Shown in pieces: positions 1 to 39,081 of a DNA stretch of 39,081 bases; within the stretch, counting starts at the first letter, position 1; each line of letters begins with the position of its first letter. The position numbers and the translations under genes were made by a program. The notes beneath the pieces were generated by a model. It was given only the letters and a program-made list of their open reading frames with translations. It had not been told where the DNA came from and did not search any database. Source of the DNA: a virus; the IMG/VR virus record IMGVR_UViG_3300008453_000559, positions 1 through 39,081 of that record, one strand, 5' to 3'.

Positions 1-1596
1 AAAGCAATGGTTGCCAACTTTGTTGATGTTGCTGCACGTGACGTTGCCGAAGTACTAGCACCTCTTCCATCATTCAACTGCATTTCACGCAACAATGGTG
101 ATAGGGCTAAAAAGAACGCTGACACCAGAACACTTATAGCAAATAACTACATTCAAACATCACGTCTACAAACCCAAATGTACACAGGTGCAGACTGGTA
201 CGGCACTTATGGTTTCCTACCATTCATTGTTGAACCTAACGAAGAATCTGGTTTACCTTTCATACGTATTGAAAACCCAATGGGTTCATACCCAGAGTTT
301 GACAGATTTAAAAGACTTATTTCTTTCTCTAAGCGTTACATGAAAAGCGTTGGTGAACTCATTGCCGAGTTCCCAGAGTACCAAGGTGCAATTCTTGCAG
401 GAACTAACTCTGCAACAGTTGATTACAATGCACCAATCGAAATGATTCGATACGAAGACGCTGACCAAGTAGTTTTATTCTTACCAACTAAAGGTAACTT
501 TGTTCTACGCCAAACAGAAAACCCAATGGGTGAACTGATGGTACGTGTAGCAATTAAACCAGGTATTGATGATGAACCACGTGGACAGTTCGATGATGTT
601 CTATGGGTACAAATAGCACGTGCACGTTTTGCTTACCTTGCAATGGATGCTGCAGAAAAATCTGTTAACGCACCACTTGCTGTACCTAACGATGTACAAG
701 AATTCGCTTTCGGTCCAGATGCTGTTCTAAGAACTTCACAACCACAGAATATTCGTAAAGTTGGTATGGATTTACCACCAGGAGTATTCACACAATCCGA
801 AATATTACAACGCGAAATGCGTCTAGGTTCCAGATATCCTGAAGGACGTTCAGGTGTTCTAGATGCTTCCATAGTTACAGGTCAAGGTGTTCAAGCATTA
901 TTAGGTGCTTTCGATACACAAGTTAAAACAGGTCAACAAATACTTGCTGACACCTTTGAAGATGTATTAAGTCTTGCATTCAGAATTGATGAAACATTAT
1001 TCAATTTTGAAAAATCAATCTATGGTGAACGAAATGGTTCCCCTTATGAATTGACTTACATCCCTGGAAAAGATATCAACGGGGATAACAACATTCAAGT
1101 ACGTTACGGTCTAATGGCAGGACTTGACCCATCACGTGCTTTAATATTCTCACTACAAGCATTAGGTGCTGATTTAGTATCTAGAGATTTTGTAATGCGT
1201 GAACTGCCTTGGTCAATGAACGTTACAGGTGAACAACAACAGATTGATGTTCAACGTATGCGTGACAATTTGAACGCTGCAATGTCACAACTAGCACAAG
1301 CAATTCCACAAATGACTGCACAAGGTCAGGATGCTTCAGATTTAGCAATGAAAATGGCTGAGGTTATAAAAGAAAGACAAAAAGGTACAGCAATAGAGGA
1401 AGCAGTAAGTAAAATATTTGCCCCTGCTCCCGCTCCTGCACCTGCCCCAGCCCCACAATTTGCCCCTGGAGGAACCTCACCTGCTCCTGTTGAGCAACCC
1501 GTCCCCTCGGCTCCAGCAGCACCTTCAGGGGCTCCCCAGGAACAACAACAACAACCAATTGATTTAGCGTCAATCTTAACTCAAATACAAGGATAA
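1..1596 (+). CDS. Portal protein, C-terminal 531 codons (gene continues from 38935 across the junction)
   Basis: This frame is open from base 1. The window's last 147 bases start an ATG reading frame that enters here without a shift, giving a protein of about 580 residues, a usual portal size. The portal forms the dodecameric ring at the capsid vertex through which DNA passes. The call rests on place (terminase, one small gene, this gene, then scaffold and capsid), on length, and on the general look of actinophage portals; I see no short diagnostic motif. The last ~70 residues are low complexity: an alternating Pro-Ala stretch, then Pro/Ser/Ala and a Gln run, probably a disordered tail. Family assignment is from memory. 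Confidence 0.8.
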   Translation, partial: KAMVANFVDVAARDVAEVLAPLPSFNCISRNNGDRAKKNADTRTLIANNYIQTSRLQTQMYTGADWYGTYGFLPFIVEPNEESGLPFIRIENPMGSYPEFDRFKRLISFSKRYMKSVGELIAEFPEYQGAILAGTNSATVDYNAPIEMIRYEDADQVVLFLPTKGNFVLRQTENPMGELMVRVAIKPGIDDEPRGQFDDVLWVQIARARFAYLAMDAAEKSVNAPLAVPNDVQEFAFGPDAVLRTSQPQNIRKVGMDLPPGVFTQSEILQREMRLGSRYPEGRSGVLDASIVTGQGVQALLGAFDTQVKTGQQILADTFEDVLSLAFRIDETLFNFEKSIYGERNGSPYELTYIPGKDINGDNNIQVRYGLMAGLDPSRALIFSLQALGADLVSRDFVMRELPWSMNVTGEQQQIDVQRMRDNLNAAMSQLAQAIPQMTAQGQDASDLAMKMAEVIKERQKGTAIEEAVSKIFAPAPAPAPAPAPQFAPGGTSPAPVEQPVPSAPAAPSGAPQEQQQQPIDLASILTQIQG

Positions 1597-1599
1597 ACT

Positions 1600-2079
1600 A
1601 TGCCAAGAGGCGGATATCAAAAACCTACTAATGGTGCTGTAGTTTCACCACCAGGTGCATTATCTAAACGTAAAGCAGTTGAGAATAATGCGAAAGAAAA
1701 CATTCCTTCAGGTGGAGGATATGGTGAACGTAAAGCAATGCAACAACAGATGTCTGGTGCACCTATTGCAAAATCAGAACCTGTTAGAAATTTAAGCATT
1801 AACGTTTCTCCTACATCTACTGCTGGTAAAGAAAAACTTGGTTCTTTAACTGACCCAACTCAAAGACCAGAAGAAGCAATTACTAATGGTATGTCTTTTG
1901 GTGAAGGTTTAAGACCAACAGATATTGGTTTACCTATGGGTACTGGTCAACCAGATTCTGAGCAAAAACAAGACCTAATGAAGTTATCTTCATATCTTCC
2001 AATTTTTAGAAACGTTGCAAACATGGAAGGCACTCCTGCAACTTTTAGGACATTTACTAAACATTTAGAAAGTTTGTAA
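1600..2079 (+). CDS. Hypothetical protein, 159 aa, downstream of portal
   Basis: ATG three bases after the portal stop, so cotranscribed and probably translationally coupled. The first ~60 residues are basic and rich in Gly, Lys and Gln (MPRGGYQKP start); the rest is Pro/Thr/Gly-rich with no obvious domain, membrane helix or signal peptide. A similar slot in short-tailed phages holds small virion or assembly proteins, but I do not recognise this family and assign no function. Confidence 0.75.
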   Translation: MPRGGYQKPTNGAVVSPPGALSKRKAVENNAKENIPSGGGYGERKAMQQQMSGAPIAKSEPVRNLSINVSPTSTAGKEKLGSLTDPTQRPEEAITNGMSFGEGLRPTDIGLPMGTGQPDSEQKQDLMKLSSYLPIFRNVANMEGTPATFRTFTKHLESL

Positions 2080-2080
2080 A

Positions 2081-2245
2081 ATGGATACACCTCGTTGGGC
2101 TTTACAATTTTCTAAATATCTTGAAGCATTTCAAGAGGACTATAATTACGCTGGTGTTGCTTGGGGACTCGCACACATCAATGATTTAACAGATGAACAA
2201 CATGAAGAAGTACGTACACTTTTAACTAAAGAATATGGTCAATGA
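2081..2245 (+). CDS. Small hypothetical protein, 54 aa
   Basis: Starts ATG directly after the preceding stop and ends in TGA overlapping the next ATG (ATGA at 2242-2245), strong evidence for a real coupled gene. The protein (MDTPRWALQF start) is acidic and aromatic, predicted helical, with an HINDLTDEQHEEV segment. No recognised family; possibly a small accessory to the large virion protein that follows. Confidence 0.7.
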   Translation: MDTPRWALQFSKYLEAFQEDYNYAGVAWGLAHINDLTDEQHEEVRTLLTKEYGQ

Positions 2246-5200
2246 GTTTATTAAACGATTTTGGAAAGTCATTAACTGATGGTTTTGGCAATTTCCTTAG
2301 AGGCTATACTAACGTTGCCGAAAAAATTGGTAGAGGCGTTAGCACAGCAGGTCTTTTAACTGACGTTGATAATCCTGAATATAAAGATGGTATTCAATTA
2401 ACAGATATTCGAAAGACTTACGAAAAATCTAAAGACATTAGCCCAGGGCAAGCATTCCTTGCTGCTTCTGATTTACCTTCTCCTCTTACTGCTATCCGTG
2501 GTGCTGCCCAAATTCTTGGTGATAAAACACCAACAATGTTTAAAAAAGATTTCAACATCTATGATGAACAACAACGTAAGCAAGCATTTGAAACTGAAAT
2601 TGTTGGTAAATTAGCATCTGGTTCTGTTGACGCTGTTGTAACCTGGTTTGCTGACCCACTAGTTATTGGTGGTAAGGCTATCAAAGTAGCACGTGTTGGT
2701 GCTAAAGTTGGTAAGTTAGATATCCCAGGTTTAATTGAACAACGTTTACCTAAAACTGCAGAAGAAATCAGTAAGGCTGTAACCAAAGGTGGTTGGGACA
2801 GGTTCCTTGATGAAGTTGTCAGACCTGATATGGATGCCGCAGCGTTACTAAAAAATAAAACAGTAAGACGCTCATCCAATCCTGAACTTCTCGCTTCAGT
2901 TTTCGGTAACATTACAGATAAAGAAGTTGGCAAGACTGTATTAAAAGCAGTCCTTGGTGATGATGCTTCTGTTAAGTTGTTAGAAAAATCAGCAAACAAT
3001 GCTGATGTTGCTGCAGTTATTAAACGCCAACAACGTAAAATTGATAAATTACGTCCTGGTCGTGACATTAATGCTGAACTATTAAACTCACCTGATGAAC
3101 TAAATGCTCACCTTGGTGAATTCAAAGGTGTGTTAAAGAAAGATGAACTGTTTGCTCAAGCATTAGAATTAGCAAAACAGAATGTTTTCTCTTACTCAGG
3201 TGGTGCTACCAGATTTGGTGCAACTGAAAGTTTAAGAGCAGCGTTTGGTCGTTCTGCTGCACAGCAAAGAGGTCTTGGTTGGATTGCTGACGATTTCCAA
3301 TTAACACCATTTCATGGCATTATGCGTGTAATGACTTGGGGTGGTCGTCAACGCCCATCTGGTTGGATAACAACTAAAGGTATTAATTCTACTGGTTCTT
3401 CTGATGAACTTATTGCGTTCATGGACCAAGTTAAACCTTGGGCTAATAAGCCAGGACAGGAATTAAAACGTAGATTCATAAATAAATACGTTGCTGCAAA
3501 AACTGATGCTGAACGTGCACAGATTGCTGAACTTATTGAACGTAAAGCCTTAACAGATATTGTTATCGCTAAAGGATTCAATGAAACTTTAGATGCAAGA
3601 ACTAAATCTAAAATAATGAGAGATTTTACTGACGTTCCAGCAGATAAGTTAAATAACCTTGGTGATGTAATTTATCAAGAAACTGTTAGAAGACGTAATA
3701 GTACTTTAACAATGGCTAGAGAAAAAGGCTTCTTCTTTGACGAAGAGGGACGTAAAGTTTTTGTACCTTTTGTATCTTCCCAACTTCCTGATGCTTTACC
3801 AATGATTGATATCAGACTTTTTCAAAAGATTGCTGATGAGCATGGTAATTTAATCAAAAAGGGTTATGCATACACAACTGATGCATTGAACTCTGCTTAT
3901 ACTTTATTTGATTCATTCTGGAGACCAGCAACGCTTATGCGTTTAGGTTACCCACAACGTAACGTTGGTGAAGGTAGTCTTCGTGCTATGGCTTACATGA
4001 ATGGTTTCATGAACTATGCCAGACCAGTTGAAGGTATTTCTAACTTCACTAGAAACAGATTAGCCTCTGTTAAAAATAAATTAGATATGATTAACGCTGA
4101 TAAAGGTTTAGTTGTATCCAAGGCTGGACCTGGTGTTCCAAGAGTAATTGGTACCTGGCAAGAAATGATTGATGTTCAAAAAGGTGAAATACGTTTATTC
4201 CAAGCAGATAAAAGAGTTGCTTTGGCTGCACGTAAAGAAACCGTTAAAAGTTTAAACAAAGTAACTCAAAAGGCTGCTAAACAAAGATATAACGATAAAA
4301 TTAAAGAAATAGATAATCGTTTACAATTAATTGAATCATCAATTGCTAAAGCAGAACAGAACATTGATAACTATGTTAAATCTGCTGAACGTAAAGGTAT
4401 CAAAGGTAACCGTTATCGTTTAGGTCAAAAAGCAGTTGTTCATAATGGTATTAAATTCCAAGGTGCTTTCGAAGGCAACATTGGTGAATACGCTATGGAT
4501 GCTTCAAGTGCACAACGTAAAACATCTTTAGAACTATCTAACCCAATGGCTATTGGTGAAGAGTTCTCTCGTAAAAATTATGTTAATATGGGTGTTTCCC
4601 GTATTGCACCTAAAGACATCAATGGCAATTGGAATGAAAACTATTTTTCTGCTGTTGCTGATTCTGCAAGAGTGTACAAGAATGATGAAGCAGCACGTTT
4701 ACTTATGCGTTCTGTTAACCCAGAAAGTATAGTTGCTTCTATTGTTAGAGCAGCAAATAGAGGCAGACTTGATAACAATATTAAATTTATTGACAAGAAT
4801 GTTAATATTGAAAAACTTCGTAAAGATTTAATTGACTCTGGTGTTAACTGGAAAGATGCTGAAGAGGTAAGAGTTCATTTAGTTAAACTTGCTTTATATA
4901 TGAAGCAAGCATTTCCAGATGCTCAACTTAGACGTAAACTATCTGAAAAGACTGTTTCAACTGCAGAGATTAGAAAAGTTTTAGAAAATAGAACTGATTT
5001 AATCCCAATCAATGGTGGTTTATTAGCGGCAGAATCTCAAAAAAGATTCATGACTTCTTATAAGCAAACTGTTAATAAGATATTTAAATACATTGGTGCT
5101 TTACCTGAAGATACTTTAGTTCGTCACCCTTTCTACAATGCTGTGTATAATCGTGCAGTATCACAACAGGTAGACCAAGCAATTGCTCGTGGTGCTATTA

Positions 5201-6867
5201 AAACACAAGACGATTTCAATAAAGTTGCAGATATGTTTGTGGCGAATGCACATCGTGTTGCCATGAAAGAAACTAATAATACTTTATACACAATTCAAAG
5301 ATACTCAAACTTTGCTTCAGTATTTGCATTCTTTTCCCCATTTATCCAAGCACAATTAAATACTGTTAGAACTTGGGGAAGAATTGGTTTTGAAAATCCT
5401 CAAATAGTTGGTCGTGCTTTACAGATTTGGAATGCTCCTGAAAAAGCAGGGTTCCAAGAAACAGACCCTATTACTGGTGATAGTTATATTACTTTTCAAG
5501 CATCAAGAATATTACCTAAATGGTTTGAAGAAGTTGTAGGTAAAGATGCTGTTATGCGTTTCCCTAAACGTGGCTTTAACCTTGTGCTTGCTGGCGACCC
5601 TTGGTGGAACCCAGGTGCAGGTCCAATACTTCAAGTTGCTGTTTCACAAGTATTAAAGAACAATCCAGATATTAATTATGCTGCATCTGAAAAATTTGGT
5701 GTTCCAGTTCCTGCTAAAGAATTATTTGATTTAGTTTTACAGAATGGTCCTTCAACTGAACCAGGGTCTTGGGATTTAGTATTCCCAGCAACTCTTAAAC
5801 GTGTAATTGCTGGTACTAGAGGTCCTGCTTCTAAAGAATACGCAAATAGTTTAACTGATTTGTACGCTGTTGAAATGCAACGTTACAGAGATGGTAAACG
5901 TGAAACTGAACCTACTTTTGAAGAAATAAATAAAAGGACTAGTGCGTTTTATCTTCTTCGTTTCTTAACTAACGCTACTCTTCCAGTTATTCCACAATAT
6001 CGTTCAGAGTACGAATTTTATATTCAGGAATGGCGTAAAGAACAACAGACTGGTACTGATGCTCAGGGCAAAAGTGCACAAGAACGTTTCTACGAAAGAT
6101 ACCCAGAGTACTTTGTTCTAGCACTTTCTGGTACTAAGAATATTGCTGGTTCTGATGCAAGCCCAGAATCTGTTCGCCGTTTAAAGAAAAACAGTGAACT
6201 TGTAAGTGATGTTGCAGGTTATAGTCCTGAACTTGTTCAACTCATTAGCAATGATGGTGTTGAACGTGATTTTGACAAAGCATCATATGTTTGGCAATTA
6301 ACAACAGATATTATCCCTGGAAGTAACGATAAGTATCGTAAAAAACTTTCACCTGTTGATGCTATTAAACGTCAAGATGTGGTTTCTGGTTGGATTGAAT
6401 TTAATAAGTTCATGGATGGTTTTGATGCTGAACTTGAAAAAGCAGGTATTACTTCTTTGTCAAGTAATGCTGGTCAACCATATGCCGAGATTAAAAAAGG
6501 TTTCATTGCTGAACTGAGAGCCAATAATAAAAATTGGGCTAACGATTTTGATGTGTACGAAATGGGTGCCTGGAAAAATAACATTAAAGCAATTGATGCG
6601 ATTATTTCAGATGAAAAATTTATAAGAGAAAACGATTCAACTGCTTGGGCTTTGATGCGTGATTATATGGCTTCACGTGATGATTTAATTGCTGAGTTGA
6701 AGAATCGTGAAAGTTTTGGTGGAAGCAAAAGCATTACTGCTACTTCTAATAAAGCCTTATTAGAGGCATGGGAACAATATACTAGTGAACTTAAAAAACA
6801 AGATACTCAATTTTCATCTTGGTATAACAGGTTCTTAGAACAAGATAAACTGGAGTCTGTGGATTAA
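2242..6867 (+). CDS. Large virion-associated protein, 1541 aa (probable internal or ejected protein)
   Basis: The largest gene of the window, between portal and scaffold. Long-tailed phages have their largest gene (tape measure) after the capsid gene; none lies there here, so a short-tailed particle with a large internal or ejected protein is the best reading. Seen: a Gly/Asp-rich start, charged helical stretches, a coiled-coil-like Lys/Glu/Gln region at about residues 655-720, and an aromatic hydrophobic stretch near 1022-1045 (FAFFSPFIQAQ) that could touch membrane. I see no clear peptidase, lysozyme or ADP-ribosyltransferase motif. Start overlaps the previous stop; the stop overlaps the next ATG (TAATG). 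Role is inferred from position and size. Confidence 0.7.
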   Translation: MSLLNDFGKSLTDGFGNFLRGYTNVAEKIGRGVSTAGLLTDVDNPEYKDGIQLTDIRKTYEKSKDISPGQAFLAASDLPSPLTAIRGAAQILGDKTPTMFKKDFNIYDEQQRKQAFETEIVGKLASGSVDAVVTWFADPLVIGGKAIKVARVGAKVGKLDIPGLIEQRLPKTAEEISKAVTKGGWDRFLDEVVRPDMDAAALLKNKTVRRSSNPELLASVFGNITDKEVGKTVLKAVLGDDASVKLLEKSANNADVAAVIKRQQRKIDKLRPGRDINAELLNSPDELNAHLGEFKGVLKKDELFAQALELAKQNVFSYSGGATRFGATESLRAAFGRSAAQQRGLGWIADDFQLTPFHGIMRVMTWGGRQRPSGWITTKGINSTGSSDELIAFMDQVKPWANKPGQELKRRFINKYVAAKTDAERAQIAELIERKALTDIVIAKGFNETLDARTKSKIMRDFTDVPADKLNNLGDVIYQETVRRRNSTLTMAREKGFFFDEEGRKVFVPFVSSQLPDALPMIDIRLFQKIADEHGNLIKKGYAYTTDALNSAYTLFDSFWRPATLMRLGYPQRNVGEGSLRAMAYMNGFMNYARPVEGISNFTRNRLASVKNKLDMINADKGLVVSKAGPGVPRVIGTWQEMIDVQKGEIRLFQADKRVALAARKETVKSLNKVTQKAAKQRYNDKIKEIDNRLQLIESSIAKAEQNIDNYVKSAERKGIKGNRYRLGQKAVVHNGIKFQGAFEGNIGEYAMDASSAQRKTSLELSNPMAIGEEFSRKNYVNMGVSRIAPKDINGNWNENYFSAVADSARVYKNDEAARLLMRSVNPESIVASIVRAANRGRLDNNIKFIDKNVNIEKLRKDLIDSGVNWKDAEEVRVHLVKLALYMKQAFPDAQLRRKLSEKTVSTAEIRKVLENRTDLIPINGGLLAAESQKRFMTSYKQTVNKIFKYIGALPEDTLVRHPFYNAVYNRAVSQQVDQAIARGAIKTQDDFNKVADMFVANAHRVAMKETNNTLYTIQRYSNFASVFAFFSPFIQAQLNTVRTWGRIGFENPQIVGRALQIWNAPEKAGFQETDPITGDSYITFQASRILPKWFEEVVGKDAVMRFPKRGFNLVLAGDPWWNPGAGPILQVAVSQVLKNNPDINYAASEKFGVPVPAKELFDLVLQNGPSTEPGSWDLVFPATLKRVIAGTRGPASKEYANSLTDLYAVEMQRYRDGKRETEPTFEEINKRTSAFYLLRFLTNATLPVIPQYRSEYEFYIQEWRKEQQTGTDAQGKSAQERFYERYPEYFVLALSGTKNIAGSDASPESVRRLKKNSELVSDVAGYSPELVQLISNDGVERDFDKASYVWQLTTDIIPGSNDKYRKKLSPVDAIKRQDVVSGWIEFNKFMDGFDAELEKAGITSLSSNAGQPYAEIKKGFIAELRANNKNWANDFDVYEMGAWKNNIKAIDAIISDEKFIRENDSTAWALMRDYMASRDDLIAELKNRESFGGSKSITATSNKALLEAWEQYTSELKKQDTQFSSWYNRFLEQDKLESVD

Positions 6868-7958
6868 TGGTTGAAAATAATAATACTAATACTGGCGGCA
6901 CTGGTCAAAGTGGATTTAAAAGCAAATGGCTTAATCAAGCACAAAATATAAATCCAACTGTTAGTTCAGGTGGAACTAGAATAGTTGATGGCATGCCAAT
7001 GACTTTAGTTCAAGCCATGGATTATATTAATAAGGTTAGAATTAGTAATTATAGTGGTAAATATCAAACATTAAAACAAATGTCTGGATATACTGGTAAA
7101 AGTGACCAGGCTGCTATTGGTTATTGGAATAACTTTGTTAGAGATTTATTCAATTCTAATTCTCCTGATTTAAATACTTTTGCTGCTGAAAGAGCAACCC
7201 AAGGTGGTGGCACTTCTACTGCTGCTTACCCTTCTATTACTAGCGAAGAAAATGCTAGATTTGAATTTCAACAACTATTCAGAGACACACTTGGTCCTGC
7301 CGCAAGTTTTGCTGAAAAAGAATTTAGAGATTATTACAAGAAGTTAACTAATTTAGAAAAGACAAGACCAACTAGGCAAGTAACAACTACATCTAATGGT
7401 AGAACTGTTCAAACAACTATTAGTGGTGTTAGTGATTTAGAGAAACAACAACTCGCTTTAGGTTATGTAGCAAGGTATTTGAATGCTGGTGACCCTAAAG
7501 TTGTTGGTGGAACTATTGCTACTAATCAAGCAAATATTGCTAAGTTTGCAAGAGACCATGGTATTACTCTTCCTGATTCTGAGGTTAGAAAAAACGCAGT
7601 TGCTGCTATTACTGGTGGGACTGCTGCTTTGGATTCTATTTATGCAAAAATTAGAACAATGTCTAAAGTGTTGTACCCAGGTTTGGGTAACTTTATTGAC
7701 GCAGGTTTAAATGTTATTGATATTGCTAGTACCTATATTGCAGAAAAAGCAAATCTTTTAGAAATGAATCCTTCAACTTTGGATTTGAAAGACCCAGATA
7801 TTGTTCAAGCCATTAGTGGTCAATCTGCTGAAAACATTGGTGATTTTCGTAAGAGAATGAAAAGTAATCCTTTGTATGCAAAAACTAATAATGCTTTAAA
7901 TGAAGTTAACGCAATGATTTCACCTATTAAATCAGCAGCAACAAGGAGTAATGTTTAA
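6867..7958 (+). CDS. Hypothetical virion-region protein, 363 aa
   Basis: Start and stop both overlap neighbours (TAATG at each end), so it is part of the head operon. The N-terminus is Asn/Thr/Gly-rich (MVENNNTNTGG), followed by a long helical region with a Glu/Lys/Arg-rich part around 135-200. No membrane segment or enzyme motif. It probably belongs to the internal or head proteins along with its two neighbours; family unrecognised. Confidence 0.7.
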   Translation: MVENNNTNTGGTGQSGFKSKWLNQAQNINPTVSSGGTRIVDGMPMTLVQAMDYINKVRISNYSGKYQTLKQMSGYTGKSDQAAIGYWNNFVRDLFNSNSPDLNTFAAERATQGGGTSTAAYPSITSEENARFEFQQLFRDTLGPAASFAEKEFRDYYKKLTNLEKTRPTRQVTTTSNGRTVQTTISGVSDLEKQQLALGYVARYLNAGDPKVVGGTIATNQANIAKFARDHGITLPDSEVRKNAVAAITGGTAALDSIYAKIRTMSKVLYPGLGNFIDAGLNVIDIASTYIAEKANLLEMNPSTLDLKDPDIVQAISGQSAENIGDFRKRMKSNPLYAKTNNALNEVNAMISPIKSAATRSNV

Positions 7959-9127
7959 TGGCTAGACCACCAAAACCTTCTAAAACACAGCAAGCAGTTG
8001 CTGCCAATAAGGCTGCTCAACAACAACGTACTCAAAGAGTTGCTGAGACTACTCAAAAGATTCAACAGATACGGGCTCCTAAAACTCCAAAAACTCCAAA
8101 GGCTCCTCCTGTTATTCCCCCTGTTGTTGACCCTACTCAAACTCCAGAGTATCTAGCATTACTAGATTTATATGAAAAACAATCAGCATCAAATAATGCT
8201 GCAGCAGAACGAGCAGCAGCAACTGCACGCCAAAATCGTATTGATGCTTTTGAAGTTTTAAAAACTGAACTTACAAATTTAGGTTTACCTGAATTCGTAC
8301 CTATTATTCAAGGATATATTACACAAGATATTAGTCCTAGTGTTGCACCTACTCTTTTAGAGCAAACAGATGTTTATAAACAAAGATTCATAGGTAATGA
8401 AGCACGCCGTCAAAAAGGTTTACAGCAACTTGATATGGCTGGTTACTTAAATGCTGAAAGAGATTACAGACAATTATTGAAAGATAACGGTCTAGATGCT
8501 TTAGATAACAAAGATACTTACGCTGCACTTATTGGTGGAGATGTGTCTTTGAATGAAGCACAAGATAGAATTGTTAACGTATTCAATAAAATTGATAATG
8601 CAGATGCAACATTAAAACAAAACATTAATCAGTACTTTAATCAATATGGTGTTACTGACCCAACAATTCAAAAACAACAAGTTGCTTTAGCAATTCTTGG
8701 TGGTAACCAGGCTGCTAATACATTACAGAAAACATTACAGAAAGCACAATTACGTGCAGGTGCACAATTTGCTGGTGTTACTGTTGGTGAGGCAGCAATT
8801 GAAGAATTACAGAAACAAGCCGCAGCATCTGGTGTTACTGATGTTTACGGATTGGCTAAACAAGGATTTAGTACTCTTGCTGAAACTCAAGCAGAAACTG
8901 AAAGACTTACACAGATTTATGGTGCTCAACCTACAACGGTTTCTGAAACAGCAGTTCCTGCTGCAATAACACCTAAGACTGATGAAGAACTTAAACAAGA
9001 AGCCTTCTTTGGTTTAGCATCTCAAAGACGTAAGAAGTTACAAGAAAAAGAGAGAGCCGCCTTTAGTGGTGCAACTGGTATTTCTACAGTTTCTCTTACA
9101 CAGAAATCAACTGCTGGGCAGTTGTAA
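7958..9127 (+). CDS. Hypothetical helical protein with Lys/Pro-rich N-terminus, 389 aa
   Basis: Starts within the preceding stop (TAATG). The first ~65 residues are basic and disordered, with a repeated PKTPKTPKAPP stretch and a PPVVDPTQTPEYLALLDLYE linker that resembles the ends of internal virion proteins in other phages. The remainder is Gln/Ala/Asp-rich and helical. A structural or DNA-contacting internal protein is plausible; function unknown. A 124-base gap to the scaffold gene follows. Confidence 0.7.
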   Translation: MARPPKPSKTQQAVAANKAAQQQRTQRVAETTQKIQQIRAPKTPKTPKAPPVIPPVVDPTQTPEYLALLDLYEKQSASNNAAAERAAATARQNRIDAFEVLKTELTNLGLPEFVPIIQGYITQDISPSVAPTLLEQTDVYKQRFIGNEARRQKGLQQLDMAGYLNAERDYRQLLKDNGLDALDNKDTYAALIGGDVSLNEAQDRIVNVFNKIDNADATLKQNINQYFNQYGVTDPTIQKQQVALAILGGNQAANTLQKTLQKAQLRAGAQFAGVTVGEAAIEELQKQAAASGVTDVYGLAKQGFSTLAETQAETERLTQIYGAQPTTVSETAVPAAITPKTDEELKQEAFFGLASQRRKKLQEKERAAFSGATGISTVSLTQKSTAGQL

Positions 9128-9251
9128 ATAGACCCTCAGTAGGACCCACCAGCCCCTACGAGAGTATCAAGTCTGGTAGTAAGAGCCAATAACATTTCCC
9201 CGAATGTCGTTGAGGCTTACGAAAACTACAACAGATAGGGAGACCGTTGCG
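9128..9251 (+). other. Intergenic gap before scaffold and capsid genes
   Basis: The only gap above 100 bases inside the head block. The middle (9133-9170) is clearly more GC-rich than its surroundings, with runs such as GGACCCACC and CCCCTAC. I see no clean -35/-10 pair and no strong stem. It may hold a promoter or an RNA processing site raising capsid and scaffold output, but the sequence does not show which. Confidence 0.35.
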
Positions 9252-9743
9252 ATGAGCAACAATTATCAAGAAAACTGGCAAGATGACGAAGACTTCGATT
9301 TCGAAGAAACTGGTCGGCAACCAAGCGAAAGTGACTTATTAAAACAACTTCGTAAGGAGTTGAAGAATAAGACAAGAGCACTTACAGAACTAGAAACACA
9401 ACTAGGTTCCGTTAGAGCGTCACAACGCGAAGCCACAATCAAATCAGTCCTTGAAACCAAGGGCGTTAATCAAAAGATAGCAAAATTCATTCCTTCAGAT
9501 ATTGAAACTTCACCCGAAGTTATCAGTAATTGGATTGATGAAAATGCCGATGTCTTTGGATTAGCAGTTAATAAAGCAGATGAACCAAAAGTAGATTTAT
9601 CTACTCTTCGTTCAATTGACAATGTTACTGCGAACGCTCAAACACCATCTAATGCAGATGACATGTCATTAAGAATTCAGAACGCAAGTGAAGAAGAACT
9701 TATTGCCATGATTCACGCTGCTGGTGGTGGATACGGCTCATAA
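9252..9743 (+). CDS. Capsid scaffolding protein, 163 aa
   Basis: Directly upstream of the capsid gene. The N-terminus is acidic (MSNNYQENWQDDEDFDFEE), followed by a Lys/Glu/Leu coiled coil (about 30-60) and a region of the type K-G-V-N-Q-K-I-A-K-F-I-P with a later WIDENADVFG, the pattern seen in actinophage scaffolds. It guides procapsid assembly and leaves before or during packaging. I start at 9252 because AGGGAGA lies about 10 bases upstream; an in-frame ATG at 9204 would add 16 residues that look unlike a scaffold start. Confidence 0.8.
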   Translation: MSNNYQENWQDDEDFDFEETGRQPSESDLLKQLRKELKNKTRALTELETQLGSVRASQREATIKSVLETKGVNQKIAKFIPSDIETSPEVISNWIDENADVFGLAVNKADEPKVDLSTLRSIDNVTANAQTPSNADDMSLRIQNASEEELIAMIHAAGGGYGS

Positions 9744-9769
9744 AAACAATCAAATAAGGAAAAGGTAAA

Positions 9770-10723
9770 ATGCCTAACGTATATACCTCTACTGACGCTG
9801 GTTCGCTCGGTACTTCTCTTGTAGTATCAGCCTACGATAAGTTAGTAGAATTCGCGTTACGTTCACAACCGATGCTTCGCTCCGTAGCGGACAAGCGTCC
9901 AGTTAACGTAACATCCCCAGGTACATCTGTAACTTTCCAAATTTACAATGACTTGGCACAAGCAACAACCGCATTAACAGAAACAACTGACCCAGATGCA
10001 GTAGGAATTCCTTCTACTACTTCAGTTTCAGTTACTCTAAACGAATACGGTAACGTTGCTTTAGTAACACGCAAACTGCAATTAACATCATTAACTGATG
10101 TTGACCCAGGTATTGCAAATATCCTTGCCTACAACATGGCAGATAGCATTGATGAAGTTGTTCAAACAGCACTTGTTGGTGGAACAAACATCCGTTACGC
10201 AAAAGGTTCAGACGCAACACGTCCAACCGCACGTAACCAAATTGATGCTACAAACACCATCAAGGCTGAAGATATTCGTTTCGCAGTTTCTAAATTGCGT
10301 GCAGGAAAAGCAGTTCCACGTAAGGGAAATCTATTCTGGTGTGCACTACATCCAGAAGTAGCACATGACCTTCGTGAAGAAACTGGCTCCGCTTCTTGGA
10401 GACTTCCACACGAATACAACTCAAATGATAACATCTGGGCTGGCGAAATTGGACAATTCGAAGGAGCATACTTCATCGAATCACCACGTCTAAAGAACGC
10501 AACAGACGGTGCATCATCTGCTCGTGTATTCCGTACACTACTTGCAGGACAACAAGCATTGGCTGAAGCAGTAGCAGAAGAACCACACGTAGTTGCTGGT
10601 CCTGTTACCGACAAGTTGATGCGTTTCCGTCCTCTAGGATGGTACGGTATGTTAGGGTTTGCTCGCTACCGCGAAGCATCTCTATACAGAATTGAATCTT
10701 CATCCAGCATTAACGCTGCGTAA
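9770..10723 (+). CDS. Major capsid protein, 317 aa (HK97-fold, N4-gp56-like family)
   Basis: Forms the icosahedral shell. Features typical of the N4-gp56-like coat family are visible: an early Thr/Glu-rich loop (ALTETTDPDA), the NEYGNVALVTRKLQLTS strand and helix, a long helix DSIDEVVQTALVGG, the domain SKLRAGKAVPRKGNLFWCALHPEV followed by a DLREETG turn, and an EIGQFEGAYFIES strand. Codon choice is more GC-ending than in neighbours, as expected for a very highly expressed gene. AAGGAAAAGG lies just upstream, and a strong terminator follows at 10743. Confidence 0.88.
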   Translation: MPNVYTSTDAGSLGTSLVVSAYDKLVEFALRSQPMLRSVADKRPVNVTSPGTSVTFQIYNDLAQATTALTETTDPDAVGIPSTTSVSVTLNEYGNVALVTRKLQLTSLTDVDPGIANILAYNMADSIDEVVQTALVGGTNIRYAKGSDATRPTARNQIDATNTIKAEDIRFAVSKLRAGKAVPRKGNLFWCALHPEVAHDLREETGSASWRLPHEYNSNDNIWAGEIGQFEGAYFIESPRLKNATDGASSARVFRTLLAGQQALAEAVAEEPHVVAGPVTDKLMRFRPLGWYGMLGFARYREASLYRIESSSSINAA

Positions 10724-10742
10724 TTAGATTCAAGTCAAATTT

Positions 10743-10768
10743 AAAGCCCCTGGGCAACTGGGGGCTTT
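10743..10768 (+). terminator. Hairpin terminator after the capsid gene
   Basis: AAAGCCCC (10743-10750) pairs with GGGGCTTT (10761-10768) around a 10-base loop, 20 bases after the capsid stop, followed by a short T-rich stretch (ACTTATT). The U-tract is weak, so partial readthrough into the tail genes is likely. This is a common way to make more capsid than tail. Confidence 0.75.
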
Positions 10769-10789
10769 ACTTATTAAGGAGAAAATAAA

Positions 10790-11047
10790 TTGCCTATTTT
10801 TAGACCACCAACAGTTGATGAAGGTCCTGCAGGTGGGGGGCGTTTATTTTATAGATACAAAATTAAAAGAGGGGAATCTATTGTTAAGAATGGTGCAACT
10901 TACACTCGCGTTCGTACACCGTCTCTTGATGAGTTCCTTGCTGCTACTTTTGTTTACCAAGGTGGTCACGAATATGAGGTCACCGAAGGTGAAAAGTCCG
11001 CTCTTCTTGCGGCTGGTCTCGGTATTACAGAAGGTAACTTCACATAA
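10790..11047 (+). CDS. Hypothetical protein, 85 aa, head-tail region
   Basis: TTG start preceded by AAGGAG at 10776-10781, the best ribosome site nearby. Product (MPIFRPPTVDEGPAGGGRLF) is a small mostly beta protein with a Gly-rich turn and a basic strand (YKIKRGESIV). It lies where head decoration or completion proteins usually sit. Its stop overlaps the next start. No family recognised. Confidence 0.75.
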   Translation: MPIFRPPTVDEGPAGGGRLFYRYKIKRGESIVKNGATYTRVRTPSLDEFLAATFVYQGGHEYEVTEGEKSALLAAGLGITEGNFT

Positions 11048-11319
11048 TGGAAACGATTCTTGTAGCAGGTGCGATTGCAAGTGCGATTGTTTCTGTTTCT
11101 TTTGCGATTGCTCGTCCATTGAAAGCGATGAAATCAATGATGACTTGGTTGGAGAAGTTTCGCCGAGATTGGGAAGGCGAAGAAGCATCCCCTGGTAGAG
11201 CACGTGTGCCTGGTGTGATGGAAAGACTTAATAGACTTGACGGTGAGTTGAGTAATAATGGTGGTTCATCTGTTAAAGATGCTATTGAAAGAATTGAAAA
11301 GATTTTAGGTACGAAATGA
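11047..11319 (+). CDS. Small single-pass membrane protein, 90 aa
   Basis: N-terminal hydrophobic helix (about residues 4-23, ILVAGAIASAIVSVSFAIA), then a basic and amphipathic stretch and a Leu/Glu/Arg helix at the end. It resembles small actinophage membrane proteins of the DUF2746 kind, with one helix and a coiled coil behind it. It could be a lysis accessory or virion membrane contact. The start shares the A of the preceding TAA, and the following gene overlaps its end by 4 bases. Confidence 0.7.
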   Translation: METILVAGAIASAIVSVSFAIARPLKAMKSMMTWLEKFRRDWEGEEASPGRARVPGVMERLNRLDGELSNNGGSSVKDAIERIEKILGTK

Positions 11320-11567
11320 GTTTACATAGAGAACGTACACATCCTGAGTTTGTTGAGGGATGTTTTGGTTGTAAGGCTTCAACACTTGACCTTAATCCAG
11401 GTGAAGCAAACTCTCGTTTAACGATGAGTGCAAAAAAGTGGGATAAAGAACTTGCGTTATATCGCACGGCTAGGTCACAAGGTATTCAACCTGATGGCAC
11501 TAGTACAGCGAAGATACGTAAGGCAATGGATATATCAAACAAAACTGGAAAAGCATACGGAGCATAA
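11316..11567 (+). CDS. Conserved small phage protein with CxxC, 83 aa
   Basis: Begins MSLHRERTHPEFVEGCFGCK, an N-terminus I associate with a widespread actinophage family of unknown role (HERTHPxxVEGCFGCK). The CxxC may bind metal with a nearby His. The C-terminal part is basic and ends in a Gly/Thr/Lys tail. Overlaps the preceding gene (ATGA). In related phages it lies near capsid and tail genes. Confidence 0.75.
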   Translation: MSLHRERTHPEFVEGCFGCKASTLDLNPGEANSRLTMSAKKWDKELALYRTARSQGIQPDGTSTAKIRKAMDISNKTGKAYGA

Positions 11568-11568
11568 A

Positions 11569-11679
11569 ATGATGTACGGTAAAAAAATGCCTAAAAACAA
11601 AAAAATGATGGACATGAAAAAAATGGATGTTAAGAAAAAATCAATGACTAAGATGAAAAAAACAGGAAAGAAGAAATAA
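11569..11679 (+). CDS. Met/Lys-rich peptide, 36 aa
   Basis: ATG one base after the previous stop. The product is almost only Met and Lys with a few Thr, Ser, Asp and Asn (MMYGKKMPKNKKMMDMKK start), strongly positive throughout. It sits in a run of small basic genes and may be a DNA-condensing virion peptide. The unusual composition also fits a low-complexity reading frame, but tight spacing on both sides supports a real gene. Confidence 0.6.
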   Translation: MMYGKKMPKNKKMMDMKKMDVKKKSMTKMKKTGKKK

Positions 11680-11680
11680 C

Positions 11681-11818
11681 ATGTGTGCAACTTGTGGATG
11701 TAATTATATAAATTTTGAACATGAGATGGGTGCCATTAAAGGTCCTAATCCTGCTCAAAACAATAAAGGTGTAGAAGTTCCTCCTATGCCACGTCAAGGA
11801 AGCGAAAATCCAAAATAA
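11681..11818 (+). CDS. Small Cys-cluster protein, 45 aa
   Basis: ATG one base after the preceding stop; its TAA overlaps the next ATG (TAATG). The N-terminus MCATCGCNY has three cysteines in C-x2-C-x-C spacing, a likely metal site, followed by a Pro/Asn/Gly-rich tail. I have a memory of similar MCATCGC peptides in environmental phages but cannot name a family. Confidence 0.65.
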   Translation: MCATCGCNYINFEHEMGAIKGPNPAQNNKGVEVPPMPRQGSENPK

Positions 11819-12501
11819 TGGCAAAGATTAAAGTTTCTCAAAAAACTATTGACCAGATTAAAAAGATGGGTATGACCAAGGCTCTTGGTTCTGCTTCCTC
11901 TAATAAGAGTGCAGAATTCCAAGAAGGTCTTCGCCGTATGTATGGTCAAAGAAGATTATCTAAGGCTCTGGGTTCTTCCGCTAAAGGTGTAGGTCAACCT
12001 GTTGGTGGAGTTATGGGAACCAGTAGAGCACAAGTTATGTCTGGTCCTACTAGAAGCACTAAAAGAGTTTCTCCAGAGGCTAAGACTGTTAAAGCATTCA
12101 ATAACAATGCTGGTCAACGCATGAACGATTATCGCCAAGGTCCACAGATGTTAAAAACTCAACAAGAGAATTTGAACAAACGTGTTAAGGCTATGGCTCC
12201 TGCTGAACGCCGTGCATATTATGGCACACAAGCCAAAAGTGCTGCAGGTTTAGTTGCAGGTATTGGTGCATCAGTTGTTGGCGGAGCAGGTATTGCTTCT
12301 GTGGCTGCTGGTTCAAAGTTGATTGGTGCTGCTGCTAAGGCTGCATCTGCTGCAAGTAAAACCAAAAAAGGTATTGCTGCTGCTAAGACTGCTGCTGCTA
12401 AAAATGTTCCACCTCGTTCATATGCTGGTGTTAAAACTACTGCTGGACTTGGTTCTGTTGCTGCCATTGCAGGTAGTGGTAAGAAAAAGAATAAAAAATA
12501 A
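11818..12501 (+). CDS. Basic Ala/Gly-rich protein, 227 aa, likely virion protein
   Basis: Lys-rich at both ends (ends GKKKNKK) with a long Ala/Gly/Val hydrophobic centre (about 140-185) that could insert into membrane or pack as helices. It shares organisation and a short motif (AMAPAERRAYYGTQAKS) with the product of 38265-38915 (AMTPAQKKAYNTKQVKS), so the two may be diverged copies. Start overlaps the previous stop. Confidence 0.7.
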   Translation: MAKIKVSQKTIDQIKKMGMTKALGSASSNKSAEFQEGLRRMYGQRRLSKALGSSAKGVGQPVGGVMGTSRAQVMSGPTRSTKRVSPEAKTVKAFNNNAGQRMNDYRQGPQMLKTQQENLNKRVKAMAPAERRAYYGTQAKSAAGLVAGIGASVVGGAGIASVAAGSKLIGAAAKAASAASKTKKGIAAAKTAAAKNVPPRSYAGVKTTAGLGSVAAIAGSGKKKNKK

Positions 12502-12503
12502 CT

Positions 12504-12785
12504 ATGGCTAAATCACCTGCTTGGACACGTAAAGAAGGAAAGAACCCTAAAGGTGGGTTGAATGCTAAAGGTCGTGCCTCATACAATAAGGCAACTGGTG
12601 GCAATCTTAAACCTCCTGTCAAAGCAGGTGAAGCCAAAAAATCACCTAAGTCTGCAGCGAGACGTAAATCTTTTTGCAGTCGTATGTGTGGTATGAAGTC
12701 TAAACGTACTTCTTCTAAAACGGCACGTGACCCTAATTCACGTATAAATAAATCACTTAGAGCATGGGATTGTAATTGCGGATGA
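12504..12785 (+). CDS. DUF6321-like small basic protein, 93 aa
   Basis: Begins MAKSPAWTRKEGKNPKGGLN, continuing with a KATGGNLKPPV segment, a RRKSFCSRMCGMK motif and a KTARDPNSRINKSLRAW end. This is the signature I know from DUF6321 proteins of marine and freshwater phages; function unknown. Highly basic with four cysteines, two in the final CNC. Probably packaged or nucleic-acid binding by composition, which is inference. The next gene overlaps its stop. Confidence 0.8.
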   Translation: MAKSPAWTRKEGKNPKGGLNAKGRASYNKATGGNLKPPVKAGEAKKSPKSAARRKSFCSRMCGMKSKRTSSKTARDPNSRINKSLRAWDCNCG

Positions 12786-12940
12786 AAAAGAAACCTGTTT
12801 GGGAAACTAAAAACCCTAAGAAGAAATCAACAAAGTTAACACCTGCTAAGAAGTCTGCTGCTAAGGCTCGTGCTAAGGCTGCAGGTCGTCCTTATCCTAA
12901 TTTGATTGACAATATGGCTGTCTCAAGAAAGAAGAAATAA
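12782..12940 (+). CDS. Small Lys/Ala-rich protein, 52 aa
   Basis: ATG overlaps the stop of the preceding gene; TAA abuts the next ATG. Product MKKKPVWETKNPKKK followed by an Ala/Lys repeat and AAGRPYPNLIDNMA. The GRPYPNLIDN ending recurs in small proteins of cyanophages and other aquatic phages, of unknown function. Very basic, like its neighbours. Confidence 0.7.
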   Translation: MKKKPVWETKNPKKKSTKLTPAKKSAAKARAKAAGRPYPNLIDNMAVSRKKK

Positions 12941-13834
12941 ATGACTACATATAATGAAATGATTGAAGAAGTTTTAATAAACCTTGAAGGTTTCAGTATG
13001 CGTCAAGACCGTTCTACGCATTTAACTGCTGCTGTAAATAACTCAGCACTAACCCTTTCTCTTGCTAGTGGTGAAAACATTGGTAAAGGTATTATTGAAA
13101 TTGGAGAAGAATTAATTCACGTTAACTCTGTTGACCGTAGTAGTGGTGAGGCTGTTATTTCCCCTTATGGTCGTGGTTTCCGTGGTTCTACTGCAGCATC
13201 ACACGCATTAAATGAAAGAGTTACCGTTGCCCCAACTTTTCCTAAAATTTCTGTTAAACGTGCAATTAATGATACTCTTCGTGCTATTTATCCTAATATT
13301 TATGGTGTAGCATCAACTACTTTTACTTTTAATGCTTCACAAAATACTTATCAATTACCAACTGCAGCAGAAACTATTCTTGCTGTTTCTTGGGATTCTA
13401 TTGGTTCAAGCCAGGAATGGATTCCAGTTAGACGCTGGAGACATGACCCAATGGCTAATACAACAGATTTTGTTAACGGTAATTCTATTACTATCAATGA
13501 GGGAATTGTTCCAGGTCGCACTGTTCAAGTTGTTTACAGTAAGGAACCTACCGCTTTGTCTGCTTCTGGTGATGTGTTTACATCAGTTACTGGTTTACCT
13601 GAGTCTTGTAGGGATTTAGTTGTGTATGGTGCTGCTTATAGAATGGTGTCCTTTGTTGACCCAGGTCGTTTGAATTATGTTGCACCTGAAGCAGATGTTA
13701 ATGATACTACTAGACCTTTTGGTGCTGGTACTTCAACTGCAAGATATTTGTTTGGTTTATATCAACAACGTTTACAAGAAGAGTCGGCTAAGTTAAATGG
13801 AAAATATCCAGTCCGAGTCCATTACACAGTATAA
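12941..13834 (+). CDS. Head-to-tail connector or adaptor-like protein, 297 aa
   Basis: First large gene after the capsid block, in the place where short-tailed phages encode the adaptor that joins portal to tail. It starts with a helical MTTYNEMIEEVLINLEGF, then a beta domain (about 25-90; YGRGFRGSTAASHALNERV) and later an all-beta region. The helix KRAINDTLRAIYPNIYG fits gp4/gp11-type adaptors that attach below the portal. Function is inferred from order and helix pattern; a neck or tail-tube protein is the alternative. Confidence 0.6.
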   Translation: MTTYNEMIEEVLINLEGFSMRQDRSTHLTAAVNNSALTLSLASGENIGKGIIEIGEELIHVNSVDRSSGEAVISPYGRGFRGSTAASHALNERVTVAPTFPKISVKRAINDTLRAIYPNIYGVASTTFTFNASQNTYQLPTAAETILAVSWDSIGSSQEWIPVRRWRHDPMANTTDFVNGNSITINEGIVPGRTVQVVYSKEPTALSASGDVFTSVTGLPESCRDLVVYGAAYRMVSFVDPGRLNYVAPEADVNDTTRPFGAGTSTARYLFGLYQQRLQEESAKLNGKYPVRVHYTV

Positions 13835-13843
13835 GGAAAATAA

Positions 13844-14596
13844 ATGACAAGAAAATGGTCTAGTATATCTTCGGAGACAAGCCTAACCGCTAATATATCT
13901 CCATCTGCAACCAGCATGGTTGTTAATAACATTAGTGGTTTACTTGGTGGTATTAACTCAGCAAGTATTAATGCTAATGATGATTTCATTGTTGTTATCG
14001 AACCTGATACTTCTAATGAAGAAATTGTTAAAGTTACTGGTGTTGCTGGTAGTGTTTTAACTATTGTTCGTGCTCACGATAGTTCTACTGCTAAAACTCA
14101 TACTGCTGGTTCTAAAGTTCGTCACATGGCTATTGCTGAGGATTTTCGTAATGCTGCTCCTGCTGCTGCTGCTTCACAAGTTTTGGCTATCTTTTTAGGT
14201 AATAAATCATCTGACCCAACATTAGATAATGAAGGTAACGCTTTAATTGCTGGTCAACAGTATTACAATACAAGTATTAATGCTATGAAGGTTTATAATG
14301 GCACAAGTTGGATTGTTATATCTGTTAACTTCAGCGTTGATTTAACTACTTTTAATGCTAAAGGTGATTTGTTAGTTGCTACTGCAAATGATGTTTATAC
14401 TAATCTTGCTGCTGGTGCTAATGGTTTAGTTTTAACAACTAATAGTGCTACTGCTACTGGTTTAGAATGGTCTCAAGGTTTACCAACTCAAACAGGTAAT
14501 GCTACAAAATTCTTACAAACAGATGGGTCTACTGCTTCTTGGCAAGCAGTTGTTACTGACCCAACACCTACAGTGTTCTTAATGATGGGTGCGTAA
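13844..14596 (+). CDS. Tail fibre-like structural protein, 250 aa
   Basis: GGAAAATAA upstream of ATG. The N-terminal beta domain (about 10-95) resembles the one in the preceding gene, with a late IVRAHDSSTAKTHTAG loop. The middle has the IAGQQYYNTSINAMKVYNG turn typical of phage fibre and baseplate proteins, and the C-terminus has short Thr/Asn/Gly repeats with the pattern ATKFLQTDGS seen in fibres. Probably a trimeric receptor-facing or connector protein. Its stop overlaps the next start. Confidence 0.6.
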   Translation: MTRKWSSISSETSLTANISPSATSMVVNNISGLLGGINSASINANDDFIVVIEPDTSNEEIVKVTGVAGSVLTIVRAHDSSTAKTHTAGSKVRHMAIAEDFRNAAPAAAASQVLAIFLGNKSSDPTLDNEGNALIAGQQYYNTSINAMKVYNGTSWIVISVNFSVDLTTFNAKGDLLVATANDVYTNLAAGANGLVLTTNSATATGLEWSQGLPTQTGNATKFLQTDGSTASWQAVVTDPTPTVFLMMGA

Positions 14597-14844
14597 TGGC
14601 ACATTTTGCCGAGATAGATAATAACAATAAAGTTTTGAGAGTGTTAGTTGTAGATAACTCTCAAGAACACAGAGGACAAGAATACCTTGCTAATGAACTT
14701 GGTTTAGGTGGTACTTGGATTCAAACATCTTACAACAATAACTTTAGAGGAAAATATGCTGGCATAGGTGATACTTATGACCCAGTTAAAGATGAATTTA
14801 TTTCACACTATGAAATACCAAGCACTCCTCCTATACAAGAATAA
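14596..14844 (+). CDS. Conserved small phage protein of MAHFAEID type, 82 aa
   Basis: Sequence MAHFAEIDNNNKVLRVLVVDN, then GGTWIQTSYNNNFRGKYAGIG and a TYDPVKDEF end. This pattern is widespread in cyanophages and other aquatic phages beside fibre genes; the role is not known, and a fibre or tail accessory is usually assumed. Overlaps the preceding stop. Confidence 0.8.
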   Translation: MAHFAEIDNNNKVLRVLVVDNSQEHRGQEYLANELGLGGTWIQTSYNNNFRGKYAGIGDTYDPVKDEFISHYEIPSTPPIQE

Positions 14845-14853
14845 GGATAAATA

Positions 14854-15903
14854 ATGGCATCAACATATCACGTACTTGCTCAGGCTAACTCTGGTGCAGG
14901 TCGTTCAGCAAATACAGTAACAAACAAGCAACTAACATCTAACGTTGCAACATTAACAACAGGTACAGCACACGGTTACGTTGCTGGTGACCACATTGTG
15001 GTAACAGCAGTTGATTCAGTTTTTGATGGTGGTTATGTGGTTGCATCTGCACCTACTACTACTACTTTAACTTACGCTAGAGGTGCTGCTGATGTGACCT
15101 CTACAGCAGTTACTGGTGGTTTGATAACTGGTGGGGCACCACGTTCATTTTTGGCTGTGAGCAACGTTGCTGCAGCATCAAACATTTGTACATTAACAAC
15201 CACAACTAACCACGGTCTTGCTGTTGGTGACATTGTTGTTGTGCAAGGTGTTGCTTCAACTGTTGACCAAACAGCAGTAGTTGCTTCTATCCCAACAACT
15301 ACAACATTTACTTTCCCAATTACTACAGCAGCAATTACTTCTGCTGCAGTTGCACCTACAGGTACCGTTATGCGTCAACCTGCAGCAGGTGCTGCTGTAA
15401 CTAACAGAGGTTCTATAAACAACATTGTTCAATTAACAACATCATTACCTCACGGTTTACTTCCTGATGATTATATTCAAACACAGATTGGTGTTGCTAA
15501 CGTTGATGGTTACTGGCGTGTAATTAACACTCCAACTACAACAACAGTTTCATACGCAACCTCAGCGTCAGGTACTATTGCTTCTGCAGCATCATTTGCT
15601 GGTGCAGTTGCTAAACGTTCTTGGTCTGGTTATTTGTACACAGTTCAACCTGGTTACTCTGCAGTTTTGTCAACTCTTTCAGTTGCATCCAGAGATACAG
15701 TAACTGGTTACTATCGTATCGCTGTTGTTCCTAAAGGTGAAACATTGAATGAATCTGATTACTTGGTGTATAACTCACCAGTTCCATCATTTGATACTAT
15801 CACTTTAACATTAGGTAAAACACTTGCAACGGGAGACCAAATTTATTTCTGGGCAAGTACACCATTGTTAACATTCCAATTATTCGGTGCTGAAAACAAC
15901 TAA
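14854..15903 (+). CDS. Repeat-containing structural or fibre protein, 349 aa
   Basis: AAGGATAAATA upstream. Three internal repeats of about 65-70 residues (roughly 20-90, 98-168 and 180-250) each run: strand, LTT with a later HG, a D-x-[IV]-V type strand, then PTTTT and a closing strand. The C-terminal ~90 residues form a separate beta domain (SGYLYTVQPGYSAVLSTLSV). All beta, no enzyme motif: a fibre, spike shaft or capsid decoration protein. Placement between fibre-type genes favours a tail appendage. Confidence 0.65.
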   Translation: MASTYHVLAQANSGAGRSANTVTNKQLTSNVATLTTGTAHGYVAGDHIVVTAVDSVFDGGYVVASAPTTTTLTYARGAADVTSTAVTGGLITGGAPRSFLAVSNVAAASNICTLTTTTNHGLAVGDIVVVQGVASTVDQTAVVASIPTTTTFTFPITTAAITSAAVAPTGTVMRQPAAGAAVTNRGSINNIVQLTTSLPHGLLPDDYIQTQIGVANVDGYWRVINTPTTTTVSYATSASGTIASAASFAGAVAKRSWSGYLYTVQPGYSAVLSTLSVASRDTVTGYYRIAVVPKGETLNESDYLVYNSPVPSFDTITLTLGKTLATGDQIYFWASTPLLTFQLFGAENN

Positions 15904-15913
15904 GGAGTTTTAG

Positions 15914-16993
15914 ATGGCTGTAAATAGATTAAAGACAGCACTCCTAAGTAGCGAAACATTAAGCACTAATAGAACAAGTAATGCGTTAGTTTACAACAAC
16001 GCTAACTTGTTTAACAAAACTAGGAACAATGGGTTTCGTAGCACTCGTGCTGCTGGTAATGGTGTTATTGCTTCTGCTAGTACAGGAACAATTACTTATG
16101 ATGGTGGTTACACCGTTCATACTTTCAATGCTACAGGAAGTATTACTTTTTCTACACCTGGTGAAGTTGAAGTAGTTGTTATTGCTGGTGGTGGGGGTGG
16201 ACAAGGTTCTGTTTCTGGTGCTGGCGGTGGTGGTTCAGGTGGTGGCGGAGGTGGCGGTTATGTTTACGCTATTACTTCTGTTCCTGTTGGACTAGTTCCT
16301 GTAAGTGTTGGTGCAGGTGGTTCAGGTGCTAACCCTGGAGTTAACTCATCTTTTAGAGATATTCTTGCTCTTGGTGGTGGACGTAATGGTCGTAACGATA
16401 ACGGTACTTTCGTAAATCACGGTCAACCAGGTGGTTCAGGTGGTGGGGCTGGTTCACACGCTGGTAACTATCCAGGTAATCCAACTCAACCAACTTATAC
16501 AACTAACCCAACTCAACCTAAAGTTAATGTTAATTTTAATAGAGGTGAAAGTTTACTTAACTTACAAGTAGCACCATTTACATTTATTCCAAATGCTACA
16601 CAATATATGCAAGGACTTGACGGTCAACCAAATATTGGTTTAGGACAATACGGCAACGCTGGCGTTTACTACGGTGCTAACGACTGGGGTGGCGGTGGTG
16701 GAGGTGCTGGTGGAACTAACACATCTGCAACACGTTCAGGTGGCATAGGTAAAAGAATTGTTGGTTTTCACCCAGTAAATAAAGCAGGTGGTGGTGGTGG
16801 TTCACAACGTTCAGGTTCACCTACTGGTGGTGTAGATGGTGGTGGCAACGGTGGAACTGAATCTGGTGGTGGTCCTACTTCTGGAACTGCTAACACAGGT
16901 GGCGGTGCAGGTTGTGGATACTCAGGTGGAACCGTAACTAACGGTGGTTCAGGTGTTGTAATTATTCGTTTTCCAACTCAACTAGGAGTTTAA
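15914..16993 (+). CDS. Glycine-rich tail fibre or receptor-binding protein, 359 aa
   Basis: After a ~55-residue N-terminus it has the domain GGYTVHTFNATGSITF-STPG-EVEVVVIAGGGGG, the opening of the glycine-rich domain found in many phage receptor-binding tips, followed by poly-Gly loops up to the C-terminus (ends GSGVVIIRFPTQ). In other phages such Gly-rich loops form polyglycine-helix bundles that bind host surface. Here it is likely the adsorption tip. AAGGAG at 15903-15908 precedes the ATG. Confidence 0.75.
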   Translation: MAVNRLKTALLSSETLSTNRTSNALVYNNANLFNKTRNNGFRSTRAAGNGVIASASTGTITYDGGYTVHTFNATGSITFSTPGEVEVVVIAGGGGGQGSVSGAGGGGSGGGGGGGYVYAITSVPVGLVPVSVGAGGSGANPGVNSSFRDILALGGGRNGRNDNGTFVNHGQPGGSGGGAGSHAGNYPGNPTQPTYTTNPTQPKVNVNFNRGESLLNLQVAPFTFIPNATQYMQGLDGQPNIGLGQYGNAGVYYGANDWGGGGGGAGGTNTSATRSGGIGKRIVGFHPVNKAGGGGGSQRSGSPTGGVDGGGNGGTESGGGPTSGTANTGGGAGCGYSGGTVTNGGSGVVIIRFPTQLGV

Positions 16994-18979
16994 GTGGCAT
17001 TCACGCCTACAGTTAGAACTATTCGTTCAAAAGATATTACTGAAGCCTTTCCGATTAATGTTGGTAACCCAAGTCTTGTTTCTGATACTTGGACTAATAC
17101 TAATATTCAATATGATTGTGCTATTGGTGGTTTGCCTTTCTTCTTGGCTATATCCAATGATAGGCAATATAAGAGACAGACAGCCCCTTATAAGAAGGAA
17201 CAGTTTGATAACTCTCGTGAACCAGGTGAGCAGTCTTTAACTGGTTGGTGGATTCGTTCCCAGTCATCTTTTCATCGTGGGCAGGGTATCACATTTTTTG
17301 ACCCTTCTGCTGGTGAGGAAGTTGATTATCGTTTTAAGGATTCTCAGGGTGTTGATGTTTGGACTAAGGGTCAGGTTACTCTTTTAAAGAAAGTTAACGC
17401 TGGTCATATAACTACTTCATCTAGTCAAAAACTTCGTTCTATTCGATACAGTGATACTGACGCTGTTTTATCTTTAGATGGTCACGATGTTGATAAAATT
17501 CTTGGTAATGGTACTGCTGTTGATTTTATTGATTACAATTCTGGTACAGAAGACCCTGTTTATGCTATTTGTGACGATGGTACAACAGCCTATTGGGTTA
17601 CTAATGACCTTGATGGTGGAACAAATAAAGGACACGTTTACAAAAAAGCATTAACTTTAACTTCTGCTGATGCTGACACTTTAATGTTTAACATTAACTC
17701 ATATCTTTTTACTAACGGCAAAGTAGCAATGGATTGGGTTAAGGGTCGTATAATTCTTGCTGCTGATAATAAAGTTTATGAATTAACACCATCAACATCA
17801 AGTTTACCTACACCAATATTTACTCACCCAAATACTTCTTACACATTTACAAGCATTGCTGAATCTGGTGCTGCCATCTATGTTGCTGGTTATTCTGGTG
17901 TTCAATCATCTATATACAAGTTTACTTTAAGCACTGCTGGTGCTATCACTTCACTATCATCTGCTGTAGTTGCTGCAGAAATGCCTCGTGGTGAAATTAT
18001 TTATTCAATGAAATATTACCTAGGCTACATGCTAATTGGAACCAGTAAAGGTGTTCGTGCTGCAACTGTATCTGTTGATGATGGTTCCATTTCTTATGGT
18101 CCACTAATTGTTGAAACAGCACAACCAGTTTACGATTTTGCTTTCAGAGATAGATTCGTTTGGGCAACTGCTGGTGTTAACGCCAACGCTGGATTAATTC
18201 GCCTTGACTTGGGTGAACAAATTAGCCCTTTGCGTTTTGCTTACGCTAATGATGTTTTCACTTCAACTACAACTAATACAACCACTTCATGTGCTTTCTT
18301 AGGCACCAGTAATCGTATTGTTTTTACGGTTGCAAATAGTTTTCATTTCGTTGAATCCCTTACAGAGTATGTTACTGATGGTTATTTGCAAACAGGTTTT
18401 ATTAGATATGGAACATTAGAGCCTAAGAACTTTAAACGTGTTCGTGCACGTGGTGATTATACATTTGGCGGTATGATTATTTCACCCGTTGCTTCAGATA
18501 ACACAGTTTATGAAACTGCTGTTTATAATACTACTTATGGTTCACCTGAAATTAGTATTGAAAACCCTCAAGGTTCACAAGAATATATTGGTTTAAAGTT
18601 TAGTTTATCTTTATATGAAGAACCAGGTGATACTACTTCAACTTTAGATACTTCAGGTCCAATATTTAAAGGTTACCAATTAAGGTCTTTACCTGCTACT
18701 CCCCGTAACCATTTAATTGAACTTCCTTTGTATTGTTTTGATGTTGAAACAGATAGAAATAACGTTCGTACTGGTTATGATGGTCGTTCTTGGGAACGTA
18801 TTCAAAGACTTGAAGATTTGGATTCTGCTGGTGATGAAATTATTTTTCAAGATTTTAGAACTGGTGAGCAGATAAGTGGAATTGTTGAGTCTGTTGCTTT
18901 TAATAGTGCGACTCCTCCTTCAGCGAACTATTCAGGATTCGGTGGTTATCTCACCGTGTTAATTAGAGAAACAAGTTAG
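16994..18979 (+). CDS. Tail protein, 661 aa (nozzle-like or beta-propeller)
   Basis: GTG start, ACTAGGAGTT upstream. The N-terminal ~130 residues look like an attachment domain (MAFTPTVRTIRSKDITEAFP start); residues ~140-450 contain repeated beta-blades (YAICDDGTTAYWVTND, GRIILAADNKVYELT, IYVAGYSGVQSSIYKFTL), a propeller pattern; the C-terminus is beta-rich. In short-tailed phages the largest tail gene here is usually the nozzle or hub. No hydrolase motif found. Exact role is inference. Confidence 0.6.
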   Translation: MAFTPTVRTIRSKDITEAFPINVGNPSLVSDTWTNTNIQYDCAIGGLPFFLAISNDRQYKRQTAPYKKEQFDNSREPGEQSLTGWWIRSQSSFHRGQGITFFDPSAGEEVDYRFKDSQGVDVWTKGQVTLLKKVNAGHITTSSSQKLRSIRYSDTDAVLSLDGHDVDKILGNGTAVDFIDYNSGTEDPVYAICDDGTTAYWVTNDLDGGTNKGHVYKKALTLTSADADTLMFNINSYLFTNGKVAMDWVKGRIILAADNKVYELTPSTSSLPTPIFTHPNTSYTFTSIAESGAAIYVAGYSGVQSSIYKFTLSTAGAITSLSSAVVAAEMPRGEIIYSMKYYLGYMLIGTSKGVRAATVSVDDGSISYGPLIVETAQPVYDFAFRDRFVWATAGVNANAGLIRLDLGEQISPLRFAYANDVFTSTTTNTTTSCAFLGTSNRIVFTVANSFHFVESLTEYVTDGYLQTGFIRYGTLEPKNFKRVRARGDYTFGGMIISPVASDNTVYETAVYNTTYGSPEISIENPQGSQEYIGLKFSLSLYEEPGDTTSTLDTSGPIFKGYQLRSLPATPRNHLIELPLYCFDVETDRNNVRTGYDGRSWERIQRLEDLDSAGDEIIFQDFRTGEQISGIVESVAFNSATPPSANYSGFGGYLTVLIRETS

Positions 18980-18986
18980 GAAACAG

Positions 18987-19262
18987 ATGAAGAAATCACC
19001 GTTTGAAAAAATGACAAGACTCAATGCTCCTGGTGTTGGTGGTGCTAAACCTATGCCTATTGAGTTAGGTTTTAATGATGATTCTGGTTATAGAATAGAA
19101 CCAAAACCATCATTAAAAGATATTACAAAAGGTTTAGAGTTTGCTGGACCAAAGCCTCCTGTATTAAAGCCTAAACCAATTAGACCAAAACCTATGCCAG
19201 GTAGACCAATAGATAGACCAAAACCAAAACCAAAACCTGGTATGAAGTATCCAACAATTTAA
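18987..19262 (+). CDS. Pro/Lys-rich small protein, 91 aa
   Basis: ATG 7 bases after the tail gene stop with GGAAACAG upstream. The C-terminal third is a Pro-Lys repeat (KPKPIRPKPMPGRP), likely an extended cationic tail. No domain recognised. It lies between the last tail gene and the holin and may be virion-bound. Confidence 0.65.
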   Translation: MKKSPFEKMTRLNAPGVGGAKPMPIELGFNDDSGYRIEPKPSLKDITKGLEFAGPKPPVLKPKPIRPKPMPGRPIDRPKPKPKPGMKYPTI

Positions 19263-19275
19263 TAAAAGGAATAAT

Positions 19276-19530
19276 ATGAAACTAAATATATTAAAAGATG
19301 TAATCTTTCGTTCAGTAGCATTGTTTTTAACAATGGCTTTACCTGCTATCGGTGCTGGTGCTTTCGCTGGTGTTGAACCAGTTAACTCAGCCTTGATTGC
19401 TGGAGCACTCGGTGTGTCAAAAGTTATCACAGATTTAGCAAAAGCATTCTTAGATGATGGACAACTGACAAAAGAAGAAGTTGATGCAATATTTAAAAAA
19501 GCAAATAAAAAAGCCGAAGGCGGCAAATAA
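19276..19530 (+). CDS. Holin, 84 aa
   Basis: AAAAGGAATA upstream, immediately before the endolysin gene. Two hydrophobic helices (about residues 9-30 and 35-52; VALFLTMALPAIGAGAFAG and SALIAGALGVSKVI) are followed by a charged C-terminal helix (KKEEVDAIFKK type). Size, two-helix plan, charged tail and neighbour fit a phage holin that opens the cytoplasmic membrane for the endolysin. Name of the holin class not assigned. Confidence 0.75.
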   Translation: MKLNILKDVIFRSVALFLTMALPAIGAGAFAGVEPVNSALIAGALGVSKVITDLAKAFLDDGQLTKEEVDAIFKKANKKAEGGK

Positions 19531-19532
19531 GA

Positions 19533-19928
19533 ATGGGTTTACCTATTAAAGATGGAAAGATTACAACTGCTTATAAAAAACTAGGCAAAATGTGGTCAAA
19601 AGGTTATCACACTGGTGTCGACTTTGCTTGCAAAGAAGGAACAGATATCTTGGCTGTTGCTGATGGAAAAGTTGCTAATGCTAACTGGGGTAAATCATAT
19701 GGAACACAGATTGTTCAAAAGATTGAAGGACAAGATGTTTGGGTTATTTATGCACATTTATCTAAATCATTAGTTAAGCCTGGAGATGAAATCAAAAAAG
19801 GACAACACATAGGAGAGTCAGGTAACACTGGTAATTCCTCTGGTCCACATTTACATTTTGAAGCCAGAGATAATGTTCGCTGGTCTGCTGGTAAAGATGT
19901 TGACCCAAAGGATATTCTCGCTATATAA
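19533..19928 (+). CDS. Endolysin, M23-family metallopeptidase, 131 aa
   Basis: A whole small M23 domain without a cell-wall-binding module. Zinc and catalytic residues visible: H26 and D30 in GYHTGVDF, H75 in IYAHL, and H106/H108 in GPHLHFE. M23 enzymes cut peptide crosslinks in peptidoglycan; this would act from inside at lysis, after the holin just upstream. No signal peptide, consistent with holin-dependent release. An alternative is a virion-carried peptidase, less likely given the gene order. Confidence 0.85.
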   Translation: MGLPIKDGKITTAYKKLGKMWSKGYHTGVDFACKEGTDILAVADGKVANANWGKSYGTQIVQKIEGQDVWVIYAHLSKSLVKPGDEIKKGQHIGESGNTGNSSGPHLHFEARDNVRWSAGKDVDPKDILAI

Positions 19929-19998
19929 TAATTATGGGACCACTACCTCTGCTTGCACGTAGTATGTGGGGAAACTGCAGTAGTACTCACACGGAGTT

Positions 19999-20028
19999 GG
20001 CTGACCTCTAGGGTCGTCTGAGTCAGCC
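19999..20028 (+). terminator. Terminator of the rightward virion operon
   Basis: GGCTGAC (19999-20005) pairs with GTCAGCC (20022-20028), followed by TTTAATTTTA. It lies between the endolysin stop and the end of the convergent leftward gene at 20044, where a terminator is expected. The upstream ~70 bases also contain short G/C stems but no tRNA cloverleaf. Confidence 0.65.
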
Positions 20029-20043
20029 TTTAATTTTAGCAGT

Positions 20044-20760
20044 TTAGTAAAATTTTTTCTTGTTCCAATACTGAGAACGGTATCCGTTAGTAAAGTATTT
20101 TCTAACAGACTGCCGTTCTTTGTAAACTTTTTCATCATCATATAAGTCTGTACTTGATGACCAAGTTTCTCTTTTAATAAAATGTATTTGATATATAGGT
20201 GTACCTGCTGGGATTACACCTTCAAAGTTTTCTTTAACAATAAATGGTAGTGGACCAGTCCCATTGTATGTGTCTGTATCTATAATTCCAGAAAATGTAA
20301 CAAATGGTAAATCAAATCTTGCTGATGGGTGAGAATAAACTGTGCTATATCCTTTAGGGGTTTTAGGCTCCCACTGAGTTATCCAATGGAACTCTCCTTG
20401 AAAGTATCCATCAAATTTAGGAAACAAGTTAGTGCTATTAAATGTTTCTTGTCTTGTTCCTATTGGTTTAATATCACCAGCCCAACGATATTGGGCATTA
20501 CCATCTTTTATAGATATATATAAATCACACCATAGTTCTTGTATATACCCACTTGTTAATGAATCAGTAAATGGCATACATTTCTTTGCTGAAAACGTAC
20601 CACTTGAATCTACTTGAGGAAAATCTTTAAACCAATCAGGTAAATAATTTTTAGCAGATTTAGGGTATGGTACTGATAATTCTGTTTCTTTACTGCCTGG
20701 CTTAAACTTTATACTTTTCAAATGGAGACCAATCTTAATTGTTTCATAAATTACTTTCAA
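20044..20760 (-). CDS. DUF6065-like conserved phage protein, 238 aa
   Basis: Leftward gene placed opposite to both flanking rightward genes. Motifs I associate with DUF6065: [56 protein letters not shown] in pieces, and [15 protein letters not shown]. Such proteins occur in cyanophages and aquatic bacteria; function is unknown. Start is unsure: the TTG at 20760 overlaps the divergent gene at 20739 by 22 bases, and a TTG at 20721 would remove the overlap; neither has a clear ribosome site. Its own promoter is not visible. Confidence 0.75.
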
Positions 20761-21833
20761 TTATAACAATAGCAGTTCTTACTACTCTCGTTGCTACCCC
20801 ATCATACTCAGATGATGTAACAATTAACTTAGATTCTAACACACCTTATGTAGATGTGCCATTTACTGTAACTGAACCAGTTGATGCAACTGTTTCAACT
20901 GTTAGTGGCACACCTCAAACTAATCCAGGATTTATTGATTCTTGGATTGAGATTTGGCAAGGTGCAGTTAAACTTGCTGCCAATGATGATGGTGCTCATA
21001 GTGCTACCAATGTGTTAGCATCTATTATCACTATACCTTTGCAGGTTGGTGAATATTTTATTCGTGCAACATCTTTTGCTTATATAGCAAGTAATGGTAC
21101 ACAATTTCCTACTGGTTCTTATGTGTTAACTACGAATTTAATAGTAGCCACACCTGTGCCAAGCCCATCACCAACAGTGATAGAGCCGACACCAGAGCCA
21201 AGCCCTTCGCCAACTGAAAGTCTGACACCTAGTCCAACCCCAACTCAGACTTCATTTTCGCCAACTCCTGAGCCAACGCCTGAGCCTTCTTCTCCTTCTC
21301 CGTCACCGTCTGATACTCCTCAGCCATCAGAATCTCCAACGGTTCCAGTTGGTCCAACTCAAGAGCCAAACGTGCCAGACCCTGTACCTTCTGAAGAGTT
21401 TTTAGAGCCTTTTCCACTTCCGTCTCCAGATGTTCAAGATATTTTAGAAGAAGTTGTTGATTCGTCATTTAACGATTTCCCTTCTTCTTTGGAGAACGAG
21501 TTACCTTCTTTTGAAGACGAGCCTCAAGTTCCCTCTTCCATAGATGAAACTGAATTGTTCCTTGAATTTCTTCCAGAACTTTCATTAGAGAACCTGCAAG
21601 AAGCGTTCCAAGAAATATCTGAAACCATAGTTGCTGCATTTGAATCCATTCCTGGCGGCGAACAAGTTCTTGCTGCTGCCGAGTTCGTAGGTGAGCAATT
21701 TACTGCTGCTGCAGAATTTGCCACCAATCTTGGTACCGAGTTTACACCTGAAGAGAGAGAGCAAGCCCAACAGGTAGTTCTTGGTGCTGTAATTGTAACA
21801 CAACTTTCTACTGCTACAAGGAGAATAAAGTAA
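20739..21833 (+). CDS. Secreted Pro/Ser/Thr-rich protein with N-terminal beta domain, 364 aa
   Basis: TTG start with GGAG about 11 bases upstream. Signal peptide: basic start, hydrophobic core about residues 5-20, cleavage probably after PSYS (about 24). Residues ~25-125 form a beta domain resembling PPC-type domains ([11 protein letters not shown], then EYFIRATSF). Residues ~130-225 are a Pro/Ser/Thr linker of the type that spans Gram-positive cell walls; then an acidic helical region, and a weak C-terminal hydrophobic stretch ending in RRIK. Likely exported and wall-spanning. No lytic motif found. It may alter the host surface or be a host-derived accessory gene. Confidence 0.65.
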
Positions 21834-22027
21834 TGAAAATATGGAGTTTCATCTGGAAACATCTTGATGCCTGGGCTGGGGAAGCCTTCACCCTTGTGGG
21901 TTTGGCTATAGCCTGGATAGTTTTGCCTCCTGGCGACACTCGCAATGTTGTGGGTATTATATGTCTTGGAGCGTTTGCTGTTTGGACGCTTTTCAAAGTA
22001 ACCCTTAATTCAGAGGATGATGAATGA
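21833..22027 (+). CDS. Small two-helix membrane protein, 64 aa
   Basis: ATG overlaps the previous stop. Sequence [20 protein letters not shown], then two hydrophobic helices (about 18-33 and 38-55) and an acidic tail (NSEDDE). I recall similar WSFIWKHxDAWAGEAFTL proteins from actinophages, usually near lysis genes. A second holin, antiholin or lysis accessory is possible; not proven. The next gene overlaps by four bases. Confidence 0.7.
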   Translation: MKIWSFIWKHLDAWAGEAFTLVGLAIAWIVLPPGDTRNVVGIICLGAFAVWTLFKVTLNSEDDE

Positions 22028-22296
22028 AAAGAGTTTATGGACCATATAAAGGGTCTAAACAGAACGGTGGTCGCCCCATCTATGTTATTAAAAAAGATGG
22101 TGGTAAGAAAACAACATCAACTAATAAGGCTCGTCTAGATTACAAAAAGAAGACTGGCAAAAGTCTTCCTAGAACTACCCATGTTGACCACAAAGATAAC
22201 AATAAACATAACGATTCTGCTGGCAATCTTCGTGCCATGAGTCGTAAAAAGAATATTGGTAAAGAGAATAAACGAAGAGCGGGTAAACAAGCCTAA
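22024..22296 (+). CDS. HNH endonuclease-like protein, 90 aa
   Basis: HNH core near residues 52-80: THVDHKDNNKHND followed by NLRAMSRKKN, giving His-Asp-His, the central Asn pair and the final Asn of the ββα-metal fold. The N-terminal half is a small basic beta region. HNH proteins nick or cut DNA; small ones act in packaging or as homing nucleases. It is at the end of a short rightward transcription unit, far from terminase, and is not inserted in a gene. Confidence 0.75.
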   Translation: MKRVYGPYKGSKQNGGRPIYVIKKDGGKKTTSTNKARLDYKKKTGKSLPRTTHVDHKDNNKHNDSAGNLRAMSRKKNIGKENKRRAGKQA

Positions 22297-22523
22297 GTAC
22301 GAGGCGGATTGAGACTAAAAATCTCTTCCGCCTCTTTTTTTATTTTATCTAAGTAAATAGAATAACCTTTAGCCCAATTTGCTGCACGTTCTTCAAGTGG
22401 AAACTTTTTCTTTAATATCTCAACTTGATTAATGAATCTGAATTCTGCTTTACCAGTCTTTACTCTTTCAACATCAAGGTAATGTTGGTATTGATATCTA
22501 GAAGAAGTTTCATAGTATCTCAT
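22293..22523 (-). CDS. Hypothetical protein, 76 aa, last gene of the replication block
   Basis: Overlaps the sigma-like gene by ATGA. The N-terminus is Tyr/Gln-rich (MRYYETSSRYQYQHYLD) and the rest is a charged helix. Family unknown. The end overlaps the convergent HNH gene by four bases, so the shared terminator hairpin lies inside its 3' coding part. Confidence 0.65.
   Translation of the reverse strand: MRYYETSSRYQYQHYLDVERVKTGKAEFRFINQVEILKKKFPLEERAANWAKGYSIYLDKIKKEAEEIFSLNPPRT
22301..22341 (+). terminator. Strong intrinsic terminator between convergent operons
   Basis: GAGGCGGA (22301-22308) pairs with TCCGCCTC (22327-22334), with an inner GAGA/TCTC pair (22311-22314, 22322-22325), followed by seven T residues. 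It ends the rightward unit carrying the HNH gene. Its right part lies in the 3' end of the converging leftward gene. Confidence 0.85.
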
Positions 22524-23173
22524 ACCTGTGGTGTGTCCTCGTTAGGTTTTTTGAAATCAGATTCATAAAACGGCATACGTCCACCAAGTTTATTAATGAT
22601 TGCATCAATAGCCCTAGTCACACGCATACGTGCTGTTTTCTCATTGGCGTTCATAACTTTTGCTAAATCTTTAGAGTTACGATTATGTAAATGCCACTGA
22701 TATAAAACATTCTGTTGTGCTTCTGGAAGCATCTCAAATGCTTTTGATATATCTGCTTGCATAGCCATCAACCCACCACCCTCGTTGGGTGCTTGTGTGT
22801 GTCTATCACTTGTCATATCAAAATATACTGGTTGATTCCAGTCACCTGATAGAACTGATGGAAGTAACTGCTCAACAACGCTTCGTTGGTAAAAAGTTAA
22901 ATCAACCATTTCATATCCAATACTTCTTGCTTTTTCGTATTGACAGAATCTACTTGCAGCATTATTTAATGACCTTACAAATAGTCTTGTAGAGTCTTTC
23001 TTTGATTCCATGTCGCCCCACTCTTTAGTTTTAAGTGGGTGCTTCAGGAACCATATCCATAGTTCTTGTTCGATATCTTCTCTGGCAACCATAGGGAATT
23101 CTCTATGTTTGTTAATAGCAACTGTTCTCACTAGACTGCTATATTCCTGGATTATCTCGTCTGTTATTTTCAT
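22520..23173 (-). CDS. Sigma-factor-like HTH protein, 217 aa
   Basis: The C-terminal region at about 143-195 (AFEMLPEAQQNVLYQWHL, then NSKDLAKVMNANEKTARMRVTRAI) has the sigma region-4 pattern: a Leu-Pro helix start, the recognition HTH and the closing helix. Residues ~1-45 with an EDIEQELWIWFLKH helix could play the role of region 2. It may be a phage sigma or a sigma-like regulator that redirects host RNA polymerase, since no phage polymerase is encoded. Region-2 DNA-melting residues are not obvious, so an ordinary HTH regulator is the alternative. Confidence 0.65.
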   Translation of the reverse strand: MKITDEIIQEYSSLVRTVAINKHREFPMVAREDIEQELWIWFLKHPLKTKEWGDMESKKDSTRLFVRSLNNAASRFCQYEKARSIGYEMVDLTFYQRSVVEQLLPSVLSGDWNQPVYFDMTSDRHTQAPNEGGGLMAMQADISKAFEMLPEAQQNVLYQWHLHNRNSKDLAKVMNANEKTARMRVTRAIDAIINKLGGRMPFYESDFKKPNEDTPQV

Positions 23174-23471
23174 CTGTTGTTGTGTCCCAATTATTGTCTA
23201 GAACCATCATAGAGATAACGGCATAGTTTGCTAAATCAATAAATGAGTCACGCATTGATTCATTCTCTGGTTTAACGCCTGTTTCTACTAGGTTGTTTAT
23301 TCTTGCTAATTTGTCAAACATGCGAACACGTAAACCATTAAGGGGACCACCAGGGGCATCAGATATGTTCTTAGGACCATAGTCTTTTTGCTTCCTGATT
23401 AATAGTTCTGCCATTGCATCAGTGTAGTTGTACACCAATTCTGCAAATAGTTTTTCATCATATGTTCTCAT
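23139..23471 (-). CDS. MazG/DUF1599-like (nucleotide modification associated) protein, 110 aa
   Basis: Helical protein with KQKDYGPKNI, PLNGLRVRMFDKLARINNLVE and DSFIDLANYAVISMMVL. The pattern (K-DYG, G-L-x-VR-x-x-DK-x-RI-x-NL, then a Ser-x-x-D-x-AN-YA helix) matches the DUF1599 family related to MazG pyrophosphohydrolases. It may clean or tune nucleotide pools during replication. Overlaps both neighbours slightly. Confidence 0.75.
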   Translation of the reverse strand: MRTYDEKLFAELVYNYTDAMAELLIRKQKDYGPKNISDAPGGPLNGLRVRMFDKLARINNLVETGVKPENESMRDSFIDLANYAVISMMVLDNNWDTTTDENNRRDNPGI

Positions 23472-24081
23472 TATCTATCCTCTCCTCAAACCATTGTGAA
23501 CCATTTTTGGTGAACAGGCTGTTAACATCTTCACCATCTGGTAATTGTATTTGCACAACACCTGCTAGTTTTTTAGCAAGGTCTTTAGCAAATTCTTTTC
23601 CTGCTGTATCGCCATCAGCGAATACATAAATCTTATCAAAGTCTGCAAGGATACGATAATAGTGTCTCTTAATGTTCTTAACCCCAGGTATTCCCACTGC
23701 TGGGTAACCAAGTTTTGACAAAGTTATTGTATCTATTTCGCCTTCGCAAACACATATCCAATCTTTGGCTTCAAAGAATGATTTAACATTGTATAAACGT
23801 GTTGAAGAGTTAGGTAAACTTAAATACTTTGGTTCTTCATTATTGATTGCACGAAAACGTAAGTCAACCATTCCTGATGGTGTCAGATAAGGGATTGATA
23901 AACGTCCCTCAAACATTTCGTGCCCTACGACTGGTTTGTTCACCACCCCAAGGCGATGACGCTTTGCGTCTGCCAGCGATAGACCCCGACTCTTTAGGTA
24001 TGATTCTGCCAACTCTACGTTCTGTTCGTAGTGGCTTGATGCCTTCTCCAACAATTTCTTTTGCTCTTGACTTTGCTTCAC
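23458..24081 (-). CDS. DnaG-like primase, TOPRIM half, 207 aa
   Basis: The TOPRIM signature is clear: catalytic Glu and partners in VCEGEIDTITLSKLGYPAVG (about 111-130) and the Asp pair in VFADGDTAGKEFA (156 and 158). The N-terminal part AESYLKSRGLSLADAKRHRLG followed by GRLSIPYLTPSG matches actinophage primases. The zinc-finger half is in the overlapping upstream gene, in another frame. I use the GTG at 24081; 173 bases overlap. Acts at the fork, making primers for host DNA polymerase. Confidence 0.85.
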   Translation of the reverse strand: MKQSQEQKKLLEKASSHYEQNVELAESYLKSRGLSLADAKRHRLGVVNKPVVGHEMFEGRLSIPYLTPSGMVDLRFRAINNEEPKYLSLPNSSTRLYNVKSFFEAKDWICVCEGEIDTITLSKLGYPAVGIPGVKNIKRHYYRILADFDKIYVFADGDTAGKEFAKDLAKKLAGVVQIQLPDGEDVNSLFTKNGSQWFEERIDNENI

Positions 24082-24295
24082 GGAAATCCACTTTCTCTAT
24101 CTTTTGAATAATATTATATATGTCCCCTGATATCTCGCAAGCAAGGCAGTTGAACACGTCTTCCTCATGATTAACACCTGCTGAAGCATGTGAATCATCA
24201 TGGAAAGGGCATCGCATATTACGCCAACCATTACCTTGTGGGATATTGTATGCACCATAATGCTTCAGTATAACTTCAACTTCACTCATACGCAT
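23909..24295 (-). CDS. DnaG-like primase, CHC2 zinc-finger half, 128 aa
   Basis: Zinc ligands C29 and H32 (RCPFHDDSH) with C50 and C53 (FNCLACE) form the CHC2 finger that reads template DNA. Residues ~60-90 continue like a primase linker; the last ~40 residues (Arg/Gly/Ser-rich) overlap the TOPRIM gene's frame and look like out-of-frame sequence. Two-gene primases are usual in several actinophage groups, so this is probably a working pair and not a decayed gene. An ATG at 24289 is an equally good start. Confidence 0.8.
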   Translation of the reverse strand: MRMSEVEVILKHYGAYNIPQGNGWRNMRCPFHDDSHASAGVNHEEDVFNCLACEISGDIYNIIQKIEKVDFREAKSRAKEIVGEGIKPLRTERRVGRIIPKESGSIAGRRKASSPWGGEQTSRRARNV

Positions 24296-24617
24296 CTTTC
24301 ACTAAATCTAAATATATAGATACTGGCATTGTTGCATACCATTCACCAACATTAGTTGTGCCCCGTCTTTTATGTATAACAACACCTGTTGATGCTTCTG
24401 CATTTTTTATTTCAGTTTTTAATTCTTCCATCCATTCAGCAAGCCTAGGGTTAGCGTGATTCTTAACCTCGATAACAATATCGTAAAAGTTTGATATGTC
24501 ACCTTTGTCATAAGCACCCGTAAGGGCACGTCTTTCCACATTGGGATAGCCATGCCCTTTTAGGTGTTTTACGACAGCAGTTTCAGCACTAGTGCCTTTT
24601 TGCTTTTGTTTGGACAT
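24282..24617 (-). CDS. Holliday junction resolvase-like nuclease, 111 aa
   Basis: N-terminal KQKGTSAETAVVKHLKGHGYPNVERRA with the early Glu, then KGDISNFYDIVIEVKNHA, the PD-(D/E)XK core (D-x10 or so then E-V-K), and a basic helix. Layout and length match Hjc/VRR-type resolvases of actinophages. It would trim branched DNA before packaging. Its start abuts the SSB stop and its stop overlaps the primase start. Confidence 0.75.
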   Translation of the reverse strand: MSKQKQKGTSAETAVVKHLKGHGYPNVERRALTGAYDKGDISNFYDIVIEVKNHANPRLAEWMEELKTEIKNAEASTGVVIHKRRGTTNVGEWYATMPVSIYLDLVKDAYE

Positions 24618-24947
24618 TTAGTTCTTTTTAACTGTCAATCCGATATTCTCTGTAGCAATTTCGTAAGTGGTTTTTTTAGTACCATCTTTTGCTTCATAAG
24701 AGTTTTGCTTTAGTTCTCCTGTGATAATTACAGCATCACCTTTTTTGAGTTCTTTAGCATTCTCTGCAGCCTTACCCCAAACGCTTCCACGCAGGTAAGT
24801 AACTGAAGCATTAACCCATTCACCTTGTTCGTTCTGTTTACGTGAATTGGCTGCAACTTGGTAATTTAATACATGTGTATCGTTTACTGGTTTTAATTCA
24901 ACATCTTCAGTTAAGTGTCCGTTGAGTATTACATATGGTAATGCCAT
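24618..24947 (-). CDS. ssb: Single-stranded DNA-binding protein, 109 aa
   Basis: OB-fold SSB: MALPYVILNGHLTEDVELKP, the SVTYLRGSVWGKAAENAKEL segment with the W, then KKGDAVIITGELKQNSYE. It protects ssDNA at the fork. The usual acidic C-terminal peptide for partner binding is absent; it ends GLTVKKN, so it probably binds partners in another way. AAGGAGAAATAA before the ATG is a strong ribosome site. Confidence 0.88.
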   Translation of the reverse strand: MALPYVILNGHLTEDVELKPVNDTHVLNYQVAANSRKQNEQGEWVNASVTYLRGSVWGKAAENAKELKKGDAVIITGELKQNSYEAKDGTKKTTYEIATENIGLTVKKN

Positions 24948-25127
24948 TTATTTCTCCTTATTTCTTTTTCGGTTTCTTATTTCCAACTTTGATGGGCTAT
25001 ATCCACCAATAGTTCGACCTGTTTTGCGAGGCTTCTTAGGATTCTTTTTCCTAGCCTTGCCATTCTTACGTCCTTCATTAGCCATCACCTTTACTGGTGC
25101 TGGTTTTAAACCTTTACCTTTTGCCAT
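24948..25127 (-). CDS. Small basic protein, 59 aa
   Basis: ATG overlaps the stop of the proteasome-like gene (TAATG at 25127); TAA abuts the SSB start. Product MAKGKGLKPAPVKVMANEGR followed by a Lys/Arg/Pro-rich stretch and GRTIGGYSPSKL. Very basic; a nucleic-acid contact is possible by composition. No family recognised. Exact fit between neighbours supports the call. Confidence 0.7.
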   Translation of the reverse strand: MAKGKGLKPAPVKVMANEGRKNGKARKKNPKKPRKTGRTIGGYSPSKLEIRNRKRNKEK

Positions 25128-25660
25128 TATTTTACCTGCTTATGTGTTATAAATGGTGGTGCAGTAAATACATTGTTCTTTGCAGCGATATTCATTGCGT
25201 GTTTCCAAGTAGCACCAGCGTGTAATGCACCTATTGCATATGGTGAACCTGAACCTATGCCATAGACCCCATCCTCACGCATTAGTACTGACAATGAATC
25301 ATCTATTTCAAATATCATTCCACCTAATGCTATAAGGAAAATGAAATCTGAATCATCATTTTCTTTATCTGGCATGTAACCATTGACAGTTAATGCCACT
25401 CTCATTGATGGAACAACCATTGAAATCATGTAATGATATATATCTTTATATGCTGCAGAGTTAGGTGTTGGTGGTATCCAGTTATGTTGAATGATGTCGC
25501 AAGGTTGCGTTAAACCTGCACCTGCTATCAAAAACTTTCCACGTTTAGTAATCTTTTGCATTACTGGATGTGTGTAAGTTCTTCCATCATCATCTGTGAC
25601 ACGTGAGTCGGCAACTAATAAACAATGGTCTTTTCTTTGCAAACCAATTATTGTTGTCAT
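25127..25660 (-). CDS. Proteasome beta/HslV-like Ntn-hydrolase, 177 aa
   Basis: MTTIIGLQRKDHCLLVADSR aligns with the HslV and proteasome beta N-terminus: Thr2 becomes the catalytic Thr1 after Met removal, D18 takes the place of Asp17, and K36 is near the Lys33 position (MQKI). The later GVYGIGSGSPYAIGAL matches the IGSGGxYA motif of this fold. These form ring-shaped self-compartmentalised peptidases that need an unfoldase partner (HslU, Mpa). No partner is encoded here, so it could use a host ATPase or act alone. The ATG overlaps the Cys-peptide stop. Confidence 0.85.
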   Translation of the reverse strand: MTTIIGLQRKDHCLLVADSRVTDDDGRTYTHPVMQKITKRGKFLIAGAGLTQPCDIIQHNWIPPTPNSAAYKDIYHYMISMVVPSMRVALTVNGYMPDKENDDSDFIFLIALGGMIFEIDDSLSVLMREDGVYGIGSGSPYAIGALHAGATWKHAMNIAAKNNVFTAPPFITHKQVK

Positions 25661-25746
25661 GGTCTTTCACCTATATTCGATTCATTGTTACACGTACAAT
25701 ACCATATTGATGAACAGATATAACATTTTTCATCATTATCTCTCAT
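25657..25746 (-). CDS. Tiny Cys-rich peptide, 29 aa
   Basis: Fills the gap between the DnaB-like and proteasome-like genes exactly, with ATGA overlaps at both ends (25743-25746 and 25657-25660). Cysteines at 8, 11, 17 and 19 (C-x2-C and C-x-C) in MRDNDEKCYICSS with a following WYCTCN would make one compact zinc site. Double overlap argues for a translated, coupled gene. No known family. Confidence 0.7.
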   Translation of the reverse strand: MRDNDEKCYICSSIWYCTCNNESNIGERP

Positions 25747-26546
25747 GCTGTTTCTTTTATATCTGCAAGATACATATACAGTGGATTGAAGTCTAAGAAT
25801 ACGGCTTCTGTTCCATTTGAAACTGCTTTTCCGTAACGATTCTTTACTGGTGCTACAGCCAAGTCACCACTAGGTGTCATACCTAATGTACAAATTAATG
25901 CAGGTAGTTGTGAAACTTTACCTTGAATTGTGTATCTTGGTGGACAGATTGGTTGAATATCTCCAACTGGTGGTATCCAAGATTCTGATGTGTGATGTAG
26001 TAAAAGAATTGCAGCATTAGTATCGCGTGCCAAATATTTTAGTTCTTTCATTGTCGCTCTAATGGCTGACCATTCTTCAGCACCACCTTCAGTAACATCT
26101 GAAAGGTTATCTACAACTATTAAATGTGGGTTTTCACCATGCACTTCTTCAAACGCCAATACTTCTTCATCAATATCAGAAAGTGTTGGGGCTGATTCAA
26201 AACTCCATTTAATGTGTCCTGCTTTGTTTAATTCGTTGATTGCTTTGCCTTCGTCACTAGCGAGTATGCGTTCGGCGTCAATTTGACTTACCCCTGTAAT
26301 CATTGAATACAAACGCATACTCATAGTGTGTGCTCCAGTATCTGCACAGATATAGAGAGTTGGAACTTTTGTACGCAGGGCTACTGCTAAAGCAAGTGTT
26401 GATTTACCAACTCCTGGTGCTCCAGCAAACATTGACACTTCACTTCTTCTAAGAAGAATTTTCATGTAATCAAATGCCCTGAATACAGGTGGCAATGGTT
26501 CGCCACCTGATTCGTTTTTTCCAACTGTTCTACTAATTGTTCTCAT
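25743..26546 (-). CDS. DnaB/RecA-like replicative ATPase (helicase-type), 267 aa
   Basis: Walker A is MFAGAPGVGKST (39-50), Walker B is HLIVVDNLSD (141-150), and LLLLHHTSE (about 180) gives the sensor strand. This RecA-fold core without a separate N-terminal DnaB domain is the usual actinophage 'DnaB-like helicase'. It lies with primase and SSB, so replication fork loading or unwinding is likely. Start follows the preceding gene within a few bases; the end overlaps the Cys peptide. Confidence 0.82.
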   Translation of the reverse strand: MRTISRTVGKNESGGEPLPPVFRAFDYMKILLRRSEVSMFAGAPGVGKSTLALAVALRTKVPTLYICADTGAHTMSMRLYSMITGVSQIDAERILASDEGKAINELNKAGHIKWSFESAPTLSDIDEEVLAFEEVHGENPHLIVVDNLSDVTEGGAEEWSAIRATMKELKYLARDTNAAILLLHHTSESWIPPVGDIQPICPPRYTIQGKVSQLPALICTLGMTPSGDLAVAPVKNRYGKAVSNGTEAVFLDFNPLYMYLADIKETA

Positions 26547-26549
26547 GAA

Positions 26550-26969
26550 CTAGTTAACCCAGCCTGCTTGCCCTTTGCGAATCCATTGTGGGTCGCATTG
26601 TTCTGCTTTACGTTCTTTAGGCAGTGCACACATCCATGCTTGCCATGGACCTCTGCCACCTACACCACTTCTATGAACTAATGGACCGTGCTTACAACTT
26701 GGTGCTGGACCTGTTGAGTTCGGTGGTGTAACAGGTGCAAAACCTGTTGATGATGATATTTCGGTAGCACCTAATGTTTTGGCTGCGTATGCAACTTGTG
26801 CACCTTCACCAATCACAGTTTCTTCTAGTGCACCAACAAGACTATCAACTTGTCCTGCAACTGCTTCTTCAATGTTCTTTTTCAATTCAGAAAAATCGCT
26901 ACCACGAACAGTAACAATAGTTCCGATTCTTGTTTTAACATTAACGACAAATGCTGATTCATTTGACAT
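26550..26969 (-). CDS. Conserved actinophage protein with C-terminal Cys/Trp motif, 139 aa
   Basis: N-terminal ~60 residues are a beta-helix region (VKTRIGTIVTVRGSDFSELKKN); a Pro/Thr/Ser linker follows; the C-terminus has CKHGPLVHRSGVGGRGPWQAW, then C and a late C-D-P-x-W-I, likely a single zinc site with C93, His, C113 and C124. The pattern recurs beside the nuclease and ATPase in actinophage replication modules. Function unknown; ssDNA binding is a plausible guess. Confidence 0.7.
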   Translation of the reverse strand: MSNESAFVVNVKTRIGTIVTVRGSDFSELKKNIEEAVAGQVDSLVGALEETVIGEGAQVAYAAKTLGATEISSSTGFAPVTPPNSTGPAPSCKHGPLVHRSGVGGRGPWQAWMCALPKERKAEQCDPQWIRKGQAGWVN

Positions 26970-27639
26970 TACTTATCTCCAATGTTCCTAATGGTAAGTG
27001 TTTCTCACCATTCACCCAATAACAGTAATCTGTTAATGAGCACATTTTACACCCATCGAAATTAGGAAGATAGATATCATGCTCTCTTGCCTTTTGGAAG
27101 AGTGCAACCATCTCATCTAGTTTCTTTAATGTAAACTTATCCAAGTTAACAGGATTACTTGTTGTTCCTGTTCTTGCCATCCAATAACATCCCCAACTTG
27201 GTCGGACGTTATACACACGTTCAAGTAAGCAAGCATAGACTTGTAATTGTAAATCTGTTTGAGGTGTTCTTTGACCAGTTTTTAAATCAAGAATAACAAG
27301 TTCACCATCTGGTGTTACAAATATTCTATCAACTGCACCTTTGAAAGATATGCCACCGATTTCAACTTCCATAGTAATTTCAATGCCAGGTTTTCCGTCA
27401 GGTGTTGTCCAGATTTTCCAATTAGAGTTATCACGCCAAGTAATCCAATTGTCTAAAAACTTTTTACCATTGGCATACCACCATGTGGCATTTTCACCGT
27501 CAGGGTTTGCTTTAGTGGTGCGAGATGATTGTCTTAAATCTTCAAGTTTAATTTCACCATTCTTAGTGGCTTCATCTAACTCAATTTTCCAAGCATCTTC
27601 CCATAATGAATTAAGAGATAACATTATTTTCTTTTCCAT
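26959..27639 (-). CDS. Cas4/RecB-like PD-(D/E)XK nuclease, C-terminal part, 226 aa
   Basis: Catalytic residues of the Cas4/RecB family are visible: D104 (KGAVDRIF), D118-L-K120 (VILDLKTG), and Q-x-x-x-Y in DLQLQVYACLL. The end has C197, C200 and C206 (C-x2-C-x5-C), three of four Fe-S ligands. The usual N-terminus, with the fourth Cys and the GxxxH motif, is missing here but present in the separate gene at 28102-28311. ATG at 27639 (another at 27624) overlaps the intervening gene. End-processing of phage or host DNA is the likely role. Confidence 0.8.
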   Translation of the reverse strand: MEKKIMLSLNSLWEDAWKIELDEATKNGEIKLEDLRQSSRTTKANPDGENATWWYANGKKFLDNWITWRDNSNWKIWTTPDGKPGIEITMEVEIGGISFKGAVDRIFVTPDGELVILDLKTGQRTPQTDLQLQVYACLLERVYNVRPSWGCYWMARTGTTSNPVNLDKFTLKKLDEMVALFQKAREHDIYLPNFDGCKMCSLTDYCYWVNGEKHLPLGTLEISNVK

Positions 27640-28112
27640 TTTTCTACAGGGTTTAAAATACTTCTAGGAATAATTTTACCATACTGGGCTTCAATACCTT
27701 TATCCCAACCTTCTTGGGCTGGTATCCAACCAAGTATTTCAACTTCAAGGAATTCTTTAGGAACTGGTACAACACCAAAAATTATTAAGTTTTCTTTTTT
27801 TAAATCTTTTTCTCTAACAGCAGGACCATCTTGCGTGCGTACTCTGCGTACTTCAATGTTAAGACCAACATCAGGTAAATCTTTATATTTTTTATGGTCT
27901 GAGCCTTTCCAAATGGTGGCTGACCAGTATTCATTAATTGCTTTAGCGACAGCAATTTCGCCAATCGCTGCAGCAACTAAGGCTGTGCGATTATCTTCCA
28001 TCTTTAACGGATTGTAATAAGGTGCATCAGGTTTACCCCAGTTGTTTGTATATCTTCTGATACCTATCGTGCTTGCATACTCATACTCCCAAGATTCTAA
28101 TTTAACTATCAA
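27624..28112 (-). CDS. Predicted PD-(D/E)XK-like nuclease lying between the two Cas4-like halves, 162 aa
   Basis: TTG start with a purine-rich leader (GGAAAAGAGAAAATC). Residues 50-63 (IGEIAVAKAINEYW), D81 and E87-V-R89 (DVGLNIEVRR), and LGWIPAQEGW (128-137) match an actinophage family that looks like a restriction-type nuclease core, with Arg in place of the usual Lys. Overlaps the N-terminal part by 11 bases and the C-terminal part by 16. Either a free-standing intruding nuclease or a gene moved into the Cas4 gene; activity unproven. Confidence 0.6.
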   Translation of the reverse strand: MIVKLESWEYEYASTIGIRRYTNNWGKPDAPYYNPLKMEDNRTALVAAAIGEIAVAKAINEYWSATIWKGSDHKKYKDLPDVGLNIEVRRVRTQDGPAVREKDLKKENLIIFGVVPVPKEFLEVEILGWIPAQEGWDKGIEAQYGKIIPRSILNPVEKWKRK

Positions 28113-28311
28113 GATTTTCTCTTTTCCAAAGTTCTAAATCATAGTTTTCTGTTGCACGATGCACAGCACTGCCACCTATAGACCAAGTGGCTGGTTGTTC
28201 TTCAACTTTAGCAATCCTAGATAAATAATAACGATAACCACAAGACAACCAAGTGGTTAAACTAGAATACGAAGTATGTTCAGGGACTTCGTGACCGTTA
28301 ACTTTTAACAC
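28102..28311 (-). CDS. Cas4/RecB-like nuclease, N-terminal part, 69 aa
   Basis: GTG start with GGAAGAGGG upstream. The sequence HTSYSSLTTWLSCGYRYYL holds C24, the expected first Fe-S ligand, and IGGSAVHRATENYD has H51 and E55 of the GxxxH motif of Cas4/RecB nucleases. The frame stops after KRENLDS, just where the intact family continues into what is now the gene at 26959-27639. Both halves keep their key residues, suggesting a functional two-chain enzyme. First gene of the leftward replication operon. Confidence 0.75.
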   Translation of the reverse strand: MLKVNGHEVPEHTSYSSLTTWLSCGYRYYLSRIAKVEEQPATWSIGGSAVHRATENYDLELWKRENLDS

Positions 28312-28343
28312 TTGACCCTCTTCCGATTATCGTAGTTAGAGAA

Positions 28344-28379
28344 GTAGGGCGTGTGAAATGGAGTAAACGCACGCCCTAC
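28344..28379 (-). promoter_or_regulatory. Leader hairpin 1 (loop complementary to gene leaders)
   Basis: GTAGGGCGTG (28344-28353) pairs with CACGCCCTAC (28370-28379), extended by one G-C and one wobble pair, with a 12-base loop. Read leftward the loop is TTTACTCCATTT, complementary to GAAATGGAG in the leaders of the genes starting at 30922, 31672 and 33970. Confidence 0.6.
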
Positions 28380-28383
28380 ATGT

Positions 28384-28412
28384 AGTGAACTAATTTGAGG
28401 AGGAAGTTCACT
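28384..28412 (-). promoter_or_regulatory. Leader hairpin 2 (anti-ribosome-site loop) at the predicted transcript start
   Basis: AGTGAACT (28384-28391) pairs with AGTTCACT (28405-28412) around a 13-base loop. Read leftward the loop is TCCTCCTCAAATT, complementary over 12 bases to ATTTGAGGAGGA, the ribosome site of the gene starting at 33236. The leftward promoter just upstream would start RNA close to 28413, the first base of this hairpin. Confidence 0.55.
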
Positions 28413-28419
28413 AAAACTA

Positions 28420-28448
28420 ACTGTAGCATCAGAATTACACTGGTGCAA
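28420..28448 (-). promoter_or_regulatory. Predicted leftward promoter of the replication operon
   Basis: On the minus strand: -35 TTGCAC (28443-28448), 17-base spacer, -10 TACAGT (28420-28425) preceded by TGC, an extended -10 form. It would start RNA near 28413 and read into the Cas4-like N-part at 28311. The match is moderate. Confidence 0.45.
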
Positions 28449-28472
28449 CTACCGAAAAGTTTGTGTCGGAAG

Positions 28473-28502
28473 TTGCGAGCAAAAAACCCCTGTGCTTATA
28501 AT
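28473..28502 (+). promoter_or_regulatory. Predicted rightward promoter for the lysozyme-like gene
   Basis: TTGCGA (28473-28478), 18-base spacer, consensus TATAAT (28497-28502). The -35 is partly inside the arm of the hairpin 28445-28476. The only rightward gene downstream is at 28668. Confidence 0.5.
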
Positions 28503-28539
28503 GGGCTCGGGGCGAGGGGCTCAGGGTATAGGGTGTGGG
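28503..28539 (+). other. G-quadruplex motif just after the TATAAT box
   Basis: Six G-tracts at 28503-05, 28509-12, 28516-19, 28524-26, 28531-33 and 28537-39 separated by 3-4 bases, a canonical G3+N1-7 motif on the plus strand. It begins at the base after the -10 box, thus at or near the transcript start. Confidence 0.7.
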
Positions 28540-28577
28540 TGTGAGCGTGAGCGAAAGCGAACTGCGAACATCAACAA

Positions 28578-28593
28578 GTACCCGTAAGGGTAC
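28578..28593. repeat. GTACCC-N4-GGGTAC hairpin, copy 1
   Basis: Perfect 6-bp stem with GTAA loop. It lies in the leader of the rightward lysozyme-like gene, 75 bases before its start. First of eight copies in the window. Confidence 0.8.
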
Positions 28594-28667
28594 AAAGTTC
28601 AAGACTCGGATGAGGATTGAACGTAGAAAGTCTGAAGATAATTCTTCAGCATAGGTAAGGAGAACCT

Positions 28668-28991
28668 ATTTTATTACCAGATATACCACCACCAATTGAA
28701 AGAGAAATTTCAGCAGAAGTTTCACGTGCATATGTTCGTGAACAAGTATTAATAAAAGGCTGGGACGGACGTCAATGGGTATGTATAAATGAGTTAATAG
28801 ATAGAGAATCAAAATGGAGTAACATAGCAGATAATCCTAAATCTTCTGCTTATGGTTTATTCCAAATGTTAAAAACGCCGATTGGTTTATCGGTTAGTGA
28901 GCAAACAGAGCGTGGGTTGCGATACATTGAGCATCGCTACGACACGCCCTGCGAAGCATTACGCCATCATAATAGACGTAACTGGTACTAA
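28668..28991 (+). CDS. Lysozyme-like (SLT/transglycosylase) protein, 107 aa, with probable ATT start
   Basis: The frame is open from 28659 to the stop at 28989 and encodes a small transglycosylase-like domain: CINELIDRESKWSNIADNPK with catalytic Glu47, SSAYGLFQML, then RGLRYIEHRYDTPCEALRHH and a final WY. No ATG, GTG or TTG occurs in frame before the domain. A strong AAGGAG (28657-28662) is 5 bases before an ATT at 28668, the likely start (rare but known, as in infC). It would cut glycan strands, either in the virion at entry or at lysis. It is the only rightward gene in a long leftward region. Confidence 0.7.
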   Translation: MLLPDIPPPIEREISAEVSRAYVREQVLIKGWDGRQWVCINELIDRESKWSNIADNPKSSAYGLFQMLKTPIGLSVSEQTERGLRYIEHRYDTPCEALRHHNRRNWY

Positions 28992-29076
28992 TACCTTTTA
29001 GTATTTCTTTTTACATATCTGTAAATTGATGCAAAGGTTATACAAAATAATACAGATATTATGAACTGCGTAAATA

Positions 29077-29286
29077 TCACTCGTAATCCAATCTCGTATC
29101 AATAGGTGTTGGTGGTGTGACCAAGGCTTTACAAGACCAGCAGTAAGCACCTTCTAAACCATATGCGTCAATCTCATATGTTTCAAGGTCAAAATGCGTA
29201 GGTATCATGAGCCACTCACCACCACATCTAGTGCAGTTAGCACTAGGTATGGCAGTAAAGTCATCAGAACTATTTGTCGGACTCAT
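29077..29286 (-). CDS. Zinc-ribbon protein, 69 aa
   Basis: Two CxxC pairs (C18-x2-C21 in NCTRCGGEW and C49-x2-C52 in YCWSCK) predict one zinc ribbon. Acidic overall. Overlaps the gene before it. Similar short ribbon proteins are frequent in actinophage accessory regions; role unknown, perhaps a DNA- or protein-binding adaptor. Confidence 0.7.
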   Translation of the reverse strand: MSPTNSSDDFTAIPSANCTRCGGEWLMIPTHFDLETYEIDAYGLEGAYCWSCKALVTPPTPIDTRLDYE

Positions 29287-29521
29287 TTATGAAATCAATC
29301 ATACCTTCTGATATTGTTCCAAATTTTAACGCAATCACACCAACAGCAGCACATAGAATACGTCTAGCATTTTCGTTATCTGCTGCATTTTCCCACATGG
29401 AATCAGTGGCGATTAGTTCTTCCATTTGTTGAACAAGTTCTTCAACAACTGTTAACGAAGCATCGATATCATACTTATCGAATATTTCGTTAATCATGTT
29501 TGGTATTTCTTCTTCTTGCAT
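29270..29521 (-). CDS. Hypothetical acidic helical protein, 83 aa
   Basis: I prefer the ATG at 29521 (MQEEEIPNMINEIFDKYD start) because AAAGG lies 10 bases upstream; a TTG at 29542 would add seven residues inside the WhiB-like gene's overlap. All-helical, Glu/Asp-rich, with an ARRILCAAVGVIALKFG hydrophobic helix. No family recognised. Confidence 0.65.
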   Translation of the reverse strand: MQEEEIPNMINEIFDKYDIDASLTVVEELVQQMEELIATDSMWENAADNENARRILCAAVGVIALKFGTISEGMIDFINESDK

Positions 29522-29870
29522 TAGGGTGAAACCTTTCCCCAAATGTATCTGGTTGTCCGAATGTTAGTATAGCAGGAGTTATGTTTTTTTCTTTTCTTAT
29601 CTCATTTCTTTCATTAGGTGTGGTGCCTCCCCATACCCCTAACACACTTACGTTAAGAGCATAGTCGAGGCACTCATTAATCACAGGACACCCAATGCAG
29701 AACTTTTTTTGCTTATTCCCATGCCCTGATTCGATATCAAAAAACCAATCAGGGTTAGGGTGATTATTACATTTAGCAGTTTCAAAGTAAGGAGTTTTAA
29801 CATCAAGGCGTTTAGCCTTGTGTGTTAATCGTGCTACTGTACTCCCTCTAGAACTGATAGTGTCTGCCAT
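29490..29870 (-). CDS. WhiB-family transcription regulator, 126 aa
   Basis: C34, then C58-x2-C61-x5-C67 (KKFCIGCPVINECLDYAL) bind a [4Fe-4S] cluster; GVWGGTTPNER is the WhiB turn that meets the host main sigma factor. WhiB proteins occur only in Actinobacteria and their phages, so this is the best host evidence here. In phages such as TM4 they block host WhiB2 action or redirect transcription. Start ATG at 29870 with GAGG 13 bases upstream. Overlaps both neighbours. Confidence 0.88.
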   Translation of the reverse strand: MADTISSRGSTVARLTHKAKRLDVKTPYFETAKCNNHPNPDWFFDIESGHGNKQKKFCIGCPVINECLDYALNVSVLGVWGGTTPNERNEIRKEKNITPAILTFGQPDTFGERFHPNARRRNTKHD

Positions 29871-30325
29871 CTGCGTTCAACCTCATCTTGAATAGTAGTT
29901 TCACCTGATTGCACTCTTGCAATGGCAGGACCGAAATCAATTACATCTGACTTATACCATTTTTTTAATATGTAATCGTATTCAAGAATGGTTACAGATT
30001 TATTGGAAGGCTCAATGATGTAGGCATATTCTGTGCCCCAATTATCGGTCTCCCAAGTAATCCAGTCACCACTTTTACTATCTTTCATTGGGTAACCATA
30101 ACCTTTGATGTAACCTTCGTCATCATCTTTATTAGGTAATGGATATAGCCCAGACCAGCCATAGTTTTCAAACACTAAAGTGCTTACGGCTTTATCGAAA
30201 CCATCACGTAAAACGATTTCGAGTAACACCATAACCATGTTTGCTGGGTATCCGTCCCAATGCACATAACGACCTATCCAAGCCTCGTCACCTACATATC
30301 TACCAACTACTGAACGTGTAGCCAT
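29834..30325 (-). CDS. Conserved phage protein with HWDGYP motif, 163 aa
   Basis: Sequence MATRSVVGRYVGDEAWIGRY followed by VHWDGYPANM. The MATRS..(Y/C)xHWDGYP start is seen in a widespread actinophage and bacterial family of unknown function. The C-terminal half is Trp/Tyr/Asp-rich (GDWITWETDNWGTEY). Start and stop fit neighbours closely. Confidence 0.7.
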   Translation of the reverse strand: MATRSVVGRYVGDEAWIGRYVHWDGYPANMVMVLLEIVLRDGFDKAVSTLVFENYGWSGLYPLPNKDDDEGYIKGYGYPMKDSKSGDWITWETDNWGTEYAYIIEPSNKSVTILEYDYILKKWYKSDVIDFGPAIARVQSGETTIQDEVERRWQTLSVLEGVQ

Positions 30326-30502
30326 TTATACTTCCTCCATTACCACTATGCGTTGAAATACATTTGCTAATTCCTCTAGCAGTTTAAGTTGTATATCTGC
30401 ATAAGGCACAGCATCTTTACCTGTTTTAAGGTAATAGGTTAATGCTCTATGTATTACCTGTATCTCTTCTGGTGTAAGTTGCACACCTATTTTGTATGAC
30501 AT
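30326..30502 (-). CDS. Small hypothetical protein, 58 aa
   Basis: Fills the gap between its neighbours exactly: ATG directly after the stop at 30503 and TAA abutting the next ATG at 30325. Product MSYKIGVQLTPEEIQVIHRA with a Leu/Tyr/Gln amphipathic helix and an EELANVFQRIVVMEEV end. Helical, soluble; family unknown. Confidence 0.7.
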   Translation of the reverse strand: MSYKIGVQLTPEEIQVIHRALTYYLKTGKDAVPYADIQLKLLEELANVFQRIVVMEEV

Positions 30503-30922
30503 TTAGAACTCCACTTCAATTGATTCTTCAGAGTATGAGTCATCATTGCCAGCGTCTATTTGACTTTCAAGACCACCAACAGCGTTCTCAACTATCTCTC
30601 TTGCCTCATCTTCAGACTCAGCCTTAACTGTGAATGAGAATGAAATAGTTACGCGACCTTCGTATTCTTGTTGCAATAGGTTTGCACCAATGTCACCAAG
30701 TAATTCGTTGACATCATCGCGATTAACTTCTGCTTCTTCTTCGCCACCATTGAATCGTTCGTCAAAGAATTCGTGAACAGTATTGCGTAACTTAAATATC
30801 TCGTCACGATAACCTCTTGCACGAACTTCTTCTGCTTCAAGGTCTTGCTTTAATTTATCTATTTCTTTTTGCACTACATCAAGAGGACTAACTACAACCT
30901 CTTGGTTATTTTCTTCTGACAT
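30503..30922 (-). CDS. Coiled-coil protein, 139 aa
   Basis: True start is probably ATG at 30922 (MSEENNQEVVV), after GGAG in the leader ACAGAAATGGAGAAAGT; the frame stays open into the GTACCC hairpin at 30938. Residues ~15-55 form a Lys/Glu coiled coil; the rest is acidic, with EGRVTISFSFTVKAESEDEA suggesting a small beta-alpha domain. Acidic C-terminus. Function unknown. Confidence 0.7.
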   Translation of the reverse strand: MSEENNQEVVVSPLDVVQKEIDKLKQDLEAEEVRARGYRDEIFKLRNTVHEFFDERFNGGEEEAEVNRDDVNELLGDIGANLLQQEYEGRVTISFSFTVKAESEDEAREIVENAVGGLESQIDAGNDDSYSEESIEVEF

Positions 30923-30937
30923 ACTTTCTCCATTTCT

Positions 30938-30953
30938 GTACCCGTTCGGGTAC
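30938..30953. repeat. GTACCC-N4-GGGTAC hairpin, copy 2
   Basis: GTTC loop. Sits in the leader of the gene starting at 30922, its end 15 bases before the ATG and just before the CAGAAATGGAGAAA ribosome site. Flanking T and A extend the stem by a pair. Confidence 0.85.
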
Positions 30954-30955
30954 AA

Positions 30956-31372
30956 CTATTGTTGTTCTTCTTTCTTTACTTCCTCACCAAGATATTTTTT
31001 CTCAGCAAGAAAATCTTTACAATCTTGGCATAGTTTCTTAGGTTCCTTTGCATAAGAACCATCAGGGTTCTGCCAAGCAACTATCCATGTGCCAATGCTT
31101 GCGTCAGCAATATCATTCTTGGCAATTCCTGGACAATCACCCATACCACATATATCTAAAGTATTTTCTTGATTATACTCAAGCATATCGTGGATAAAGT
31201 TAAACAATTCTTTTTTAGTCTTAAAACTTTGACCAAGTACTTTGTTTAATTGTTTAACAGATGGGCTTGATTTAGTCTTACGCTTTAAGTCAGAAGCAAG
31301 TTGTTTATATGCAACCATTACAGCGACATACTGACCCATGCTAAGACTAACCATTTTCTTTTCATCACTCAT
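30956..31372 (-). CDS. Hypothetical protein with CxxC motifs, 138 aa
   Basis: Start ATG at 31372 chosen because AAGGAG lies seven bases upstream. The first ~75 residues are helical and basic (VAVMVAYKQLASDLKRKTK). The second half holds C-x4-C (ICGMGDC) and C-x2-C (LCQDCK), a possible zinc site. The Lys/Glu-rich tail ends in EEQQ. No family recognised. Confidence 0.65.
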   Translation of the reverse strand: MSDEKKMVSLSMGQYVAVMVAYKQLASDLKRKTKSSPSVKQLNKVLGQSFKTKKELFNFIHDMLEYNQENTLDICGMGDCPGIAKNDIADASIGTWIVAWQNPDGSYAKEPKKLCQDCKDFLAEKKYLGEEVKKEEQQ

Positions 31373-31511
31373 TGTCGTACTCCTTTTCATATTCCGTTAC
31401 CCAACCTTGGTCATGTCCTCTATTGAATGCATTTTCAATATCGATACATACTCTGCACTCACCACTCCACGATTGACCATGGCAAGTAAATGCGTTATCT
31501 AATTGACTCAT
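31365..31511 (-). CDS. Small protein with three Cys, 48 aa
   Basis: ATGA overlap with the upstream gene at its start, and its stop overlaps the next start. Product MSQLDNAFTCHGQSWSGECR with V-C-I-D-I following: C10, H11, C19 and C22 could bind one metal. The tail is acidic. Unknown family. Confidence 0.65.
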   Translation of the reverse strand: MSQLDNAFTCHGQSWSGECRVCIDIENAFNRGHDQGWVTEYEKEYDNE

Positions 31512-31672
31512 GCTGTCACCTCTCTAACAATGTAATCAGCATCTTCAGCAAGGTCAATACCATAAGCCTCAATAATTGTTTCATGGGCTGTACGCATAGC
31601 CTTAACCTCGTCATAGGCAAGAATATTAATAACTTCTGTGCCTAAATTAACTATGACTTTATACTCTTTCAT
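31508..31672 (-). CDS. Small hypothetical protein, 54 aa
   Basis: Start ATG after the leader ACAGAAATGGAGAAACGA, the same ribosome-site sequence as at 30922 and 33970. Product MKEYKVIVNLGTEVINILAY then DEVKAMRTAHETIIEAYG: two strands and a helix, like a minimal beta-alpha fold. Stop overlaps the next start (ATGA). Confidence 0.7.
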   Translation of the reverse strand: MKEYKVIVNLGTEVINILAYDEVKAMRTAHETIIEAYGIDLAEDADYIVREVTA

Positions 31673-31696
31673 TCGTTTCTCCATTTCTGTTAATCA

Positions 31697-31942
31697 CTAC
31701 CTATTCAAACGCCAATCTGGCGAATGCTCTAACACTTCACGAACATCATCAGGTGTTGCGTCAATGATATCCTCAAAGTCCTCAAACCAATCTTCTGATT
31801 TCCATATGCGATAAGAAACCAGCAATTGATTATCTTTATACTCAGTGAACTCATACTCACCAATAACAGCACACTTTTTCTTGTCGTCATAGTGAATTGT
31901 GTAATCGTCACTAAGTTCAGCCAATATTTCACCTATTCTCAT
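31697..31942 (-). CDS. Hypothetical acidic protein, 81 aa
   Basis: Start overlaps the preceding stop (TAATG). Sequence MRIGEILAELSDDYTIHYDD with a Trp/Asp-rich middle (SEDWFEDFEDIID) and strong negative charge. It could be a DNA mimic or inhibitor by composition, a weak guess. No family known. Confidence 0.65.
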   Translation of the reverse strand: MRIGEILAELSDDYTIHYDDKKKCAVIGEYEFTEYKDNQLLVSYRIWKSEDWFEDFEDIIDATPDDVREVLEHSPDWRLNR

Positions 31943-32607
31943 TATTGTTCCTCTCGTTTCTTAATAATTATATCTGCTAATAGTTTAGTGTTATTGCCAT
32001 GTAAAACGAACTCAACAATAGGGCGTGTCTCAGAACTTGTTGAACATAATCTACAAGTTGAACACTTAACTCTGTCATCAAGTTGATTAGGGCAAGAAAC
32101 AACTCTGCGACCAGCAATTCTTGTACCCGTCAGGGTACTATCTTTTGGTGATTCAATAATTGCTTGCCAACCATTAGCCAATGCCTTCTCTACTTCTTGA
32201 GGTGTTTCACAACTAGCATTCAGCACCCAGCCGTCAATCTCAACAGGTGAGCGATTACGCCAGTCATGAGTGTAGCCGTAGCCACGCAAGTCTTTGCGTT
32301 CCTTGTGCAACTTGTTAGCCTCGGCTATGTATTCATCATCAACATCACCAGATACTAGATGACGAACAACAGATTTGTATGGAGTTTGTGTTGTAAGCCG
32401 AACGAACGCTTCTTGGACAGACTTGCCATACTTCTTAGCAAGTGCAAATGAACCTCCACCTGCACCAGCAGACGCATAGCACTTAGGTTTGCCGTCAATG
32501 AACAACGGACAATCACTAGCACATGTGTCAGGTGTGCGATAAGTTGCAGCCATACTCCCTAACTTTTTATTATGGGAGATAGGTGACCCGATTGTAGGCA
32601 CGACCAT
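31942..32607 (-). CDS. Conserved Cys-rich actinophage protein (gp88/DUF7227-like), 221 aa
   Basis: Start set at ATG 32607 with GAGAAAGGA upstream. After ISHNKKLGSMAATYRTPDTC the protein shows CASDCPLFIDGKPKCYA, then an Ala/Gly/Ser stretch, RGYGYTHDWRN, and C-x-x-C-x-x-C near the end (CSTCRLC). Many cysteines and a His/Trp segment suggest a metal or Fe-S site. Related proteins are common in actinophages (gp88 family by memory), function unknown. A GTACCC hairpin lies inside its coding sequence at 32123. Confidence 0.7.
   Translation of the reverse strand: MVVPTIGSPISHNKKLGSMAATYRTPDTCASDCPLFIDGKPKCYASAGAGGGSFALAKKYGKSVQEAFVRLTTQTPYKSVVRHLVSGDVDDEYIAEANKLHKERKDLRGYGYTHDWRNRSPVEIDGWVLNASCETPQEVEKALANGWQAIIESPKDSTLTGTRIAGRRVVSCPNQLDDRVKCSTCRLCSTSSETRPIVEFVLHGNNTKLLADIIIKKREEQ
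32123..32138. repeat. GTACCC-N4-GGGTAC hairpin, copy 3 (inside a gene)
   Basis: GTCA loop on the plus strand; located within coding bases of the gp88-like gene (encoding STLTGT). No start codon follows closely, so it does not fit the leader pattern. Confidence 0.75.
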
Positions 32608-32797
32608 TTCCTTTCTCGTAGTGTTGTGTTTGTAAATATCTTTCGGGCTCGGTAACATCAAACCCGACAGGTATAACTTGAATATGCTCTTGCATGAAAG
32701 AACTTTCCTGCATGAGTGCCTCAAGATATGTCGGTGTCATCAAACGCTCAGCAATAATCTTGTCGATTTCTTCCTGAGACATATTCTTATCTTTCAT
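32570..32797 (-). CDS. Hypothetical helical protein, 75 aa
   Basis: I use the ATG at 32797 (MKDKNMSQEEIDKIIAERLM), which overlaps the DUF4192-like stop; GGTGG lies just upstream. Gln/Glu/His-rich with a Tyr-Glu-Lys tail (YLQTQHYEKGNGRAYNR). No family known. The next gene starts inside its 3' end. Confidence 0.6.
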   Translation of the reverse strand: MKDKNMSQEEIDKIIAERLMTPTYLEALMQESSFMQEHIQVIPVGFDVTEPERYLQTQHYEKGNGRAYNRVTYLP

Positions 32798-33236
32798 GAC
32801 CACCCACAGGACAGCAGTTCTCGTTATCAATACATAGATAAGAGCCCCAATGGGTATCGGTTATGTACAAGATATCTCTAACGACAATATCTGGACCATA
32901 ATCATTCATCAAGTCATCAGCGAACACGCGATACTTGTCTGGTTCTGATATATACAAACAGAAAATGACTTGGTTATCATAATCTAACCCTGCTTGTATC
33001 TCTGCATATGCTTCACCAATTAAGTCATCAGATATATCAATGGACTTAATCTTTTCCACATAATCATCATCAGTTGTAATCATCACTAAAGTTTTATCTT
33101 TAGGTGTTGAACCAATAATGGTAGGCAATAGTTGAACCAAGTCATTTGGTCCATTAACAATTTGCCTTGTATCTTTTACTTTTTTTACTACGCCAACTTT
33201 TTCTCGTAGTACTTTTATTTCTTTTTCTTTCAACAT
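32787..33236 (-). CDS. DUF4192-like actinobacterial protein, 149 aa
   Basis: NDLVQLLPTIIGSTPKDKTLVMI is the opening of DUF4192 (P-x-D-L-x-x-x-L-P-x-x-x-G-x-x-P-x-x-S/T-L-V), and the end has WGSYLCIDNENCCPVGGH, the W-x-S/G-x-x-C ... CCP-x-x-G tail of that family. DUF4192 is largely limited to Actinobacteria; function unknown. It is shorter than most chromosomal members. Leader contains a large hairpin (33255-33294) and the ribosome site ATTTGAGGAGGAA. Confidence 0.8.
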   Translation of the reverse strand: MLKEKEIKVLREKVGVVKKVKDTRQIVNGPNDLVQLLPTIIGSTPKDKTLVMITTDDDYVEKIKSIDISDDLIGEAYAEIQAGLDYDNQVIFCLYISEPDKYRVFADDLMNDYGPDIVVRDILYITDTHWGSYLCIDNENCCPVGGHER

Positions 33237-33254
33237 ATTTCCTCCTCAAATAGT

Positions 33255-33294
33255 GATAGCCCAAGCGAGAAAGAGAGAAACAACTTGGGCTATC
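33255..33294 (-). promoter_or_regulatory. 11-bp perfect hairpin in the leader of the DUF4192-like gene
   Basis: GATAGCCCAAG (33255-33265) pairs with CTTGGGCTATC (33284-33294) around an 18-base purine/pyrimidine loop. It sits between the GTACCC hairpin (33301) and the ribosome site (33239-33251). No U-tract follows, so a stability or translation-control element is more likely than a terminator. Confidence 0.7.
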
Positions 33295-33300
33295 TGGTCG

Positions 33301-33316
33301 GTACCCGTTCGGGTAC
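33301..33316. repeat. GTACCC-N4-GGGTAC hairpin, copy 4
   Basis: GTTC loop; between the stop at 33325 and the large leader hairpin of the gene starting at 33236. A T-run (33320-33326 side) flanks it on the plus strand. Confidence 0.85.
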
Positions 33317-33324
33317 ACGTTTTT

Positions 33325-33567
33325 TTATTTTAGCAAAGAGTTTAATTCTTTCTTAATCTCTCTTGCTTTATCTCCACGCCAAGTGCTGGCATTAGCCAGA
33401 AAATAGCGAACAACACTATCGGCACGCTCATAAATATACATGTCTTTAATGTTGTCAATCATACTCATGGCTTCAAGATATGGTTTAGCATAAATGCTTA
33501 TGCCCTTACCTTGTTTGGACCAATCATTTTCAATCTCTTTTGCTATCTCATAAATAGGTCTAGACAT
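33325..33567 (-). CDS. Conserved small phage protein, 80 aa
   Basis: Start ATG at 33567 (MSRPIYEIAKEIENDWSKQG) with GAGGGG seven bases upstream; it overlaps the preceding stop. Continues KGISIYAKPYLEAMSMI and ends in a Lys/Glu helix. I know very similar proteins from actinophages (IYEIAxEIxxDW...YAxPYLxAM), annotated as hypothetical. Confidence 0.75.
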   Translation of the reverse strand: MSRPIYEIAKEIENDWSKQGKGISIYAKPYLEAMSMIDNIKDMYIYERADSVVRYFLANASTWRGDKAREIKKELNSLLK

Positions 33568-33970
33568 TGAACGCCCCCTCGAATTCCTTAGGTTGCAAAC
33601 CATTACGGCATGCCTGAACTGACTTACTGATTAGTGCTCGCAGATTGTTAGTAGGGTGTGGCTCTATATCATCTAGCAAGAACTCGGTGTTATCCAAGTC
33701 ACCAGCCAGAAAAGTCATAGAACTAATCACATCCATAGCCAACGACCAGTGGTCATAGTTTTCACTATCTGTTTTAACCATATGACCAGCCAAAGTATCT
33801 GCAATATGCATTCTCTGCTTACTGGTCTTATATGTCCTAACTAAAAAAGAAAGATACACATCTCTTTCACGAATGAAATCACCATTCTCTTTCAGTTGAA
33901 TATCAAACTTCTCTAACATATTGTCAAAGTCATTTAATATTGTTTTCTTATTTAACTTTGTCACTTTCAT
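33560..33970 (-). CDS. Hypothetical helical protein, 136 aa
   Basis: Start ATG at 33970 (MKVTKLNKKTIL) follows the leader ACAGAAATGGAG; the longer frame to 34003 only encodes the hairpin sequence. All-helical, with DVYLSFLVRTYKTSKQRMHIADTLAGHM and a Pro/His turn. Frequently paired with the previous gene in actinophages, as I recall; function unknown. Confidence 0.7.
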   Translation of the reverse strand: MKVTKLNKKTILNDFDNMLEKFDIQLKENGDFIRERDVYLSFLVRTYKTSKQRMHIADTLAGHMVKTDSENYDHWSLAMDVISSMTFLAGDLDNTEFLLDDIEPHPTNNLRALISKSVQACRNGLQPKEFEGAFNV

Positions 33971-33980
33971 CTCCATTTCT

Positions 33981-33996
33981 GTACCCTGTCGGGTAC
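33981..33996. repeat. GTACCC-N4-GGGTAC hairpin, copy 5
   Basis: TGTC loop, immediately upstream of the ribosome site of the gene starting at 33970, in the same arrangement as copy 2. Confidence 0.85.
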
Positions 33997-34024
33997 TAAT
34001 CAACTACCCCTCAGCAGTTGAAAT

Positions 34025-34150
34025 CTACATACCTAACATACCTCTAATACTATCAGCAAACGCAACAATGGTCAATGATATTGCAAAGATACTGAATATC
34101 ATCAACTTCTCGCCACGCCTAGTTAAAATGATAGGTGCTTTACTTTTCAT
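34025..34150 (-). CDS. Tiny single-pass membrane protein, 41 aa
   Basis: ATG overlaps the 3' end of the zinc-ribbon gene at 34140. Basic N-terminus (MKSKAPIILTRRGEKL), then a hydrophobic helix (about 17-31; MIFSIFAISLTIVAF) and a short tail: a positive-inside single-pass protein. Candidates are a superinfection or lysis regulator, undetermined. Confidence 0.65.
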   Translation of the reverse strand: MKSKAPIILTRRGEKLMIFSIFAISLTIVAFADSIRGMLGM

Positions 34151-34259
34151 TTGCACCTACTGTCACAATGTAATTAAATAAACAATCATCACACCGAATA
34201 AGTGCTTGCGTTGTATATTCAATTTGATTATCACAATCAATACATTTAATGCTACTCAT
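34140..34259 (-). CDS. Minimal zinc-ribbon protein, 39 aa
   Basis: Start overlaps the preceding stop (ATGA). Two CxxC pairs, C6-x2-C9 and C23-x2-C26 (IKCIDCDNQ and IRCDDCLF), 14 residues apart, the size of a single zinc ribbon. The rest is Ile/Tyr-rich. No specific family. Confidence 0.7.
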   Translation of the reverse strand: MSSIKCIDCDNQIEYTTQALIRCDDCLFNYIVTVGANEK

Positions 34260-34447
34260 TGTCGTCCTCCCTCCTCAGTAACTTGTAACACTTTCAACCA
34301 GTAAGCCTCACACGCTTTTAAGTCGCGTGAGACTTGAAGATTAGTGAAAGAGGTTCTAGTACCCTTACGGGTACGATTACCAACCATCACCAGCGAACGG
34401 GTCTTAATCACCCTTCGAGTAGGTATGCCGTGTTTATACTTCTTCAC
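34256..34447 (-). CDS. Small basic protein, 63 aa
   Basis: Start set at GTG 34447 (product begins MKKYKHGIPTRRVI) with GAGG seven bases upstream; a longer frame to 34492 would lie wholly over the Cys peptide. Contains RTRKGTRTSFTNLQ and a Lys/Ala/Trp helix. Strongly basic, possibly nucleic-acid binding. A GTACCC hairpin (34359) is inside its coding sequence. Confidence 0.6.
   Translation of the reverse strand: MKKYKHGIPTRRVIKTRSLVMVGNRTRKGTRTSFTNLQVSRDLKACEAYWLKVLQVTEEGGRQ
34359..34374. repeat. GTACCC-N4-GGGTAC hairpin, copy 6 (inside a gene)
   Basis: TTAC loop; within the coding sequence of 34256-34447, encoding the RTRKGT stretch. Second copy found inside a gene. Confidence 0.75.
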
Positions 34448-34523
34448 AGCACACCTCACAGTTGCAATTAGCCTTACATTGTTCGCACCCATTCTGGCAA
34501 TCGCCTAAATGAATTGTTGTCAT
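34434..34523 (-). CDS. Cys-rich peptide, 29 aa with seven Cys; first gene of the accessory operon
   Basis: ATG at 34523 preceded by GAGGAGGAGAG, the best ribosome site of the region. Product MTTIHLGDCQNGCEQCKANC with N-C-E-V-C-C-E-E-V: cysteines at 9, 13, 16, 20, 22, 25 and 26. The spacing suits a metal-binding knuckle or thiol peptide. It is first behind the near-consensus promoter at 34574-34602. Overlaps the next gene by 14 bases. Confidence 0.7.
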   Translation of the reverse strand: MTTIHLGDCQNGCEQCKANCNCEVCCEEV

Positions 34524-34537
34524 ACTCTCCTCCTCTT

Positions 34538-34553
34538 GTACCCCTACGGGTAC
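34538..34553. repeat. GTACCC-N4-GGGTAC hairpin, copy 7
   Basis: CTAC loop; in the leader of the Cys-rich peptide gene, about 15 bases before its ATG and 14 bases after the predicted transcript start. Confidence 0.85.
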
Positions 34554-34560
34554 ACTCTCA

Positions 34561-34576
34561 ACTTGATATATCAAGT
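34561..34576. promoter_or_regulatory. Operator-like perfect palindrome
   Basis: ACTTGATATATCAAGT is a perfect 16-base inverted repeat that overlaps the -10 box and transcript start of the promoter at 34574-34602. The position suits repressor binding that blocks RNA polymerase. Binding protein unknown; the HTH protein at 34755 and the sigma-like protein are candidates. Confidence 0.65.
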
Positions 34577-34602
34577 ATACCAGATTTGCAGTGTGATGTC
34601 AA
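34574..34602 (-). promoter_or_regulatory. Near-consensus sigma-70 promoter of the accessory operon
   Basis: Minus strand: TTGACA (34597-34602), 17-base spacer, TATACT (34574-34579), preceded by TGG. Eleven of twelve consensus bases. This is the strongest promoter I can see in the window and it reads leftward through about 19 small genes, so it is probably an immediate-early promoter for host RNA polymerase. Confidence 0.8.
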
Positions 34603-34655
34603 GCACATTTGCACTAACGGGGCAGTCAAAAATTGGCGTACGGGGTCGTCAGAAA

Positions 34656-34700
34656 AAGTTTGTTGCGAGCCACAAGTTTGTGGCGAGAGTTTGTTGCGAA
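34656..34700 (+). repeat. Three direct repeats of the AGTTTGTKGCGA type, downstream of the HTH gene
   Basis: Copies at 34656-34669 (AAGTTTGTTGCGAG), 34674-34687 (AAGTTTGTGGCGAG) and 34687-34700 (GAGTTTGTTGCGAA), 18 and 13 bases apart. Same family as the five copies at 35587-35695. They lie between the promoter at 34574 and the HTH-gene terminator. Confidence 0.75.
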
Positions 34701-34711
34701 AAATTTTTGGC

Positions 34712-34740
34712 AAAAAAAATAACCCCCGATTTCTCGGGGG
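34712..34740 (-). terminator. Terminator of the HTH gene
   Basis: On the minus strand CCCCCGA and TCGGGGG (34734-34740 and 34723-34729) pair around a 4-base GAAA loop and are followed by TTATTTTTTTT. It closes the single-gene unit 34755-35435 and separates it from the accessory operon. Confidence 0.9.
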
Positions 34741-34754
34741 CTACTTCTGAAGTC

Positions 34755-35435
34755 CTAGGCGTTAACCTTGGATTTCTTTCCTGCTTGCAATGCTTGCCAT
34801 TGGTCGAGCAATTGCTTTTCTTGTTCGGCAATTTTCTTCGGCATTACATTAATTACTTGTGCCCTGATTTGCTTGAACGCGTTCCATCTGTCCATTTCAG
34901 CAATTGAAGAGTCACCTAGTAATTCGATAACTTTATCGACTGCCTTTCCTAATTTTTTGGAACTATCGTTTTTCTTTTCTTCCTTTTCTGCCTTGACCTC
35001 TTCGACAGACTTTTCACCTGAAATCAATTCAGTGATTAATTTAGGGTCATCATGGGTCAACGCTTTCACTTGCAACTCGTCAAGTCCACGACTAGCCAAA
35101 TCGTCCGAGGTGTGAACTTTAAACACTCGACCAGATTTGATAATGCGACTCATTTTGTTTTTGTCGATTTCTAAGAAATCGGCTAATTCTTGCTGAGTCT
35201 TAAATACTTTATCCTCAATCGCTGAAAGTGCTGACACACTTGCAACTCTGAAAGATTGGCAAGCATCAGCATAGGTCGCTGATTTCTTTATATCTTTTAA
35301 GAGTTCGCTCACTTTATTTTCTGCGACCTCAGCAGATATGAAAAGGCTCTTCACCTCTTCTTGCCTTGCCATTAATACTTTTACATCTTCAATTGCTTGA
35401 ACTGCTTTCATTTTCTTTTCTTCTGCTTTATTCAT
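34755..35435 (-). CDS. ParB-like HTH DNA-binding protein beside the putative origin, 226 aa
   Basis: Central HTH at about residues 78-105 (FKTQQELADFLEIDKNKMSRIIKSG) of the ParB/KorB kind, between two charged coiled-coil arms (1-55 and 145-225). The ParB N-terminal CTP-binding motifs are absent and no ParA gene exists, so it is not a standard partition protein. It lies between two sets of direct repeats and beside seven DnaA boxes, the layout of a plasmid replication or copy-control locus. Likely role: origin binding or repression of its own transcription. Purine-rich leader and a GTACCC hairpin just upstream. Confidence 0.7.
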   Translation of the reverse strand: MNKAEEKKMKAVQAIEDVKVLMARQEEVKSLFISAEVAENKVSELLKDIKKSATYADACQSFRVASVSALSAIEDKVFKTQQELADFLEIDKNKMSRIIKSGRVFKVHTSDDLASRGLDELQVKALTHDDPKLITELISGEKSVEEVKAEKEEKKNDSSKKLGKAVDKVIELLGDSSIAEMDRWNAFKQIRAQVINVMPKKIAEQEKQLLDQWQALQAGKKSKVNA

Positions 35436-35460
35436 TTTCTTTTCTCTCTTCTCTCTTCGG

Positions 35461-35476
35461 GTACCCGTTCGGGTAC
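35461..35476. repeat. GTACCC-N4-GGGTAC hairpin, copy 8
   Basis: GTTC loop; 26 bases before the HTH-gene start, in its leader. Directly adjoining GG extends one arm to GGGTACCC, itself a palindrome. Confidence 0.85.
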
Positions 35477-35550
35477 TTAACCGATACCTCTAGTATTCCA
35501 GAAAATTGGCAAAATGGGGGGATTTGGAAGAGTTTTTTTTCAATTTTCCA

Positions 35551-35566
35551 TGTGATTTACATCACA
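35551..35566. promoter_or_regulatory. CRP/GlxR-type operator
   Basis: TGTGATTTACATCACA fits both the CRP core (TGTGA-N6-TCACA) and the actinobacterial GlxR consensus TGTGA-NN-TA-NN-TCACA with no mismatch. It lies 116 bases upstream of the HTH gene, between that gene and the direct repeats. A host cAMP-receptor type regulator could set expression or origin use. Confidence 0.65.
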
Positions 35567-35586
35567 CCCATTTGTCCGAAATGTCC

Positions 35587-35695
35587 GAGTTTGTGTCCGA
35601 AAAGTTTGTGGCGAAAAAATCGGACATATCAGGACAATTCGGACATCGAGTTTGTGGTGAAAAAATAGGTTTGTTTCGGTAAAGTTTGTGGCGAA
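35587..35695 (+). repeat. Five direct repeats of the AGTTTGTGGCGAA type (iteron-like)
   Basis: Copies at 35587-35600 (ends GTCCGA), 35602-35615 and 35682-35695 (both AAGTTTGTGGCGAA), 35648-35661 (GAGTTTGTGGTGAA) and a diverged one at 35667-35680. All have the same orientation, and the last runs directly into the first DnaA box. TCGGAC and GTCCGA words are interspersed. Spacings are irregular (15, 46, 19, 15), so this is iteron-like but not a regular array. Confidence 0.75.
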
Positions 35696-35697
35696 AG

Positions 35698-35838
35698 TTA
35701 TCCACAGGTTATCCACACCTGTGCATAAGTCCTGTGGATAACTATTTAACTATCGGAGTGTTGCCTGTGGATAACATGTGAACAACCAGCCCCACTTATC
35801 CACAACTTATCCACACCCTGTGCATATCATGTGGATAA
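35698..35838. other. Putative replication origin: seven perfect DnaA boxes
   Basis: TTATCCACA occurs forward at 35698, 35709, 35796 and 35807, and reversed (TGTGGATAA) at 35733, 35766 and 35830. Six of them form two copies of one module: two forward boxes two bases apart, the word CTGTGCATA, then a reversed box; the seventh is alone in the middle. Such density of perfect boxes is a host-DnaA binding site. With adjoining direct repeats and an HTH gene this is best read as the phage origin; DnaA titration is an alternative. Confidence 0.75.
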
Positions 35839-36354
35839 CATTGTTATCAAATCGTAACCTAAGACATGCCGTTCATAAGTTGACAATCGTTTCATTTAGT
35901 CACTCACCAAATCCACCAGCACCACGAGGCGAACCCTAGGACATGCTAGGAGATAGTCCGTCACGACACATCTTACATTGGTTAGCATTAGCAGAATTAG
36001 TACCAGATTAGATAGGATAAGGACAATTTTTAGGGCTTTGACCCCCCCATTTTAAGTTTTTTGAGGGGGACGATATAACACTCCCTTCATATATTTTTGT
36101 TGGTTATTTGCCCTCTGACCTGCGGAAACGTGTTGTTATCTTTTTGGTATCGTTTTTTCTGTTACCATTTGCTTTGGTAACGACTTAGTTATAGTGTAAG
36201 GGTTTTTTTATAGGTTGGCTGGTATTAAAGCCAACCAGCCAACACTATAGTATTATATATATTATTATATTACTACTACCACTGGTTAGGCTATAATAGC
36301 CGCCTAACCTACAACCCACATGCTTATGAGAATGGCTTTTAGAAGGGGCGTGTA
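35839..36354. other. Non-coding region between origin and terminase (516 bases) with several inverted repeats
   Basis: No credible gene found. Visible: GTTACCA/TGGTAAC (36161-36167, 36175-36181); GGTTGGCT/AGCCAACC (36213-36220, 36229-36236), which can also pair as GTTGGCTGG/CCAGCCAAC; an AT-only tract near 36246-36271; GGTTAGGC/GCCTAACC (36284-36291, 36302-36309); and a C-run and G-run at 36042 and 36065. A packaging site (pac or cos) next to terminase is expected here but cannot be recognised by eye. Confidence 0.55.
36284..36309 (+). promoter_or_regulatory. Terminase-operon -10 box inside a palindrome
   Basis: TATAAT (36292-36297) stands in the loop of GGTTAGGC/GCCTAACC, 58 bases before the terminase start. 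No good -35 is present at 16-18 bases, so it may need an activator or alternative sigma. The palindrome is positioned as an operator for late-gene control. Confidence 0.5.
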
Positions 36355-38256
36355 GTGGCTGCAAAGTCTGGTATATCTCACCACTTGAAGGGTGAGTCGG
36401 CTAAGAAGAAAAAAAATTTTTTAACGGGTATTTCTAATGGTATGACTGTTGTCGCCGCCTGTGAGATGGCTGGCATTAAACCTGTTACTGTTAAGTATTG
36501 GGTTAAGTCTGATGATGACTTCCGCTTGGCGTTGGACGATGCTAAGATTAAAAGGGATGATGTTAGGGCTGGGACAACGGATGCGGGCAAGTTTAAGATT
36601 CCTTTTGAGGAGTTCTCTAGGGATTACCTTGAGATGGCAGTTTTTCCGCATCAGCAGAACTTTATCTCCCTTCTTGAAAAGGGTGAACCTGAGTGGTTGC
36701 ATGACGCAATGGTTTATGAACCTGCGACTCGTAATCGTGTGCTCATTAATATCCCACCTGAACATGCTAAGTCTACAACTATCACGGTTAACTATTCGAC
36801 TTATAGAATTGCACTTGACCCCAACGTTCGCATCATCATTGTCTCAAAGACTTTATACAAAGCACGCGAATTCGTTTACGCTATTAAGCAAAGATTATCC
36901 CATCCTCGGTGGTCTAAATTACAAAAGACTTATGGACCAGAAGGTGGATGGAAAGATGACGCAGACACCTGGAAAACAGACACCGTCTATTTAGGTTCTG
37001 AAACTAGGGACTCATCTGAGAAAGACCCTACCCTTCAGGCTTTGGGTATGGGTGGTCAAATTTATGGTGCTCGTGCTGATTTAATTATTTTGGACGACTG
37101 CATTACTGGTGCCAACGCCCACGAGTGGGAAAAGCAAATCAAATGGTTGCAGCAGGAAGTTATTACCCGTTTGGGTAAGAACGGTAAACTTCTAATTGTT
37201 GGTACACGTATCGGCACTAATGACTTGTACCGTGAACTTCGAAATCCAGAACATTGGTCTGGTGGTAAATCTCCTTTCACATATTTGGCTATGCCAGCAG
37301 TGTTGGAGTTTTCCGATAACCCCAAAAACTGGGTGACTCTCTGGGCTAAGTCTGATAGACCCTGGGATGGCGATGAAGACACCACACCCGATTCTGATGG
37401 ATTGTTTCCCAAGTGGGATGGTCCTACGCTGTTCAATAGGCGTTCAGAAGTCACCCCCCAAACTTGGGCAATGGTTTATCAACAACAAGATGTTGAAGAT
37501 GATTCCATATTCCCACCACTTGCTGTAACAGGTTCAATTCAAGGTATGCGTAAAGTTGGGGTTCTAAACCCTGACGCACCTGGACATCCTGAAGAAGGTA
37601 ATTTCAGAATCATTATTGGTATTGACCCTGCAATGTCTGGTGCCACTGCTGCTGTATGTGTGGCTGTTGATATGGGCTCAAGTAACCAATACATTCTTGA
37701 TGCAATGAACATGACTGAACCCACTCCAGGTAAAATTAGGGAACTGATTGAGAACTGGACTCACAAATATCAACCTAACGTAGTGGTGGTAGAAAAAAAT
37801 GCTTTCCAACTCTTCCTCACCAAAGATGAGGCGATACGAGACTTTTTATCTTCAAGAGGAATCCAGTTTCGTGAGCATTACACTGGAAATAACAAATGGG
37901 ACGTTGGATTCGGTGTTGCGTCTATGGCTCCACTCTTTGGGAATGTACGAGAAGGAAAGTTCGAAAAGAACTCAAACCTGATTCATCTACCTTCAACTGA
38001 GAACTCTGAAGGTATGAAAGCCTTAGTTAACCAACTGATTATCTGGAAACCAGATATGCAGAAGAAACAACCACAAGACATGGTTATGGCTCTTTGGTTC
38101 ACCCAACTTGTTGCACGTGAATGGCTTGAAAGAAATAACTTTGCCCCAAGATTTACCACTTCTAGGTGGGCAACTAGAGGTCAAGTTAATACCCAAATGG
38201 TTGTTGACTTGGATGAAGAATACGCTAATCAACAACAACAACAATTCTACATGTAA
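36355..38256 (+). CDS. terL: Terminase large subunit with N-terminal HTH, 633 aa
   Basis: GTG start with AGAAGGGG upstream. Packaging motor: ATPase motif PPEHAKSTT (134-142), Walker B LIILDD (243-248), and RuvC-type nuclease residues D424 (IGIDPAMSG), E480 (VVVVEKN) and D575 (PQDMVMAL). Residues ~15-65 (AKKKKNFLTGISNGMTVVAACEMAGIK in part, then VTVKYWVKSDDDF) form an HTH-like domain typical of small terminases or transposases. No separate small subunit is seen, so DNA recognition may be built in. Confidence 0.92.
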   Translation: MAAKSGISHHLKGESAKKKKNFLTGISNGMTVVAACEMAGIKPVTVKYWVKSDDDFRLALDDAKIKRDDVRAGTTDAGKFKIPFEEFSRDYLEMAVFPHQQNFISLLEKGEPEWLHDAMVYEPATRNRVLINIPPEHAKSTTITVNYSTYRIALDPNVRIIIVSKTLYKAREFVYAIKQRLSHPRWSKLQKTYGPEGGWKDDADTWKTDTVYLGSETRDSSEKDPTLQALGMGGQIYGARADLIILDDCITGANAHEWEKQIKWLQQEVITRLGKNGKLLIVGTRIGTNDLYRELRNPEHWSGGKSPFTYLAMPAVLEFSDNPKNWVTLWAKSDRPWDGDEDTTPDSDGLFPKWDGPTLFNRRSEVTPQTWAMVYQQQDVEDDSIFPPLAVTGSIQGMRKVGVLNPDAPGHPEEGNFRIIIGIDPAMSGATAAVCVAVDMGSSNQYILDAMNMTEPTPGKIRELIENWTHKYQPNVVVVEKNAFQLFLTKDEAIRDFLSSRGIQFREHYTGNNKWDVGFGVASMAPLFGNVREGKFEKNSNLIHLPSTENSEGMKALVNQLIIWKPDMQKKQPQDMVMALWFTQLVAREWLERNNFAPRFTTSRWATRGQVNTQMVVDLDEEYANQQQQQFYM

Positions 38257-38264
38257 GGAAGATA

Positions 38265-38915
38265 ATGCCAAGACCAAAAGATACTGGTAAGAAATCAATG
38301 GGTACATCAAGAGCATCTAATCGTAAAGGTAATGCTTCTGATGTTCAAAAAGCAATTTCTGCTAATACTAAAAAATATAAAGCAATGACACCTGCACAGA
38401 AAAAAGCCTATAACACTAAACAAGTAAAATCTGTTGTTAAAGGTGCAGCACAGGTTGCTTCAATGGTCGGTGGTGCAGGACTAGCACGCAAAGGCGGAGT
38501 TGCTGCTGCTAAAGCGATAGCATCCAAAAAATTTCAAAAGAATCTTCGCAATGAAATTGTTAAAGGTAAAGGTAATAAAGGCGAACGTCAAATAGTTAAT
38601 CAAATGGCAAATTCTTGGGATAAAACACTTAAAAATACTGGTACTAAATTTATAGGTGGTAATCGTAAAAAAGCCTATCAATTGGCTGCTGAAGAATATG
38701 AATTTAATTCACCTAGAATAGGTCAAGCATTAAAGTCAAAAGGTCCTAAAGACCTTGCTAAAATGAAAAATGCTTTAATCAATAATGTTAATTCTAAAAA
38801 CCTTAAAGGTAAAATTGGTAAGACCCCAGCAAGTCAACCTTCAAGACTTATTGACAGAAACATTGCTAAACACTCAGCATTAAGAAAAAAATTCCCAGAT
38901 AAATTTAAACCTTAG
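38265..38915 (+). CDS. Basic Ala/Lys-rich protein, 216 aa, between terminase and portal
   Basis: AAGGAAGATA upstream of ATG. Lys-rich throughout, with a short Gly/Ala/Val hydrophobic patch (about 65-90; VASMVGGAGLARKGGVAAAKAIAS) and NKGERQIVNQMANSW. Similar in plan to the product of 11818-12501. Likely a virion protein touching DNA or membrane; no known family. Confidence 0.65.
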   Translation: MPRPKDTGKKSMGTSRASNRKGNASDVQKAISANTKKYKAMTPAQKKAYNTKQVKSVVKGAAQVASMVGGAGLARKGGVAAAKAIASKKFQKNLRNEIVKGKGNKGERQIVNQMANSWDKTLKNTGTKFIGGNRKKAYQLAAEEYEFNSPRIGQALKSKGPKDLAKMKNALINNVNSKNLKGKIGKTPASQPSRLIDRNIAKHSALRKKFPDKFKP

Positions 38916-38934
38916 ATTTTAAAGAAAGCAGATA

Positions 38935-39081
38935 ATGTTAACTGTTGAACAAATTGCAATAAAATTTGAGGCTATAAAACGCCGCAACTATGACCGCGAC
39001 ATCCGTATGAACAATGTGCTTGATGTTCGTAGAGGAAAGATGCAAGATATTGCACCTGACTTCTTCCCTGAAGGCACAAGT
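38935..39081 (+). CDS. Portal protein, first 49 codons (continues at base 1)
   Basis: ATG with AAAGCAGATA upstream starts MLTVEQIAIKFEAIKRRNYD and runs open to the last base, exactly 49 codons, then matches frame 1 at base 1. The KRRNYDRDIRMNNVLDVR helix is a usual portal start. This shows the window cuts one gene of a circular map. Confidence 0.85.
   Translation, partial: MLTVEQIAIKFEAIKRRNYDRDIRMNNVLDVRRGKMQDIAPDFFPEGTS

Follow-up and report, generated by a model that had tools for sequence, protein, structure and literature searches.

The locus analysed here raises the question of whether the leader RNA of a phage replication operon can act on other genes of the same phage, the loops of its hairpins pairing with their ribosome-binding sites. 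The window, that is, the whole stretch of 39,081 nucleotides under analysis, is a virus contig; the initial annotation had proposed that it carries a two-loop trans-acting RNA built into an operon leader and able to switch off accessory genes. A WhiB-like gene in the window and relatives of its exonuclease in Mycobacterium, Rhodococcus and Cutibacterium phages indicate an actinobacterial host. A search of host genomes returned a single distant exonuclease match, in Streptomyces, and a DNA-level search of GenBank phages with the region gave no match.

Architecture of the leader and its operon

The leader and the operon that follows it are composed of these elements (hairpin loops in square brackets):

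28448-28420, minus strand: candidate promoter TTGCAC-17-TACAGT with extended -10, predicted start about 28413, the first hairpin base
28413-28383, minus strand: leader hairpin HP1, TAGTGAACT [TCCTCCTCAAATT] AGTTCACTA, 9 perfect pairs
28404-28392, minus strand: HP1 loop, anti-Shine-Dalgarno (anti-SD), UCCUCCUCAAAUU
28379-28344, minus strand: leader hairpin HP2, GTAGGGCGTG [CG TTTACTCCATTT CA] CACGCCCTAC, 10 perfect pairs
28369-28354, minus strand: HP2 loop, anti-SD, CGUUUACUCCAUUUCA, written (CG)UUUACUCCAUUU(CA)
28311-28102, minus strand: N-terminal part of a PD-(D/E)XK exonuclease, first gene after the leader, GTG start (PF12705, phrog_1870)
25743-28112, minus strand: next operon genes, namely a 162-aa ORF, the exonuclease C-terminal part, a gp49-like protein and a DnaB-like helicase (Pfam, PHROG)

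Two adjacent perfect hairpins had been described on the leftward strand, and they are indeed there, placed consecutively 5' of the exonuclease/helicase/primase operon and on the same strand. At the top of the HP2 stem a C/A mismatch is followed by a G-C pair, which accounts for the 12-nt loop given previously. The operon also encodes a primase, a sigma factor and an HslV-like or proteasome-like peptidase (25127-25660, minus strand). Its exonuclease is split into pieces of 69 aa (28102-28311) and 226 aa (26959-27639) with the 162-aa ORF (phrog_18407) between them, an order that is repeated in the relatives L007 and L026.

Within the window, support for a promoter is weak. The candidate at 28448-28420 has only 7/12 consensus bases and is absent from the promoter-scan list; the closest scan match on the minus strand (28357-28329, 9/12) overlaps HP2, so that RNA started there would begin downstream of the hairpins. 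The best match in the scan of 27.0-36.4 kb, TTGACA-17-TATACT, lies at 34602-34574, at the head of the block of putative targets. L007, L164 and L171 have TATAAT-like boxes preceding their hairpins; several other clades lack them. A rightward promoter-like match is present at 28473-28502.

Several other features surround the leader. The intergenic region 28430-28680, beyond HP1 and HP2, is strongly structured, and the plus strand of 28321-28700 (380 nt) folds at -132.7 kcal/mol. On the other side of the leader from the operon, and in the opposite orientation, lies a lytic-transglycosylase-like gene (28655-29000, plus strand, recognised from its translation ...ESKWSNIADNPKSSAYGLFQML), which has no ATG, GTG or TTG start; its frame opens at an ATT after GGTAAGGAGAACCT in the window and in L003-L006, which is likely to be a rare start codon, and a small hairpin holds its SD in the loop. 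A 16-bp palindrome, GTACCC....GGGTAC, occurs eight times (28578, 30938, 32123, 33301, 33981, 34359, 34538 and 35461), several copies being directly upstream of ribosome sites; the comparable site in L007 and L075 is GTCGCC....GGCGAC, and therefore its stem sequence varies while its pairing is kept. A cluster of DnaA-box-like TTATCCACA in both orientations (35696-35840) marks a candidate replication origin, adjoined by AGTTTGTG(G/T)CGA repeats (34655-34710 and 35575-35700), of which a related copy lies near 28455.

Complementarity within the window

The putative targets of the two loops belong to a leftward block upstream of the leader, at 34.5-30.5 kb, where a third hairpin of similar build is also found:

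34535-34528, minus strand: putative target GAGGAGGA, before a small ORF starting at 34523, 8 nt against the HP1 loop
34277-34270, minus strand: putative target TGAGGAGG, before a small ORF starting at 34258, 8 nt against the HP1 loop
33979-33971, minus strand: putative target GAAATGGAG, before a gene starting at 33964, 9 nt against the HP2 loop
33294-33255, minus strand: third hairpin, GATAGCCCAAG[TTGTTTCTCTCTTTCTCG]CTTGGGCTATC, before gene 33236
33251-33239, minus strand: putative target ATTTGAGGAGGAA, before gene 32787-33236 (DUF4192), 13 nt against the HP1 loop
31687-31679, minus strand: putative target GAAATGGAG, before a 54-aa ORF starting at 31672, 9 nt against the HP2 loop
30936-30928, minus strand: putative target GAAATGGAG, before gene 30503-30922, 9 nt against the HP2 loop

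The complementarities that had been reported are thus real, with small adjustments: at the 33236 site the first loop matches 13 nt including one closing base (12 had been counted), the 34523 leader is matched over 8 nt, and the second loop matches the leaders of 30922, 31672 and 33964 over 9 nt each. The tiny Cys-rich ORF behind the GAGGAGGA site (about 29 aa, 34437-34523, minus strand) is shorter than the ORF-list limit. All three minus-strand copies of GAAATGGAG in the window are immediately before start codons, and the counterparts of gene 30922 in L005, L006 and L007 are preceded by the same motif.

We took every hairpin whose stem has at least 9 pairs and ranked it according to how many gene leaders it matches, a procedure independent of hand-chosen loops. 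HP2 comes first of the 100 hairpins of the window, the leader hairpins together take ranks 1 and 2, and the third hairpin, whose stem is different in L007 and still paired, takes rank 3.

SD sites being rich in purines, the match of loops and sites is no more than mildly unusual, and not decisive, when the window is judged alone. The predicted pairing energies are -19.2 kcal/mol at the 33236 site and -15.6 kcal/mol at the 31672 site; since the 5% points of shuffled loops are -14.5 and -14.9 kcal/mol, these values fall only within the low tail and the window by itself cannot settle the question. The concern, raised at the outset, that common purine-rich ribosome sites could yield such matches was therefore well founded for this single sequence, and it is the comparison across relatives that lifts the match above chance.

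Conservation of the leader hairpins in related phages

Relatives were collected by scans with the downstream ORF and with the N-terminal part of the exonuclease, giving about 100 loci; 586 candidate relatives were found and 80 kept, and the loci with sufficient upstream sequence were grouped into 27 leader clades. Hairpins of this build, one to three each, precede the start codon in 23 of the 27, mostly by 10-90 nt, and their loops are mostly of the CUCC, UCUCC or CCUCC type. Four examples illustrate how different the stems are:

L007: AAGGTGGGATG[AGTTTCTTCTCCATTTCG]CATCCCACCTT
L084: GTGTAGAGATGG[ATTGTCTCC]CCATCTCTACAC
ct2KA10 (L104): TTACATAGTTCTCCCTTA[TTGAGTACCCTCCTGTCCTC]TAAGGGAGGACTATGTAA
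L168: AGCTGTATCTC[TTCCTCCTCCTT]GAGGTACAGCT

No such hairpin was found in the exonuclease leaders of clades L086, L139, L141 and L150 (in L150 a similar hairpin instead precedes the gene at 4899), and no comparable leader was noticed just upstream of the exonuclease of Thermobifida phage P318, Attacne and Espica.

HP1 is retained among close relatives, and more divergent ones have different stems. The HP2 loop is found unchanged in L007 and with one core-flank base altered in L026, in both cases on an unrelated stem. Stem identity between clades averages 31%; stem arms are nevertheless paired at 98% in their own combination, against 43% when arms are swapped between clades, and every stem position displays all four Watson-Crick pair types across clades. 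At the sequence level this demonstrates selection on stem pairing. Moreover, mismatches within the stems, read on the operon-sense strand, are 34 G.U and 10 A.C (p=0.0004). Because the stems diverge yet pair, and because G.U exceeds A.C on the operon-sense strand, RNA of that strand is the functional form. A plus-strand RNA whose SD-like loops would serve as a CsrA-type sponge was also considered and is disfavoured by the same strand test.

Across IMG/VR, the pattern GTTTCNTCTCCRTTTCG gives mostly chance matches without a hairpin, and is structured only in L007, L026 (= L062) and L037. The last is a G+C-rich contig with three tandem hairpins (4610-4705, minus strand; loops ACCTCCCC, TTTCCTCTCCGTTT and TTGCCCTCCC) that precede a terminase-small-subunit-like ORF, possibly an unrelated case of anti-SD loops.

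Loops and start-site motifs change together

In each of a series of phages, a motif repeated at the gene starts is complementary to the phage's own loop: GAAATGGAG in the window, L005 and L006, GAAATGGAG(AA) in L007, AATGGAGAA in L073, GGAGACA in L084 and L119, GACAGGAG in ct2KA10, GACAGGAGA in L164, AAAGGAA in L134, AAGGAGGA in L168 and AAGGAGAG in L154. Since a change of loop is accompanied by a change of motif from phage to phage, every lineage would have its own pair of loop and SD. The complement of the loop contains the commonest 7-mer of the SD zone in six genomes; no coupling of loop and leader was found in clades L076, L079 and L115.

Own loops give 60 leader matches of 8 nt, compared with 22.2 +/- 5.8 when loops are permuted among phages (0/20,000 permutations), and 31 of 9 nt compared with 8.1 +/- 3.6 (0/20,000), in tests where loops were delimited by hand, gene calling was simple and related clades are not fully independent. 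Restricted to one phage per loop family, the count is 36 against 14.2 (1/20,000). Used in the sense of the SD itself, the loops give a single match, and reversed loops give 30, which shows the contribution of composition alone. In the hairpin ranking, the exonuclease leader hairpin heads the list in 11 of the 16 genomes that qualified, where 0.4 would be expected. The coupling of loops to leaders thus exceeds its swap controls in these sequences. The proposal of a two-loop trans-acting leader RNA is supported in part: its central idea, leader loops made to pair with ribosome sites of other phage genes, withstands the refuting condition named with it, since across clades a change of loop goes with a corresponding change of leader, and the operon-sense strand is the structured one; the long match of 12-13 bases before gene 33236 is, on the other hand, not conserved, being 13 nt in L005 and 8 nt only in L006.

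Trans pairing and alternative explanations

Our best reading, to which we give a probability of about 0.65, is that the operon-leader RNA base-pairs, in trans, with ribosome-binding sites belonging to the phage itself and keeps ribosomes from loading, i.e. represses translation. The alternative that survives best is autoregulation, in which the loop pairs, within one molecule or between two, with the SD of the exonuclease itself and the other matches follow from the shared SD motif. The loop does match 8-9 nt of the SD of the exonuclease in about nine clades, and since this first ribosome site of the operon is matched in many relatives, autoregulation may be part of the picture. However, no own-SD match is present in the window, L007, L075, L087, L115, L119, L134 and L026, and in the cis-poor genomes, those in which the exonuclease's own SD is unmatched, coupling to other genes is 39 against 13.0 (0/20,000). 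Many hairpins, moreover, end 11-25 nt before the start codon and have stems of 10-19 pairs, and such a linker would be short for intramolecular reach. Because coupling to other genes is undiminished in the cis-poor set, we regard pairing in trans as what has chiefly been selected, and autoregulation as either an additional function or a rival reading, which as a full explanation is unlikely.

Less likely still is another outcome of the same contact, with the leader as the regulated partner, or with pairing that stabilises or activates the partners. Pairing alone gives no direction, and deletion of B11, a mycobacterial small RNA, also reduced some complementary transcripts (PMC10470900); what is matched in those genes, however, is the ribosome site, which pairing should occlude. 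That the palindromes act as DNA, as operators or part of a promoter, would agree with perfect inverted repeats and with the promoter-like match at 28357-28329 over HP2, but it is very improbable, for between clades the stem pairing is kept and the stem sequence is not, the conserved information is in the loops and not in the arms, and the excess of G.U over A.C on one strand is not expected of a DNA palindrome. Equally little credit can be given to chance, by which pyrimidine-rich loops would match purine-rich sites and have no role beyond mRNA stability: the SD zones are purine-rich, half of the matches are kept by reversed loops and those in the window are only mildly unusual, but swap controls, in which loop composition and SD cores are preserved, still lower the matches about 2.5- to 4-fold, and the leader hairpin tops its genome's hairpins too often.

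According to the trans-pairing model, the replication-operon mRNA would begin with stem-loops displaying short anti-SD copies with phage-specific flanks, and these loops would pair with the ribosome-binding sites of those of the phage's own genes that share the extended SD motif. The leader could act as the intact 5' UTR or as a cleaved fragment; pairing would hinder ribosome loading and so repress translation, perhaps with subsequent mRNA decay. By analogy with B11/6C, the leader most likely hides the SDs of accessory genes once the replication operon has been transcribed, the direction and the timing being presumed. We infer that the leader is transcribed, acts in trans and represses its targets, in time with the replication operon.

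If this is correct, an RNA and not a repressor protein shuts a set of genes at the level of translation, and the regulator sits in the mRNA of the next module. Such a switch would operate in hosts that apparently have no small-RNA chaperones, and the co-varying pairs of loop and SD would represent a natural family of orthogonal translational switches. It would also give a testable account of the repeated start-site motifs of actinophages, the Start-Associated Sequences (SAS) and others, whose role is unexplained.

Comparison with known systems

No phage leader of this kind is described in the open-access literature that was searched. The SAS and ESAS of cluster K mycobacteriophages and of Microbacterium cluster EF are phage-specific extended SD motifs at a subset of non-structural genes, and an unknown RNA or protein has been proposed to act there (PMC3203893, PMC7302621). 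The window resembles them in having a repeated extended SD motif right before the starts of a subset of genes (GAAATGGAG, three times), as do several relatives with comparable motifs; SAS, at 13 nt, is longer and also more uniform. The 13-bp cluster K consensus GGGATAGGAGCCC with 17-bp inverted repeats upstream does not occur here, the motif of the window being a different one, and the palindromes of the GTACCC type that precede some starts measure 16 bp and do not resemble ESAS.

In Anaya (cluster K1), the gap between gp96 and gp97 contains a long hairpin on the coding-sense strand (Anaya 59845-59905, L175:9845-9905), and its loop is the lone reversed SAS (59882, minus strand); this hairpin is intergenic, near the right end, and not in an exonuclease leader. 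Four other Anayavirus phages (Illumine, Yunkel11, Peanam and Amelie) have retained the loop. Amgine and Shandong1 have an unaltered SAS and a loop that no longer matches it; these two, Pixie and Keshu have the region with no loop matching SAS, SirPhilip is also without it, and outside K1 the loop does not match. No antisense SAS copy was found in AnnaSerena (cluster EF). Anaya as a second case of the same switch is only suggestive because of the mismatched loops of Amgine and Shandong1 and the absence from Pixie, Keshu and SirPhilip. We can thus put forward only tentatively, at somewhat less than even odds, a general strategy in which each actinophage lineage has a private SD code and a matching leader or intergenic hairpin RNA, a one-to-many co-evolving translational switch of which the SAS of cluster K would be another instance.

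Staphylococcus aureus RNAIII and similar RNAs with C-rich loops arrest translation through a loop complementary to the Shine-Dalgarno regions of several mRNAs, which is the likeness to the phage leader; RNAIII is, however, a long free RNA and a host regulator of another phylum, and no relationship to the leader is known. Lambda OOP, PreS and VpdS of VP882 are likewise phage-encoded RNAs that act on phage or host mRNAs, but OOP is antisense to one gene and PreS and VpdS are Hfq-bound small RNAs, and none of the phage regulatory RNAs in the excerpt of the review consulted is an operon-leader hairpin matching the phage's own shared SD motif (PMC12197685).

A close parallel is the mycobacterial small RNA B11/6C, whose loops repress through direct pairing with ribosome sites (PMC10470900). 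In M. tuberculosis and M. abscessus it has two alternative hairpin loops that mimic anti-SD sequences, many mRNA targets, and hosts without a known small-RNA chaperone (PMC10470900). The window also has two hairpins, and pairing of their loops with the ribosome-binding sites of many genes is supported here at the sequence level, by complementarity and by co-variation. 6C/B11 is, however, a host-encoded free RNA with C-string loops, whereas here the element is a phage-encoded operon leader whose loops are UCCUCC and ACUCC in mixed CU sequence, with no C strings, and whose phage-specific flanks vary along with the targets. Rfam covariance models, including 6C/B11, gave no family at the gathering score in the window and 16 related loci. 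The phage leader, as judged by these features, is no member of the 6C/B11 family and resembles it in its predicted way of working.

Follow-up and report, generated by a model that had tools for sequence, protein, structure and literature searches.

A G-tract downstream of a conserved phage promoter: a candidate structured RNA with a predicted 5′-terminal G-quadruplex

Why does a phage genome of 38.9 per cent GC carry six runs of G directly after a perfect TATAAT box? The window analyzed here is an entire IMG/VR virus record of 39,081 bases that encodes terminase, DnaB-like helicase, primase, SSB-like, WhiB, and sigma-like genes. With OX376640/1 (LanE43-AprE7 and -AprF5), the isolated ‘Ca. Planktophila’ phages E7 and F5 (PMC10202952), it shares 60 per cent identity in the helicase and 54 per cent in the terminase, and because of this resemblance its host is likely a low-GC actinobacterium. 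Phages of freshwater actinobacteria are a little-studied group, and the first isolates infecting ‘Ca. Nanopelagicales’ are recent (PMC10202952).

The initial annotation placed six G-tracts with loops of 3–4 nt immediately after the TATAAT, and its coordinates are exact; the loops read CTC, CGA, CTCA, TATA, and TGT, in order. Scored against the genome background, 28503–28539 stands alone: neither strand of the 39 kb has another G3+N1-7 quadruplex motif. First-order Markov simulations gave an expectation of 0.03 motifs per genome and produced no six-tract case in 300 attempts. The maximum G4Hunter score (1.92) falls at the G-tract and is tied with that of one C-rich coding site near 1442. A chance run of G was ruled out by the Markov expectation together with conservation in relatives.

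Our preferred reading, to which we assign a probability of roughly 60 per cent, is that 28509 to ~28650 encode a structured phage non-coding RNA of ~140–150 nt with a 5′ quadruplex. The G-tract would then be just the 5′ part of an element larger than the one initially annotated. Transcription by host RNA polymerase would begin at ~28509; the promoter is of the sigma-70 type, and a putative binding site for the phage's iteron-binding helix-turn-helix (HTH) protein abuts its −35 element. The RNA would open directly with the predicted quadruplex, continue into three or four hairpins, and end at an intrinsic terminator in most lineages. Because most lineages have this terminator, the element would be an RNA of its own; some read-through would make it, secondarily, a leader for the small lysozyme-like gene SLT, whose apparent start is AUU. 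For the quadruplex, we judge protection of the 5′ end from 5′-dependent decay the most likely role, and the resulting stable RNA would act on host or phage targets in trans. Comparison with relatives shows the promoter architecture, the conservation from +1, and the covarying hairpins; transcription, quadruplex formation, 5′ protection, and action in trans are what we infer. The RNA appears to be made by a group of viruses related to phages of freshwater actinobacteria.

Table 1. Features of the G-tract locus and the downstream gene (positions in the window).
Feature	Position	Strand	Remarks
Solitary iteron AGTTTGTGTCGGAA, abuts −35	28458–28471	+	One mismatch to clustered iteron
−35 hexamer TTGCGA	28473–28478	+	TTGC core kept in relatives
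−10 hexamer TATAAT	28497–28502	+	Invariant in relatives
Discriminator with first GGG	28503–28508	+	Variable: GGGCTC, GGACGA, GAACGA, GGGCGA
G-tracts GGG, GGGG, GGGG	28503–28505, 28509–28512, 28516–28519	+	Sequence read
G-tracts GGG, GGG, GGG	28524–28526, 28531–28533, 28537–28539	+	Sequence read
Predicted 5′-terminal RNA G-quadruplex	28509–28533	+	Four tracts from predicted +1; three layers in the window, four in L012/L013
Hairpin 1	28534–28576	+	Tandem GA/GA mismatches between short helices; loop GAAA or GAA
Hairpin 2, GTACCC-GTAA-GGGTAC	28578–28593	+	Compensatory changes in relatives
Hairpin 3 with GGAT loop and tandem GA mismatch	28597–28622	+	Three pairs with compensatory changes
Hairpin 4, CTGAAG..CTTCAG, no T-run	28631–28649	+	Terminator-like hairpin instead in L012/L013/L017/L103
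Hairpin with Shine–Dalgarno AAGGAGA in loop	28651–28669	+	
SLT/transglycosylase-like protein (107 aa; start apparently ATT)	28668–28991	+	PHROG transglycosylases, E 1.7e-19 to 4e-17

By comparative criteria, the TATAAT box of the initial annotation belongs to a promoter: the −10 is invariant across relatives, the −35 keeps its TTGC core, and the sequence of the 18–19 nt spacer between them is not conserved. The accompanying claim that the G-tract occupies the first transcribed bases is supported for the tracts from the predicted +1 onward but probably does not hold for the first tract, which lies 5′ of it and reads GGG, GGA, or GAA in relatives. Since this variable tract sits between the −10 and the likely start, the conserved and probably transcribed element consists of five tracts. 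An iteron stands beside the −35 in all aligned relatives, and L009, L017, L012, and L013 retain the core AAGTTTGTGTYG of the solitary copy. The clustered form of this repeat, AGTTTGTG(G/T)CGAAA, flanks the HTH gene of the window and its DnaA boxes.

A helicase search of viral contigs returned 17 loci (L003 and L020 are one contig). The site is spanned by L003, L004, L008, and L009 (94–96 per cent over the region), L017 and L012 (78–79 per cent), and L013 (70 per cent). L103, found through its SLT protein, begins within the element, and L015 stops within it. The SLT proteins of the relatives are 63–91 per cent identical. The known sequence types of the element are few and come from a single clade. 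Phages E7 and F5, which are related isolates, lack it, and covariance model R1 had no match in them. The outgroup L111 has the gene order of the window, an ATG start for SLT, and no quadruplex motif. Five related contigs end within the 270-bp zone 28270–28540, and for two the end falls inside the G-tract; drop-out of sequencing or assembly at the structure may be the cause, or else an effect of the divergent spacer.

The initial annotation had made its proposal hinge partly on conservation of the tracts in relatives, and they are conserved: 28509–28533 is 88–100 per cent identical. Identity is 75–100 per cent for hairpin 1 and 36–52 per cent for the upstream 144-bp spacer in divergent lineages. 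In L017 and L013, the best-conserved 45-column block of the intergenic and SLT region starts at 28509–28512 and exceeds the coding region; in L012, the best-conserved blocks of this size sit in the SLT gene. From the predicted +1, relatives share the pattern GGGG-CGA-GGGG-CU..-GGG-UAU.-GGG, followed by three hairpins. L012 and L013 differ by two A-to-G changes and one inserted T; each of these either is in a loop or extends a tract from three G to four. These three differences, at loops and tract edges, are too few to prove selection on a quadruplex rather than on the sequence. As a candidate RNA G-quadruplex, the stretch has at least four G3 tracts and short loops, is favored in the folding model, and is conserved.

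Quadruplex-aware minimum free energy folding predicted the same quadruplex and hairpins in all five full-length members that were folded (the window, L009, L017, L012, and L013). In these models, four of the five conserved tracts form the quadruplex, and the fifth, contained in hairpin 1, is also used by that hairpin. The modeled energy gain from the quadruplex is only ~3.3 kcal/mol in the window (with three layers), L009, and L017, and 21–22 kcal/mol with four layers in L012 and L013. The fold of the RNA from +1 has a z-score of −5.6. A covariance model built from close relatives finds the distant relatives with E values of 1e-14 to 1e-32, and 94 per cent of the cells in the structural alignment pair. 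The covariation score is 0.210, compared to 0.101 in shuffled alignments (0/500 shuffles as high), and shifting the pairing lowers it to 0.084 or less. Cells with double changes number 13, versus 5.0 in shuffles, and pairs changed on both sides number 5, versus 3.7 (alone not significant), counts that lean towards structure because the alignment was fitted to it. The compensatory changes are located in hairpins 2 and 3; in hairpin 1, L012 has an extra GUGA in the 5′ arm, matched by a GA in the 3′ arm. A role for the tract in the structure or stability of the transcript, as initially suggested, fits this conserved fold downstream. The hairpin types form a mosaic, with L012 sharing hairpin 3 with the window and carrying hairpin 2 of the L013 type, which suggests local recombination.

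No Rfam 15 family reached its gathering score in the window or in the loci of four relatives, and no tRNA or tmRNA was found. Among 43 loci, covariance model R1 identified no significant member outside the clade; its best further match (E 0.04) was at one of the dispersed hairpins described below. A 20-mer core of the element matches only two contigs among 257 Gb of bacterial genomes, a Bacteroidota MAG and Bacterium HR28, and R1 had no match in the HR28 locus. Three other candidates were set aside. Coding was rejected: the window has a 39-codon GTG frame running open across the RNA, but indels in relatives (GAAA/GAA, and an extra C in L009) shift it. Pairing of the G-rich part with the dispersed GTACCC hairpins was rejected by reasoning, as the G-rich part is near-identical where the hairpin sequence differs (L013). 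An anti-CRISPR RNA is unlikely given that ‘Ca. Nanopelagicales’ have no CRISPR-Cas (PMC10202952), an argument that depends on the host we infer for this phage.

The alternative that survives best is that the quadruplex and hairpins are the 5′ untranslated region of SLT, acting in cis with the Shine–Dalgarno hairpin and a weak AUU start so that expression is low or conditional. SLT is always directly downstream, its Shine–Dalgarno hairpin and ATT start are conserved, and the window has no terminator between the RNA and the gene. Given that the window lineage lacks a terminator with a T-run, the RNA may there be an SLT leader only. In four relatives (L012, L013, L017, and L103), however, a 13–14 bp terminator-like hairpin and a U-run stand ahead of the gene. 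Moreover, the G-tract block is conserved as well as, or better than, most of SLT, and in the outgroup L111 the gene has no such leader, a promoter-like sequence lying immediately ahead of its Shine–Dalgarno. On balance, we consider a leader acting only in cis unlikely. The SLT reading frame itself is conserved, but its beginning contains no ATG, GTG, or TTG start; the apparent ATT start at 28668 is kept across the clade and is ATG in L111.

A second alternative is that the DNA is the functional molecule. Transcription would leave an RNA–DNA hybrid on the C-rich template and allow a quadruplex on the displaced strand, which would then act in recombination or replication. Such a mechanism has been proposed for the gonococcal pilE quadruplex, where the promoter of a small RNA lies at the quadruplex, the transcript downstream is dispensable, and transcription acts in cis on recombination (PMC3547852). 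The two loci share a promoter directly at a quadruplex sequence of the non-template strand, a small non-coding RNA with its start at or within that sequence (predicted for the window), and a hybrid that would involve the C-rich strand. The adjacent RecB/Cas4-like exonuclease gene and the pile-up of contig ends are also consistent with this reading. In contrast to pilE, the RNA downstream of the window's quadruplex has conserved folds with compensatory changes, and there is no known recombination target. The contig breaks can also be explained by a divergent spacer beside a conserved block, there is no GC skew switch at 28.5 kb, and the likely origin of replication lies elsewhere. The R-loops raised by the initial annotation may form, as may a quadruplex in the DNA; a pilE-like function is improbable, and the structured RNA remains our preferred reading.

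That origin is likely the oriC-like cluster of iterons and DnaA boxes at 35.6–35.84 kb. Seven perfect plus one near DnaA box (TTATCCACA), the seven at 35698–35838, adjoin the second of two iteron clusters (34656–34701 and 35587–35696), which lie on either side of the HTH gene (34755–35435). In L189 and L192, iterons and DnaA boxes also adjoin the homologous HTH gene. An oriC-like origin in a phage suggests plasmid-like replication or partition. From the position of the iterons, the HTH protein would be the one that binds them. It has no useful sequence match in Pfam, NCBIfam, or PDB. Its AlphaFold model (pLDDT 72) has ParB/Noc/Spo0J among the top Foldseek rows at E values of 0.55 or worse, and VIA-align gave middling Z-scores to ribosomal S20 and ParB alike.

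With the origin probably at the DnaA boxes, the earlier suggestion that the G-tract primes replication is disfavored. The ColE1 RNA II primer is likewise a structured RNA with a G-rich stretch and a potential persistent hybrid with its template, but the window's element is away from the likely origin, and its G-rich part is 5′-terminal rather than at a priming site. A primer of the ColE1 RNA II or T4 R-loop type is thus very improbable: the G-rich 5′ end and strong promoter do adjoin the replication/recombination operon, but the oriC-like cluster is 7 kb away and the GC skew does not switch at 28.5 kb.

A small non-coding RNA in an actinophage would be of a kind already known, since abundant ones with no function so far are reported from the right ends of mycobacteriophages L5, D29, and StarStuff, from D29 intergenic region 63–64, and from Rhodococcus phage WC1 (PMC5712189, PMC10986025). 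They resemble our candidate, itself from a probable actinophage, in being intergenic, non-coding, and without an assigned function; they differ in position, at genome ends or among other genes, and the passages on them mention no G-quadruplex motif. A blastn search of 28300–29000 against 50,697 phage records gave no match, and with it no DNA similarity to RNAs of the L5/D29 type. In the open-access literature, a quadruplex at +1 and this fold are apparently undescribed. We raise, tentatively and with more doubt than confidence, the idea of a new class of phage non-coding RNA in which a quadruplex at +1 is the primary 5′ end, caps the RNA against 5′ decay, and is switched by an iteron-binding (possibly ParB-like) replication or partition protein. 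If the structured RNA is real, it offers a natural case for asking whether a 5′ quadruplex works as a bacterial cap and adds to the unexplained actinophage RNAs. The iteron at its promoter ties the RNA to the replication/partition region, which makes its regulation testable.

Several smaller observations concern the leftward genes. Hairpin 2 belongs to the sequence family of perfect hairpins, GTACCCnnnnGGGTAC, scattered among them (28578, 30938, 32123, 33301, 33981, 34359, 34538, and 35461). There are 18 two-strand matches, compared to 0.04 expected, and several lie directly upstream of leftward gene starts. Their sequence is lineage-specific, GTACCCCnnnGGGGTAC in L194/L009 and GTTGCCAATGGCAAC in L193/L013, and in L009 hairpin 2 of the RNA has the L009 form.

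The RecB/Cas4-like exonuclease (26959–28311) is split into ORFs 28102–28311 and 26959–27639 by an unrelated ORF at 27624–28112 (phrog_18407), of which tblastn found no copy in L015 or L017. A proteasome-beta-like protein (25127–25660; Pfam E 1.5e-4, slightly short of the curated cut-off) is encoded beside the helicase gene. Finally, in the leader of the leftward operon, the stem of a hairpin at 28344–28379 is rewritten yet paired in five lineages, and its loop is constant (AATGGAG(A/T) on the plus strand, UCUCCAUU on the minus strand). One A.C/G.U position in L017 favors the minus strand. The loop is complementary to gaAATGGAGAaag just before several leftward gene starts, which suggests a possible antisense action of the loop on those ribosome-binding sites.
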